Made by a program: the position numbers and the translations under genes. 52,184 nt of DNA, taken from the NCBI GenBank assembly GCA_021850365.1, contig JAJZMH010000029.1, forward strand, positions 1 to 52,184, written 5' to 3'. The DNA comes from a bacterium. GTDB lineage: Bacteria > Patescibacteriota > Saccharimonadia > Saccharimonadales > UBA4665. How positions within the stretch are numbered: the stretch's first letter is position 1; each line of letters begins with the position of its first letter. Shown one piece after another: positions 1-52,184 of the stretch. Below the pieces are notes generated by a model that was not told the origin of the DNA, searched no databases, and was given only the letters and a program-made list of their open reading frames with translations.

Positions 1-1037
1 TTCCAAATCATTACTGCCCACTTATGACCAATTGGAATTACAATAATAGGCTTTTTTACTTTATAACTTTTAAGTTCTTGATGCTTATTTAATCTAATTA
101 AATTTTTGGCTACAAATTTTCCATCATAAATTGCAGTTTGAGCCGTACCACTATATGGTGTATTCGCGTTATCTCCTATTACAAATATATTGCGATCTGT
201 TTGAAGATATGCATCAACTGAAACTTTCCCCCTAGATGTTATCGTAAAATTATTGTCTTTAAAAAAAGGATTATTTTTAGAACCTGCTCCCCAAAGTACT
301 GAAGTTGATGGGTACTCTTTTTGATTAACAATAATTGAATGATCGCTAACTAGTTCTAATTTTGAATCAAGTTTTATTTTTACTTTTAATTTTCGAAGTC
401 TTTTATGGATTATTCTAGACGCATCTTTTGGTAAATTGGGTAGCAATCTTGGTGCAGCTTCAATAATAGTTAGATTAATATGTTTTTGCCTAATTCCATG
501 ATTTGTCGCTATTTCTTTAACAAAACTGGTTAAATTGCCAGCAAGTTCAAGTCCAGTAGGTCCAGCTCCAATAACAAAATAATTTTTATCTAAGTGGTGA
601 TTATTAGCGATTTGATCATGGATATGTTCTTTAAACTTTTTTATACTCTGCATATTTTTAATATCATATGTATGTTCTTTAACTCCAGGGATATTATAAT
701 CATTAGTTATTGTTCCTAAAGAAAGCACTAAATAATCGTAGTTATATTCTTTTTTGGATAATGTTTGAATGGTCTGTCTATTCTTATCAATTGTACTTAC
801 AATCTCTTGAATGATATGAACATTCGTTTTATAGAACAATTCGTCAAGGGATATTGCTGAATTAACTTTACCTAAAGACGTAGCCTTCTGATACTGCAAG
901 GGATAATAGATTAGGTTTTTAGATTTAGAAATTAAAGTTATTTTAAAATTTGGATCTTTAGATAATCTAAGGGCACATTTAACTCCCCCAAACCCACCAC
1001 CTACAATAATTACCTGTTTTTTTGATTCTAAACTCAT
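1..1037 (-). CDS. ndh: Type II NADH dehydrogenase (NDH-2), 3' end outside the window
   Basis: FAD-dependent pyridine nucleotide-disulphide oxidoreductase, expected to pass electrons from NADH to quinone at the inner face of the membrane without pumping protons. The ATG is at 1037 and the reading frame stays open to base 1, so about 345 residues are visible and the C-terminus is missing. Seen: an N-terminal FAD-binding motif VIVGGGFGGVKCA directly after the start, a second Rossmann motif FVIGAGPTGLELAG near the middle for NADH, and the third conserved block VFVIGDNANTPYSGTAQTA where the flavin is held. It is divergent from a D-lactate dehydrogenase-like gene, so both sides of this intergenic region encode candidate quinone reductases. 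A sulfide:quinone reductase or other NDH-2 relative is the main alternative; no active-site cysteine pair typical of SQR is evident in the visible part. Confidence 0.85.
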   Translation of the reverse strand, partial: MSLESKKQVIIVGGGFGGVKCALRLSKDPNFKITLISKSKNLIYYPLQYQKATSLGKVNSAISLDELFYKTNVHIIQEIVSTIDKNRQTIQTLSKKEYNYDYLVLSLGTITNDYNIPGVKEHTYDIKNMQSIKKFKEHIHDQIANNHHLDKNYFVIGAGPTGLELAGNLTSFVKEIATNHGIRQKHINLTIIEAAPRLLPNLPKDASRIIHKRLRKLKVKIKLDSKLELVSDHSIIVNQKEYPSTSVLWGAGSKNNPFFKDNNFTITSRGKVSVDAYLQTDRNIFVIGDNANTPYSGTAQTAIYDGKFVAKNLIRLNKHQELKSYKVKKPIIVIPIGHKWAVMIW

Positions 1038-1140
1038 GTTAACAATTTTAACAAACGCTTATCCAAAAAGCTAATGGCTATATTTAAGTTATAAATAGTG
1101 TATAATATATCTAAGATATTAAAATTAAAACTTGTAAATA

Positions 1141-2802
1141 ATGAATATTGAAGAAGAATTAAATAAGCTTGGTCTTTCTGGTGAAGTTGATTCTAGCTCT
1201 TTAGTAATCGAGAAATATAGTCATGATGCATCAATGTTTGAAATAAGACCCAAGGTAGTTGTTTTCGCAAAGGATAATCAGGATATATCTAAAATTATTC
1301 AGTTTGTTAATAAACATAAGGCTGAAAATAAGGACTTATCAATTACTATTAGATCTGCAGGAACCGATATGGCTGGTGGAGCAATTAATGATTCGATTAT
1401 TATTGATGTTAATAAGTACATGACTAAATTAATTGAACTAGATCATGATCATGCCATTGTTCAGCCCGGAATGTTTTATAGAGATTTTGAAGTAGAAACG
1501 CTAAAGAAAAATGCACTTATGCCTAGTTACCCTGCATCAAGAGATCTAGCTAGTGTTGGTGGGATGGTGGCAAATAATTCCGGTGGAGAGAAATCTTTAG
1601 AATACGGTAAGGTTAAAGATTTTATTAATTATTTAAAAGTAATTTTTGCTGATGGAAAAGAATATTTAGTTAAACCATTAAATTATCATGAACTTCAAGA
1701 TAAATTAAATCAGGATGATTTTGAAGGACAGATTTATAAAAAAGTATTTAAATTATGTGAAGATAACTATGAACTGATTAAAAATGCTAAACCTAAAGTT
1801 TCAAAAAATTCAATGGGTTATACTCTCTGGGAAGTATGGGATAGAGAATCAAAAATATTTGATTTAACAAAACTAATTGTTGGTTCAGAAGGAACACTTG
1901 GTGTTGTTACTGAAATTAATTATAGATTAGTACCTAGTAGAATTCATTCCGGACTGCTCGTATTATTTTTAAGAGATATAGATGCATTGGGAGAAATTAT
2001 TCCAAAAGTTTTAGAATATAAGCCGGCTACTTTTGAATCATTCGATGATCAAACTTTATGGCTATCAATTAGATTTATGCCTAGTTTCTTAAAATTATTA
2101 GGAGTTAAAAAATTCCTACATTTGATAATTTCACTCATCCCAGATGGTTTCCAGCTTCTAAAAGGTATACCTAAATTAATTTTAATGGTAGAGTTTGAAT
2201 CCAACGATCAAAATGAAGTAAGACAAAAAATTAAAGAACTCCATGCCGAATTAAAAAAGCATCGTGCTCGGTATGAAATTAATGGCGAAGAAGAAGATCC
2301 AACTGAAGGTAAAAGTGAAAAGTTTTGGGTAATGAGAAGACAGAGCTTTAATTTACTCAGAAGTAAAGTTAAAAATAAACACACTGCACCGTTTATCGAT
2401 GATCTAATTATTAGTCCTGATCATATAACCGCATTCTTACCTAAAATTAGAAAAATTATAAGAAAATATGGTTTATTTGCAACTATTGCTGGTCATATGG
2501 GTGATGGAAATTTTCATATCATACCCTTGATGGAAATCGAAAAGAAAAATGAAAGAGATAAATTACTTCCTGCCATGAGAGAAGTCAATGAGTTAGTCTT
2601 AAGCTTTAATGGTTCTTTGTCTGGAGAGCATAATGATGGGTTGGTTAGAGGACCTTGGTTAAAGGATCAATTCGGAGAAAAGGTGTTTGATCTATTTAAA
2701 GAAATAAAAACTATTTTTGATGAGGAGAATATTTTTAATCCGCACAAAAAAAGTGATGCTAGCTGGGATTATAGTTTTAGTCATATTCGTGATCATTTTT
2801 GA
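1141..2802 (+). CDS. FAD-binding oxidoreductase, D-lactate dehydrogenase/GlcD-like
   Basis: Membrane-associated flavoprotein of the vanillyl-alcohol-oxidase fold, most likely oxidising D-lactate (or another 2-hydroxy acid) and reducing quinone. 553 residues. The PCMH-type FAD domain occupies roughly residues 35-215, with the segments SAGTDMAGGA and SVGGMVANNSGGEKS that wrap the flavin. The C-terminal FAD-oxidase domain carries the metal-binding block GHMGDGNFH near residue 455 and ends with the family signature FDEENIFNPHKK. The ATG at 1141 is preceded by a TATAAT hexamer at 1101-1106 but no clear Shine-Dalgarno. Its end overlaps the convergent histidine kinase gene by 10 bp. Substrate is not decidable from sequence; glycolate or D-2-hydroxyglutarate are alternatives. 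Confidence 0.85.
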   Translation: MNIEEELNKLGLSGEVDSSSLVIEKYSHDASMFEIRPKVVVFAKDNQDISKIIQFVNKHKAENKDLSITIRSAGTDMAGGAINDSIIIDVNKYMTKLIELDHDHAIVQPGMFYRDFEVETLKKNALMPSYPASRDLASVGGMVANNSGGEKSLEYGKVKDFINYLKVIFADGKEYLVKPLNYHELQDKLNQDDFEGQIYKKVFKLCEDNYELIKNAKPKVSKNSMGYTLWEVWDRESKIFDLTKLIVGSEGTLGVVTEINYRLVPSRIHSGLLVLFLRDIDALGEIIPKVLEYKPATFESFDDQTLWLSIRFMPSFLKLLGVKKFLHLIISLIPDGFQLLKGIPKLILMVEFESNDQNEVRQKIKELHAELKKHRARYEINGEEEDPTEGKSEKFWVMRRQSFNLLRSKVKNKHTAPFIDDLIISPDHITAFLPKIRKIIRKYGLFATIAGHMGDGNFHIIPLMEIEKKNERDKLLPAMREVNELVLSFNGSLSGEHNDGLVRGPWLKDQFGEKVFDLFKEIKTIFDEENIFNPHKKSDASWDYSFSHIRDHF

Positions 2803-3797
2803 TTAAAGATTAATTTTACGTTCGTTCCTTCCTTAAGTTTTGAAGAGATGAGAATATTAATATTATGGATATCTGCAATCATCTTGGCTATTGAAAGACC
2901 TAAACCAAATCCATTATTTTCGGATGTTTTTGTTCTAGCATTATCTGCCTGATAAAATCTATCAAAAATATGTTCAAGATCATCGGGATTAATACCTATA
3001 CCCATATCTTTAATATTAATGATTGGTGAGCTATTTTGTTTTGATTGAGTAATTTCTATTGAAGATTTCGATCCAGAAAATTTTATGGCATTATCTAAAA
3101 ATATTTTAAGTAATTGAACCAGACTATCTTCATCGCCAATAGTTTTATATATTTTTTTAGAATCATATTTGATTTTTATGTTTTTTGAAGTGGCTAGCTT
3201 CTGGGTTATAGAAATTGACTTTTTAATTATTTCATTTAGATTTACTTCCTTAAAGTTTTTCTGGTATTCTTCAGCTTCAAACTTAGATAATTTTAGTAAG
3301 TTATTTATTAAAAATTCTAATTTTTCAACTTCTTCTAGATTACTTTTAATAATAGCTTTTAATTCATCTCGATTATTTTCACTGTTTATAAGTCCTACTT
3401 CACTTTCCATACGAATTGCTGTTAATGGTGTTCTTAGTTCGTGACTTACATTTGCTGTAAATCGTTTTTGTTGTTCATGAGCTTCTTCTATTGGCTCTAA
3501 AGTTTTAAATGCTAGCCAATAACTAGCAAGTCCAGCAAAGAATAAAACAATTAGATTAAAAAAGGCCAATCTAATGAAGAGGTTGTGGTCTTCATCTTTT
3601 ATGTCTTTGGCTGGATCAAGAATTGGGTTAGTCTCAAAGACTGGAAATGAGGAATAAATTCTTTCAGATTGTAATTTTATTCCTTTTGCTATATCTCCAG
3701 TTCCAACATTATATACTGCGATGCTAAAGAATAGACTGATAGTCATCACGATAGCGAGATACCAAAAAGTTAATTTAATTACAGCAGCTTTAAACAT
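2793..3797 (-). CDS. Membrane sensor histidine kinase
   Basis: 334-residue sensor kinase that autophosphorylates and passes phosphate to the response regulator encoded immediately upstream on the same strand. Two membrane segments (about residues 11-30 and 80-97) flank a short extracytoplasmic region. The HisKA box is ANVSHELRTPLTAIR, with the phosphoacceptor His in SHELRTP near residue 120, followed by an HATPase_c domain with an N-box around DNAIKFSG, a G1 box DMGIGI and G2 box NNGFGLGLSIAKMI. The start codon lies 2 bp after the regulator's stop, so the pair is an operon. The small sensor loop does not reveal the signal. Confidence 0.92.
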   Translation of the reverse strand: MFKAAVIKLTFWYLAIVMTISLFFSIAVYNVGTGDIAKGIKLQSERIYSSFPVFETNPILDPAKDIKDEDHNLFIRLAFFNLIVLFFAGLASYWLAFKTLEPIEEAHEQQKRFTANVSHELRTPLTAIRMESEVGLINSENNRDELKAIIKSNLEEVEKLEFLINNLLKLSKFEAEEYQKNFKEVNLNEIIKKSISITQKLATSKNIKIKYDSKKIYKTIGDEDSLVQLLKIFLDNAIKFSGSKSSIEITQSKQNSSPIINIKDMGIGINPDDLEHIFDRFYQADNARTKTSENNGFGLGLSIAKMIADIHNINILISSKLKEGTNVKLIFNQK

Positions 3798-3799
3798 TT

Positions 3800-4480
3800 T
3801 TAATCATTACTGAGTTTATATCCAAAACCTCTAATCGTATGAATGAGAGGTTTATATTTTTTAAATGGTCTATCAATTTTATTTCTAAGATAACCAATAT
3901 AAACTTCTATAGTGTTTGGTAAGATAGATGAGTCTTCGTCCCAAACATGATTAACTAAAGTATCCTTTTCAATTATCTGATTTTGATTACGTAGCAAATA
4001 TTCTAATAGAGCAAATTCTTTGTGTGATAATTTAATGTTATTAGAACCTCTTTTAACTTGATAGGTTTTAGGATTCAAAACTAAATTGTCTAGTTTTAGT
4101 TCGTCTCCCAAATTAACTGGAGGTCTTCTAAGTAATGCCTGTACCCTGGCAATTAGTTCATCATATGAAAATGGTTTAACGAGATAATCATCAGCACCAG
4201 AGTTAAGTCCACTAACTTTGTCGCCAATTGTTCCTCTAGCAGTTAGCATCAATATTGGCGTATTGATTTTTTCTTTTCTTAGATTTTCACAAATCGCTGT
4301 ACCATCCATACTGCCAGGTAGCATTCGGTCTAAGACGATTAGATCATACTCTGGATCTAAACCATAACTATATCCCTGGTCTCCGTCATACACTAGATCT
4401 ACGGCAAAGTTTTTTAATTCTAGGCCTTTTTTAATAGCTTGTGCAATTTTTGGTTCATCCTCTACTACTAATATTTTCAT
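3800..4480 (-). CDS. OmpR/PhoB-family response regulator
   Basis: 226-residue two-domain regulator. The N-terminal receiver holds the acidic pair in VVEDEPKI, the phosphoacceptor Asp in LIVLDRMLPG (about residue 52) and the conserved Lys in LVKPFSYDEL. The C-terminal winged helix-turn-helix ends with the typical IHTIRGFGYKL. It is the first gene of a pair with the histidine kinase downstream (2 bp gap), so it is its likely partner. The short upstream region 4481-4528 is very A+T-rich and probably holds the promoter, because the next gene upstream is on the same strand but is separated by 48 bp. Confidence 0.95.
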   Translation of the reverse strand: MKILVVEDEPKIAQAIKKGLELKNFAVDLVYDGDQGYSYGLDPEYDLIVLDRMLPGSMDGTAICENLRKEKINTPILMLTARGTIGDKVSGLNSGADDYLVKPFSYDELIARVQALLRRPPVNLGDELKLDNLVLNPKTYQVKRGSNNIKLSHKEFALLEYLLRNQNQIIEKDTLVNHVWDEDSSILPNTIEVYIGYLRNKIDRPFKKYKPLIHTIRGFGYKLSND

Positions 4481-4528
4481 AATTATTATTATACTTTAAT
4501 TATTCCTATATTTTTAGACTAGATATCT

Positions 4529-4984
4529 CTATAAAATAATAATCCTTTTAATTGTTAGTGGGGATTTTTTAAGCGATATTACCCTAACCTTTTGATTTAT
4601 ACTTAAATTAGCTACTAAAACTTTCTTTTTAGATTGGATAATAATTGATTTAGGGCTTATCGTATATACTTTTGTTTTATTAGTTTTTGAATTTGTTATA
4701 GTGATTTGATTTGATGAAACTGAAGTTATAGTTCCATAAAATAACAAATCTCTTTTTTTATGTTTTTTAGCTAAGTGAGCTTTCTTAGGATTATTATTTG
4801 TACTGGTAAAAGAGCTTAAACTAGTTGGCTGATTATTCTTTTGATAAATAATTCCACCCATAAAAGCTGCAATTAGCAACATACTAACTGCTAAGCTATA
4901 CCAAATCATCCGAGTTGATACGGATATTGACCTAGGCATTTTAGCTGGTTTTGAACTTATTGTTGCTGGATATGAACTTTCCAT
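4529..4984 (-). CDS. Small single-pass membrane protein with DUF5666-like beta domain
   Basis: 151 residues. A cytoplasmic head of about 27 residues, then one hydrophobic segment (about residues 28-48), then a polar, Ser/Thr/Asn/Lys-rich linker and a compact C-terminal beta-rich domain from about residue 80. The repeated pattern of alternating hydrophobic residues (FYGTITSVSSNQITIT) resembles the DUF5666/OB-like domains of exported CPR proteins, but this is a visual resemblance only. An AGGA-type ribosome site lies just upstream of the ATG. It is upstream of, and codirectional with, the two-component genes, so it could be a target or an accessory sensor. Function unknown. Confidence 0.65.
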   Translation of the reverse strand: MESSYPATISSKPAKMPRSISVSTRMIWYSLAVSMLLIAAFMGGIIYQKNNQPTSLSSFTSTNNNPKKAHLAKKHKKRDLLFYGTITSVSSNQITITNSKTNKTKVYTISPKSIIIQSKKKVLVANLSINQKVRVISLKKSPLTIKRIIIL

Positions 4985-5051
4985 ATAATTTCCTATTTAA
5001 CGCTATTATTTAATACAAATATTCTTAAGATTAGCTTATATATTTATTAAG

Positions 5052-5080
5052 TTGTTCTTTTAAGTTATTTGGAAGATAAT
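5052..5080 (+). promoter_or_regulatory. Sigma70-type promoter of the LPG-flippase-like gene
   Basis: TTGTTC (5052-5057), 17-bp spacer, GATAAT (5075-5080). The start codon follows 13 bp later, giving a leader of only a few bases. Confidence 0.5.
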
Positions 5081-5093
5081 AAAAACTAAGATC

Positions 5094-6029
5094 ATGAGCT
5101 TAAAAGATATCCTTAAAATAGATAAACTCAAGGTCACTTATCTTGTAGTAGTTTTTTTTAGCTTATATTTCGTTTTAAATCTATTTCTTGGAAATTCTTT
5201 CAATTTAAAAATAATTAATGATAACCAAATAATTAATTATTTATTAATTTTTCTATTTGTCTTAGGTTCTTTCTTTTTTGCTGCCCTTTCATACTATTTT
5301 CTTTCTTTTCATAAACTTAGTTTATTTAGAACATTTATATTTCAGTTTGGTTCTAATTTGTTAAATAAAATACTTCCCTCTGGCATAGGAGCATTAGGGA
5401 TGAATTATCTTTATTTGAAAAAGAATAAGTCCTCAATAACTGAAGCAGTGGCTACATTATTTATTAATAATTCATTAGGTGCACTTCAGGCTATTCTTAT
5501 TTTTATTCTTATTTTAACTTTTGGAGCTAATAGGTATTTATCGTTTTCAAAATTAGATTATAAATATCTACTTATTTTTATTGGGATATTATTAATTTGT
5601 TATTTTGTCTATCTAATCAATGCTAAGTTAAGAAAAATAGTAAATAAATTTTTAAGTGAATTGTTAAATACTTTGAAATTATTTACTAAACGAAAAAAAG
5701 AGATTAGCTTAGCTTTAATTACTCAAGTGCTGATTAGTCTTTTTAACAGCTTGGCATTATATTTTTCTTTAAAGTGTTTTGGAGTTAATTTGGGGTATTT
5801 AAATATCTTTATTGTTTATATTATTGGTGTATTTTTTGGTACTTTTATTCCTCTACCTGGTGGATTGGGTGGAGTTGAACTTGGTCTTAGCGCTATGCTT
5901 ATAATTTTTGGAGTTCATTCAAATATATCGATTAGTGCAGTACTACTTTTTAGGTTATTTAACTATTGGATACCTTTAGTAATTGGCATACCAATACTCT
6001 TCTATATTAAAAAGTTTAAATTAATTTAA
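5094..6029 (+). CDS. Lysylphosphatidylglycerol synthase TM region / UPF0104 membrane protein
   Basis: 311-residue polytopic inner-membrane protein with about eight hydrophobic segments. The diagnostic block is near the C-terminus: FGTFIPLPGGLGGVE, the conserved P-x-PGGLGG-x-E segment of the MprF flippase domain / UPF0104 family, followed by FRLFNYWIPL. In MprF proteins this domain flips aminoacylated phosphatidylglycerol; stand-alone versions often accompany glycosyltransferases and act on polyprenyl or lipid substrates. A second MprF-like protein with the catalytic C-terminal domain is encoded at 34077-35777, so the two halves of MprF function may be split here. ATG chosen at 5094 because a well spaced promoter ends 13 bp upstream. 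Confidence 0.8.
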   Translation: MSLKDILKIDKLKVTYLVVVFFSLYFVLNLFLGNSFNLKIINDNQIINYLLIFLFVLGSFFFAALSYYFLSFHKLSLFRTFIFQFGSNLLNKILPSGIGALGMNYLYLKKNKSSITEAVATLFINNSLGALQAILIFILILTFGANRYLSFSKLDYKYLLIFIGILLICYFVYLINAKLRKIVNKFLSELLNTLKLFTKRKKEISLALITQVLISLFNSLALYFSLKCFGVNLGYLNIFIVYIIGVFFGTFIPLPGGLGGVELGLSAMLIIFGVHSNISISAVLLFRLFNYWIPLVIGIPILFYIKKFKLI

Positions 6030-6051
6030 AAATAAATCTTATATTATAAAA

Positions 6052-6084
6052 TTGTAAAAGCAACCAATAATGATATAGTATAAT
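6052..6084 (+). promoter_or_regulatory. Putative promoter directly upstream of the CDF-like pseudogene
   Basis: TTGTAA (6052-6057) with TAGTAT (6076-6081, 18-bp spacer) or the overlapping TATAAT (6079-6084). The ATG at 6091 is 6 bp beyond TATAAT, so a transcript would be leaderless or nearly so. Confidence 0.4.
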
Positions 6085-6090
6085 TTAATT

Positions 6091-6741
6091 ATGGAGAAAG
6101 AATATAACTCTACTAATATTGAATTTGAACGAGATAAAATAGACGAAGCTAGATCTAATAGGTTTAAAATATCTGCGGGATTGCGAATGGTTTCTGCAGG
6201 AATTCAGGCATGGGGTGGAATTACTTCCAATCAAAGTCCTTTAGTTGTTGAAGCAGCTTAAGAGTTGGGGGATAGTTTATTTTTTGCGGCTGGTTCTATC
6301 GAGGCTGGATCTAAAAATAAAAAATATACTCAAAGAGCAAGAAAATATGCCAAAGTATTTGCTGGGACTGCTGCTGTTTTTTCAACTATTGATACATCTT
6401 TGGATATATATAATGATCATGGAACTTTATTCGAATCAATGAAAGGTATTAATTTATATTCTCATCAATATGAAGCTGCCATCGGAGCTCTTGCCATTAA
6501 TTCGGTAGTTTATTTTGTTAACAGAAAAGGACGAAAATCCAGTAATGCTAGTGATAAGTTTGCATGGAGGGATTCAATTAAAGACTCAGTAATACCTGCT
6601 GCAGTGATGGTTTTAGGAGCAACTAAAGCACCTCACCTTGCCGAATATGGTTTTGAATTCTTTGGGGTTGGCTATGGATGGTATAACGTCAAAAAATTAT
6701 TCAGTAGTTGGAAGCCTAAAGCTAAAAAGATTAAAGTTTGA
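6091..6741 (+). pseudogene. CDF-like cation-transporter-domain protein interrupted by an in-frame TAA
   Basis: Reading from the ATG at 6091 gives 56 codons, then TAA at 6259-6261, then the same frame continues openly to TGA at 6739-6741 (160 more codons). Across the stop the sequence reads SPLVVEAA-stop-ELGDSLFFAAGS, which resembles the second helix of cation diffusion facilitator domains (E-S-x-H/Q-x-LGD-S). Downstream hydrophobic segments lie near VFAGTAAVFSTI, AAIGALAINSVVYF and VIPAAVMVLGA, and the C-terminus is basic. The most economical original codon is CAA (Gln), one transition away. No frameshift is present. It may be a recent pseudogene, a sequencing error, a read-through product, or two polypeptides restarting at TTG 6265. 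The downstream TGA is followed closely by the desaturase gene (20 bp). Confidence 0.7.
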
Positions 6742-6761
6742 TATAATAACTTGATCATACT

Positions 6762-7664
6762 ATGAATAAAAACTTTAATATTGATGAGTTTCAAGATCGC
6801 CGTTTATTTCATGAATTAAAAGATGATACAGCTAATCTTATTAATGATCATTATAATAAAGCTAAATCATGGATGCCTATTGATTTAATTCCATTTGAAA
6901 ATCATCAAAATTATAATCCTAAAGATGAATGGGATCAATCGATATATCCCCTATGTGAAGGAGTTCGAAGTTCGTTATTTGTTAATCTATTAACAGAGGA
7001 TAATTTACCCTATTATACAAATACAATTAAAGCAATATCTGCTAAAGATCATCCTTTTAATGAATGGATTAATAGGTGGACTGCTGAAGAAGCTAGACAT
7101 TCTGAAGTAATAAGAGGATGGGTTCATGCATCCGGTGCTCTTGATCCTAGAATGTTAGAAAGTGCTAGAATGGCACAAATGACAAAAGCTGAAGTTCCTG
7201 AATACGATAGTTTTTCAGAAATAATTGTCTATACATCATTACAGGAATTAGCTACTAAAGTTGCTCATAGTAATACAGGTAAATTCTTAAAAGAATTAGG
7301 TGGTGATAAGGTTATGGCAAGAGTTGCTGGTGATGAAGTTTTACACCATAGTTTTTATAGTAATTTAGCAAAAGTAGCATTTGAAATCAATCCAGAGTTA
7401 ATGTTATTGGCTACAGCTAATGTTATAACATCTTTTAAGATGCCTGGAACAGGAATTGAAAACTTTAATCAGCACGCTAAGGCAATCGCTAAAGAAGGTA
7501 TATATGATTTTTCTAAGTTTTTAAAATTGGTGATTGAACCTACATTAGATAAATGGAGTTATAAAGAAATAACTATTGAGACAGAAGTATCAGAGAATGC
7601 AATTATTAAAATTAATAAGCATTTAAATACACTGCAAAAAATAAGTAGAAGAAATAATAGGTAA
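6762..7664 (+). CDS. Acyl-ACP desaturase (FA_desaturase_2, ferritin-like diiron)
   Basis: 300-residue soluble diiron enzyme that would introduce a double bond into an acyl chain carried by ACP, using O2 and reduced ferredoxin. The metal ligands follow the ferritin-like pattern: E79 in LLTEDNLPYY, E110 and H113 in AEEARH, a third Glu in TSLQELATK and the E-x2-H of GDEVLHH. Length is somewhat shorter than plant and mycobacterial homologues (about 330-360) but the core is complete. A TATAAT at 6742-6747 ends 14 bp before the ATG. Its presence implies access to oxygen and unsaturated lipids, in line with the NDH-2 and lactate dehydrogenase genes nearby. It is the last chromosomal gene before the integrated element. 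Confidence 0.85.
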   Translation: MNKNFNIDEFQDRRLFHELKDDTANLINDHYNKAKSWMPIDLIPFENHQNYNPKDEWDQSIYPLCEGVRSSLFVNLLTEDNLPYYTNTIKAISAKDHPFNEWINRWTAEEARHSEVIRGWVHASGALDPRMLESARMAQMTKAEVPEYDSFSEIIVYTSLQELATKVAHSNTGKFLKELGGDKVMARVAGDEVLHHSFYSNLAKVAFEINPELMLLATANVITSFKMPGTGIENFNQHAKAIAKEGIYDFSKFLKLVIEPTLDKWSYKEITIETEVSENAIIKINKHLNTLQKISRRNNR

Positions 7665-7686
7665 TGTTTTGATTAATTCTAGCTTA

Positions 7687-7703
7687 TGGCTAGGGCGGAG
7701 GGA
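7687..7703 (+). repeat. Left attachment repeat: orphan 3' end of tRNA-Gln
   Basis: TGGCTAGGGCGGAGGGA matches the tRNA-Gln 3' end at 18366-18382 with one mismatch (G versus A at the ninth base). It includes the complement of the encoded CCA and of the acceptor stem. The tRNA body is absent here, so this is a displaced tRNA tail as left by site-specific integration. Confidence 0.8.
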
Positions 7704-7792
7704 CGGATTCCAAACCTTTAGGATTAATAAAGAAATTAATAATTCGGATATTTTAAGTATTAATCAAATACTAGACATTAAGGAGATTAGAA

Positions 7793-8254
7793 ATGATTAA
7801 TTTCTTTAAAAACAATAAAGATTGTTTAGAATCTACACTTGATACGAAGTTATATAATCAAGACACTTTCTATAAAGTTTTCATTAGAGACCTAAAGAGG
7901 GCTAGAAATGAAGTTATTATTGAGAGTCCTTTTGTAACCGTTAAGAGACTAGAGACGTTTTTACCAATTTTTAAGGCTCTTGTAAATTCTAATGTTAAAG
8001 TAATAATACATACTAAAGATCCGTACGAATTAGATGATTATTTAAAAGACGAATTATATAAGGGTTTATCTTCCCTGCTCGGCTTAAAGGTTCAAGTTAT
8101 TTTTATTAAAGGATTACATCGCAAAATTACAGTTATTGACAGAGAAATACTCTATGAGGGGAGCTTAAATATATTATCTCAGAATAATTCTATTGAAATG
8201 ATGAGGAGGATTAAATCGACCACATTAAGTCGGGGATTGATTAGTTCTTTATAA
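7793..8254 (+). CDS. PLD-superfamily nuclease-like protein with one HKD motif
   Basis: 153 residues with a single HxKxxxxD motif (H109, K111, D116 in HRKITVID) followed by the conserved GS of YEGSLNILSQ. Single-HKD members such as the Nuc endonuclease of plasmid pKM101 work as homodimers, and this block also resembles PLD domains found on DEAD/DEAH helicases. The N-terminal part (FIRDLKRARNEVIIESPFVT) matches the start of that fold. A good SD (AAGGAG) lies 7 bp upstream of the ATG. It is the first gene inside the left end of the element. In the circular form it would sit directly downstream of the recombinase and a short ORF, overlapping that ORF by ATGATTAA. DNA cleavage in transfer or defence is an inference. 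Confidence 0.7.
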   Translation: MINFFKNNKDCLESTLDTKLYNQDTFYKVFIRDLKRARNEVIIESPFVTVKRLETFLPIFKALVNSNVKVIIHTKDPYELDDYLKDELYKGLSSLLGLKVQVIFIKGLHRKITVIDREILYEGSLNILSQNNSIEMMRRIKSTTLSRGLISSL

Positions 8255-8265
8255 ATAGTAGATTA

Positions 8266-9138
8266 TTATTTTGGAAAGTAATTTGAAAATTCACTGGACA
8301 TGGAATTAAGTATTTGTAGAGTAGCGATATCAAATTCTTTGATCATAATATTTAATATGGATTTATATGTTAGAAATGCTTTTTTAAGTAAAATATAGGC
8401 TAATGAGGGATCACCATTTACATTTTTTATAATTCTTGAAGGCTCGTGCTTTTCGGTTTCGAATAATATGGTGTTAATATCGCTATGAGCGAGATCGCAT
8501 AAGTATTTGTAATCCAATAAATATTCATCTCGTGTAGTTCCTTGCAGGCCGGACTGTTCATAATAATAGTCTATAAGTTTACACTTGTCTGAAATACTCA
8601 TAGCTTTTTCTGTATTTATATATACTTTTTTTGGTTTTTGTAAGTATTCAGTTATTTTATCCCAATTTATTTTTTTAGATATTTCATTCTTTTTATTTTT
8701 AAAGCGTTTTAGTTCATTTTCTAATTTTGTTACATTCAATTTCATGTCATTTTTATACTTTTCTGATGTTTTAAGCTGATTTTTAATTAGTTTTATTCGT
8801 TCAATTGCTGAATCCCTTAAAACAATAAATGAAAAATTAATATCGGCTGGAATTAAGGTTACAAGTTTAAGATTTATTTCAATTTCAAGAAGACTTCTGA
8901 CTTGAAGAGAAGTTGAAAGAACTATGGATTTATTTTTACTTAAAATTAATCTGTTTATTGCGTCAAAATGCGCGACAGCTTGGTTTAAAAGAACTAAAAT
9001 AACTTTGTTTTTTGGATCATCTTGTTCGGGGGTGTAGACTGTTTTGTATAAATTAATTCCAAATGAAGATAAATCGTCAAATAATAATTTAATTTTTTCG
9101 TAGTTCTGTATTAGGTAAGATTCTTCGCCTATTTGCAT
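8266..9138 (-). CDS. DUF5677-like / HEPN-like protein of unknown function
   Basis: 290 residues, mostly predicted alpha-helical. The segment LSTSLQVRSLLEIEINLKL in the first third resembles the R-S-x-x-E core of DUF5677-type proteins, followed by a charged coiled-coil stretch (about residues 110-160, rich in Lys/Glu/Asn) and a helical C-terminus. A HEPN-type RNase role would be compatible with the helical make-up but no RxxxxH motif can be pointed to with certainty. It is the third gene of a tight minus-strand cassette: XRE repressor (9588), 76-residue protein, then this gene after a 3-bp gap. Such repressor-headed accessory cassettes often encode defence or toxin-antitoxin functions; here that is only an inference. 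Confidence 0.5.
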   Translation of the reverse strand: MQIGEESYLIQNYEKIKLLFDDLSSFGINLYKTVYTPEQDDPKNKVILVLLNQAVAHFDAINRLILSKNKSIVLSTSLQVRSLLEIEINLKLVTLIPADINFSFIVLRDSAIERIKLIKNQLKTSEKYKNDMKLNVTKLENELKRFKNKKNEISKKINWDKITEYLQKPKKVYINTEKAMSISDKCKLIDYYYEQSGLQGTTRDEYLLDYKYLCDLAHSDINTILFETEKHEPSRIIKNVNGDPSLAYILLKKAFLTYKSILNIMIKEFDIATLQILNSMSSEFSNYFPK

Positions 9139-9141
9139 TTA

Positions 9142-9372
9142 TTATTTATTTACAATCGTAATCTTCTTGGCTTTTTTGGGCACGAGTAATGGTTTTCTTC
9201 TAGCGTTTTCCTCAAAATGAATAAGATAAAAATCTCCCTCGTCAGATATGGAAATAACGTTACCGTGCTGAATTACTTTATCTCCCATTAACATTTTTGT
9301 TCCAACTTTTGCATTCCAAATATGGTTTATTCCTTTATAATCAGGATGTTGGTATGTAATCTGTTTGATCAT
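9142..9372 (-). CDS. Small basic protein of unknown function (76 aa)
   Basis: 76 residues, beta-rich and lysine-rich at the C-terminus (VPKKAKKITIVNK). The middle (GDKVIQHGNVISISDEGDFY) looks like an SH3/KOW-style small barrel with alternating hydrophobic residues; no family is recognised. AAAGGA lies 7 bp before the ATG, a good ribosome site. It follows the XRE gene by 12 bp and precedes the DUF5677-like gene by 3 bp, so the three are cotranscribed. It could be an antitoxin-like or nucleic-acid-binding partner of the downstream protein. Confidence 0.6.
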   Translation of the reverse strand: MIKQITYQHPDYKGINHIWNAKVGTKMLMGDKVIQHGNVISISDEGDFYLIHFEENARRKPLLVPKKAKKITIVNK

Positions 9373-9384
9373 TAAGCTATCCTT

Positions 9385-9588
9385 TCATGTGGGTATATTA
9401 TCTATATTTAGATCTAATATTTTGGCTAGTTTTTTAATAGTTGCAAATGATGGACTTTGTTCATCTCTTTCTAGTTTAGCGTAGGTGTTTGGATGGATAC
9501 TTGCTCTATTCGCAACTTCAATTTGAGTAAGATTTTTAGCTATTCTTGCCTTTTTTAGAATTTGACCGGTGGTATTATTGGTTCCCAT
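9385..9588 (-). CDS. XRE-family HTH transcriptional regulator
   Basis: 67-residue Cro/CI-type regulator consisting almost only of the five-helix HTH domain: ILKKARIAKNLTQIEVANRA for helices 1-2 and IHPNTYAKLERDEQSPS for the recognition helix and the typical ER-x-xxxPS turn. It heads a three-gene minus-strand cassette and probably represses its own promoter; an 18-bp inverted repeat (CTATC-N8-GATAG) sits at 9601-9618, 13 bp upstream of its start codon. The divergent coupling-ATPase gene starts 92 bp away and could share control. Confidence 0.85.
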   Translation of the reverse strand: MGTNNTTGQILKKARIAKNLTQIEVANRASIHPNTYAKLERDEQSPSFATIKKLAKILDLNIDNIPT

Positions 9589-9600
9589 TATATGCTTATT

Positions 9601-9618
9601 CTATCACTCATCGGATAG
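9601..9618. promoter_or_regulatory. Candidate XRE operator (inverted repeat)
   Basis: CTATC at 9601-9605 and GATAG at 9614-9618 form a perfect 5-bp inverted repeat with an 8-bp centre in the divergent region between the XRE gene and the VirD4-like gene. On the minus strand it overlaps the likely -10 region of the XRE gene (TAGAAT). Confidence 0.35.
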
Positions 9619-9680
9619 TTTGTTAATATCTGATTGTAAAATGCTAGGTATTTAACTAGAATTATCTTAGAGGTATTAGG

Positions 9681-12152
9681 ATGATCCTAGCTAGCTTAAA
9701 CCTATTTCAAAAGTTGTTTGGTACTTCTACTTCTAGTGTGGTTATTACATTTGTTCTACTAATCTTTATTATTGTTTTTATATTGCCGATTGTTCTGAGG
9801 GTTTTAAATCCAGTTTATGAGTTTATTTTACGCTTTATTAATATCTTGTTTGTTAAAAATAATGAGTTTGTTTTCTATAAAATTATCCCTCCTAATGATT
9901 TAGTTGAACTTAATAACGTCGTTGGTGAACTACTCGAGGCTATTCATCATCTTAATCAAACTAAGAAGTTAGTCGACAGGATAGTTTACAAGATTAGACC
10001 TGTTAGTTTTGAAATAGTATCCTCGAAGTACGATGGTATATATTACTTATTTTGCATTCCAAGAGATTATGCAAAACCTCTTAGTGAATTAGCTAAGAGT
10101 TATTTAAAAAACTTTAGGATTGAGAAAGTTAAAGATTATTTAGATAAGTTTCCCGTCAGTAAAGCTGTAGTTTATGAAGTTATTTTAAGTAAGAACAAGT
10201 ATAGGCGAAGTATTGGTTCGTCTAATAATTTAGACCTATTGATTTCTTCAATGGGTAAGTTAAAAATGGATGAACTGGTTGCCTATCAAGTGGTGGCTTA
10301 CCCTATTCATAATAATGTGAGTTTAATTAATCAAAGAAATGTTCTTGCTAGGCTATTTTATATTGTCAGATTTATTTATATCTTTATTTTTAAACTTTTT
10401 GTTTTTATCTTTAAATTAGTTGTGTCTCTATTGCTAGTTAATGTCGCATCGCCATTAAAGGATAAAGACAGACTTTATACTACACTAAACAAAGAGTTAA
10501 CTTTTAGGATTGGAATTAGGCAACTTGTACTTATTGATAATGACCGGGACCAGAAGAAGTATATTAATCAATTTAAGAGTAGTTTTAGATTACTTGGAGT
10601 TAATCTAGCTAGAAACGTTAGATATATAAGGTCTAGATATGTAGGTTTAGGATTAAAAAATTTTAAACTTAGATTACCCAGATTACTCCGCTACACCGAT
10701 TTAAGTATTAATGAACTTGAGAGCTTATTTAATTTTAATTATGCAGGTAAAAGATCTGATAATAATATCGAAAAGAATTTGACTAAAACTCTATCAGTGA
10801 CTACTTCATCTCGTAAGAAAATTATTGAAAATAAGGTTGATTTATTTCTAGGAAAAAGTAATCACCAGGACGATAAAACTCTCATTGGATTAACCCTAGA
10901 AGAACGAATGAGGCACGTCTTTATTTTAGGGGGAACAGGAAACGGTAAATCTACTATGCTTCTTTATGCTATTAATCAAGATATTGTAGCCGGTAATGGA
11001 GTATGTGTGATTGATCCTAATGGTGATCTAGCCGAACAAGTCCTAGAGAATATTCCCGAAGAAAGGATTAAAGATGTAATTTACTTTAATCCAGACGATA
11101 CTACTTACCCTATTAATATTAATCTGCTAGAAATTGACAAGTCTCTAAAGCCAGAAGAGCTTGAAAAGAGGAAGGAACAGATTAGTGAGAGTGTTATCTC
11201 TGTTTTTAGGAAATTGTTCTCCAAGGATAATAGCGGAGGACATCGAATTGAGTATGTATTAAGAAATACTATTCAGACTGCATTAACTCTAGAATCCCCT
11301 ACTTTATTTACCCTTTTTGATTTACTTGATGATGATAGATATAGAAATAAGGTCGTTAAAGAACTTAAAGACCAGAAACTTAAGAATTTCTGGATTAATG
11401 AATTTGGTCGTGCTGGAGGAATGCAAAAAGTTAAATTAGCGATTGGAGTTACTTCAAAGATTGGTAGATTTAGCTTTTCTCTGCCAACTAAAAGAGTTAT
11501 GGGAAGCTATAAATCAACCATTGATTTCGACGAGATTATTAATCAAAAGAAGATTTTGATATGTAATTTATCTAAGGGTAGAATTGGAGAAGATAATTCA
11601 ATGCTGTTTGGTTCTAGTATTTTGGCTCTTATTCAAATGGCAATTAATAGAAGAGAAAGTATCGAAGAAAGTATCAGAGTTCCTTTTTATTTATATGTTG
11701 ATGAGTTTCAGAATTTTGCAGATATTTCATTCATTCAAATGTTATCTGAAGCTAGAAAATACAGGCTACATTTAGTTATTGCTGAACAATCGTTAAGTCA
11801 ACAGGAAGATAAAAGGCTAAATAATGTAATCCTTGCCAACTGTGGCACTATTGTTTGCTTTAGAACCGGTAGCCCAGAGGACACTAAGGTAATTCAACCT
11901 TTTTTTAGCCCAGAAATCAAGAAGTCGGATATAAATAATCTAGCTAGCTTCAATTTCTTTATCAGGATATTAGCTATTAAGCCTGAATCTCCGATGTCTG
12001 GAGAAACTATTGTTTCTAGGGGTGAGGTTTATAAAGTAAATAAAGAAGCTGTTATTGAAAGTTCTAGAAAATTATATGGGAGAGAATATGTTGAGAATAA
12101 AAAAGTTGAAGATATTAAGGATTATGATGAAATAGTTGGTGTGGACGTATGA
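9681..12152 (+). CDS. VirD4/TraD-like type IV coupling ATPase
   Basis: 823-residue membrane ATPase of the HerA/FtsK-VirD4 group, which would bring DNA to a transfer channel. Seen: an N-terminal hydrophobic segment (about residues 18-40), a second hydrophobic stretch around residues 225-260, Walker A LGGTGNGKST at about residues 415-424, the conserved IDPNGDLAEQ that follows, Walker B LYVDEFQNF at about residue 670 and sensor-type HLVIAEQSLSQQ. The C-terminal part resembles the TraM-recognition/TraG-D region. It is much longer than minimal VirD4. No VirB4, VirB6 or pilin genes accompany it, so it may use a chromosomal or helper type IV apparatus. A HerA-type role in element maintenance is a weaker alternative. 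Confidence 0.8.
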   Translation: MILASLNLFQKLFGTSTSSVVITFVLLIFIIVFILPIVLRVLNPVYEFILRFINILFVKNNEFVFYKIIPPNDLVELNNVVGELLEAIHHLNQTKKLVDRIVYKIRPVSFEIVSSKYDGIYYLFCIPRDYAKPLSELAKSYLKNFRIEKVKDYLDKFPVSKAVVYEVILSKNKYRRSIGSSNNLDLLISSMGKLKMDELVAYQVVAYPIHNNVSLINQRNVLARLFYIVRFIYIFIFKLFVFIFKLVVSLLLVNVASPLKDKDRLYTTLNKELTFRIGIRQLVLIDNDRDQKKYINQFKSSFRLLGVNLARNVRYIRSRYVGLGLKNFKLRLPRLLRYTDLSINELESLFNFNYAGKRSDNNIEKNLTKTLSVTTSSRKKIIENKVDLFLGKSNHQDDKTLIGLTLEERMRHVFILGGTGNGKSTMLLYAINQDIVAGNGVCVIDPNGDLAEQVLENIPEERIKDVIYFNPDDTTYPININLLEIDKSLKPEELEKRKEQISESVISVFRKLFSKDNSGGHRIEYVLRNTIQTALTLESPTLFTLFDLLDDDRYRNKVVKELKDQKLKNFWINEFGRAGGMQKVKLAIGVTSKIGRFSFSLPTKRVMGSYKSTIDFDEIINQKKILICNLSKGRIGEDNSMLFGSSILALIQMAINRRESIEESIRVPFYLYVDEFQNFADISFIQMLSEARKYRLHLVIAEQSLSQQEDKRLNNVILANCGTIVCFRTGSPEDTKVIQPFFSPEIKKSDINNLASFNFFIRILAIKPESPMSGETIVSRGEVYKVNKEAVIESSRKLYGREYVENKKVEDIKDYDEIVGVDV

Positions 12153-12164
12153 AGCCAAGGGTAA

Positions 12165-13259
12165 CTAATATAGAACATTATCTTTATACCCGAATAGTAA
12201 TATATCTGTCTTAAAAAACTCGTCTATTTCAAGTGCTTTACATATACCGTTTACGCTTTTCATGAGATAATCACGGCCAAATTGAATATTTATATCAGGA
12301 ATATCGTGTAAATAAAATAAATGGCAGTTTTCTAATTCTATAGGTGTTGGAGTACCTTTATTATTAAAATTATCCTCTTCGAATTTATAAAATTCCAGAA
12401 AACTTCCATAAATATTAGAAAGGATTTTAGGAAATATATATCCATAAATTTTATAGATTTTTTTTGAGTTCCACGGTTCCAGAATATTGGTATTATTAAC
12501 TAAAGAAACTTCTTCACCTGGATGATAACTTATCCGTGCCCCATATTGTAGATTATTTTTTTGATTTTTTAATTGATATTTATATGGAATTGCTATAAAT
12601 TTTTTATGGATTATTTCGTAAGAATTTAATAAACTGTTAATTTCTAAAAAAAGTTTATTAGTAAAGTTTTTATAATATAATTTTTCTGATTTTTCATCAC
12701 TAAAATTTGGTAGATTTAGTTCAAGGGTAAACGATTTTTGAAATTTTTTATTTATTATACTCTCATAATCTAATCTTATTGAGATATCTTTGAAGATATT
12801 TTTACACTCATTTGGATGTTTAACTGATCCATAGTGCTTTTTTCCATTAATCACAAATACTAAATCATATATTGGTTGATTTTTTTTCGGAAAGCTTATT
12901 GTGTCAACCTTGGTTTGATCCATAGAGTAAAGACCATCTTTTAATATATTGTCACAAACACGAATTTGAGCAATTCTATCATTCATTTTGGAATTATCGC
13001 TTAAATTATCTCTGACCTCGCTCATTACACTCTCAAATCCTGGAACGTCTTTAACTCTTCGAAAAAGATCTACATAATCTCGTTTAACTAGATATATCCA
13101 TTTATCTTGAGATAAATATAATATCCATGGATGATCCAAAAAATTTGTTACATTATTAATTAACATTTCTCCTTTTTTGCCGAAGTATGCATCTAATCCT
13201 ATTTTGTAATAATTTTTTAGACTATTTTTTCGTAATTGTTTTATTTTGTCTTCATCCAT
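12165..13259 (-). CDS. Unknown protein divergent from the LexA-methyltransferase fusion
   Basis: 364 residues, no family recognised. It starts 78 bp from, and divergent to, the LexA-methyltransferase gene, so the two share a regulatory region containing a CGTA-TTAT-TACG palindrome. AAAGGA lies 6 bp upstream of the ATG. Residues 130-147 read PIYDLVFVINGKKHYGSVK, which has the spacing of a PD-(D/E)XK nuclease core (D132, then S145-V-K147) but with Ser in place of the usual acidic residue, so a nuclease role is only a weak possibility. The remaining sequence is mixed alpha/beta and rich in Lys, Asn and Tyr. It could be a second restriction or accessory protein of this module. Confidence 0.6.
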   Translation of the reverse strand: MDEDKIKQLRKNSLKNYYKIGLDAYFGKKGEMLINNVTNFLDHPWILYLSQDKWIYLVKRDYVDLFRRVKDVPGFESVMSEVRDNLSDNSKMNDRIAQIRVCDNILKDGLYSMDQTKVDTISFPKKNQPIYDLVFVINGKKHYGSVKHPNECKNIFKDISIRLDYESIINKKFQKSFTLELNLPNFSDEKSEKLYYKNFTNKLFLEINSLLNSYEIIHKKFIAIPYKYQLKNQKNNLQYGARISYHPGEEVSLVNNTNILEPWNSKKIYKIYGYIFPKILSNIYGSFLEFYKFEEDNFNNKGTPTPIELENCHLFYLHDIPDINIQFGRDYLMKSVNGICKALEIDEFFKTDILLFGYKDNVLY

Positions 13260-13301
13260 AGATGTTCCTTTTCTATAAATTTTAATATTTATTAAAAACG
13301 C

Positions 13302-13330
13302 TTCACTTTTCGTATTATTACGTATATACT
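13302..13330 (+). promoter_or_regulatory. Promoter with palindromic operator in its spacer
   Basis: TTCACT (13302-13307), 17-bp spacer, TATACT (13325-13330). The perfect palindrome CGTA-TTAT-TACG fills 13311-13322 of the spacer, a position where a bound repressor would block RNA polymerase. The ATG at 13338 lies 7 bp after the -10, so the mRNA would be leaderless. Autorepression by the LexA-type domain is an inference. Confidence 0.55.
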
Positions 13331-13337
13331 ATTATAT

Positions 13338-14897
13338 ATGATTACTTTAAAACAGAGTAAAATACTCAACATTATAAAAAATTACGTAGAACAGAACGGT
13401 ATTCCACCAACCTTAAAACAAATTTCTAGTATTTCGGGCATTAAATCTCTTTCTTCCATCCATAGAATGATCAATGAACTCGTTCAAAACGGATATTTAA
13501 GTCGAGATAATAAATATGGAAATTTAAATATTAAGAGTAAAGATGTACGATTCTTTCATATTCCTATTTTGGGAAATATTGCAGCTGGGTATCCAATCGA
13601 GGCAATTGAAGATACACAGCCCAAGACTATAGAAATCAATACCCCAAATAATACTGATTACTATGCTTTGCGAGTTCAAGGCGATAGCATGATAGATGAA
13701 GGTATTTTTGACGGAGATATAGTAGTTATTAAGAAACAATCTACGGCATATAACGGTCAAACGGTAGTTGCTATAATTGACGATAACTCTGCGACTTTAA
13801 AGAAAATATATAAGGAAAAGGATCGGTTTAGATTACAACCCTCTAATCAATCATTATTACCCTTGTTTCGCAAAGAAGTTGAAATTCGGGGTGTTGTATG
13901 GAAAATTATTAGAAACTTCGACAATGAAACTTTTGATCAAAAAATCAAAATTTACAAAACTATTGATCTTTTTGCCGGAGTTGGTGGTTTAAGGCTTGGT
14001 TTTGAAAAATTTGGGTTTAGGACTGTATTTGCCAATGATTTTGATAAAGCTTGTAAGGTAACGTATGATTTAAATTTTAAGAATTCTAAGATGATCTTAG
14101 AGGATATCTCAAAGATTGCTGTTAATGATGTACCCGATTTTGATTTCTTAATTGCAGGATTTCCTTGCCAAGCATTTTCAATAGCTGGTTATCGGCAAGG
14201 TTTTGCCGACCCTCGTGGTAGAGGAAATTTATTTTTTGATATCGTTAGGATTATTAAGGCCAAGAAACCAGAAGGTTTCTTGCTAGAGAATGTTAAAAAT
14301 CTGCAATCACATGATAATGGTAAAACGTTTGAAGTTATTTCTAATACTCTTGTCGATTTGGGATATCATATAAAAGTAAAAGTGTTAAATTCTATGGATT
14401 ATGGTAATATCCCTCAAAATAGAGAACGAATTTATATTGTGGGATTTAAGGATCCCATTAAGGCAGAAGCATTTGAATTCCCCGAAAAGATAACACTAAA
14501 GAAAGAAATTACCGATCTATTGGATTCTACTGTACCAGAGAAATATTATTATAATAATAAACCACTCTATAATCGTATTAAAGACGATATCAAAGATGAG
14601 GGGAAAGTTTATCAATGGAGAAGACAGTATGTAAGAGAAAATAAAAAAGGTGTATCCCCTACCCTAACGGCCAATATGGGAACTGGTGGGCATAATGTAC
14701 CAATCATCAAAGATCAGTTCGGAATAAGGAAACTTACCCCTAGAGAATGTTTTAGGTTACAGGGATTCCCTGATACATATATGCTACCTGATAATCTAGG
14801 CGATTCAGCTCTTTATAAACAAGCGGGAAATTCGGTAACTGTACCAGTGATTGAGAGGATTGCTGATAAAATTTATCAAGTAATGTGTAGTTATTAG
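13338..14897 (+). CDS. LexA repressor (S24 peptidase) fused to C5-cytosine DNA methyltransferase
   Basis: 519 residues with two complete proteins in one frame. Residues 1-65 are a LexA-type winged HTH (GIPPTLKQIS, then SLSSIHRMINELVQNGYL). Residues 74-190 are the S24 autoprotease: cleavage dipeptide A83-G84 in GNIAAGYPIEA, nucleophile S117 in QGDSMIDEG and general base K155 in SATLKK. From residue 205 follows a C5 methyltransferase: motif I TIDLFAGVGGLRLGF, motif IV GFPCQAFS with nucleophile C277, motif VI LLENVKNL, motif VIII QNRERIYIVGF, motif IX RECFRLQGFP and motif X QAGNSVTVPV. Nothing essential is missing. RecA-stimulated cleavage would separate the DNA-binding domain (1-83) from peptidase plus methyltransferase. 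A convergent candidate restriction gene overlaps its end by 4 bp. Confidence 0.92.
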   Translation: MITLKQSKILNIIKNYVEQNGIPPTLKQISSISGIKSLSSIHRMINELVQNGYLSRDNKYGNLNIKSKDVRFFHIPILGNIAAGYPIEAIEDTQPKTIEINTPNNTDYYALRVQGDSMIDEGIFDGDIVVIKKQSTAYNGQTVVAIIDDNSATLKKIYKEKDRFRLQPSNQSLLPLFRKEVEIRGVVWKIIRNFDNETFDQKIKIYKTIDLFAGVGGLRLGFEKFGFRTVFANDFDKACKVTYDLNFKNSKMILEDISKIAVNDVPDFDFLIAGFPCQAFSIAGYRQGFADPRGRGNLFFDIVRIIKAKKPEGFLLENVKNLQSHDNGKTFEVISNTLVDLGYHIKVKVLNSMDYGNIPQNRERIYIVGFKDPIKAEAFEFPEKITLKKEITDLLDSTVPEKYYYNNKPLYNRIKDDIKDEGKVYQWRRQYVRENKKGVSPTLTANMGTGGHNVPIIKDQFGIRKLTPRECFRLQGFPDTYMLPDNLGDSALYKQAGNSVTVPVIERIADKIYQVMCSY

Positions 14898-15727
14898 TCG
14901 AATGTAACTTTCGTTTTTGAGATATCATCAATTCTTTTTTGTATAAAATTAAAATCAACCATTGTATCTCGTAAATTTATGTTCTTAGGATTAAACGTCG
15001 TAGTGATTTTAATAGCTTTATTATTATCTATCCAGAATTTTGGTCTTAATCTTAGTTCGAGTCTTTTCTTAGATTTATAAATTTTAGTATTTCCATAATT
15101 TGTATCTATGAAATTTTTTAAGAATAATGATGTCTCGGTTGCTCGGTCAATTTCTACCTTATTAATTTTGTTAATGTCTAATCGTGCACCACAAAGATAA
15201 AAACTCGCTTCGTTATTAGAAGATAAATTTGGCCTTAATACAAAGAAATAGATAATATCTTTTAATTTATAATCAGTTGAAGCTTTTTTAATTTTTTCTT
15301 TATATAAATTAAGCCAGGAATTCATTATCTGCACGTAAGCCTTTTGTTCAAATAAAGTATCTAATGATTTTCCTGTACCGATAAACTTTTGTCCTAATGA
15401 TGCTTCGCCACTTGTTGTATCAGATGGTTTCCCGTCTATATTTATATCCATATTTAACATCTTTAAATCTGCACCCCATTTTTTTGATTCACTATAAATA
15501 TCTATTGGATAGGAGCCTGAACCGATTGGTTTTACGTTAAGCGCTTGTGTAAACCACTGTTCAATATGCTCCTTGGGTACTTGGATCGGCAAACTTTTTT
15601 GTCCAACAATTGATTCAGGTTGCGCAATTAATGATTTTAAAATGAAATATTCTATTATTTTCTTGGCTTTTTCATCTAAAAAGGAGTTTAGGTCGTCAAA
15701 TTCCATTGGGTTTATTACGTAGTTCAT
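14894..15727 (-). CDS. Candidate type II restriction endonuclease
   Basis: 277 residues. Convergent with the cytosine methyltransferase, with stop codons overlapping by 4 bp, the usual neighbourhood of a cognate restriction enzyme. Residues 70-90 (SGSYPIDIYSESKKWGADLK) fit a PD-(D/E)XK catalytic core: P74-I-D76, then D87-L-K89. A conserved-looking SGEASLGQKFIGTG block follows, and the C-terminal half is mixed beta/alpha, including LRLRPKFWIDN. I do not recognise a named restriction family, and the recognition sequence cannot be predicted. It has its own upstream region of 146 bp (15728-15873) with no visible ORF. Timing after entry into a new host would have to be set relative to the LexA-controlled methyltransferase. 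Confidence 0.6.
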   Translation of the reverse strand: MNYVINPMEFDDLNSFLDEKAKKIIEYFILKSLIAQPESIVGQKSLPIQVPKEHIEQWFTQALNVKPIGSGSYPIDIYSESKKWGADLKMLNMDINIDGKPSDTTSGEASLGQKFIGTGKSLDTLFEQKAYVQIMNSWLNLYKEKIKKASTDYKLKDIIYFFVLRPNLSSNNEASFYLCGARLDINKINKVEIDRATETSLFLKNFIDTNYGNTKIYKSKKRLELRLRPKFWIDNNKAIKITTTFNPKNINLRDTMVDFNFIQKRIDDISKTKVTFD

Positions 15728-15873
15728 TGATTATATTGTATTGATTTATAGAACGATTGTCTATTTAGGGATGAAACCTTATATTTTCAAGTAAATAGTA
15801 TTGTTTATTAATTCGATATTATTATTGAGAATTATTAAATATAAATGTTTTATTTTATTTCGAATATAAATAG

Positions 15874-16521
15874 TTAGTCGATTATTTTTATTATTCGTAG
15901 ATCTGCATACTGATCCATAATATTTTGCAATAATCTTGTTAATGAAGTTTTAGTATAAAAAATCATTAAATCATTAAAATCATTAGAATTTATTATATTT
16001 TGTATATAGGTGCTAACATTCCTATTCGCTAAAGTTTTAGATATATAGATTATTCCTGTTTGTTCTCTATTCGGTTTAATCATTAAGATGTCTAACTTAT
16101 GTTTATTAGTAAGTTCTGTTTTAGTAATAAATCTATATTTATCATCGTACTTATTTTTTAATTCCTGAAATATATCGAATACTTTAATATGATGGTTGAT
16201 TAAGGTCTGGCTACTTATTTTATTCCTATAATGGATGAATATAGCATCGTGGTTGAAATAGGTTTGAGTTTTTAGAAAGGCTAGACTTTTTGGACGAAGA
16301 TAATAAATTGCCGGATCTCCCTTAAGTTTATAGCTTTTGTCGTAAAATCGGCCAAGATAATCTTGATCTAAAAGAATTCTAAGCCTTTCATTGGCAACTC
16401 GTGGATTAACGTTAAGGTACTTTGCAAACTGTCTACTATTAATGTATCTAAATTTATATAAAAGGTTGATTATGTGAATTTGATTCTTATTTAGAGGTCT
16501 TCTGTATTTAACTACACTCAT
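15874..16521 (-). CDS. Replication-relaxation-family wHTH protein
   Basis: About 215 residues from the ATG at 16521. An in-frame ATG at 16584 would add 21 hydrophobic residues rich in Ile, Leu and Tyr that do not fit a DNA-binding protein, so the internal start is preferred. The N-terminus is a winged helix (NKNQIHIINLLYKFRYINSR, then NPRVANERLRILLDQDYLGR), followed by PAIYYLRPKSLAFL, the layout of the replication-relaxation family seen on plasmids and integrative elements. The C-terminal alpha/beta part (DKYRFITKTELTNKHKLDIL) resembles a degenerate nuclease fold. With the coupling ATPase it may nick or recognise the element's transfer or replication origin; that is inferred from the family. 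It is divergent from the recombinase operon. Confidence 0.65.
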   Translation of the reverse strand: MSVVKYRRPLNKNQIHIINLLYKFRYINSRQFAKYLNVNPRVANERLRILLDQDYLGRFYDKSYKLKGDPAIYYLRPKSLAFLKTQTYFNHDAIFIHYRNKISSQTLINHHIKVFDIFQELKNKYDDKYRFITKTELTNKHKLDILMIKPNREQTGIIYISKTLANRNVSTYIQNIINSNDFNDLMIFYTKTSLTRLLQNIMDQYADLRIIKIID

Positions 16522-16581
16522 AATATATATAAAGTATAAAACAAATATTTTTAATATATACAGAGTAAAAATTAAGTTATA

Positions 16582-16661
16582 CATATCCTAACGAAAAGAT
16601 GTTTATATTACACTAGAACTATCTGCCAAAGGATAGTATAATTATCCTTGTAAGGATATGT
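16582..16661. promoter_or_regulatory. Divergent control region with repeated AGGATA half-sites
   Basis: Between the wHTH gene and the recombinase operon there is a perfect 7-bp inverted repeat AAGGATA-N7-TATCCTT (16629-16649) whose centre contains TATAAT (16637-16642). A flanking pair, ACATATCCT at 16582-16590 and AGGATATGT at 16653-16661, forms a second, wider inverted repeat. Four half-sites around one -10 hexamer suggest repression of both transcription directions. Confidence 0.5.
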
Positions 16662-16665
16662 AGCT

Positions 16666-16788
16666 ATGGAAGATCTTAAATCTATTCGAGAGGGTAACGA
16701 TATAAATCGTGAATTAGAATCAGTTCTAGAAGAGCTTTTAGATATTTATTTAATACTACTAGATATTCAACAAACAACTGTGGAGTAA
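16666..16788 (+). CDS. 40-residue acidic peptide upstream of the recombinase
   Basis: ATG at 16666, TAA at 16786-16788, 2 bp before the recombinase ATG. The product is acidic and amphipathic (ELESVLEELLDIYLILLDI), probably a single helix or coiled coil. The recombinase ribosome site (GTGGAG) lies within its last codons, so the two are translationally coupled. A TATAAT at 16637-16642 is correctly placed for their promoter. A directionality factor or inhibitor of the recombinase is possible but not shown. It lies just downstream of the AGGATA repeat array, so its expression would be under the same control. Confidence 0.6.
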   Translation: MEDLKSIREGNDINRELESVLEELLDIYLILLDIQQTTVE

Positions 16789-16790
16789 CT

Positions 16791-18278
16791 ATGAATAATC
16801 AAAAATTAAATACTGTAATCCTAGCTAGAGTATCTTCTAAGTCCCAGGAAGAAGAAGGATATTCGCTTGATTCACAGCTTAAATTGCTTTCGTTATATTG
16901 TAACCAGCATGATCTAAATGTCATTAAGGTTTTTAAAATTGCCGAAACTGCTTCTAGAGATCAAGGCAGAAAAGTATTTAAGGAGCTAATGCAATTTATG
17001 ATAGAAGAAAGCGTTTATCATTTAGTGGTTGAAAAAACAGATCGTTTTACTAGAAATTTTAAGGATGCAGTAGTAATTGATGATTGGTTAGAGGCAAACG
17101 AAGATCGCAGGCTCCATGCTGTTAAAGAAAATATCTTATTACATAAAAATGCTAAATCTGATGTTAAATTCATTTGGAATATAAACGTATCAATTGCTAA
17201 AAAATATACAGACAATTTACGTGAAGAAGCTATGAAGGGTTGGAAAGAAAAATTAGCCCAAGGATGGCTTCCTGGCTTCCCTCCTCCAGGGTATCAGACT
17301 GTTAGTGAGAATCATAAGAAGATTCATGTCCCAAATATTCAGACGAAGGATATTATGATAGATGCCTTTAAAACCTATTTACTGCCAGGCCAGACCATTA
17401 AGACGATTACCGAAAAACTAAACAAGGCAGGTCTTCGAACTAGACACAATAAGCCTTATTCTAAAAGTCACGTAGCAAGGATATTAAAAAATCCGTTTTA
17501 TATTGGAATTAACCATTTTAATGGGGTAGATTATCCTGGGGCTCAAGAAAAATTAATATCTGAAAAGTTATTTTATAAGGTTCAGCTAAAGATGAATAGT
17601 GGTCAGACAAAAGAATATCAAAAACATCATTGTCCCTATCAAGGAATGATTAGATGTATGGATTGTAACTCACTTGTTACGTGGCAACTCCAAAAAGGTA
17701 GATATTACGGACTTTGTAGACGGCTTAATAGCACCTGTAAGTGCTCACCAGCACTGAAGGAGGAAAATATTGATGATGCCGTTAAAACAGCCCTAAAACA
17801 AGTAGTATGCCCGTATCCTGCTTTAATTAATTGGATAGTTCAAAAACTAGGTGAACTGAATATTAACAAGTCCAAAAACGATGATGACATGAGAGCTAGT
17901 TTAAATAAACAAATACATCATTATCGTCAAATGGACGATAATCTATATGACGATAAATTATCTGGGCTTATAACTATAAAAAAATATCAAATAAAACACC
18001 AGGAGTTTAATAGTAAAATAGAAAATTTAAACAAAGAAATCGATAGTCTTAATATTAATCGTAACTTGGATCTAGATTATAAAATTAAATTAATTGAACT
18101 TAGCCAAAAGGCAGATTTAATATACCAAAATGGCACTGCCGATCAAAAACGCTTAATAATTTCCAAACTTTTTGAAAATCTAACAATGAAAGGAGGTATC
18201 CTATCTATTAAATACAATCAAGTAATGACTATTTTTAGTCAAAAATTAGAGCAATCCATTAATATAATGAAAGGATAA
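16791..18278 (+). CDS. Large serine recombinase (integrase)
   Basis: 495 residues. The resolvase catalytic domain covers about 8-150 with the nucleophile S15 in LARVSSKSQ, R13, and the active-site D84-R85-x2-R88 of EKTDRFTRN. The recombinase domain (about 160-265) contains PPGYQT and VARILKNPFYIGINHF. A zinc ribbon follows with C281, C289, C292, C309 and C316/C318 as possible ligands, then a long coiled coil from about 365 to 430 typical of large serine integrases. It is 87 bp from the tRNA-Gln 3' end, the element boundary, and is therefore the likely integrase of this element. Serine integrases use short crossover cores, so the tRNA target seen here is less usual than for tyrosine integrases. 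Confidence 0.93.
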   Translation: MNNQKLNTVILARVSSKSQEEEGYSLDSQLKLLSLYCNQHDLNVIKVFKIAETASRDQGRKVFKELMQFMIEESVYHLVVEKTDRFTRNFKDAVVIDDWLEANEDRRLHAVKENILLHKNAKSDVKFIWNINVSIAKKYTDNLREEAMKGWKEKLAQGWLPGFPPPGYQTVSENHKKIHVPNIQTKDIMIDAFKTYLLPGQTIKTITEKLNKAGLRTRHNKPYSKSHVARILKNPFYIGINHFNGVDYPGAQEKLISEKLFYKVQLKMNSGQTKEYQKHHCPYQGMIRCMDCNSLVTWQLQKGRYYGLCRRLNSTCKCSPALKEENIDDAVKTALKQVVCPYPALINWIVQKLGELNINKSKNDDDMRASLNKQIHHYRQMDDNLYDDKLSGLITIKKYQIKHQEFNSKIENLNKEIDSLNINRNLDLDYKIKLIELSQKADLIYQNGTADQKRLIISKLFENLTMKGGILSIKYNQVMTIFSQKLEQSINIMKG

Positions 18279-18281
18279 AAT

Positions 18282-18365
18282 ATGACATTCAAAACTGCAA
18301 AAAGTAAAGCTCATAACAGAGATAAAAAAGTTCAATTGAACAAAAATAAGGAGCTTTGGAGCATT
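18282..18365 (+). other. Right half of an ORF that would be completed by excision
   Basis: An ATG at 18282, 3 bp after the recombinase stop, opens 28 lysine-rich codons before the frame enters the tRNA antisense at 18366. In the integrated state the frame continues through the tRNA to TAA and yields a meaningless tRNA translation. Joined at the repeat to 7687, the same frame continues for 37 codons to TAA at 7798-7800, overlapping the PLD start. Confidence 0.45.
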
Positions 18366-18382
18366 TGGCTAGGACGGAGGGA
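18366..18382 (+). repeat. Right attachment repeat: 3' end of the intact tRNA-Gln
   Basis: TGGCTAGGACGGAGGGA, in the same orientation as 7687-7703 with one mismatch. It forms the acceptor end, with CCA, of the functional tRNA gene, so integration preserves the tRNA. Confidence 0.8.
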
Positions 18383-18440
18383 TTCGAACCCCCGAATGCC
18401 AGGACCAAAACCTGGTGCCTTACCACTTGGCGACGTCCTA
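18366..18440 (-). tRNA. trnQ: tRNA-Gln (anticodon TTG)
   Basis: 75 nt including encoded CCA. Acceptor TAGGACG pairs with CGTCCTA, discriminator G. The anticodon stem CCAGG/CCTGG closes the loop TTTTGGT, giving anticodon TTG (reads CAA/CAG). T-arm GGGGGTTCGAATCCC is intact. Its 3' end is the insertion target of the adjacent element. Confidence 0.95.
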
Positions 18441-18454
18441 TTAACTACCAATGA

Positions 18455-18483
18455 ATTTTAACTTAATTTTTAAGTATCATCAA
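18455..18483 (-). promoter_or_regulatory. Promoter of tRNA-Gln
   Basis: On the minus strand: TTGATG (complement of 18478-18483), 17-bp spacer, TAAAAT (complement of 18455-18460). The mature tRNA starts 15 bp after the -10. Confidence 0.6.
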
Positions 18484-18530
18484 CAATAAGTTATATAATT
18501 AAAACATAATAAGGTAATATTGATAAGAAT

Positions 18531-19445
18531 ATGTCTAAAAAGTTTATTAATCCTATGGACTATATCCATCCATTAAATGTTAATGGTCTTGAATGTAGAT
18601 ATTTATTTATACCTGCAAGATCTAAAAGGATTAAATCTAATTTATTAATTATTTATGACCTTAATTCAAATATAGAAAAATGGTTTGGCTATCTAACTGC
18701 TTTATCAAGGTTTAGTAATATAACGATGATTGATCTTCCAGGACTAGGTGGAGCTGACAGTTTTTTTTCAATAGGAATATGCCCTAATTTAGATAATATG
18801 GTTAGTTATTTATCTTCAGTTATTAAACTAAAATTTAGGAGGAAGAAATTATCTATTCTGGGGATTGGTTATGGCTTTGCTGTAGTTACGAAAATGCTCC
18901 AAGATAATCCAGATATCTTAAGTAAAGTTAATAATCTAATATCTATAAACGGTTATACTCATTTTGAAGATTTTAATTTAAATTTATTTAATAAAATTAA
19001 AATTTATCTAAACTATATATATTCTAAAAGTAAGTTAATGACTTCTATGGTTGCTAGCATAAGAAAAAGCAATTACTATCTAGTTAAAAAATATGATGAT
19101 AACTTTTTTAAAAAGTATTTAGGTGTTAAATTCCCATATTTGAAACAATTTGCCATTGATTTAGATAAATCCATAGATTTCAGAACAGAAAATGTTATAA
19201 AATTTGATGTATTAAAATTAGATCTTTGTTCACATAATAAGATCAATAAACCTTTATGGGTTATGAACGTTGCTCCATCTAAAAAGTATTTATCAAATCG
19301 TGCTGAACAACATCTTAAAGTTATTTATTCAAACTATAATTATCTAAATTTACGAATTCGTAAGATGCCATATTTAATCAATGATGAAAAATTTGGATTA
19401 AAATTAATTCCACATAAACTAAAAGATATCCTTAAAAAACAATAA
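18531..19445 (+). CDS. Alpha/beta-hydrolase-fold protein lacking the nucleophile
   Basis: 304 residues with an alpha/beta-hydrolase ground plan: strand LLIIYDLNSN, the oxyanion-like MIDLPGLGGAD (about residues 66-76) and a nucleophile-elbow position LSILGIGYGFAV. The elbow reads G111-I-G113-Y-G115, so the expected Ser/Asp/Cys nucleophile is Gly. The protein is therefore either inactive or catalytically different. The C-terminal half is very rich in Lys, Asn and Tyr, with little recognisable. TATAAT lies at 18494-18499. It is the first chromosomal gene to the right of the integrated element and is transcribed toward the AI-2E family gene. A structural or binding role is possible. Confidence 0.55.
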   Translation: MSKKFINPMDYIHPLNVNGLECRYLFIPARSKRIKSNLLIIYDLNSNIEKWFGYLTALSRFSNITMIDLPGLGGADSFFSIGICPNLDNMVSYLSSVIKLKFRRKKLSILGIGYGFAVVTKMLQDNPDILSKVNNLISINGYTHFEDFNLNLFNKIKIYLNYIYSKSKLMTSMVASIRKSNYYLVKKYDDNFFKKYLGVKFPYLKQFAIDLDKSIDFRTENVIKFDVLKLDLCSHNKINKPLWVMNVAPSKKYLSNRAEQHLKVIYSNYNYLNLRIRKMPYLINDEKFGLKLIPHKLKDILKKQ

Positions 19446-19452
19446 TTACAAT

Positions 19453-19481
19453 TTGCAATTTGATATATTTACTTGGATAAT
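19453..19481 (+). promoter_or_regulatory. Promoter of the AI-2E family gene, leaderless
   Basis: TTGCAA (19453-19458), 17-bp spacer, GATAAT (19476-19481). The ATG at 19488 is at +7 from the -10 end, so transcription should begin at the start codon. Confidence 0.6.
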
Positions 19482-19487
19482 ATATGT

Positions 19488-20624
19488 ATGTTTAGATTAA
19501 AAAAATCTGACAATAAAACTATTGAAGTAGACATTTCAACCCAGACTTTTATCAAGATTGCAGTTTTGGTCGTAGCTATGTTACTTCTAGTAGTAATTTT
19601 TAGAAAAACTAGCCATGCACTTTTACTAATTTTTGTATCATTTTTTCTAGCCCTTGCCCTAAATGCTCCCGTGCATGCTATTTCTAAAATTATTCCTGGA
19701 AAGCTAAAGGGTAATAGGTCACTTGCTACCACGATTTCTTTTTTAATTGTAGTAATAATTTTGGGAGGGTTTATTGCCTATGTTATACCTCCTGTAGTTC
19801 ATCAGACCGAAAGCTTTATTAGTGCTGCACCTAGATTAATTTCAGATTTTAATAACCAAACAGGAGCTATCGGACATCTTATTCGCCATTATCATTTATC
19901 TTCACAAGTTAATCAAATTTCTAAACAATTATCTAATAGATTACATAATGTTGGTGGTGTAGCTTTTTCGGCAATTGCCGATATTGGAAAAAGTGTCTTT
20001 GCGATTGTTACTGTTTTAGTATTGACCTTTATGATGTTAATTGAAGGACCAGGATGGTTAAGAAAGGCTCAGAAACGAATTCCTAATCAGTACCATGATC
20101 TAACGGTGAACGCATCAAATGATATGTACAAGGTTATTAAAGGTTACGTTAACGGGCAAGTTCTTTTGGCATTTTTGGCTGCAGTTTTAATTTCACCAAT
20201 GGTCTTTATATTGCACTTTAGTTATCCTGTAGCATTAATAGTAGTTATCTTTATTTGTGGTTTAATTCCAATGGTTGGTCATACAATTGGAGCAATTATT
20301 GTTACTACGGTCGGCCTATTTCATTCATTTTCTGCAGGATTAATTATTTTAATCTATTATATTTTGTATCAACAATTTGAAAATTATGTACTCCAACCTA
20401 AAATTCAGGCTAACTCTACTAAAATGTCGCCACTTTTGGTTTTTATCTCTTTAGTAATTGGTATAGATTTTGGTGGATTGTTAGGTGGATTGGTTGCAAT
20501 CCCGTTAATGGGTTGTTTAAGGATATTAATTTTAGAATTGTTTAAAATGTATGGACTAATAACAAAGAAAGAATTTAAAGAAGCCGTCGAAGTAACCGAA
20601 TCTACCTCAGGAAATAATAATTAA
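19488..20624 (+). CDS. AI-2E family transporter (PerM/TqsA-like)
   Basis: About 378-residue polytopic membrane protein. Seven or eight hydrophobic segments: two at the N-terminus, then IAYVIPPVV, a soluble stretch around residues 110-150, VFAIVTVLVLTFMMLIEGP, and the C-terminal block with LIPMVGHTIGA and YYILYQQFENYVLQPKI that is diagnostic for the family (PF01594). Members export autoinducer-2, peptides or Na+/H+; the substrate cannot be assigned here. I start it at ATG 19488 instead of an upstream TTG (19473) because a well-formed promoter places +1 exactly at this ATG. The gene ends one base before the convergent cysS gene ends. Confidence 0.85.
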   Translation: MFRLKKSDNKTIEVDISTQTFIKIAVLVVAMLLLVVIFRKTSHALLLIFVSFFLALALNAPVHAISKIIPGKLKGNRSLATTISFLIVVIILGGFIAYVIPPVVHQTESFISAAPRLISDFNNQTGAIGHLIRHYHLSSQVNQISKQLSNRLHNVGGVAFSAIADIGKSVFAIVTVLVLTFMMLIEGPGWLRKAQKRIPNQYHDLTVNASNDMYKVIKGYVNGQVLLAFLAAVLISPMVFILHFSYPVALIVVIFICGLIPMVGHTIGAIIVTTVGLFHSFSAGLIILIYYILYQQFENYVLQPKIQANSTKMSPLLVFISLVIGIDFGGLLGGLVAIPLMGCLRILILELFKMYGLITKKEFKEAVEVTESTSGNNN

Positions 20625-22031
20625 TTATTTCCATCTCCAAATATAATAATTAGGTCTATCTTCTATTAGAATATTACTTTCTTCTAATTCTTTTCTTATT
20701 TGATCTGCTTTAATAAAGTCTTTATTAGCCCTAGCCTTTTCTCTATCTTCAAGTTTATTTTTAAATACTTGATCGATGTCTGGAACATCTAATAACTTTA
20801 AACCTAATAGTTCATCTAATTTAGATAAAAACCAGTTAAAATCTTTTTGATTTGTTTCAGATATTCTATTAACAAGTGTTTGATCAATAATTTGGCTTAA
20901 ATATGCAAGTACCTTGGGAGTATTTAGATTATCTGATAAAAACAATATAATTTGATCTATAATCGATTTAAAATCTATTATAGTAGTTGAGTTTTGTTGA
21001 TCTATTTGAAATCTTAAAACAGACATTGCCTTAAAGTCTGAATATCTAATCTTTGCTGATTCTAGGCTTTCTAGGCTAAATTTAGATTGATTTTGGTAAT
21101 GTGACTCCAATATATGCATTCTAAGATCCATAGGATTATAACCAAGCTTCCTTAAGTCTTCTAATGTAATTCCATTTCCTAAAGATTTGGAAATTTTTTG
21201 ATTATTGACAGTTAAATGATTGCTATGTAACCAATAATTAGCAAGAGGTTTGCCAGTAATGGCCTGGCTTTGGGCTATTTCGTTAGTGTGATGTATTGGT
21301 ATATGATCAATTCCTCCAGTATGCAAGTCTAGAGTATCTCCAAGATATTTCATACTCATTGCTGAACATTCTATATGCCATCCTGGAAATCCTTTTCCAA
21401 ATGGACTATCCCATTCCATATCTCTTTTTTGATCTTTTGGACTAAATTTCCATAAACTAAAATCTGAGGGGTTTCTTTTTGAAGGATTAAATTCTACTCT
21501 TTTGCCTGGTTGTTGATCATCTAAATCTAGTTTGGCAAAATTTGGATATTCCTTGAATTTGGATGTATCGTAATAGATCCCGTCGTTTTCTATTTTATAT
21601 GTATATCCTTTCTCTTGTAATTTTAGGATTAGATCAATTTGATCTTGAATATGATCCGTGGCTTTAACAATTAAAGTTGGATTTAATAAATTTAGCTCAT
21701 CCCATGATTTAAAAAATTCATTTTGGTAAAATTCAGCAATTTCCCATGCTGTTTGATGTTCTTTATTTGCTTTTTTTTGAATCTTGTCTTCTCCCTCATC
21801 TTGGTCAGAGGTTAAGTGACCAACATCAGTAATGTTGATTACCCATTTTGGACTGTATTCATTAGCTTTCAATGCCCTAATTAGTAAATCCATTCGTACA
21901 TAATTAAACCAATGTCCAATATGAGCATGATCATAAACAGTTGGTCCACAAGTATAAACGGTTACCTTTGGAGGATTTTGAGGTTTAAATTCCTCAATTT
22001 CTCTAGTTAAAGTGTTATATATTTTGAGCAT
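20625..22031 (-). CDS. cysS: Cysteinyl-tRNA synthetase
   Basis: 468-residue class I synthetase that charges tRNA-Cys. HIGH-type motif in YDHAHIGHW after TVYTCGPT (C of the zinc site), the second zinc ligands in WHIECSAMS and DLHTGGIDHIPIHHTNE, and the KMSKS motif as KISKSLGNGI. The family normally has FPHHENE where this has IPIHHTNE. The zinc ligands remain, in contrast to RecR and DnaX nearby. Its start overlaps the end of the DHH phosphoesterase gene by 17 bp, so it is the last gene of a recR-nrnA-cysS run. Confidence 0.97.
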   Translation of the reverse strand: MLKIYNTLTREIEEFKPQNPPKVTVYTCGPTVYDHAHIGHWFNYVRMDLLIRALKANEYSPKWVINITDVGHLTSDQDEGEDKIQKKANKEHQTAWEIAEFYQNEFFKSWDELNLLNPTLIVKATDHIQDQIDLILKLQEKGYTYKIENDGIYYDTSKFKEYPNFAKLDLDDQQPGKRVEFNPSKRNPSDFSLWKFSPKDQKRDMEWDSPFGKGFPGWHIECSAMSMKYLGDTLDLHTGGIDHIPIHHTNEIAQSQAITGKPLANYWLHSNHLTVNNQKISKSLGNGITLEDLRKLGYNPMDLRMHILESHYQNQSKFSLESLESAKIRYSDFKAMSVLRFQIDQQNSTTIIDFKSIIDQIILFLSDNLNTPKVLAYLSQIIDQTLVNRISETNQKDFNWFLSKLDELLGLKLLDVPDIDQVFKNKLEDREKARANKDFIKADQIRKELEESNILIEDRPNYYIWRWK

Positions 22032-23022
22032 CTAATTTATTTATTATATGACTGATTTTAGTAGTTAAATCATTAATTAACAAATTTATGTCAGAATATT
22101 CATAGGTTTTAAATCCTGAGGCATAATCATGTCCTCCTCCTCCAAATTCTTTGGCCAGTTCATTTGCTATTGGATATCCATAATTAGCGCGTATTTTAGC
22201 AGTGATTTTACCGTCATCATATATTTTTAATGCTATTGAGATAATGCAACCCGAAATTAAACGCATATCATCTAGAACTAAGATAGATGGATTATATTCA
22301 GGACTATATCTTTTTATTTCATCTGCGGGAATTATTATTATAGATAACTTATTGTCTAAATATGTCTGAATTCTTTGTAAAAGCTGGCCCTTATATTTAG
22401 TTAATTCTAGGCTCTTTTGATTGTATTCACGTCTTAGTTGATCTAATTCAGGAAGCTTTACCCCATTTTCTACTAGATCTGCTATTGTTCGAATTGTTTG
22501 AGGAGTTGTTTGTTCAGTGGTTAACCCTAAACTGTCTGAGAGGATGCTAATAGCTAGCATTTTAGATGCTTCTAAATTTAATTTAAGTTCTAAAGACTTA
22601 GAAATGTTATAAATTAATTCGCCCGTTGAAGATAAGGCTTGATTAATCATGATGTGTTCAAAGGGCAAGTTATCTTCTACATTATGATGATCAAGAACTA
22701 CAACAATTTTATTTTTAAGAGAATTTGGATAATTTTTAGATAACTTTTCTAATAACGAAATACTTGAAGTATCTACAATAAAGACCAAATCAAAATTATT
22801 GGGAAAATAATTATTAACCCTACTCCAACCCTGCATATATTTTAAATATCCAGGAATAGAAGTTGCGCAATATAAAAAAGTATCTTTGCCTTTTTCATGA
22901 AATATTTGCTCCAAAGCAAGCGCACTACCTAGACTATCTCCATCGGGATTATCTGGTTGGATAATAAGGATATTTGTCGAACTATTAATTAAATCTTTGA
23001 GTTTTGAGTATTGTTCATTCAT
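22015..23022 (-). CDS. DHH-family phosphoesterase (NrnA-like)
   Basis: 335-residue DHH/DHHA1 protein that would degrade nano-RNA or cyclic-dinucleotide-derived dinucleotides, or 3'-phosphoadenosine phosphate. Mn-binding motifs: QPDNPDGDSLGSALAL (motif I), VDTSS (motif II), VVLDHHNVED (motif III, DHH), and the C-terminal DHHA1 signature GGGGHDYASGFK. Overlaps recR upstream by 4 bp and cysS downstream by 17 bp, which points to one transcript. Substrate preference cannot be read from the sequence. Confidence 0.9.
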   Translation of the reverse strand: MNEQYSKLKDLINSSTNILIIQPDNPDGDSLGSALALEQIFHEKGKDTFLYCATSIPGYLKYMQGWSRVNNYFPNNFDLVFIVDTSSISLLEKLSKNYPNSLKNKIVVVLDHHNVEDNLPFEHIMINQALSSTGELIYNISKSLELKLNLEASKMLAISILSDSLGLTTEQTTPQTIRTIADLVENGVKLPELDQLRREYNQKSLELTKYKGQLLQRIQTYLDNKLSIIIIPADEIKRYSPEYNPSILVLDDMRLISGCIISIALKIYDDGKITAKIRANYGYPIANELAKEFGGGGHDYASGFKTYEYSDINLLINDLTTKISHIINKLDAQNI

Positions 23023-23627
23023 TTGACTAAGTATCTGCCTTCAAGTGCTTTAGTTAGAGTTATTATATCTGCATATTCAATATCAATTCCCGTTGGTAAT
23101 CCTTGTGCTAAACGAGATAATAGGATATTTTTATCCTTTAGTAATTGATTTAAATAAATTGCTGTTGTTTCACCTTCAACAGATGCGTTAAGAGCAAATA
23201 TTACTTCTTTGACATTATCTTCATCGACTCGTTTAATTAATTCTTTTATGTGTAACTGGTCTGAAGATATGTTATCTAATGGTGATATCAGACCTCCTAA
23301 TACGTGGTAAGTACCTTTAAATTGGTTCGTTTTTTCTATTGCATAGATATCAAAAGGTTCACTTACTACTGCAATTATTGTCTTGTCTCTTTTGGGATCT
23401 AGGTACAGATCTGAATATTCTTGATCTGATGAGATTATTGCAAATGTCTTTTTACAAAAAGAAATTTTAGAATGAAGATTATTTAAAGAGTCTGATAGAT
23501 TTTGAGCAATTTTAGGGTCTCTTTTGAGAAGATAATTGGCATATCTCTCGGCTGTTCTTGAGCCTACCCCTGGTAGCAGGCAGAAAGCCTCAACCAATTC
23601 ATCTAAAGCTTTTGGTAATTTATCCAT
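23019..23627 (-). CDS. recR: Recombination mediator RecR without its zinc finger
   Basis: 202 residues. The N-terminal HhH region (FCLLPGVGSRTAERYA) and the C-terminal Toprim domain (KTIIAVVSEPFDIYAIEKT, then EVIFALNASVEGETTA and SRLAQGLPTGIDIEYAD) are clear. RecR normally carries a CxxC...CxxC zinc finger between them; here residues 52-80 keep only C58, the other ligand positions being Lys, Thr or Asp. Length is normal, so the module was remodelled rather than deleted. It acts with RecO and RecF in gap repair. Neighbours are ybaB (18 bp upstream) and nrnA (overlapping), the classic dnaX-ybaB-recR neighbourhood in spread form. Confidence 0.92.
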   Translation of the reverse strand: MDKLPKALDELVEAFCLLPGVGSRTAERYANYLLKRDPKIAQNLSDSLNNLHSKISFCKKTFAIISSDQEYSDLYLDPKRDKTIIAVVSEPFDIYAIEKTNQFKGTYHVLGGLISPLDNISSDQLHIKELIKRVDEDNVKEVIFALNASVEGETTAIYLNQLLKDKNILLSRLAQGLPTGIDIEYADIITLTKALEGRYLVK

Positions 23628-23644
23628 GGTAAATTAATGGAATT

Positions 23645-23938
23645 CTATAAACCTAGATTCCCTAATGCTCCCATCATAGGTTGCATTTTTTCTGCTGCAA
23701 TTCTTTGTGAACTCGAAAGTGCTTCCCTAATTGCTTCTGTAAGCCAAATTTCTAATTGTTCAATATCATCTATATCTACATCATCTGGATTAATTTTTAT
23801 TTTTTTAATTTTTTGGTCTCCACTAATTTCAACAACTACAGCACCATCACCTTTAGTTACACTAATTATTTGGTGTTCTAATTCTTTTTGAATTTTTCTA
23901 GCCTTTAATAACATTTTGGCTTGATCAAACTTACTCAT
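23645..23938 (-). CDS. YbaB/EbfC family nucleoid-associated protein
   Basis: 97 residues with the expected helix - three strands - helix layout: MLLKARKIQKELEHQIISV, the strand region GDGAVVVEISGDQKIKKIKI and a C-terminal helix ending with MQPMMGALGNLGL. Forms a small DNA-binding dimer. It precedes recR by 17 bp on the same strand, the near-universal order in bacteria. Its ATG is preceded by GGGGGAAATTAT on the minus strand, a plausible ribosome site. Confidence 0.93.
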   Translation of the reverse strand: MSKFDQAKMLLKARKIQKELEHQIISVTKGDGAVVVEISGDQKIKKIKINPDDVDIDDIEQLEIWLTEAIREALSSSQRIAAEKMQPMMGALGNLGL

Positions 23939-23975
23939 ATAATTTCCCCCATTATTTTCTATTATTTATATTTTA

Positions 23976-25169
23976 TCAATCCTTGAGCTTAATTTCAAAG
24001 CTAGATCTAGAGGTTGGATTATTTGCAAAGGCTACAAAATATTGGCGTGTATTAAATAAAATAGAAAGCGATATTAAGATTATTAATAATACAATTCCAA
24101 GACTTCTAGCGATTGGATTTATTGGAAATAATTTTAGCCAGATTTGGAGTAAATAACTTATACCAGTTGCTAAGAATAGATAGAGGACAGGAATTACAAG
24201 GGATAGTGAATTGGATTTATTTAACCCCAATAGAATTAATCCAATTAATAAGAAACTAAATAGTATTTTGGATTGATTGTTATTGAAATGGATTACGTAA
24301 AAATATATTCCTAGAACTACACATACTAATCCAAATATATTAAACATTGGATATCTACCTAACCATATACTAGGGTTATTTGGTCCTAATAAGAAACTAT
24401 GTATAATTCCTTCACCAAAATCTTTAAGTTTTGAAATTATATTAAAATGATTAAAATTTAATCCTAAAAAGACGGATAAAGCAGTAGTCGATTTTATTAA
24501 ATTAATTACCAAAAGGGGTAAACATATAATGCTGAAAATAAGATATAGTGGTAAGGATATTTTATTTTGAAGCTTAATTCCATAATAGATGTCTCCTCTT
24601 TGAATTGCTATTAATGCAATTACAAACCAAATTAATCCTGGAATAAATATTAATAGAGTTAAAACAAAATTAATAATTATGTAAATAGAAGGCGACTCTA
24701 TCCTTTTTTTAAGTAGACTACTTAATAATAGTAAAAGACTTATTCCAAATAAAAATTGTACATCGATTGTTGCAATACGACTTACGCTTATTACCCAAGG
24801 ACTTGTGATGAATAATCCCATACCGAGTAAGGCAGTTTTGTTACCATACCAAAATTTTAAAGCTAATGAAAAAAATATCATTGTAAAAAAACCAAGTATT
24901 ACGCTTACCAATCTTAATAGCAAAATAGATTGGGTTTTAAATATATGATTAACAATAAGTTGCAAGGAGTTATATATTAAATTTAAAGGATTATGGATTA
25001 TGTAATTTAAGGTTAGTTTTTGGTTAAGATTTATGAGCTCTAAGTGGCTAATTCCAGGCATCAATGTAGTTAGTCTAAAACCCAAAACAAATATTATAAG
25101 CAAGGAATAGAAAGCTAAAATATAAAATTGATAATTTTTATAAAATTTATGCTTATTTTTATTCTTCAC
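23976..25169 (-). CDS. Polytopic membrane protein, GT-C/PMT-like
   Basis: 397 residues with about ten hydrophobic segments. The layout of an N-terminal TM helix, an extracytoplasmic loop and then LLLRLVSVILGFFTMIFFSLAL and the loop SPWVISVSRIATIDVQ resembles dolichol-phosphate-mannose/ArnT-type glycosyltransferases (GT-C fold). The usual acidic pair in the first loop is not convincing (HLELINLN), so catalysis is unsure. It ends 37 bp before ybaB and starts 11 bp after dnaB, so it may be cotranscribed with dnaB. The start ATG is chosen for its polar, Lys-rich N-terminus (MKNKNKHKFYKN). Confidence 0.55.
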   Translation of the reverse strand: MKNKNKHKFYKNYQFYILAFYSLLIIFVLGFRLTTLMPGISHLELINLNQKLTLNYIIHNPLNLIYNSLQLIVNHIFKTQSILLLRLVSVILGFFTMIFFSLALKFWYGNKTALLGMGLFITSPWVISVSRIATIDVQFLFGISLLLLLSSLLKKRIESPSIYIIINFVLTLLIFIPGLIWFVIALIAIQRGDIYYGIKLQNKISLPLYLIFSIICLPLLVINLIKSTTALSVFLGLNFNHFNIISKLKDFGEGIIHSFLLGPNNPSIWLGRYPMFNIFGLVCVVLGIYFYVIHFNNNQSKILFSFLLIGLILLGLNKSNSLSLVIPVLYLFLATGISYLLQIWLKLFPINPIARSLGIVLLIILISLSILFNTRQYFVAFANNPTSRSSFEIKLKD

Positions 25170-25180
25170 TATTAAAATTC

Positions 25181-26551
25181 CTACGGGTTGTTCTGATGTT
25201 TAGTATCTACAGAACGAAAACGTTGTTTTTCGTTGTCGAAGTATAACTCAATTCCTCCAGTTGGACCATTTCGATGTTTTTTGATAAATATATCAGTTAT
25301 TTTTTTTCGATCTGTTTCTGGATTATAGTATTCTTCTCTATAAATAAAAGCTACTACATCTGCATCTTGTTCAATAGAACCTGATTCTCTAAGGTCTGCA
25401 AGTTGAGGAATTTGTGGACTACGGCTTTCTACTGAACGAGATAATTGGCTAAGAGCAAGCACAGGTACATTTAATTCTCTAGCTATACCTTTTAGACCCC
25501 TAGAAATTTCACTTATTTCCTGAACCCTATTCCCATCTAGTGCATATCTTCCTGCACCACTCATTAATTGTAGATAATCTATTACTATTAATCCTAAAGG
25601 ATGTTTATGAGCCTCACGTCTGGCTTTGGTTCTAAGATCGGATATAGTAATACCTGGGGTATCATCTATAAATATTGGTGCTTCACTCAATGTGCCCATA
25701 GCTTGACCAATTTTTTCAAAGTCACTATCGGATAGATTCCCAGTTCTTAGAGCCCACGCATCAACGCCAGATTCCATTGATAGTAATCTATCTACTAATT
25801 GTTCTTTACCCATTTCTAAACTAAAAATGAGTATAGGCTGATTAGATTTTAGAGCTATATTATGAGCAAAATTGAGAGCAAGTGCGGTTTTTCCCATTGA
25901 TGGACGTGCTGCAAGAATGAATAGATCGGACTTTTGGAATCCTGCAAGAATATTATCTAAGTCTTTATAACCAGTCGATAATCCACGTATTTTATTTTTA
26001 TCTTTATGAAGATCGTCTAATCTTTCGAAGCTTTCAGCTAGAATTGCTTCTAAGCTAATTATATTTTGGCGAATGTGTTGTTCGGATGCGCTGAATAATT
26101 TCATTTCGGATTCTTCGATTAAATCCTTAATTTTTTTGGATTGGTCCTTACTTAGGTCGCTAATCTCTTGAGCTGTTCTTATTAGTCTTCTTCTCAATGC
26201 TTTTTGGGCAACAATTTCTGCATATTCTTCGATATGAGAAGCAGTTGGAACAAAATTAGTTAATTCAGTAAGATAAGATGATCCACCTATATCTTTTAAA
26301 AAACCTAAAGATGAAAGTTTATCACTTAAGGTTAATACATCAATGGCTTGCTTATCTTCGTATAAATCAATAATTGCCTGATAAATTAGTTGATGTTTCC
26401 GTTCGGTAAAATCATCAATTTTAATTAGATCAGCAATTTTAACAATGGCATCTGCATCTATTAAAATAGAGCCAAGTAAACTAGCCTCGGCTTCTACATT
26501 TTGGGGGATATTGATTAAATCCTCGGTAGTACTAATTGTTCCCTTCACCAT
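25181..26551 (-). CDS. dnaB: Replicative DNA helicase DnaB
   Basis: 456-residue hexameric helicase of the replication fork. N-terminal primase-interacting domain (NVEAEASLLGSILIDADAI), then the RecA-like core with Walker A AARPSMGKTALALNFA, Walker B LIVIDYLQLMSG, the arginine-finger area QLSRSVESRSPQIPQLADLR and RESGSIEQDADVV. The C-terminal GPTGGIELYFDNEKQRFRS is typical. No intein or insertion. It lies downstream of dnaX on the same strand with 56 bp between, so two replisome genes are adjacent. Confidence 0.97.
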   Translation of the reverse strand: MVKGTISTTEDLINIPQNVEAEASLLGSILIDADAIVKIADLIKIDDFTERKHQLIYQAIIDLYEDKQAIDVLTLSDKLSSLGFLKDIGGSSYLTELTNFVPTASHIEEYAEIVAQKALRRRLIRTAQEISDLSKDQSKKIKDLIEESEMKLFSASEQHIRQNIISLEAILAESFERLDDLHKDKNKIRGLSTGYKDLDNILAGFQKSDLFILAARPSMGKTALALNFAHNIALKSNQPILIFSLEMGKEQLVDRLLSMESGVDAWALRTGNLSDSDFEKIGQAMGTLSEAPIFIDDTPGITISDLRTKARREAHKHPLGLIVIDYLQLMSGAGRYALDGNRVQEISEISRGLKGIARELNVPVLALSQLSRSVESRSPQIPQLADLRESGSIEQDADVVAFIYREEYYNPETDRKKITDIFIKKHRNGPTGGIELYFDNEKQRFRSVDTKHQNNP

Positions 26552-26607
26552 AGAGTCTATTCATTATAGTACTTTTTATAGGATGATAATAGATGTATAT
26601 TTAATTT

Positions 26608-28017
26608 CTATCCTAAGTCTACTAATTGAGATTGACCAAATATGGAATTAACTTTATCTAAGCTATCCTTTTGAATTTCTTCTGGTAATTTCAGGTTTTT
26701 ATCTATATTAGTGACTATATTGTAGTTCTGATTAGTTAAAGTCTTTAAAGTATCTGAGATTATTTTCTTATTTTTTGAATCATTAATTCTCTTTTGATGA
26801 AAATCAAATTTAAAATTCAGGTAGATATTATTTTTATCAAATTTGGTCTCTGCCATTCTCAAAATACCATATAAAGTGTTATGCTCTTTTTTAAGTTCAA
26901 GTAATAATTCGTTCCAAGTATCTTTATCTACTTTTGAATATTTGGGGTTTGATTTAGGACTAGGTTCAGTTGATGGTTTTTTATTTCTTTTTGGTTTAGA
27001 TTGAATATTATTGTCTTTAGGTTCAGTTTTCATTTGATTATCTAGATCTTGATCGTAGGGCAATGCTTTTAAGAGAATCAGTTCTAAAAAATTATCTGGA
27101 TCAGTACTTGATCCAACTTGAATTAAATCATTTAACAAATTAAATGCTAATTGATTATTAAGCTTTAAATTATCAGATAGTAGCTTTTGTCTTAATCCTT
27201 CCATTAAGTGATTAGCTATTAATTTTGAATTTTGACCTTGATCATAAAGCTTCCTGATCTCGGAAGAAATATCAAGAAAAGTACTTTTAGGATTTTCAAG
27301 AAGTTCAATTAATTTTTCAATTTGATCAGTAGAAGGAATTCCTAGAAGATAGGTTACGTCTTTAGTTTCTATTTTATTTTTTATAGAGCTAAACTGATCT
27401 AGTAAACTAATACTATCCCTAAAACTTCCCTGTCCGTGTTTTGCGATTATTTCCAAAGCACCATCATCGATTTTTATATTCTCTAATTTAGCAATATCTC
27501 TTAAGTGATTAATAATTAATTGATCAGGAATTGGTCTAAAATTAAACCTTTGTGTTCTACTTATGATAGTCTCAGGAAGCTTATGATATTCAGTAGTTGC
27601 TAATATAAAGATTACGTGAGCTGGTGGTTCTTCTAAGGTTTTTAGAAGCGCATTAAATGCTTCTTTAGTAAGCATATGGACTTCGTCAATAATATATATT
27701 TTATATTTCGATTGAGATGGTAGAATATTAACTTTGTCCTTAAGTTCTCGGATCTCATCAATTCTTCTATTTGAAGCTGCATCAATCTCAATTATATCTA
27801 GATTATTTTGATCATCGATATATGGCGTCTGATTAATTTGATGGGCTAAAATTCTGGCAATTGATGTTTTACCAACTCCTCTTGGTCCAGTAAATAGGTA
27901 GGCATGGCTTAAACGATTATTTTTGATAGCATTTTTTAAGATTTTTGTAATATGATCCTGGCCAATAATTTGGTCCAAAGACTTAGAACGGTATTTTCTA
28001 TATAACACCTTGCTCAT
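26608..28017 (-). CDS. dnaX: DNA polymerase III subunit gamma/tau lacking the zinc module
   Basis: 469-residue clamp-loader ATPase. Walker A GPRGVGKTSIAR (about residues 44-55), the Asp/Glu box as YIIDEVHMLTKEAFNALLK, SRC-like motif ISRTQRFNFR and sensor 2 GSFRDSISLLDQF. Between RILAHQINQ (residue 62) and LDIIEIDAASN (73) the family normally has a four-cysteine zinc module of some 20-25 residues; here only about ten residues without Cys remain. After domain III there is a Lys/Pro/Ser-rich linker and a short C-terminal domain, so it is tau-like but abbreviated. A separate holB-like gene is at 48346. Confidence 0.95.
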   Translation of the reverse strand: MSKVLYRKYRSKSLDQIIGQDHITKILKNAIKNNRLSHAYLFTGPRGVGKTSIARILAHQINQTPYIDDQNNLDIIEIDAASNRRIDEIRELKDKVNILPSQSKYKIYIIDEVHMLTKEAFNALLKTLEEPPAHVIFILATTEYHKLPETIISRTQRFNFRPIPDQLIINHLRDIAKLENIKIDDGALEIIAKHGQGSFRDSISLLDQFSSIKNKIETKDVTYLLGIPSTDQIEKLIELLENPKSTFLDISSEIRKLYDQGQNSKLIANHLMEGLRQKLLSDNLKLNNQLAFNLLNDLIQVGSSTDPDNFLELILLKALPYDQDLDNQMKTEPKDNNIQSKPKRNKKPSTEPSPKSNPKYSKVDKDTWNELLLELKKEHNTLYGILRMAETKFDKNNIYLNFKFDFHQKRINDSKNKKIISDTLKTLTNQNYNIVTNIDKNLKLPEEIQKDSLDKVNSIFGQSQLVDLG

Positions 28018-28057
28018 ATCTTATTTATTATATCAAAAATTAACTTCAAGTAGTTAT

Positions 28058-28567
28058 TTAAATTGCTGCTTCTAAGGCTGCCCATTCGGCATTTTCATCA
28101 TTTTCGGGAACGTTAACACTTACTTGATCACCAGGTTTTGCCTTAAAGTAAGTTACACTTGCAAGTAATATCTGATATTTTTTACTTCCAACAGTGACAA
28201 AGTATTTTCCATTTTCAAGATTTAGCAATCCAACTACTTGTTTTCTTGGGATTGGACCGATTTGCTTGTATAAGAATGTTCCATCTTCAGTAATGGTAAG
28301 TTTTAGGATATCTCCTTGAACAAGTTTAGATTTAGAAGCATAGTTCGCTGGCACAGGGTAAGTTTTTCCGTCACTGCCCACCATATTTTGACCATCAAAA
28401 ACACCTTCAATTATTTTTCCAATAGGTTCATCAACAGGAATTGAGCTTATTTTTTGATCATCTCCAACTAATGAGACAATCAATTCATTTGCTGCGGCTA
28501 AATTAGTTTCAGCCTCACGAATTAAGTTCTTCAGTCTTTTAATTTGTTTTTCGGGTATTTCTGACAT
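28058..28567 (-). CDS. Conserved-type protein of unknown function, coiled coil plus beta barrel
   Basis: 169 residues. An N-terminal coiled coil (EKQIKRLKNLIREAETNLAA), then two compact beta-rich segments, GKIIEGVFDGQNMVGSDGKT and a GDILKLTI/GDQVSVNV repeat that look like small OB or TRAM-type barrels. The C-terminus WAALEAAI is acidic. I recognise no named family. It lies between dnaX and the rplJ-rplL operon on the same strand, an informational neighbourhood that suggests RNA or DNA binding, but that is inference. Promoter candidates upstream are weak: a TATAAT on the minus strand sits about 10 bp before the gene. Confidence 0.7.
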   Translation of the reverse strand: MSEIPEKQIKRLKNLIREAETNLAAANELIVSLVGDDQKISSIPVDEPIGKIIEGVFDGQNMVGSDGKTYPVPANYASKSKLVQGDILKLTITEDGTFLYKQIGPIPRKQVVGLLNLENGKYFVTVGSKKYQILLASVTYFKAKPGDQVSVNVPENDENAEWAALEAAI

Positions 28568-28703
28568 TTTATATTGTTTTTAATAATTATATTAGTTTAC
28601 CTCTTACCAAAACCACCGTTTAAGCGATTCTATTTAACCGTATCACTTTTAAGCAAAATAATCAAAGAAATTATTAAACTGTGGATAACTATCTAAGAAT
28701 AAA

Positions 28704-29117
28704 TTAAGCTAATTCTACGCTAGCACCAGCTTCTTCTAAAGCTTTTTTGGCATTTTCAGCGTCTTCCTTTTTAGCTTTTTCAAGGATTACCTTTGGTGCA
28801 CCATCAACTAAAGCTTTAGCTTCACCAAGACCTAATCCTGTAATATCTTTAACAGCCTTAATGACTGCTACTTTCTGAGCTCCAGGATCTTTTAAGGTAA
28901 CATCAAATTCACTTTTTTCTACAGCTGGTGCTCCACCCGAGGAATCTCCTCCGGCAACTGGTCCAGCTACTGCAACTGCAGGAGCTGCTGCACTTACACC
29001 CCAGTACTCTTCTAAAAAGTGTACAAATTTGGATATTTCAAGCGCACTTAATTTATCTAGTTCTTTTACTAAAGATTCAAACTCTTTAGGGATTTCTACT
29101 TTTTTATCATCTGCCAT
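28704..29117 (-). CDS. rplL: 50S ribosomal protein L7/L12
   Basis: 137 residues, stalk protein. N-terminal dimerisation helices ([22 protein letters not shown]), an Ala/Gly-rich hinge ([15 protein letters not shown]) and the globular C-terminal domain with [20 protein letters not shown] and [17 protein letters not shown]. Longer than the usual 120-125 because of the hinge. Follows rplJ by 14 bp. AAGGAG lies upstream of the ATG. Confidence 0.98.
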
Positions 29118-29131
29118 ATTATTTCTCCTTA

Positions 29132-29662
29132 TTAATTAATATTATTTTCTCTAGCCTTTAAGACATATAACAAACTTGTTATATTTGCATTCAAAACTGA
29201 TGCAAATCCACTTAATGGTGCTATTAATGTTCCGACTAAAATTGAACGTAATTGTTCTTTGGATGGTAAAGATGCAAGTACTTTAACGTCATCGCTGTTA
29301 AGCAGTTCACCTTTATTAGTTAATCCCGCTATAAATTCAATATTTGTATTTGATTTAGCAAAATTAGCTAAAGTTTGAGCTGAACCTAACTCATCGTTTT
29401 CATTAAAAGCATATATCAACATATCTTTAAATAGACTTAGATCAATATCTTTGAATTTTGGATTATTGCTTAACGCCTTAATAACTAGTCTATTTTTAAC
29501 TACTTTTACGATTGTGCCATCCTTTTTTGCTTCCTTTCGTAAACTTTCAAGTGCTTGAACACTTGTACCGGCATACTTAGCAGCAACTGTAAGTTTTGAC
29601 TTATCGATCAATTCACCGACTTGGCTTATGATCAATTCTTTCTTATTTTTCGTTAGAGCCAT
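29132..29662 (-). CDS. rplJ: 50S ribosomal protein L10
   Basis: 176 residues; binds 23S rRNA and carries L7/L12 dimers on its C-terminal helix. The N-terminal [20 protein letters not shown] and the central [15 protein letters not shown] are typical. GGAGA lies just before the ATG. The 5' leader folds as an L10 leader (29711-29778), so the operon is probably feedback-controlled by the L10-L12 complex. Confidence 0.97.
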
Positions 29663-29710
29663 TTAAAATCTCCATAATTTTAACATAGGTATCGACCAAT
29701 TAACCTATTG

Positions 29711-29778
29711 GTTGCCTAAATAATAGATATAACCTAGGCGACATTTTCAAGGAAAATCCCGTCGCTGTCATTGGCAAC
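29711..29778 (-). promoter_or_regulatory. L10 leader (ribosomal protein autoregulatory RNA)
   Basis: In the transcript, GTTGCC (from 29778) pairs with GGCAAC (to 29711). Inside, GCGAC/GTCGC encloses a GGG bulge followed by ATTTTC-CTT-GAAAAT, a kink-turn-like hairpin. The layout and position 5' of rplJ match the L10 leader family. Confidence 0.7.
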
Positions 29779-29786
29779 TTAACTAA

Positions 29787-29815
29787 AGCATAGCATATAT
29801 TCTTTAAGGTGTAAA
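29787..29815 (-). promoter_or_regulatory. Promoter of rplJ-rplL
   Basis: On the minus strand: TTTACA (complement of 29810-29815), 17-bp spacer, TATGCT (complement of 29787-29792). Transcription would begin close to 29780, just before the L10 leader. Confidence 0.65.
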
Positions 29816-29830
29816 TATATAGAGGAAATT

Positions 29831-30868
29831 TTATTTATATAAATTATTAGTAGCTTCTATCGGATCTATACCGTTTGAAAATTGTTTTTGAAATAGAGCA
29901 ATTCTAGCAATTCCATCTTGAATTATTTGAGGATTTACACCACTTAAGTGGTATCCATCTTGATTTAAAATATGTATATTTGGAAAACGATTAAGTCCTT
30001 CTTCCCATCGATCTTTCTGATTGAACATACTACTATTAAAGAAGGTAACTGTACCGGTCATATTATCAGGAATATTGTTCAAAAAAGATCCAGTTTCGCC
30101 CCTAAAAAGTCCTATTCCTGTTGATATATGCTCAATAATGGATCCTGGATCTGTTGAGATAGTATTGAGCAAATGCCTTTTATCTTCTATTGGTAATTTT
30201 CTGACTTCGATTAATCCATTAATCGCTTCTTGGGACAAATTGATAGCCAGTTCTCCTAAAGATAGATGCATACTTTTAACAGAGTCCTTTAAGCATAAAT
30301 CTATAAATTCGTTATAAATTATTTTTCGTCGATTAATTTGGGCTAACGAATTTAGGGCAATTCCAACCATTGATCCTCTCGAATAGCCAAATAGAATAAC
30401 TGTAGATGTGTCATCGATTTTTTGATCATTTAAGTATTCTAATAACGCAGAATATGAAGTAGCATCTCTTTCTAGAATCTTTTCTTTGTTTAGAGCCATA
30501 TTTAAGAAGTGATTTAGGGCATCACCGATTTTTGGATGTTCAGGGCTAAGACTTATTGCTTTTAATCCGTTTTTGGCAAGTTCTTTGCCTACCAATGTAT
30601 TAAATCCTCGTAGTTCGGTTAACCAAGGGGTTGTATAAACTACAGGTGGTTGTTCGGGGTTATAGTCTTTTGGATTAAAAAATTGTCCGCTATAGTTTAG
30701 TTTTTCAGACCTGTTCGTTACTTCAAATCTAAAATCATCAATGGTTGTGCCATTATCTAAACAATGTCTATGTTCAATTTGAAAATCTGATAGTAGAACA
30801 TCGCTACTAGTAGGAGTTTGTATTTCCTCTTTAGCTATGTTTGGTTTCTCCAAAACTTGACTTGACAT
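29831..30868 (-). CDS. Alpha/beta hydrolase-fold protein
   Basis: 345 residues. Nucleophile elbow FGYSRGSMVG with S163 in a GxSxG motif, an upstream strand-loop PPVVYTTPWLTELRGFN giving the oxyanion region and a candidate catalytic His in the late QDGYHLSG. The 50-residue N-terminus is polar and has no signal peptide. Substrate unknown; the lid segment between about residues 190 and 260 is helical, as in esterases and lipases. The gene is single, with its own upstream region of 67 bp and the L10 operon promoter beyond its 3' end. In contrast to the hydrolase-fold gene at 18531, the nucleophile is intact. Confidence 0.7.
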   Translation of the reverse strand: MSSQVLEKPNIAKEEIQTPTSSDVLLSDFQIEHRHCLDNGTTIDDFRFEVTNRSEKLNYSGQFFNPKDYNPEQPPVVYTTPWLTELRGFNTLVGKELAKNGLKAISLSPEHPKIGDALNHFLNMALNKEKILERDATSYSALLEYLNDQKIDDTSTVILFGYSRGSMVGIALNSLAQINRRKIIYNEFIDLCLKDSVKSMHLSLGELAINLSQEAINGLIEVRKLPIEDKRHLLNTISTDPGSIIEHISTGIGLFRGETGSFLNNIPDNMTGTVTFFNSSMFNQKDRWEEGLNRFPNIHILNQDGYHLSGVNPQIIQDGIARIALFQKQFSNGIDPIEATNNLYK

Positions 30869-30935
30869 TGATTTGTTTTTTTAAACGTTACTACTTTGAA
30901 TAATATTACTATATTAACTAAATGTAAATAGGAGT

Positions 30936-33248
30936 CTATTTAGTTTTTTTTAATTGTTCTAATTTGTATTGTTGATAACGTTCTGCGGCTAAACGAGTTA
31001 GTTCTGGATCCTCGCTTTGGTTAACGAATCTCATAGCTTCACCTAAAATTGGGTGAACTTCTAAAAGCTTCTGATGCATTTGATTAACTAATTTACGGTA
31101 TCCTGGATGACCTTGAGGCGATGTACGTAATTCATGAAGATGCATTGCTTCTCGACCGTTATAACTTATTTTCCAGCGCATTTTATGTCCTAAAAGAGTA
31201 ACGTATTGAGCTTCGTTAAAGTATTTATATTTCTGTAGATAACTGTATAGTTCTAGACTTAAGTCGAAACATTCCTGATATTTATCGACCAATGAAGCTT
31301 TTTCAATTAACTCTGGTATGTCATATCCAAAACGTGGGGTCAGTTTCTGCCATTCTAAGCCACTTACCATCCTATGCCTTTGTAAATCTCTAAAGATACC
31401 ATAATCACAAATTATTTCCCAAGAATAGTTAGCCTTTTCTAATGCTCTACCTGGTTTGTGTCTACGATTAAGTCTTTCGCCTATATAAGTTTTGAATATA
31501 TTTGTTTTTTGTTCGTAACTTAATTTATCTATACTTGCTTTAATTTCAGACAAGGATAAATCTGATGATGGAAAGAGCATTTCTGGAAGAAGATCTAACT
31601 CATTTTTAGGATAATAATCAACCAGAATAGGATCGTTAGATATTTCCTTAGAATAATCATTTTTTAAAATCTTTTGGCTTAATGTATCTATTTTCTGTTG
31701 TGTTTGACTTTTATAAGCAATAAACGCTCCACCTCGATCAGGTTTTTCGGCTCTTTCAAGAAAAACTGGAATCACTTTTTTTGCTTCCTGAAGTAGTTTC
31801 TCCCCAACCGCTTGAGATTCTAAAAGATCATCAGAAAGCAGATGATAGATTAAACTCTCTAGTGCTTGACCTGATGCAAATATCCCTACTGTTGACTTAG
31901 TTGCAACTGGTAGCAATCCTCTAGCAGCGTCACAAGCTTGGGCCTTTATTGCGCTATTCCAGGCCCCATCTCTTTCTTTACTAGGAGTAGATGAAGTTTT
32001 CTTAAGATAATCTGTTAATTGATGAACTATTTCTGAATAATTTTTAAATATCTGATCTAATATTTTTGTGTATTTTAATTTGGCATTATCTTTTAGATTT
32101 TGCGGAATGAAATATTTATATTTTCCATTTTGATCTTTCTGGTCATAATAAATGTATCGAGTCGATTGTTCAAGGTAGGCGGCTAATCTTCCCCATTCCA
32201 ATTTTTTGGTTAAGAGGTTTGATGCATTCTCTATAACAAAATGTAACCCAGCTAACTGTTGAACTGAATCGTCTCCGTATGCTGTAATGACTCTTTGTAA
32301 TAATGTCTTGTCTTTATCTAACTTATTAGCAAATTCATCTAGCAAAATTATCCTTAAATCGTTTCCTCTTCGGCTTAGTCTAGCCATTGCAGCGGCAACA
32401 GTTATTGGGCTTAGGGTATTGTAAAATGCATAGACATCTCCACTTAGATTAGTGACAACCTTAGTTAAATAATCTTTACCATCAGGTGTAATCTGATATT
32501 GATTATCTTTTTGAACTAATAAATTGTTAGTTGTTTTTTGATCCTCGATTTTTTGATTAATTGGACTTTTTTGAAGTATATCTGATACGGAAGTAGGTTT
32601 ACTAATTTGGGTTGGTTGTGAGTTAATATTTAACTTTGGTTTAATGTAATCCCAAATTTTTTGATAAACAACTTGTTGATCATCGACGCTAAAAATGACT
32701 GGATAATTCCTCTGTTTTGCTTCCCATAGATAACCAGATCTGACTCGTTCTAGGAATAGTGCGTCTAGGTTATCAAAACGTTCACCTTGATTTCTGCTTT
32801 TGGTTCTTTCTTTGAGCATCTGGACCGGTGCATCCAGGACTATGCAAATATCTGGTTCAATTCCATCAACTGCAAAATTTATAATCGAATTAATGCTGTT
32901 ATAATCCTTTATATCGGCTCTTCCATAATATTGAATAGCTAAAGTAGTTAAGTAATTTCTGTCAACTAGGCAATTAATTCCATGTTCAGTATTTTGTTTA
33001 ATTATTTTTAGAGTCTGACTTCTGGCAGCATTATATAAAAGCACTTCTGTTTTACTATTCATTGGGTAATTAGGATTTTGAGTAAGAAGTCGGATTGCTC
33101 TAGCTGTTAAATCAGATAAAGTATCTGGTTCTCTGAATGTCTTAACCGGTAAGTTTAAATTTTTAAACTGTTTATATAATTCAAGTAATTGAGTTGTTTT
33201 TCCGACACCTTCAGGACCTTCTAAAACAATGTATAATCCTTTAGTCAT
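30936..33248 (-). CDS. Fused thymidylate kinase and double-domain ThyX thymidylate synthase
   Basis: 770 residues. Residues 1-205 are dTMP kinase: P-loop EGPEGVGKTTQ, DRNYLTT and the LID region SRNQGERFDN. After a linker of some 45 residues come two ThyX-like domains. The first (about 255-490) contains EWGRLAAYLEQSTRYI: EQSTRY (360-365) is the substrate-binding half of the ThyX signature, but the RHR half is missing. The second (about 570-755) contains LQRHRMVSGLEWQKLTPRF: RHR (624-626) is kept but the later Ser of RHRxxSxxxxS is changed. The two domains therefore seem to share one active-site motif. ThyX makes dTMP with FAD and methylene-THF; Tmk then makes dTDP. Overlaps dcd by 8 bp. Confidence 0.88.
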   Translation of the reverse strand: MTKGLYIVLEGPEGVGKTTQLLELYKQFKNLNLPVKTFREPDTLSDLTARAIRLLTQNPNYPMNSKTEVLLYNAARSQTLKIIKQNTEHGINCLVDRNYLTTLAIQYYGRADIKDYNSINSIINFAVDGIEPDICIVLDAPVQMLKERTKSRNQGERFDNLDALFLERVRSGYLWEAKQRNYPVIFSVDDQQVVYQKIWDYIKPKLNINSQPTQISKPTSVSDILQKSPINQKIEDQKTTNNLLVQKDNQYQITPDGKDYLTKVVTNLSGDVYAFYNTLSPITVAAAMARLSRRGNDLRIILLDEFANKLDKDKTLLQRVITAYGDDSVQQLAGLHFVIENASNLLTKKLEWGRLAAYLEQSTRYIYYDQKDQNGKYKYFIPQNLKDNAKLKYTKILDQIFKNYSEIVHQLTDYLKKTSSTPSKERDGAWNSAIKAQACDAARGLLPVATKSTVGIFASGQALESLIYHLLSDDLLESQAVGEKLLQEAKKVIPVFLERAEKPDRGGAFIAYKSQTQQKIDTLSQKILKNDYSKEISNDPILVDYYPKNELDLLPEMLFPSSDLSLSEIKASIDKLSYEQKTNIFKTYIGERLNRRHKPGRALEKANYSWEIICDYGIFRDLQRHRMVSGLEWQKLTPRFGYDIPELIEKASLVDKYQECFDLSLELYSYLQKYKYFNEAQYVTLLGHKMRWKISYNGREAMHLHELRTSPQGHPGYRKLVNQMHQKLLEVHPILGEAMRFVNQSEDPELTRLAAERYQQYKLEQLKKTK

Positions 33249-33954
33249 AAATCAATCCTTTTATTTTTTCTGGAATAAGGCGTTGATCAAGATATGCTTT
33301 TGGAATCATTTGATCTGGCGACCAATTTAAAATAATTTGATCTAGATTAGTACCTTGTTGATATTTACCACTAAAACCGTCGTCTCTGCCTTGCCCATAA
33401 TTTCCTTGGACGGGTCCAGTTTGATGAAAAATTGCTTGAGCTATTCTTTCTCCAACCGGTAATAGAACAGTTTCACGATCGTTTAGATTATATATCTCAA
33501 GGGTTAGTCTATTAATATAGCCAGGATCAACCCAACCTGCATCGAAACAAACAGCTACACCATTTCTACCCCAACTAGATCGCGATTTTAATTCATAAGC
33601 ACCAGGGGGATTTATTCCAAAGAATTCATGGGTATGGGCTAATATTCTTTCCTGGGGCTTTAAACTAATAACAGGATGATCTGGTGGTATATTCTTAAAT
33701 AACTTATAGCCATTTAAGTCACACCATTTCTGATGTTCGATTGCTTTAAACGGACCCTCAAAATAACGCTCTACTTCTTCTTTATCGAATGGATTATAAA
33801 CGGTTCGATCATTTAATTTTTCTATTCTATAAAAATTATATCCAAGCGTAACATCTAAACTAGCATGGGATATATGCTTTGGATTAAAAGGATGACAAAC
33901 TATATGCCCATTTTCTAAATACTCCCTAATTTGTATATTACTAAGTACTGACAA
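33241..33954 (-). CDS. dcd: dCTP deaminase
   Basis: 237-residue trimeric enzyme converting dCTP to dUTP (or to dUMP if bifunctional). Motifs: HASLDVTLGYNFYRI, KSRSSWGRNGV with the phosphate-binding Arg/Ser, AGWVDPGYINRLTLEIYN with the catalytic Glu, and PVGERIAQAIF. It is some 45 residues longer than E. coli Dcd, with a longer loop (about residues 45-90) and a C-terminal tail. The downstream Tmk-ThyX gene overlaps by 8 bp, so the operon supplies dTMP precursors from dCTP. Upstream, ATTGCTCCCTCC... gives on the minus strand GGAGGGAGC before the ATG, a strong ribosome site. Confidence 0.93.
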   Translation of the reverse strand: MSVLSNIQIREYLENGHIVCHPFNPKHISHASLDVTLGYNFYRIEKLNDRTVYNPFDKEEVERYFEGPFKAIEHQKWCDLNGYKLFKNIPPDHPVISLKPQERILAHTHEFFGINPPGAYELKSRSSWGRNGVAVCFDAGWVDPGYINRLTLEIYNLNDRETVLLPVGERIAQAIFHQTGPVQGNYGQGRDDGFSGKYQQGTNLDQIILNWSPDQMIPKAYLDQRLIPEKIKGLIYD

Positions 33955-34076
33955 TTGCTCCCTCCGAATATACCTATATTCTATTGAGATATGTTTTAAT
34001 ACGCAAGCATAAGCTTTTACATTTTAGCTAAAATATTTTAAAATTAGAATAATTATTTAAATTTAAGGTTTTAATA

Positions 34077-35777
34077 TTGAAAATAAATATATCTAAGAAT
34101 AGTTTAAGTAACTTTGAAGTAAGGTTAATTTCGTTACTTGTACTTGTTAATGGTATCTATTTAGTTGGAAATACTTTATTTCGTCAATTAATTTATAATC
34201 ATAATTTTAGAGATATTACTTATTTTTCTAATGATCTAAATCTTATCGTTGCCATAAGCTTAATATATTTAGGTTCGCTTTTAATTAGAAGAAAAAGGAC
34301 TGCTCTTTATTTTAGTTTGATTGCCTATGCTATATACCTATTTTCTAACCTGGAAAATTATTTAAATTTTAATAGCCTAAAACATATCGGGTTTGGACTA
34401 TTTATCCGCGAATTGTTGATCCCATTAGTTATATTATTGATGCTTATTTTTAATTATTCTAAATTTTTTGTTAAAAGTGATACTCAGAGTTTTAAGACGG
34501 CGTTCCAATTATCATTGATTTTGATTGTTATTGTCGGGATATTTGGAACTTCTGGTTATTTAGTTTTGGGAAAAAGTGGTTTTCATCAGAATTTATCAAT
34601 TCCAAGTGCACTTCACTATACTTTTGATCAAGTAAATTTAACAACTAATAAATCCATAGTAGTTTATTCTAAAAAAGCTCAATTGTTTTCTGAATCACTC
34701 CGTGTAATTTCAATTTTTAGTTTATTTTATATTTTCTTATTATTTTTTAAACCAATTAAGGATAGGTATAATTCAAGAACTAACTTAGAGAAATTTAAAT
34801 ATTTACTAAACAAACAACATCAATCTAGAAGTGAAGACTTTTTTAAGATTTGGCCAGAAGATAAACACTACTTTTTTGATAAAACCAAAACTAGCGGACT
34901 CGCTTATCGAGTAAACCATCGAAATGCACTTGTTTTAGGTGGTCCTACAGGTAAAAAAGCTAAATTTAAACAACTATTAATTGAGTTTATTTATTTATGT
35001 ATAGGAAATGATTGGCAATGCGCAATTATTCATGCTGAAGATGACTATGAAGATATTTACGATTCGTTAGGATTTAGGAAACAACTTATTGGAAAAGAAG
35101 CTGTGGTTGATTTAGATAAGTTCCTAGAAACTTCTAAAAAAGATAAATATTTTAGAAACATTATCAATCGCTTTAAAAATCTAGAGTATAGATACAAAAT
35201 AATCAAGCCTCCATATGATCAAAAGATTCTAGATAGATTAAAGTTAATATCCGATCAATGGTTATCGAAAAAAGGCCACGTCGAAAGGGGCTTTGCAATG
35301 GGCTGGTTTAATTTTAAATATATTAATCAATGCGATCTTATTATCGCCTTAGATAAAAACGATCAAATTCAGTCATTTATAAATATAGTACCTGCTCATT
35401 TTGATCAAGTAGAAGCTACATATGATTTAATGAGATCGGCTTCTGGTGCCCCTCCAAACGTCAATGATTTTTTGGTTGTTAATTTAATCAATGAATTAAA
35501 ACATCAAGGATATAAACGTTTGAACATGGGTCTATGTCCTCTTGTAGGGATAGAAGAAGATAAGAGTTCAGACTCTGCTTTAGTAAATGGACTATTAAAA
35601 TTTGCTTACGCGAATGGTGATCGGTTTTATTCGTTTAGTGGGCTTTATAAATTTAAAAATAAATATTATCCGAAATGGCGGAGTAGATACATTATCTACA
35701 AAGGTGGTATTGCTCAATTTACCAAGATCAATAGATCGTTGATGCTGATAATGAGAAAAACTGCGAAAATGAGATAA
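34077..35777 (+). CDS. Phosphatidylglycerol lysyltransferase-like (MprF C-terminal domain) membrane protein
   Basis: 566 residues. About five or six N-terminal membrane segments (to residue 240), then a soluble DUF2156/LPG_synthase_C domain with two GNAT-like halves: AYRVNHRNALVLGG, the linker, and then HVERGFAMGWFN, LMRSASGAPPNVNDFL, GYKRLNMGLCPLVG and KFKNKYYPKWRSRYIIY, all typical. These enzymes move Lys or Ala from aminoacyl-tRNA to phosphatidylglycerol, lowering surface negative charge. The start is TTG, with AAGG 8 bp upstream; no in-frame ATG is better placed. The flippase part is shorter than in full MprF and may be supplied by the 5094 gene. Confidence 0.85.
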   Translation: MKINISKNSLSNFEVRLISLLVLVNGIYLVGNTLFRQLIYNHNFRDITYFSNDLNLIVAISLIYLGSLLIRRKRTALYFSLIAYAIYLFSNLENYLNFNSLKHIGFGLFIRELLIPLVILLMLIFNYSKFFVKSDTQSFKTAFQLSLILIVIVGIFGTSGYLVLGKSGFHQNLSIPSALHYTFDQVNLTTNKSIVVYSKKAQLFSESLRVISIFSLFYIFLLFFKPIKDRYNSRTNLEKFKYLLNKQHQSRSEDFFKIWPEDKHYFFDKTKTSGLAYRVNHRNALVLGGPTGKKAKFKQLLIEFIYLCIGNDWQCAIIHAEDDYEDIYDSLGFRKQLIGKEAVVDLDKFLETSKKDKYFRNIINRFKNLEYRYKIIKPPYDQKILDRLKLISDQWLSKKGHVERGFAMGWFNFKYINQCDLIIALDKNDQIQSFINIVPAHFDQVEATYDLMRSASGAPPNVNDFLVVNLINELKHQGYKRLNMGLCPLVGIEEDKSSDSALVNGLLKFAYANGDRFYSFSGLYKFKNKYYPKWRSRYIIYKGGIAQFTKINRSLMLIMRKTAKMR

Positions 35778-35785
35778 TATTAGTC

Positions 35786-36691
35786 CTAAATGATGATTTT
35801 TATAGATGGACCCATAGTAGTAGTAAGGTAGATGGATTTAATATAGTTTGATTTTACAGTTGAAGGCTTATTAGATCTAACGCTTTCAATTAATGCTTCG
35901 GCATTTTTTTGAAGTTTGTTAGCTTCAAAACTAACTTTTCCTATTGCGCAGTGGATAATACCGTTTGAATCAACCCTGTATTCTATTTTTCCACTTTTGG
36001 CCTCATTAACAGCCTTATCTATATTATTGGTAACAGTTCCACTTTTTGGATTTGGCATCAATCCTCTAGGACCTAAAAGTTTGGCATACTTAGCAAGTTT
36101 TTGCATTAATGAAGGAGATGTGATTAAAACATCAAAATTAAGTTCACCTTTATCCAGTAACTCTAAAAATTCGTTTCCTCCAAAAATATCTACAGCTAGT
36201 TTTGCTAATTGAGGATCTTCTGAATAAACAGCTATTCGAACTTTCTTTCCGCTTCCATAAGGGAGTGTAATACTGTCTCTAATATTCTGATCCGCATGTT
36301 TTGGATCAATATTTAAACTTAAATGCATTTCAACACTAGCATCAAACTTAGTTTTAGATGTTTTAGGTAATAAAGCAATAGCTTCATCAATTTTATATTC
36401 TTTTGAGTGGTCAATTAAATCATAACTTTGTCTATATTTTTTAGATTTTCGTTCATGTATAGGTCGTGATTTCGGTTTAATTTTAGGTACATCTTCCTTG
36501 GAAGTAAGCTTTCTTTGCTCCTTCTTTTCTTCCTCTTGTTTTTGGATTGCAGTTTTTTTGCTTCTCTTTCCTGCCTTAGCAAAATCTTCTTTAGAACTTT
36601 GTGAATTTAATTCCAATTGGTCATCCTTAATAAGCTTATCTTTTTTAGTTACTGTTTTTTCGCTTTTAACTACTTCTTTTTTTGCTGGCAT
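35786..36691 (-). CDS. rplA: 50S ribosomal protein L1 with a lysine-rich N-terminal extension
   Basis: 301 residues, against about 230 in the family. Residues 1-85 are a low-complexity extension rich in Lys, Glu, Ser and Gln; the L1 core begins near SKKYRQSYDLID. Core motifs: FDASVEMHLSLNIDP, LLGPRGLMPNPKSGTV and the C-terminal LTTTMGPSIKI. AAGGAG lies upstream of the first ATG, so the extension is translated. It is the last gene of secE-nusG-rplK-rplA, 58 bp after rplK. L1 binds the 23S L1 stalk and usually represses its own operon. Confidence 0.95.
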   Translation of the reverse strand: MPAKKEVVKSEKTVTKKDKLIKDDQLELNSQSSKEDFAKAGKRSKKTAIQKQEEEKKEQRKLTSKEDVPKIKPKSRPIHERKSKKYRQSYDLIDHSKEYKIDEAIALLPKTSKTKFDASVEMHLSLNIDPKHADQNIRDSITLPYGSGKKVRIAVYSEDPQLAKLAVDIFGGNEFLELLDKGELNFDVLITSPSLMQKLAKYAKLLGPRGLMPNPKSGTVTNNIDKAVNEAKSGKIEYRVDSNGIIHCAIGKVSFEANKLQKNAEALIESVRSNKPSTVKSNYIKSIYLTTTMGPSIKIII

Positions 36692-36749
36692 ATTTACTCC
36701 TTTTAGTCCAAACGATTAATAATCTAAATTAATCTCCTAATTATTAATA

Positions 36750-37181
36750 TTATTTAGCGATCTCGACTCCCATACTTCGTGCGGTTCCTGCAACCATTTT
36801 TTTAATTGACTCTATATCTTCACTATTCATATCATTTGCTTTGATCTTTGCAATATCTTCTAAATCTTGGGCGGTTAGTTTTTTAGATAATTTTTCACTA
36901 TTAGGTCTCCCGGAACCTTTGGTTATTCCTAATTTAGATTTTATTAAATCATCTGTAGGTGTACCAATTACCCTAAATGACATAGTTCTGTCTTCATATA
37001 TTGCTATATGCACTGTTACGTCTTTACCGTTTAATTCCTTCGTTTGTTCATTAAATGGAGTAACAAAATCCATCATATTTACTCCATACTGACCAAGGGT
37101 ACTACCAACAGGTGGACCAGCACTAGCTTGACCGGCTTTTAGTTTTAATTTCAAATTTGCAGTAATCTTTTTTTGTGCCAT
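36750..37181 (-). CDS. rplK: 50S ribosomal protein L11
   Basis: 143 residues; binds the GTPase-associated region of 23S rRNA. N-terminal KLKAGQASAGPPVGSTLGQY with the conserved Pro-Pro, and C-terminal ITKGSGRPNSEKLSKKLTAQ and KKMVAGTARSMGVEI. AAGGAG precedes the ATG; 9 bp after nusG. Confidence 0.98.
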   Translation of the reverse strand: MAQKKITANLKLKLKAGQASAGPPVGSTLGQYGVNMMDFVTPFNEQTKELNGKDVTVHIAIYEDRTMSFRVIGTPTDDLIKSKLGITKGSGRPNSEKLSKKLTAQDLEDIAKIKANDMNSEDIESIKKMVAGTARSMGVEIAK

Positions 37182-37190
37182 ATTTTCTCC

Positions 37191-37742
37191 TTAAACTTTC
37201 TTAACTTGTAGACTATCTAATTCAACTGGTGTTTCTCGACCAAACATACTGACTAGAACTTTTAATTTACCTTTTTGAGAGTCTACTTCATTAATTGTTC
37301 CATCAAAACCTTTAAATGGTCCATCAATAATGTTAACTACTTCACTGACTATAAAGTCCATTTTATGCTTTGGTTGCTCCAGACCCATTCGTTTTTTAAT
37401 TTTATCGATTTCATCAGGTTCAACTGGACTAGGTTCAGTTCCACTTCCAACAAACCCAGTAACGCTAGGAGTATTTCTAACCACATACCAGGAATCATCG
37501 GATATTTTCATTAATACTAGAACGTATCCTTGAAAGATTTTCTTTTCTACAATTTTTCGTTTGCCATTACGAATTTCAATCATTTTTTCTTTAGGTACTA
37601 AGACATCAAATATTTTATCTTTCATATCTAAACTATTAGCTCTTTGGCGGATACTATCAGCAACTTTTTCTTCGTATCCAGAATATGTATGAATTGCATA
37701 CCATTTCTTAGTATTGTCATGATGCTTTGTTGATGTCGGCAT
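37191..37742 (-). CDS. nusG: Transcription termination/antitermination factor NusG
   Basis: 183 residues. NGN domain (KWYAIHTYSGYEEKVADSI, GYVLVLMKISDDSWYVVRN, TPSVTGFVGSG) and C-terminal KOW domain (VVNIIDGPFKGFDGTINEVD). Binds RNA polymerase and couples it to ribosomal S10 or Rho. AAGGAG lies 6 bp before the ATG; follows secE by 9 bp. No insertion. Confidence 0.98.
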   Translation of the reverse strand: MPTSTKHHDNTKKWYAIHTYSGYEEKVADSIRQRANSLDMKDKIFDVLVPKEKMIEIRNGKRKIVEKKIFQGYVLVLMKISDDSWYVVRNTPSVTGFVGSGTEPSPVEPDEIDKIKKRMGLEQPKHKMDFIVSEVVNIIDGPFKGFDGTINEVDSQKGKLKVLVSMFGRETPVELDSLQVKKV

Positions 37743-37751
37743 TATTACTCC

Positions 37752-38159
37752 TTATTTTAATAAAATTATCTTAAATACTTTACCTAAACCATAATCTAGT
37801 AAAGCTACTGATGCTCCAAAGATGATAGCAAATATAACGACGGCGTAAGTCAATTTAATACTTAATCTAAAGTTTGGCCAAGTAACGTCCTTTAATTCTG
37901 CAAATGAATTCCGAATATATCTTGGATAAATGATTAAACCTAAAATATGAAATATTTTAAAAATTATTCTAAATATGAAATATTTTTTTAAATAATTGGC
38001 TCCTTTTTGAAGATAAGAAAAGGGAGAAAATATTTTTTTAAATAAAATAGATATCCTCTTCTTTTTAATCTTAGGCAATTTATTTGCTTGATTTATTTTA
38101 TCCCTAAATGTTTCAGGATTTTTAAATCTTCTCTGTTTAGGAGTGGTTTCTTTATTCAA
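37752..38159 (-). CDS. secE: Preprotein translocase subunit SecE
   Basis: 135 residues. The conserved amphipathic helix and TM are at the C-terminus: NSFAELKDVTWPNFRLSIKL followed by one membrane span to VALLDYGLGKVFKI. The N-terminal 75 residues are a basic extension with an extra hydrophobic stretch (FIFRIIFKIFHILGLIIYP). The start is TTG at 38159 with GAGG 12 bp upstream; no earlier ATG exists. First gene of the secE-nusG-rplK-rplA operon. Confidence 0.9.
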   Translation of the reverse strand: MNKETTPKQRRFKNPETFRDKINQANKLPKIKKKRISILFKKIFSPFSYLQKGANYLKKYFIFRIIFKIFHILGLIIYPRYIRNSFAELKDVTWPNFRLSIKLTYAVVIFAIIFGASVALLDYGLGKVFKIILLK

Positions 38160-38186
38160 GATTATAGCCTCTTATAAATTTAAAAA

Positions 38187-38205
38187 ACCTACATAATTTG
38201 TAGGT
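38187..38205 (-). terminator. Hairpin plus T-run in the secE leader (attenuator candidate)
   Basis: In the minus-strand transcript: ACCTAC-AAATTAT-GTAGGT followed by TTTTT. It lies about 5-10 nt after the predicted start of transcription and 28 bp before the secE start codon. The 6-bp stem is short, so it may work as a conditional attenuator or a 5' stabiliser. Confidence 0.45.
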
Positions 38206-38216
38206 CTATATTGTCA

Positions 38217-38244
38217 ATACTAACAGATATAAGATAAAAGTCAA
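38217..38244 (-). promoter_or_regulatory. Promoter of secE-nusG-rplK-rplA
   Basis: On the minus strand: TTGACT (complement of 38239-38244), 16-bp spacer, TAGTAT (complement of 38217-38222). This is the strongest -35 match seen in the ribosomal protein regions of the window. Confidence 0.6.
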
Positions 38245-38324
38245 CAACATTTCTTTAGATGGGCTTAAAATACTTAAGTTTAAAAGCATATCTATCATTT
38301 TTTTGATATGATTATTACATTAGG

Positions 38325-39845
38325 ATGCATTTAAATTATATATTTTTATCATTTTTGTATAGTTTGGTTGTTATACTTTTCTATAGTTATTTGATTAGTT
38401 TTTTTAAAAATTCTAGCTTACTTAAAATATTAACTATTATTGGAATTATATTTGACTTCAATATATTAATTTTATTTGTATTGATTATATTTAGAAAACA
38501 GATTTATGCTAATCAGTATTTTTTTATATTTATAATTGTTAGCGCGTTTTTGGCTAGCATTATGTTTCAGATCATAAATAAATGGAGATTGTTTAAATAT
38601 TTAATAAAGGAAGAATATTTGAAAACCTCTTATGTAATAAATGTTGGTGTTTTTGGCGTTTTTCAATTGATAATTCTATTTTGTTATATATTAAAAATCA
38701 ATCTATTTAGTTTTGGATCAATAGTTTTTTCAGTAATTATCTTCGGAGCAATTCTTAGAAATTATATTAAGCTATATAATCGTCAATTTGTTTTAAATAA
38801 ATATGCCAATGATGATTCTTTGCCATCAATTAGTGTTGCAATCCCTGCTCGCAATGAAACAGATGATTTAATTAAACTTTTAGAATCTATCATTGAGTCA
38901 GATTATCCAAAAATGGAAGTATTGGTTTTAGACGATTGTTCTTCATCTCCAAAAACTGCAGAAATAATTCGTCAATTTTCTCATGATGGGGTTATTTTTG
39001 TTCAAGGGGAGATCCCATCTAAAGATTTCTTAGCTAAAAATTATGCCTATCAACAATTATATGAAGCATCAAATGGAGACTATATTATATTTATGGGGGT
39101 GGATTGTCGAGTTGATAAGTACTTTATTAGGCGCACTATTGAGTATATGCAAGTTAAAAATAAACAAATGCTGAGCGTTTTGCCAATCAATGACCTAGGT
39201 AAGAGTAGCTCAATAAAAAGTATAATCCCTCAATCGTTAAGATATTTTTGGGAATTAGCTTTTTTTAGAAAATTTATCAAAAGACCACCTGTTCTTAGTA
39301 CTTGCTGGGCCGTAAGTAGAAACTTATTGTCAAAATATGATGGATTTAAGGGGCTAAAAAAAGATATCTTACCAGAAAGGACTATAGCTAATTATGCTCT
39401 TAGATCCAAAGATTCGTATGCTTTCTTATTGTCTAATGAACAACTAAACTTAACTAGTTTTAAAAAATATAATGAGCAGATAGATACTGCTATTCGGGTT
39501 AAATATCCGACTTTAAAACGGAATTTAAGTTCGGTTTTAATTGTAGTTGGAATTGAATTTTGGATATTTTTATTACCAATTTTAGAAATAATTAATGGAT
39601 TAATTTTTAAAAAGATATCCGAAATTTTAATATTTTCTGCTATATTTATAATTAACTGGGCTTCGTATTATTTTGTTCTTAAAATTACAACCAGAAAGAA
39701 AATCTTTTTGTTTTCGATAATTTATGTTTGGGCTATATTATTCGATATTTATCTATGGATACTGTCTAGCCTAAAATATGAATTTGGGAGTGTTGTTTGG
39801 AAGGATCGAAACATTTGTATACCAATAAGACGTTTTAAGATTTAA
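38325..39845 (+). CDS. Membrane glycosyltransferase family 2
   Basis: 506 residues. Five N-terminal membrane segments, a GT2 catalytic domain from about residue 160 (SISVAIPARNETDDL, VLVLDDCSSSP, DYIIFMGVDCRVD as the DXD-like motif, then TIANYALRSKDSY), and two or three C-terminal membrane segments. The Q/RxxRW-type motif of processive synthases is not apparent, so it is probably a non-processive transferase or a hopanoid/carotenoid-glycosylation type. The gene is single and its last 11 bp overlap the convergent histidine kinase. Acceptor unknown. Confidence 0.8.
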   Translation: MHLNYIFLSFLYSLVVILFYSYLISFFKNSSLLKILTIIGIIFDFNILILFVLIIFRKQIYANQYFFIFIIVSAFLASIMFQIINKWRLFKYLIKEEYLKTSYVINVGVFGVFQLIILFCYILKINLFSFGSIVFSVIIFGAILRNYIKLYNRQFVLNKYANDDSLPSISVAIPARNETDDLIKLLESIIESDYPKMEVLVLDDCSSSPKTAEIIRQFSHDGVIFVQGEIPSKDFLAKNYAYQQLYEASNGDYIIFMGVDCRVDKYFIRRTIEYMQVKNKQMLSVLPINDLGKSSSIKSIIPQSLRYFWELAFFRKFIKRPPVLSTCWAVSRNLLSKYDGFKGLKKDILPERTIANYALRSKDSYAFLLSNEQLNLTSFKKYNEQIDTAIRVKYPTLKRNLSSVLIVVGIEFWIFLLPILEIINGLIFKKISEILIFSAIFIINWASYYFVLKITTRKKIFLFSIIYVWAILFDIYLWILSSLKYEFGSVVWKDRNICIPIRRFKI

Positions 39846-40932
39846 TATTAGGTACTTTAAGTCTAAATGTTGATCCGTGATTTAACTTTGATTCAAGTTC
39901 AATTTGAGCACCAATAATTTTAATTAATTTCATTGTTACGTAGAGACCTAATCCAGTACCCATTGTTTGTTTAGTGCGGTAATCTTCGCTTCTAAAGAAT
40001 TTATCAAAAACTTTTTGTTGATCTGTTTTACTTATTCCTATGCCGCTATCTGTAACCTCAAAAACTACACCATCTTCATATGGTTTAGCACTGATACTAA
40101 TAAATCCACTGGATGTGTATTTGATTGAGTTTGTAATAAAATTTTGGAGTATTTCTCTTAGATATAATTCAGATGTTCTTAGTAATTTAATCTCCTCGGA
40201 TACATCTTTAATAAAGTTTAATTTTTTTGCGGATATTTCTGGATAATAATTTCTATATAAGTCGTCAATTAAAGAAATAACATTAATTTCTGTTGCATCA
40301 ACTTTTAGAATGCCTCTCTCTGCTCTGGATAATGTAGACAAATCGTTGACCATATCAGCTAGGTAAAGAATTTGGGAATGAGCTTCTTTAAGAGATTCTT
40401 TAATGACTTTAATATCTTTTGTTTTATCTGCAATAAACATTGCATTAGAAATATTCCCTTCAGAGATTGCTATAGGGGTTCTCAATTCGTGGCTAACTAC
40501 ACTAATAAATTCGTCTCTTTCTTCTTCGAGTGATTTTTCTTGGGTTATGTCTCTAAGAAGGACTACGTATCCAATTATTAATTTACTATTAAAATTCGAT
40601 TTTATGGTTGATATGCTAAGTGATAAATTGATTAACGAACCATCAGAATATTGAAATTTAAAATTTCGATAAGTTGAAATAAAGGTTGTTTCTTTAATAA
40701 TTCGGTTAATTTCTACAGGATTATTTTTCTGATCAATTAATTTTAGATAATGATTAATTTTTTGTTTTGGATCTATCACGTTGATATCCAGCAGATTTAG
40801 GGTTGCAGCATTATATACCGAAACGTGTAAATCTTTATCTAGAGCAATTACACCGTCTGTAACTGAATTTATAAGAGATAAGAGAGTACTTTGTGAAAGT
40901 TGGCCTTGATCAATAATTTTATTATCGGGCAT
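39835..40932 (-). CDS. PAS-domain sensor histidine kinase (orphan)
   Basis: 365 residues, no membrane segment. PAS domain at about 13-130 (SLINSVTDGVIALDKDLHVS), then HisKA ISVVSHELRTPIAISEGN (phosphoacceptor His near 146) and HATPase_c with the N-box LQNFITNSIKYTSS, G1 DSGIGIS and G2 MGTGLGLYVTMKLI. No response regulator gene is adjacent, so it is an orphan kinase; the regulator at 3800 is paired with its own kinase. A soluble cytoplasmic signal, such as redox or ligand binding by the PAS domain, is likely. Confidence 0.9.
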   Translation of the reverse strand: MPDNKIIDQGQLSQSTLLSLINSVTDGVIALDKDLHVSVYNAATLNLLDINVIDPKQKINHYLKLIDQKNNPVEINRIIKETTFISTYRNFKFQYSDGSLINLSLSISTIKSNFNSKLIIGYVVLLRDITQEKSLEEERDEFISVVSHELRTPIAISEGNISNAMFIADKTKDIKVIKESLKEAHSQILYLADMVNDLSTLSRAERGILKVDATEINVISLIDDLYRNYYPEISAKKLNFIKDVSEEIKLLRTSELYLREILQNFITNSIKYTSSGFISISAKPYEDGVVFEVTDSGIGISKTDQQKVFDKFFRSEDYRTKQTMGTGLGLYVTMKLIKIIGAQIELESKLNHGSTFRLKVPNIKS

Positions 40933-40967
40933 ATTAGTATTTTATTTAATATTAACCTAAATTAAAA

Positions 40968-41651
40968 CTAATAAATGGATTTTTTTAGTTTTTTACGTAT
41001 ATTTTTATTATTTGGCATTAATTTATCAAAGTTATTCCAAAACTCAATGCTATGATTCATATGCCTGGTATGAATTAATTCATGAATAATTACATAATCA
41101 ATTAATTCCCAAGGTAGATTTAATAAATTTTGACTTAGAGTAATTACTTTAAGGCTATTACAACTACCCCATCTACTTTTGAGATTACGAATTTTTAATT
41201 GATTATAGGGTAATTGATACTTGAGTGATAGTTGCCTTAATCTTTGAGGTAATAGGTTTTCGGCTTCTTTCTTTAATGCTCTAGAAGTAACTTTAGAAAT
41301 ATATTCTTGAACAATTTGGGAGTCATAATCATAAGTTTTTGGATATTTAATAATTATGTCAGTCAAGGTTACTTTTGATCTTAGGTTATCTTGATTATCT
41401 GGGCATAAACTAAGATGATGATTTTTCCCTATTTGTTGATTGTCTTGATATATTTTTTTCTCAGGCTTTTTTTTCTTAATCCAATCAATTTTAGATTTAG
41501 CAAAGTTCAAACCAGCTTTATAGCTAGTATATGTTGGAATCGTAACATTAATTTCACCAGTTGAATTAATAGTTAATCTAATTCTTCTATTTTTTCTATT
41601 TTTCTTAATGTTTATTTTTAAATCATCAATAAAAAATGATTGTTTGTTCAT
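40968..41651 (-). CDS. YgjP/DUF45-type zinc metalloprotease-like protein
   Basis: 227 residues. The family signature is complete: KIRNLKSRWGSCNSLKVITL, and the metal site YVIIHELIHTRHMNHSIEFW with H190-E191-x2-H194 and a third ligand further on. The N-terminal half is a beta-rich domain with IRLTINSTGEINVTIP. Members of this family have been reported as UTP pyrophosphatases or metalloproteases. Starts 7 bp after the P-loop gene upstream, so the two are cotranscribed. Confidence 0.85.
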   Translation of the reverse strand: MNKQSFFIDDLKINIKKNRKNRRIRLTINSTGEINVTIPTYTSYKAGLNFAKSKIDWIKKKKPEKKIYQDNQQIGKNHHLSLCPDNQDNLRSKVTLTDIIIKYPKTYDYDSQIVQEYISKVTSRALKKEAENLLPQRLRQLSLKYQLPYNQLKIRNLKSRWGSCNSLKVITLSQNLLNLPWELIDYVIIHELIHTRHMNHSIEFWNNFDKLMPNNKNIRKKLKKSIY

Positions 41652-41658
41652 CTAAAAT

Positions 41659-42315
41659 TTAACGAATAAATATGTTTCTTCTACTTAAATCTACTCTTCC
41701 TTGAACTTTAGGGATTAAATTAACCATTCCTGGTTTTGCCATTCCAAGCGTATCTGTTGAATCAATGATATTCTTATTTCTTAACCCAGATAAAACAGCA
41801 TTTCTTTGAGTGTGGTATAAGTGTTTACCGCTGATAACTATCGTATCTTTTAAGTTAGTTGGATTTTGCATCTGTTTTATGATTGCTTCAAAGGTTGTCC
41901 TATCCCATTTTGGGGCATATTTATCGTCTTGTTTTCGTTTATCCCTTTTAGCGACTCTATCAAAACTGGTATTTTCATCAATTTGTAACCAAATTAAAAC
42001 AAATTCAGCGGAATATTTTAAAGCTATATTTTTTAATATTGTTCGCTGAGCATTTGTGAGTACATCAGCATCGTATATAACACTTAGCCCTGCAGATAAG
42101 AATTCCTCTGTCATATAGTTAATAAGCTGCCTTGTTATAGCATTTTCTTGCTTATCGTATCTCGGTTTTTCAAATAGCTCTGCTCTAATTCTATCTGACT
42201 GTAAATGGGCAACCTGAACATCTTCGGCAAATTGTCTTGAAAAGTATGTACGACCAGAGCCTGGGTAACCGTAATATACGATTAAAAAAGGTTTATTGGG
42301 AGATAATTTGCTCAT
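41659..42315 (-). CDS. AAA_33-type P-loop kinase-like protein with an Arg Walker A
   Basis: 218 residues. The Walker A region reads YYGYPGSGRTYFSRQ: R22 stands where the P-loop Lys is expected. Other kinase features are present: VAHLQSDRIRAELF (base/phosphate-binding), SAGLSVIYDADVLTNAQR (Walker B-like) and the LID-like FDRVAKRDKRKQDD. Such proteins phosphorylate small molecules, RNA ends or toxins' targets. An Arg in this position usually impairs ATP binding, so it may be inactive or use an altered mechanism. Cotranscribed with the downstream metalloprotease gene. Confidence 0.65.
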   Translation of the reverse strand: MSKLSPNKPFLIVYYGYPGSGRTYFSRQFAEDVQVAHLQSDRIRAELFEKPRYDKQENAITRQLINYMTEEFLSAGLSVIYDADVLTNAQRTILKNIALKYSAEFVLIWLQIDENTSFDRVAKRDKRKQDDKYAPKWDRTTFEAIIKQMQNPTNLKDTIVISGKHLYHTQRNAVLSGLRNKNIIDSTDTLGMAKPGMVNLIPKVQGRVDLSRRNIFIR

Positions 42316-42374
42316 ATTACAATACTTATAGCAGATTTTTTATTATTTTGCAAAGTAAATAATCTGTTCTTTGA

Positions 42375-42402
42375 TTGAAATAGATTTTGATATAATTATA
42401 TT
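42375..42402 (+). promoter_or_regulatory. Promoter of tRNA-Trp
   Basis: TTGAAA (42375-42380), 16-bp spacer, TATATT (42397-42402); an overlapping TATAAT at 42391-42396 is an alternative -10. The mature tRNA begins at 42421. Confidence 0.5.
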
Positions 42403-42420
42403 AGATCGAAGCTATATTTT

Positions 42421-42496
42421 AGGGGAGTAGCTCAGCTGGTAGAGCGTTGGTCTCCAAAACCAAAGGTCGCAGGTTCAAACCCTGTCTCCCCTGCCA
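42421..42496 (+). tRNA. trnW: tRNA-Trp (anticodon CCA)
   Basis: 76 nt with encoded CCA. Acceptor AGGGGAG/CTCCCCT, discriminator G; anticodon stem TTGGT/ACCAA with loop CTCCAAA, anticodon CCA. T-arm GCAGGTTCAAACCCTGT intact. A CCA anticodon reads only TGG, consistent with TGA being a stop in this genome. Confidence 0.97.
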
Positions 42497-42526
42497 AATT
42501 TGTATTATTTTAAATAATAAAAACTC

Positions 42527-42555
42527 TTGTGCTTATCTAGAATAAGATTTATACT
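42527..42555 (+). promoter_or_regulatory. Promoter of the alpha-glucan operon
   Basis: TTGTGC (42527-42532), 17-bp spacer, TATACT (42550-42555). It lies between tRNA-Trp and the 7-codon leader ORF, giving a leader of about 20 nt. Confidence 0.5.
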
Positions 42556-42582
42556 AAAAAAGTAAAATTACTATTAATAAAA

Positions 42583-42606
42583 ATGGAAAAAGTAAAAACA
42601 AAATGA
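42583..42606 (+). CDS. Seven-codon leader ORF overlapping the glycosyltransferase start
   Basis: ATG GAA AAA GTA AAA ACA AAA TGA encodes MEKVKTK; its TGA overlaps the glycosyltransferase ATG as ATGA. The glycosyltransferase lacks a visible SD, so translation may be coupled through this tiny ORF. Chance occurrence cannot be excluded. Confidence 0.3.
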   Translation: MEKVKTK

Positions 42607-43811
42607 GGGTTTTGATGCTTGGTTGGGAGTTACCACCTTATAACAGTGGTGGTTTAGGCATGGCAAGTTATCAGATCTGTCGTTTTTTGGCCAAAAATAA
42701 GGTAGATATTGAGTTTGTTTTACCCTATAAAGCCGATCATAAGATTGATTTTATGAAAATTACACCGGCTACTCCTGATGGAGTTGTTAGTGTTGAACGT
42801 CTTGGAGTTGCTTATGATAGTTTTAAGTACCTCTTTTCGGAAGAACTCTCAGAAGAAAGTTTTGATATATTTAATCAAGTTAAGATGTACGAAGATGCTA
42901 CTCTTAAACTTGCACTCAGCCGTGAATTCGATATTTTACATGCTCATGATTGGCTTACTTTTAGAGCCGCTCTTCGGATAAAACAGCTTAAGAATTGTCC
43001 AATTATACTCCATGTTCATTCGGTTGAATCAGATAGATCTGGACACAAGACCGGTAATCCATTAATTTTTGAAATTGAGGAACTTGCACTTAACCTCGCA
43101 GATAGAGTAATTGCAGTCAGTGAGCATACTAAAAGATTAATTATTCAAAATTATGCTGTTCCAGAAGATAAAATAGAAGTTGTTCATAATAGTATTAATG
43201 TTGAAGAATTGATTGATTTAGATCCTAATAACGTATATAGATACCTAGAATACTTAAAACAAAGAGGATATAAAGTAATTACCAATATCGGTAGGCTAAC
43301 TCTACAAAAAGGATTAACTAACCTGATTAGAACTTTGGCAAAAGTAAAACAATTTTATCCAAAAGTTATCCTACTAATAGTTGGAAGTGGAGAACAATAT
43401 TATGAACTTATTGAATTATCTGCTAAGCTTGGTGTTGCTCAAAATGTTCTTTTTACCGATTTTCAAAGAGGTAAAAACTGGCGTGACGCGCTAGCAATTG
43501 GGAACTTATTCGTAATGCCTTCTGTATCCGAACCATTTGGGCTTACTCCTCTTGAAGCTATTTCGTACAAGACTCCAGCATTAATATCAAAACAGTCAGG
43601 AGTTAGTGAAATATTAACTAATGCTTTAAAAATTGATTTTTGGGATATTGATGAGATGACTAACCAGATTGTTTCTGTACTTGAAAATCAGGAACTAGAA
43701 ATGGAATTGCTTAAAAATTCATATCAAGAAGTAGAAAAAATGTCATGGGAGCATGCTAGTAATAAGATTGTCGATATATACCAGAGGCATCTTCAAGGAG
43801 CTATGTCATGA
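42603..43811 (+). CDS. Glycosyltransferase family 4 (glycogen-synthase-like)
   Basis: 402-residue GT-B fold enzyme. N-terminal acceptor motif ELPPYNSGGLGMASYQI, middle motif ILHAHDWLT, linker NIGRLTLQKGLTNLI that starts the donor domain, and the catalytic E-x7-E block in SVSEPFGLTPLEAIS. The first 30 residues resemble archaeal-type glycogen synthases and GT4 alpha-glucan synthases. Followed by GH57 (4-bp overlap) and GH15 genes, so it probably builds or extends an alpha-glucan that the other two remodel or degrade. The nucleotide-sugar donor is not determined. Confidence 0.88.
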   Translation: MRVLMLGWELPPYNSGGLGMASYQICRFLAKNKVDIEFVLPYKADHKIDFMKITPATPDGVVSVERLGVAYDSFKYLFSEELSEESFDIFNQVKMYEDATLKLALSREFDILHAHDWLTFRAALRIKQLKNCPIILHVHSVESDRSGHKTGNPLIFEIEELALNLADRVIAVSEHTKRLIIQNYAVPEDKIEVVHNSINVEELIDLDPNNVYRYLEYLKQRGYKVITNIGRLTLQKGLTNLIRTLAKVKQFYPKVILLIVGSGEQYYELIELSAKLGVAQNVLFTDFQRGKNWRDALAIGNLFVMPSVSEPFGLTPLEAISYKTPALISKQSGVSEILTNALKIDFWDIDEMTNQIVSVLENQELEMELLKNSYQEVEKMSWEHASNKIVDIYQRHLQGAMS

Positions 43812-45019
43812 ATCCTAAATCAGTAGTTCTCTATCTTCATGTTCACCAGCCCTTTAGAATTAGACATTATAGTGTTTTTGATATTGCTACTAGGCATGAT
43901 TACTTTAATGCAGATTATGAAAGTGATCAAAATAATCAAAAGATCTTAACTAAAGTTGCTCAGAAATCATATATACCAACTAATAATCTACTTCTAGAAA
44001 TACTCAACAATAATCCTGATTTTAAATTTAGTTTATCAATCACCGGAACTTTAATTGAACAACTTCAATTATGGGCTCCAGAAGTTTTGGATTCGTTCAA
44101 GAAGTTAGTCGATACCAATCGGGTTGAGATTGTAGCTGAAACCTATCATCACTCACTCGCCTTCTTTTATTCAAAAAGTGAATTTGAAAGACAAATTCAA
44201 ATGCATACCGAATTGATCAAAAATATATTTAATAAGACGCCTACTGCCTTTCGAAACACAGAATTAACTTATAACAATGATTTAGCTTACTGGGCAGATT
44301 TGAATGGCTATAAAGCTATTATTACCGAAGGATGGGATCCAATTCTCGGATGGAGAAGTCCTAATTTCGTTTACAAACCAAGCTATTCGAATAAGATAAA
44401 ATTACTGATGAAAAATTATAAATTAAGTGATGACATTGCCTTTAGGTTTGGAGATCGAAATTGGCCAGAATGGCCGTTAACTGCAGATAAATTTTGTCAT
44501 TGGATTAGTGAAGATCCAAATGGAACAAATGTTGATCTTTTCATGGATTACGAGACCTTTGGTGAACATCAATGGCAAGAGTCTGGTATTTTTGATTTCT
44601 TAAGACATTTTCCTAACGAATGGATGAAAACTAGTGGTCATGATTTTAGAACTATTTCTGAAATGGCTGATTCATCTGACCCTGTAGATAATATTGACGT
44701 TCCCAATACGATTACCTGGGCAGATACTGAAAGGGATCTAAGTGCTTGGCTAGGAAACTCTATGCAGTCAGAATCAATTAAGCAACTCTATGCTCTAGAG
44801 GATAAAGTACTCCAGACTAATGATCTTGCCTTAATAGAAGATTGGCGTAAGTTACAGACTTCGGACAATTTTTATTACATGAGTACAAAATATTGGAATG
44901 ATGGAGATATTCACTCCTACTTCAGTCCATATAAGACACCATATGAAGCCTATATTAGCTTTATGAACGTTTATCATGACATTTTATTTAGAATATCTGA
45001 ACATGGGATAGAAATTTAG
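43808..45019 (+). CDS. Glycoside hydrolase family 57 (alpha-amylase-like)
   Basis: 403 residues. Family motifs: LYLHVHQPFRIRHY (motif 1 with the His pair), AETYHHSLAFFYS (motif 2), the nucleophile-region NTELTYNNDLAYWADLNGYK and IITEGW, and the acid region VDLFMDYETFGEHQW. The ATGA overlap with the GT4 gene indicates coupling. GH57 enzymes act as alpha-amylases, 4-alpha-glucanotransferases or branching enzymes; which is not decidable here, although the DYETFGEH block is typical of the amylase subgroup. No signal peptide, so it acts on a cytoplasmic glucan. Confidence 0.88.
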   Translation: MNPKSVVLYLHVHQPFRIRHYSVFDIATRHDYFNADYESDQNNQKILTKVAQKSYIPTNNLLLEILNNNPDFKFSLSITGTLIEQLQLWAPEVLDSFKKLVDTNRVEIVAETYHHSLAFFYSKSEFERQIQMHTELIKNIFNKTPTAFRNTELTYNNDLAYWADLNGYKAIITEGWDPILGWRSPNFVYKPSYSNKIKLLMKNYKLSDDIAFRFGDRNWPEWPLTADKFCHWISEDPNGTNVDLFMDYETFGEHQWQESGIFDFLRHFPNEWMKTSGHDFRTISEMADSSDPVDNIDVPNTITWADTERDLSAWLGNSMQSESIKQLYALEDKVLQTNDLALIEDWRKLQTSDNFYYMSTKYWNDGDIHSYFSPYKTPYEAYISFMNVYHDILFRISEHGIEI

Positions 45020-45045
45020 TATAATATATGTATAGGAGGATTTAG

Positions 45046-46977
45046 GTGGGTAGATCGGTTATGCTAAGTAACGGACAGATGTTAGTTGGCCTTGATGAAG
45101 CAGGATTTGTTCATGATTTCTATTATCCATATGTTGGTTTAGAGAATTTAACTAATGCTCGTAATTGTCAGCATAAAATTGGAATTTGGGTTGAAGGTAT
45201 TTTTAGTTGGCTTAATGATGGATCTTGGGATATAGATATTCAATTCGAGGAAGAAGCTTTAATATCTAAAATTGAATATATTAATCCTAAACTAAACTTA
45301 ACGTTAATTTTTAATGATTTTGTTGATATGAATACGAATTCATTTATTCGGCATATAACTATTCACAATAAGGATGATAAGGATAGGGATATTCGTTTAT
45401 TTTTGCATCAGATGTTTCAAATATCTAACGAAGGAAGAGCCGATACTGCCCTCTACGTTCCAGATGGTAATTATTTGCTAGATTATAAGGGTCGTTATTC
45501 CTTAGCTATATCTGGTAAATTTAAAAATGGTAAATCATTTGATCAGTATGCTGTTGGTAATTTTGGTATAGAGAATAAAGCCGGCACATTTATGGATGCT
45601 CTTGATGGTGAGTTATCTAACAATCCAGTTGAACATGGTGGTGTTGATAGCGTAATTAGATTTTCAAAAGTTTTTAAAGCTAATGAAATTGACACTATAG
45701 ACTATTGGATCATAGCCTCAAGTAGTCAAAGTGATGACCAGCGAATTCATGATCAGTTGATGAATACCAACATTTCGGAGCTAAGGGATCAGGTCAGGCA
45801 ATCCTGGCATAACTGGATGTATGAAAGTGAAATTAAAATCCCAGATATTTATCAAAAAAATTTAAAGCAAAGTTTATTGGTTGTAAAAGCTCATATTGAT
45901 GAACGAGGTTCGATTTTGGCTTCAGGAGACTCTTCTATATTTAATTATGGTCGGGATTATTATGCATATTGTTGGCCTAGAGATGCAGCCTATGCCTTAT
46001 GGCCATTAATAAGGCTAGGTCACTTTAATGAGGCTAAAATGTTTTTTGAATTTGCAAGAGATACAATGCATAAAGATGGTTATTTAATGCACAAATATCA
46101 GCCTGATCGTGCCGTGGGCAGTACCTGGCATCCATTAATTCATGGTAAGAATCGTGAACTAGCTATCCAGGAAGATGAAACTGCTGGTGTAATTTTCATG
46201 ATTAATGAATATTATAAACAAAGCAATGATCGGACATTTGTAGAACATATTTATCGAACTTTTGTTCAACCTGCAGCAAACTTCATAGTTTCATTTGTTG
46301 ATAAAACCACTGATTTACCGCATGCTAGTTACGATTTATGGGAAGAAAAATTTTTAACTTCATCATACACAGTTGCTGTTGTTATTGGTGCTCTAGAAGC
46401 TGCGACTGAAATAGCAACCAAAATTGATTTTGCCGATGATGCCTCAAAATGGAGGAGACAAGCTGAAAAATTCAGAGATAATCTTAATCTTCTTTATGAT
46501 AAGAGCAAAGGATACTTTATTAAAGGATTCTTATTAAAGAATGATGGTTCTATAATTTATGATACGACTTTAGATATTTCTAACCTTTATGGAATGTTTA
46601 TGTATGCTGGTTTGGATCCCAATGATCCAAGAATTGTATCTACTTCCAAAAAAGTTGAAGAATTGATTTTAAATAGTTCACCTTCTGGTGGAGTTTTGAG
46701 ATATGAATACGATAATTATTTTTTAACAAAGCGCCAATTTAAAGGTAATCCTTGGATTGTAAGTACCCTTTGGTTAGCACAATATTATTTAGTAGTAGAT
46801 AAAACTAATCAAGCTAAAGATTTGATTGATTGGTCTATTAATCATATATCGAAAAGTGGAATGTTAAGTGAGCAATATGATCCTGAAAATAGTTTGCCGA
46901 TTGGAGTTTCTCCATTAGTTTGGTCTCATGCTGAGTTAATAAATTCAGTACTAGACTTAAGCTTTAAATTAAAATAG
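45046..46977 (+). CDS. Glycoside hydrolase family 15 glucoamylase-like
   Basis: 643 residues. N-terminal beta-sandwich (to about 270) starting with SNGQMLVGLDEAGFVHDFYY, then an (alpha/alpha)6 catalytic barrel with the substrate-binding WPRDAAYALWPLIRLG, the general acid in SYDLWEEKFLTS and the general base in GMLSEQYDPE. The start is GTG at 45046, with AGGAGG 7-8 bp upstream, the best SD of the operon. No signal peptide. It would release glucose from alpha-glucan ends. Length and the N-terminal domain match bacterial/archaeal GH15; trehalase is an alternative function in this family. Confidence 0.88.
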   Translation: MGRSVMLSNGQMLVGLDEAGFVHDFYYPYVGLENLTNARNCQHKIGIWVEGIFSWLNDGSWDIDIQFEEEALISKIEYINPKLNLTLIFNDFVDMNTNSFIRHITIHNKDDKDRDIRLFLHQMFQISNEGRADTALYVPDGNYLLDYKGRYSLAISGKFKNGKSFDQYAVGNFGIENKAGTFMDALDGELSNNPVEHGGVDSVIRFSKVFKANEIDTIDYWIIASSSQSDDQRIHDQLMNTNISELRDQVRQSWHNWMYESEIKIPDIYQKNLKQSLLVVKAHIDERGSILASGDSSIFNYGRDYYAYCWPRDAAYALWPLIRLGHFNEAKMFFEFARDTMHKDGYLMHKYQPDRAVGSTWHPLIHGKNRELAIQEDETAGVIFMINEYYKQSNDRTFVEHIYRTFVQPAANFIVSFVDKTTDLPHASYDLWEEKFLTSSYTVAVVIGALEAATEIATKIDFADDASKWRRQAEKFRDNLNLLYDKSKGYFIKGFLLKNDGSIIYDTTLDISNLYGMFMYAGLDPNDPRIVSTSKKVEELILNSSPSGGVLRYEYDNYFLTKRQFKGNPWIVSTLWLAQYYLVVDKTNQAKDLIDWSINHISKSGMLSEQYDPENSLPIGVSPLVWSHAELINSVLDLSFKLK

Positions 46978-47181
46978 CTATTTTTTAGGTTTAACTTCGT
47001 TTCTTCCGAGATTCTTTTTGATTTCAGTAAAAATCACTCTTTTTCTTAATTTTGGACTATATTTCTTTAAAGATATTTTATCTGGAGTATTTTGAAAGTT
47101 TTTGGTACTATAATAGATTCGTTCCTTACTTTCTTCCGAATATAACCCAATAATTTTTCGTTTATCGCCTTTTTTTGCCAT
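46978..47181 (-). CDS. rpmG: 50S ribosomal protein L33, cysteine-free form
   Basis: 67 residues. The core [20 protein letters not shown] and [21 protein letters not shown] aligns with L33, but all four zinc Cys are replaced, giving the C-minus form. A basic C-terminal tail of about ten residues ([11 protein letters not shown]) is added. Its stop is directly adjacent to the convergent glucoamylase stop. Regulated by the upstream region near tRNA-Thr. Confidence 0.88.
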
Positions 47182-47249
47182 TACTTACCTGTGTTCGTTA
47201 ATTTTATCTATTTAATTCTATCAGATGTAAGATATTTTGCAAATTGATA

Positions 47250-47325
47250 TGGAGCCACGATCGGGAATTGAACCCGAGACCTCAACTTTACCATAGTTGC
47301 GCTCTACCATCTGAGCTATCGCGGC
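47250..47325 (-). tRNA. trnT: tRNA-Thr (anticodon GGT)
   Basis: 76 nt with encoded CCA. Acceptor GCCGCGA with TCGTGGC (one G-U pair), anticodon stem CAACT/AGTTG and loop ATGGTAA giving anticodon GGT. T-arm CGGGTTCAATTCCCG intact. It lies upstream of rpmG on the same strand. Confidence 0.95.
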
Positions 47326-47417
47326 CTATAAACTGATATATATTTTATCTAGTTTTTTGTTTTTAATCTATTTTATTTTAATCTATTTTGGTAAAATATA
47401 GACTGTATTTATTGAAT

Positions 47418-47493
47418 GCCGACATAGCTCAGTGGCCAGAGCGGCTGTTTTGTAAACAGCGGGTCGTGGGTTCGAATCCCTCTGTCGGCTCCA
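47418..47493 (+). tRNA. trnT: tRNA-Thr (anticodon TGT)
   Basis: 76 nt with encoded CCA. Acceptor GCCGACA/TGTCGGC, anticodon stem GCTGT/ACAGC, loop TTTGTAA, anticodon TGT. It is followed after 5 bp by tRNA-Tyr, so both come from one transcript. Confidence 0.95.
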
Positions 47494-47498
47494 AGTTT

Positions 47499-47584
47499 GC
47501 AGGGATAGTGAAGCGGTCAAACACGGGTGACTGTAAATCATCTGGCTTTCGCCTTCGGGGGTTCGAATCCCTCTCCCTGCACCA
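47499..47584 (+). tRNA. trnY: tRNA-Tyr (anticodon GTA)
   Basis: 86 nt with encoded CCA and a long variable arm (class II). Acceptor GCAGGGA/TCCCTGC, discriminator A, anticodon loop CTGTAAA with GTA, T-arm GGGGGTTCGAATCCC. The variable arm includes GGCTTTCGCC. Confidence 0.95.
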
Positions 47585-47668
47585 AAAATAGATCTATAAT
47601 TAGATAACTTTATTAAACTTATAGATAAATAAAATCTCTAGAAATTATTCAAAACTTTAAATACGGTG

Positions 47669-48331
47669 CTATATAATAACTCTCTTTGGTCTTTTAATTT
47701 TAGCTGGAATGCTTTTAAGGGATTTTCTACTAAGATATCTTTTAAACTTCTTCTTTAGCTCTGTAGCTTCTTCGATCATATTGTTCTCTAGATACGTTTT
47801 ATAGAGTAATCTATAGGTTTCTTTATTTGGTTCTAGCTTTATAGCTTCATTCAGCTCAGCAACAGCAAGTTTAATATTTCCTAATTTTTCTTGAACTTTA
47901 GCATAAGCAACATGTCTTGCGGCTATGTCATTTTCGAGTTTTAGGGCTTGTTCAAATGCAAGTGTAGCTTTTTCATAATTTTCGGTTTCATAATAGATTA
48001 ATCCTAAATTGTGCAGTGTTGTTGCACTGTCATCTAGGCTACTAGCTATTTCAAAACAATCAATCGCATCTTTGTATTCTTTTTGCTTAGCATAAAGTAT
48101 ACCTAATCGGTTATAGGCAGCAACATTCTTCTGATCTAATTTTAATATTGTTAGAAGAGCTTTTTCAGCTTTTAAAAATCTGTTTTCTTTAATACTTTGA
48201 TGTACAATATCCCATAATTTTGGCATTTTATCGTTAATCTTTTTAGAAACATTAACAAACTCATCATCCCTCACCTTTAGGTTTATGATAGCCAGTGCCC
48301 CAAACAGTAAAATAATTAATAGTTCGTACAT
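47669..48331 (-). CDS. TPR-repeat membrane-anchored protein
   Basis: 220 residues. One N-terminal hydrophobic helix (YELLIILLFGALAIINL, residues 2-18) anchors it; the rest is four or five tetratricopeptide repeats, for instance AAYNRLGILYAKQKEYKDAI and TTLHNLGLIYYETENYEKAT. The C-terminus is strongly basic (RKSLKSIPAKIKRPKR). TPR proteins mediate protein contacts; the partner is unknown. Sits 14 bp upstream (in gene order downstream) of the holB-like gene, on the same strand. Confidence 0.85.
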   Translation of the reverse strand: MYELLIILLFGALAIINLKVRDDEFVNVSKKINDKMPKLWDIVHQSIKENRFLKAEKALLTILKLDQKNVAAYNRLGILYAKQKEYKDAIDCFEIASSLDDSATTLHNLGLIYYETENYEKATLAFEQALKLENDIAARHVAYAKVQEKLGNIKLAVAELNEAIKLEPNKETYRLLYKTYLENNMIEEATELKKKFKRYLSRKSLKSIPAKIKRPKRVII

Positions 48332-48345
48332 AAATCGTATTAGTA

Positions 48346-49209
48346 TTATCTTCCAAAATTAAGTAAATAGTCAAGCACTAATATTTTTAATTGAACATTA
48401 CTTTCTATGTCTAATCTCATATTTATGCTCCTTTCTAATACTTTTTGCCAGAATAAAGCGTTATTCTTATTTTTTGAAATTATTCCATACTTACTCATTT
48501 GTATTATCATAAATAATATAAGTTTAAAACTTTCTTTATCAGATGATAGATCATTGACCAGAACCATTTTATTATAGACCTTTGAATTAATGATTAATTT
48601 TGCATATTCGAGAGCTTTAGCATATTTAGGATCATTTTCTAGAATTTTCTTGGTTATTGATAAATTACAATCAGAAATATTTAAGGCTTCATTAATTTTA
48701 GTTTTAGGATAGTTAGCTTGCTCAAAATATGTTAGTAATTGAGAACGAGTCGGTTTTAATAAGTTAATTAACTGCATTCTAGATTTAATTGTCGGAAGAA
48801 TAGTTTTCAAATTATATGCAACTATAATAAAAATTGTATCTTTTGGATGTTCCTCTAAATTTTTTAGTAAATTGTTTTGTGCTTCATTGGTTAAGAACTG
48901 TCCATTTTTAACAAGAATTACTCGGTTTATTTTATTTTTTAAAGGTACTTTTAGTTTTAAAAAATTATTTATTTTTTTAATTTCAGATATTCCAATTGAT
49001 CTAGTGCTTGATTTATCTATTTTTAAAATATACGGATATGAATCAATTAGCTTTAAATCAATTTTAATAATGTTAGTAAGTATATAATTTAATATTTCTT
49101 TCAGATTATTCCCTTTTTCGGTATAGATTAATAAGGGTAATTTTGGATTAGACAAATAGGCATTAATTTCGGCTAAACTTTTTGGATTTATTAAATATTT
49201 ATTGATCAT
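48346..49209 (-). CDS. DNA polymerase III delta'-like protein (HolB-like)
   Basis: 287 residues from the ATG at 49209. The open frame extends 19 codons further to 49266, but that would overlap the pseudouridine synthase gene by 68 bp; the internal ATG overlaps it by only 11 bp and gives the expected N-terminus MINKYLINPKSLAEI. The clamp-loader signature is EAQNNLLKNLEEHPKDTIFI, followed by TILPTIKSRMQLINL. The P-loop is degenerate (YTEKGNNLKE), as expected for delta', which does not hydrolyse ATP. It would complete a clamp loader with the DnaX at 26608. Divergent sequence, so the assignment rests on these two motifs. Confidence 0.75.
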   Translation of the reverse strand: MINKYLINPKSLAEINAYLSNPKLPLLIYTEKGNNLKEILNYILTNIIKIDLKLIDSYPYILKIDKSSTRSIGISEIKKINNFLKLKVPLKNKINRVILVKNGQFLTNEAQNNLLKNLEEHPKDTIFIIVAYNLKTILPTIKSRMQLINLLKPTRSQLLTYFEQANYPKTKINEALNISDCNLSITKKILENDPKYAKALEYAKLIINSKVYNKMVLVNDLSSDKESFKLILFMIIQMSKYGIISKNKNNALFWQKVLERSINMRLDIESNVQLKILVLDYLLNFGR

Positions 49210-50044
49210 TTTTAAGTACTTCATTAAATATTTTTGGCTTCTGAGATTTAAACGTCTTAAAATCACTATCTTTATTAATTCTAATTGTTAATTGTTCAGC
49301 ATGTAAAAACATTCTTAGGTTTTCCTTCTTAGAATAAATGCTATCTCCAAGGATTGGATGCCCTAAATAGCTCATATGAACTCTTAATTGATGGGTTCTT
49401 CCGGTTTTAGGTTGAAGACAAACTAAGCTATAATTTTTAGTCTCCTTGATCACTTTATAGTATGTTTGAGCTATCTTTCCTCTCGGATCTACTTTAAATG
49501 TTTGGGGTTTGTTTGGATTTCGTAAAATTGGTAAATCAATTAAAGCTTCTTTTTTAGAAAAGTGACCTATGCATATTGATAAGTACGTTTTTTGAACCTT
49601 TCTAGTAGCAAATTGTTTTAATAACCATAGTCTTGATTGTTCATTTTTGGCACAGATCATTATTCCGGATGTATTACGATCTAATCTATGCACAATTCCA
49701 GCTCTATTATCTATTTTTTGGAAGTTAATTTTTGGTTTAATAAAGTCTGCAACTGTTTCTTCTAATAAAACTGGCCCTTTTGGATGGGATAATATTCCGG
49801 CAGGTTTATTGATAATGATAACGTCATTATCCTCATAAATTATTTTAATATTATTTTTAATTTTTATTTTCGGTATTTTTAAATCAATCTTATCTTCATC
49901 AGGGTTTATGATAGTACCGGATTTTTTAATTAATGATCCATTTATATCTAAATATCCATGCTTAATTAATTGATGAATTGAGCTACGGGTTAGTTCAGGG
50001 TGTTTTTCTAATAAGAATATATCTACTCTTTTTTTTGAACTCAT
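49199..50044 (-). CDS. RluD-family 23S rRNA pseudouridine synthase
   Basis: 281 residues. N-terminal S4 RNA-binding domain (KRVDIFLLEKHPELTRSSIH) and a catalytic domain with IIYEDNDVIIINKPAGIL, the catalytic Asp motif GIVHRLDRNTSGIMI, LQPKTGRTHQLRVHMSYLGH and PILGDSIY. The start overlaps the trpS stop by 4 bp (ATGA), so it belongs to a trpS-rlu-holB-like transcript. Target uridines not predictable; RluD, RluC or RluA types are all possible, with the S4 domain favouring RluD/RluC. Confidence 0.92.
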   Translation of the reverse strand: MSSKKRVDIFLLEKHPELTRSSIHQLIKHGYLDINGSLIKKSGTIINPDEDKIDLKIPKIKIKNNIKIIYEDNDVIIINKPAGILSHPKGPVLLEETVADFIKPKINFQKIDNRAGIVHRLDRNTSGIMICAKNEQSRLWLLKQFATRKVQKTYLSICIGHFSKKEALIDLPILRNPNKPQTFKVDPRGKIAQTYYKVIKETKNYSLVCLQPKTGRTHQLRVHMSYLGHPILGDSIYSKKENLRMFLHAEQLTIRINKDSDFKTFKSQKPKIFNEVLKNDQ

Positions 50045-51060
50045 TTTCTCAATCCAACGGCCTTTTGTACCTGGTAAAGTTTAGCATTAGCCACTTGATT
50101 GAGTTTGTTTTCACTATCTAATATTTTTGTTAAAAGTTGTTGATCATTTATTTTTTGATAATTTGAGTTCAAATTTATTAAGAATTCTTTTACAGCTGAT
50201 CCTACAAGTTTTTTAAAATCTAGATAATTTGCTTTATCTACTATTTGATTTTCCGTTTCTTCTATCGATATTCCTTTTAATAAACTATAAATTTCAAGTA
50301 GATTGGATATTCCTGGTTGTTCCTGAGGATCATACTTTATTGATTTAAAATTATCTGTTGTTGATGCAATAATCTTATTATAGGCTTGGTCTGGTTGGTC
50401 ATCTAAGAAGATTATACCTCTATCATTTTGACTACTTTTACTCATCTTAATTTGAGGATCGATTAAATCTTTAATTTTTGTTCCTGTTTCTTTTTTAAAA
50501 AACTCTATTTGTTTTTTTACTTCATCTGGAACTAATAATACGGGTCCAAATTTATTATTGAATTTAATCGCTAAATCTCTAACGAATTCTAAATGTTGAG
50601 TTTGATCATCGCCCACTGGAACATACTTACTGTCATATAAAAGAATATCGGCAGCCATTAGTACGGGATAATTAAATAATCCAACGCTCGATTCTTGATT
50701 GGCTTTAGATTTTTCTTTAAATTGAATCATCCTTTTCAATTGACCAAAATTGGTAAAACATTCTAAAATCCAAGCTAGCTCACTATGAGCTGGAATATAG
50801 CTCTGACGATATACATTAATATTATTTTTGTTAATGTCTAGTCCTAAAGCAACGTATAGTTTAATATTTTTAAATATTTGATCATTCAATTTAGGATAAT
50901 CTATCTCTGTAGTTATACTGTGAAGATCAGGCACAAAGATATTGAAGGTATAATCTGGATATAGGGCAGTATAGTCAACTAATTTCTTAATTGCTCCAAA
51001 ATAACTTCCTATATGTAAACTGTTATTAGCCCTTAATCCAGTAAGTATCGTAGTTTGCAT
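50041..51060 (-). CDS. trpS: Tryptophanyl-tRNA synthetase
   Basis: 339-residue class Ic synthetase. HIGH-type motif as NNSLHIGSYFGAI, the tryptophan pocket around YPVLMAADILLYDSKYVPVG and DDQTQHLEFVRDLA, and KMSKS as KMSKSSQNDRGI. Full length and intact. It uses the tRNA-Trp encoded at 42421. The ATG at 51060 is preceded by a short A+T-rich gap (47 bp) after rpsI. Confidence 0.97.
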   Translation of the reverse strand: MQTTILTGLRANNSLHIGSYFGAIKKLVDYTALYPDYTFNIFVPDLHSITTEIDYPKLNDQIFKNIKLYVALGLDINKNNINVYRQSYIPAHSELAWILECFTNFGQLKRMIQFKEKSKANQESSVGLFNYPVLMAADILLYDSKYVPVGDDQTQHLEFVRDLAIKFNNKFGPVLLVPDEVKKQIEFFKKETGTKIKDLIDPQIKMSKSSQNDRGIIFLDDQPDQAYNKIIASTTDNFKSIKYDPQEQPGISNLLEIYSLLKGISIEETENQIVDKANYLDFKKLVGSAVKEFLINLNSNYQKINDQQLLTKILDSENKLNQVANAKLYQVQKAVGLRK

Positions 51061-51107
51061 AGTTATAGTATATTACTAGATTATATCTGAATCTAATTTA
51101 ATTTTGA

Positions 51108-51515
51108 TTAACGTTTTGTAAATTGTCTCTTTTTACGAGCTTTTAATAAACCAAACTTCTTTCTTTCTTTTTCTCGAGGATCTCTTTTGAGCAAATCAGC
51201 TCGTTTTAGGGTAGATTTATAATCTGGGTTGAGTTGTATTAAACATTTAGAAATACTTAAATTAATGGCATCTACTTGACTAGATTTACCACCACCACTA
51301 ACACTAACTTCAATATTAAAATTATTAGGAATATCTAGGGTAATAAAAGGTGTATTTAACTTGTTAATCAAAGATTTATTATGATTTAGATAATCATGAA
51401 CATCTAAATTATTAACTATGAACTTTTGTTCATTAGAGCGTAGTTTAGTTTTAGCAGAGGCTCTTTTTCTTCTACCAATAGCATAAAAGAATTGAGTATT
51501 TTTAGTAGCTACCAT
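51108..51515 (-). CDS. rpsI: 30S ribosomal protein S9
   Basis: 135 residues. FYAIGRRKRASAKTKLR at the N-terminus, SVSGGGKSSQVDAINLSISKCL in the middle, and the C-terminal KKFGLLKARKKRQFTKR that reaches the P-site tRNA. The universal GGGxxGQ segment reads SGGGKSSQ, with Ser for Gly. Starts overlapping the rplM stop by one base. Confidence 0.97.
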   Translation of the reverse strand: MVATKNTQFFYAIGRRKRASAKTKLRSNEQKFIVNNLDVHDYLNHNKSLINKLNTPFITLDIPNNFNIEVSVSGGGKSSQVDAINLSISKCLIQLNPDYKSTLKRADLLKRDPREKERKKFGLLKARKKRQFTKR

Positions 51516-51952
51516 TATTTAGCCTCCAAATTTAATTGTGTTGGTTTTTGAGGATCATGATTATGATTTTCATCCTTATATATTTTCAGTCTAGTTAATC
51601 TTTGATCTCGAAGTTTATTCACTGGCAACATTCCTCTAACAGCGTTATAAATTACTTTTCTGGAATCTTTTTGAAGTTGAGTTTGAAGGTCAATTTCCTT
51701 CAATCCTCCTGGATGCATTGAGTGATGATAATATTTCTTTTGAGTCAATTTATTACCGGTAACTACTAATTTATCCGAATTAATAACAACAACGTAATCT
51801 CCGCAGTCTATATGCTTGGTAAATAGAGGCTTATTTTTTCCCATTAAGATTGTAGAAATATGTGTAGACAATCTTCCTAGTGGTAGAACTGAAGCATCAA
51901 CTATGTACCAATTTCTAGTAATTTGAGATGGTTTTACTGAGAAAGTTTTCAT
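51515..51952 (-). CDS. rplM: 50S ribosomal protein L13
   Basis: 145 residues. RNWYIVDASVLPLGRLSTHI, FTKHIDCGDYVVVINSDKLVVTG (split by the usual loops), KKYYHHSMHPGGLKEI and AVRGMLPVNKLRDQRLTRL are all characteristic. Overlaps rplQ upstream (ATGA) and rpsI downstream, forming the rplQ-rplM-rpsI order. Confidence 0.98.
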   Translation of the reverse strand: MKTFSVKPSQITRNWYIVDASVLPLGRLSTHISTILMGKNKPLFTKHIDCGDYVVVINSDKLVVTGNKLTQKKYYHHSMHPGGLKEIDLQTQLQKDSRKVIYNAVRGMLPVNKLRDQRLTRLKIYKDENHNHDPQKPTQLNLEAK

Positions 51953-52184
51953 TTTTTAACCTCTTTTTTAGGTGACTTTTTAGCGGTTGGTTTATCTTTA
52001 GTATTTAGTTTAGGTGTAGATGATTTCTCAACTTTTTGCTTAGGAACAACATCTTTTGTTGATTTATCTATTTCAGAAACTGGCTTATTTTCTTTTGCCT
52101 GATCAAATATGAAGCTTATTGATGCTAATTGAGCATTATCTCCTCGTCTTAGTTCTTGACGTTTAATTCGTAAATATCCACTAT
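51949..52184 (-). CDS. rplQ: 50S ribosomal protein L17, C-terminal part, with a lysine-rich tail
   Basis: Only the last 77 codons are in the window; the stop TGA overlaps the rplM ATG as ATGA. The visible start GYLRIKRQELRRGDNAQLAS is the conserved C-terminal block of L17 (G-Y-x-R-x-x-x-x-x-x-R-x-GD-x-A). Where most L17 proteins end, this one continues for about 50 residues of Lys/Ser/Thr/Pro-rich low-complexity tail, like the N-terminal extension of L1. Confidence 0.85.
   Translation of the reverse strand, partial: SGYLRIKRQELRRGDNAQLASISFIFDQAKENKPVSEIDKSTKDVVPKQKVEKSSTPKLNTKDKPTAKKSPKKEVKK

Follow-up and report, generated by a model that had tools for sequence, protein, structure and literature searches.

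A single open reading frame of this genome joins a complete LexA to a complete C5-cytosine DNA methyltransferase. It lies in a stretch of 52,184 nucleotides that was analysed as a whole (the window). LexA is a repressor that cuts itself upon DNA damage. With a probability of about 0.7, we read the fusion as a dual-function type II methyltransferase, one that would repress itself via its LexA part, be derepressed by RecA-driven autocleavage and thereby raise the ratio of methyltransferase to restriction enzyme (M:R) in damaged cells. The components of this reading differ in strength. Autorepression of the gene through the LexA part appears well supported; RecA-driven cleavage and the damage response are what we infer from sequence.

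The first-pass annotation of this DNA had read a complete LexA and a complete C5 methyltransferase in the frame, and had proposed a search for the three domains concerned. All three matched in the one frame (Table 1), namely LexA_DNA_bind (Pfam, E 1.5e-10), Peptidase_S24 (E 9.4e-26) and DNA_methylase (E 3.5e-96). NCBIfam agrees with Pfam. The protein scores 148.2 bits against the lexA equivalog model, for which the cut-off is 110.95, and 346 bits against the dcm model, which is over the curated cut-off. The residues that the annotation had named, A83-G84, S117, K155 and C277, were all exact on a residue check, and further C5 methyltransferase motifs are present (ENV from residue 317 and QNRER at 360). 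The nearest solved structures are LexA for the N-terminal part and M.HhaI for the methyltransferase part. A structure model of the fusion is confident for the helix-turn-helix (HTH) and the methyltransferase but not for the S24 domain, and therefore no inference was drawn from it on the cleavage loop.

Table 1. Features of the fusion gene and its surroundings (positions in the window).
Feature	Position	Strand	Remarks
Divergent neighbour	12165..13259	-	364 aa; common operator-bearing intergenic region; no database matches
Promoter-operator block	13300..13337	+	-35-like CTTCAC, CGTA-N6-CGTA direct repeat, -10-like TATACT; -35/-10 by eye
LexA-C5 methyltransferase fusion gene	13338..14897	+	519 aa, ATG start
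LexA winged-helix DNA-binding domain, residues 3-58	13344..13511	+	Pfam PF01726, alignment; recognition helix ...SSIHRMINEL
LexA autoprotease domain S24, residues 76-187	13563..13898	+	Pfam PF00717
Cleavage site Ala83-Gly84	13584..13589	+	alignment, residue check
Catalytic Ser117	13686..13688	+	alignment, residue check
Catalytic Lys155	13800..13802	+	alignment, residue check
C5-cytosine methyltransferase domain, residues 206-513	13953..14876	+	Pfam PF00145, M.HhaI alignment
Methyltransferase nucleophile Cys277 (PCQ)	14166..14168	+	residue check
Convergent partner, probable restriction endonuclease	14894..15727	-	277 aa; stop codons overlap fusion gene
Replic_Relax-family protein	15874..16584	-	probably part of carrying element; Pfam
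Large serine recombinase	16791..18278	+	probably part of carrying element; Pfam, NCBIfam
tRNA-Gln(ttg)	18366..18440	-	adjoins element; second RM copy also adjoins a tRNA-Gln

Could the fusion be a product of chance, a frameshift or an assembly error? No stop interrupts the 519 codons of 13338-14897 on reading of the frame, and neither a stop nor a frameshift separates the domains. A second copy, 84% identical, is located on another small contig of the same genome (G000:C16:1070-2626), where it keeps the same partner gene, again overlapping at the stop codons, and five other genomes hold full-length orthologues with 48-65% identity. Because of this second copy and these orthologues, all three explanations are ruled out. 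Between the two copies, dN/dS is 0.044 for the S24 domain, 0.059 for the methyltransferase, 0.165 for the HTH and 0.073 for the restriction partner. Purifying selection acts on every domain of the fusion and is strongest on S24.

A survey for the same architecture in other genomes, also suggested at the outset, found it to be recurrent and not a one-off. In a sample of 380 genomes from the window's phylum, at least 20 have fusions, each from a different family. The LexA matches listed fall into two size classes of open frame, ~202-276 aa and ~494-633 aa. The shorter class is ordinary LexA, and every long frame examined consists of LexA, S24 and a DNA methyltransferase. The fused methyltransferases belong to type II and come from three classes: C5, N6/N4 (PF01555) and D12. 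A control sample comprised 251 genomes of another phylum (Chloroflexi, the phylum of the L009 genome). No open frame of fusion size was present among the ~150 LexAs listed there, the longest being 473 aa. In a tree, the LexA domains of 23 fusions cluster together with only two unfused LexAs inside, and a single clade of fused LexAs is not rejected (p-AU 0.25). Downstream of one of the two unfused members, L057, come a C5 methyltransferase in a frame of its own and a HindVP-type restriction enzyme; LexA and methyltransferase are likewise unfused neighbours at L004 and L052.

A phage origin of the fusion was also considered. It was rejected, since 50,697 phage records yielded no fusion of full length and the viral contigs with matches to the methyltransferases have no LexA part. 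The plasmid matches listed are relatives of the methyltransferase only, and one counted record covers at least 80% of the query.

A fusion of LexA with a methyltransferase did not turn up in a literature search limited to open-access papers, and a review of restriction-modification (RM) biology from 2025 covers regulatory methyltransferases with LexA unmentioned (PMC12707154). Within the open-access literature, the architecture is apparently without precedent. It is a novel form of the already known dual-function (regulatory) methyltransferases, and has their make-up of a DNA-binding regulator N-terminal to an RM methyltransferase. M.SsoII, M.EcoRII and M.Ecl18kI likewise combine an N-terminal DNA-binding part and a methyltransferase in one polypeptide, and their HTH represses their own gene from an operator that overlaps the promoter (PMC3874152, PMC3978073, PMC12707154). 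However, in the M.SsoII group the N-terminal part is short (an HTH region, of 71 residues in M.SsoII itself), whereas the fusion has a whole LexA with autoprotease and cleavage site. Also unlike M.SsoII-type regulators, the design extends over C5, N6/N4 and D12 methyltransferases.

Two further systems invite comparison. Controller (C) proteins likewise set the timing of M and R at the level of transcription, but as small, separate XRE proteins they lack an autoprotease. In type I restriction alleviation (EcoKI, ClpXP), as proposed here, the balance tips away from self-restriction when DNA is damaged or repaired. There, the restriction complexes are proteolysed (PMC12707154, PMC11109961), whereas the fusion would raise methyltransferase synthesis.

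The idea that methylation and repression are joined in one molecule, already put forward by the first-pass annotation, is supported by an operator block in the fusion's own promoter. The CGTA-N6-CGTA repeat (period 10) sits in TTTTCGTATTATTACGTA (13307-13324), between the -35-like and -10-like elements. The second copy has a nearly identical promoter block amid flanks that are not alignable. The window's operator is a 10-bp variant with two copies only, and its position agrees with 11-bp repeats of the other fusions. Those repeats come from an unbiased scan of the DNA upstream of the fusions, which covered repeat spacings of 6 to 20 bp. Of 23 fusion promoters, 15 contain a 6-mer that recurs at exactly 11 bp. 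The expected number is 1.95, none of 200 dinucleotide-preserving shuffles reached 15, and other spacings are near background. The direct repeats lie within the -10 element or against it. Canonical LexA palindromes (GAAC-N4-GTTC) were not found in the fusion promoters. The 11-bp period of the fusion promoters' direct repeat is also that of GTTC-N7-GTTC, the LexA box of alphaproteobacteria (PMC3323433).

The 11-bp repeat is present in 7 of 20 unfused LexA promoters of the phylum as well. Six unfused LexAs (L070, L064, L065, L072, L075 and L082) have direct repeats of this period with half-sites of the TTCGG/TTTGG type, and a second group, with the recognition helix SKNAVxKLL, is without them. 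The half-site may depend on residue X of an H-X-H motif in the recognition helix. When X is E or Q, the half-site is ..CGG in nine of nine fusions and in the unfused L038, and TTTAGG in L057. When X is F it is TTTCTA (5/5), and when X is H or Y it is TTTCGA (four cases) or TTTCTA (two). Among unfused LexAs, E tends to go with GG, and K, present in one of them, with GC; the window's LexA has R at this position. After correction for relatedness, four independent helix-operator pairs remain, nearly always as predicted (p 0.125), so the proposal that the half-site tracks residue X is suggestive only.

How far does the control exerted by the fusion reach? It shares with SOS LexA the HTH, the S24 domain, the Ala-Gly site and the Ser-Lys dyad. 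It differs in having a C-terminal methyltransferase, and the fused LexAs group together. A search of the whole genome, allowing up to two mismatches, found the window's operator only before the two fusion genes. In other words, no SOS regulon beyond the fusion's own gene came to light. This argues against a wider regulon, against control of the recombinase and against a link with excision, and the first two were rejected as candidates for the window's genome. Since the operator is found only at the fusions' own promoters, the window's fusion is, as far as operator matches tell, a LexA by descent and make-up but not a global SOS LexA.

These observations suggest how the protein might work. In quiet cells, the LexA part would dimerise and place its winged helices on the direct-repeat operator in or against the -10 element, keeping methyltransferase synthesis low. 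Meanwhile the methyltransferase part, whose activity is presumed from family membership, would, by modification, protect the host genome from the restriction enzyme whose gene is tail to tail with the fusion gene. DNA damage, including cuts by the system's own enzyme at under-methylated sites, would lead to RecA filaments and these to cleavage at A83-G84. The HTH would be lost, with the LexA C-terminal domain and methyltransferase piece left whole. Since a cut between residues 83 and 84 releases nothing but the HTH, the methyltransferase is expected to remain attached to the LexA C-terminal domain and active. The promoter would then open and more methyltransferase would be made.

What would happen to the restriction enzyme? 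LexA operators were not found before the restriction genes, which makes it plausible that damage shifts the balance between the two enzymes. The M:R ratio would rise because a restriction gene without a LexA operator would stay uninduced, and the overlap of the convergent genes might add transcriptional interference against R. Repression would be restored as intact protein builds up again. The outcome would be a homeostatic loop with built-in restriction alleviation. A module entering a naive cell would encounter no repressor yet, and methyltransferase would be made first.

That damage leads to cleavage and then to derepression is the reading we consider most likely, because there is an operator block, because the cleavage residues are kept and because the window's genome encodes RecA. 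In the alignment, Ala-Gly, Ser and Lys are present in 23 of 23 fused LexAs. Unbalanced type II RM activity is known to induce the SOS response (PMC3874152). No complete LexA besides the two fusions was found in the window's genome, which is ~91% complete, and most of the sampled relatives from the same order are without a complete LexA. The same genome (G000), in which the only complete LexAs are the fusions, also encodes a 153-aa protein with a LexA-type HTH and no S24, outside an RM context (L061 1336-1797, G000:C35).

A simpler explanation is that the LexA part is a dimeric DNA-binding module that sets the level of the methyltransferase and its timing after entry into a cell, autocleavage being irrelevant there. 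The operator and the pairing with a restriction gene call for binding only, and HTH-fused methyltransferases that repress their own promoters are established (PMC3874152; PMC12707154), as with M.SsoII and M.EcoRII. Conservation of the Ser and Lys might, in principle, reflect a role in folding or dimerisation instead of cleavage. Nevertheless, we consider this explanation unlikely. The cleavage site and the dyad are kept in every one of the 23 fusions, and the S24 domain is the most constrained of all where a plain HTH would suffice.

The first-pass annotation had named the adjacent gene as a restriction enzyme, and this holds in part. Position, conservation alongside the fusion in both copies and a PD-(D/E)xK-like stretch read by eye (YPID...WGADLK) make 14894-15727 a probable restriction enzyme. 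A family match is the part that did not emerge; Pfam, PADLOC and PHROG gave none, no relatives were found beyond the second copy, and a single-sequence fold model was unusable (pLDDT 31.6). At other loci the assignment comes from known families. The next gene is convergent with the fusion in 15 of 17 loci examined, its end lying within ~31 bp and often overlapping, and eight restriction-enzyme families are represented among the partners (NgoFVII, HindIII, EcoRV, ScaI, BglII, MamI, BsaWI and MutH-like). The EcoRV-type partner goes with a D12 methyltransferase. At L100, an unfused LexA of the same kind is tail to tail with an AlwI-type enzyme.

Some loci have additional features. An XRE-type, controller-like frame precedes the restriction gene of L045, and ends resembling such frames were seen by eye before those of L039, L042, L048 and L050. 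At L055, an NgoFVII-type restriction gene runs in the direction of the fusion instead of converging with it, and is split into two frames (6562-6951 and 6958-7572) by a frameshift or sequencing error. A gene for a Vsr-type mismatch endonuclease adjoins the C5 methyltransferase at L054 (4953-5369, Pfam) and, by likeness to that sequence, at L013 (3000-3413). A guess at the specificity of the window's methyltransferase, GCNGC/GCSGC, comes from relatives that adjoin Bsp6I-type and NgoFVII-type enzymes and from the recognition sites of these enzymes. Such sites are not depleted in the window, a result that is uninformative on specificity.

The other side of the operator deserves attention too. LexA has a divergent gene upstream of it at 21 of 24 loci, and the distance between the two is often below 120 bp. 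A CBASS-like pair, consisting of a SMODS cyclase and a 1TM or Cap15 effector, has this position at L042 (4622-6161), L052 (2107-3955), L057 (153-1428) and L100 (2144-3585), and a ThsB-type TIR protein has it at L044 (4721-5158). Because these defences are divergent and the intergenic region is common, one operator may serve two promoters, and the defences are possibly damage-inducible. What if this is the main purpose? Restriction cuts of invaders or phage damage would then act via RecA and LexA cleavage mainly to induce a divergent back-up defence, with the methyltransferase co-induced. The frequency of divergent neighbours and the cyclase-effector and TIR genes speak for this scenario. However, a recognised defence is present at only ~5 loci, and the window's own divergent gene matches no known family. 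As the principal function we consider it improbable, more so than simple autorepression, although it can also hold alongside a self-repressing methyltransferase.

The fusion gene itself appears to be carried on a mobile element. Positions 7793-18440 encode a PLD-like protein, a DUF5677 protein, a TraG/VirD4-like ATPase, the RM pair, the Replic_Relax protein, the serine recombinase and tRNA-Gln. The region looks like an integrated element or island; no second copy of the tRNA end, as a flanking direct repeat, was found in the window. Both RM copies are near a tRNA-Gln(ttg) (L058 35-109; window 18366-18440) and have different flanks, which points either to a hotspot of insertion or to the binning of a second strain into the genome. 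Recombinase-like frames near the fusions of L039 (488-1963), L047 (4789-6231), L048 (6900-8204) and L050 (5354-6640) are of the serine-recombinase type by eye (...YARKS...), a hint of shared mobile carriers. The first-pass annotation had raised the possibility that damage, by cleaving the fusion, triggers excision or post-segregational effects, and the recombinases here and near four other fusions, the Replic_Relax protein and the tRNA-Gln would fit, but this is very improbable given that no operator within two mismatches is found at the recombinase, that several fusion loci have no recombinase nearby and that post-segregational effects are common to any RM system and need no LexA.

A long-standing question is how an RM system spares its host while methylation is still catching up with replication or repair. 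One answer that can be tested is the self-repressing, damage-released methyltransferase. In it, the enzyme that protects the genome bears the damage sensor of the cell and would increase its own amount upon breaks; damage, own restriction cuts included, would probably switch on more of it. RM would be tied to the SOS machinery in one polypeptide, and recurrently so in a mostly uncultured phylum. The fusions also provide a ready set of LexA/operator pairs whose specificities are apparently different, and their loci point to CBASS and TIR defences that may be damage-inducible. A broader idea is possible, though doubtful: RM-LexA may be a separate LexA clade that serves the phylum's defence islands as an exchangeable sensor of DNA damage, fused to any class of methyltransferase, insulated by helix-set operators and also driving divergent back-up defences of the CBASS-like and TIR kinds. 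If so, breaks made by the restriction enzyme would both rescue host methylation and arm a second line of defence.
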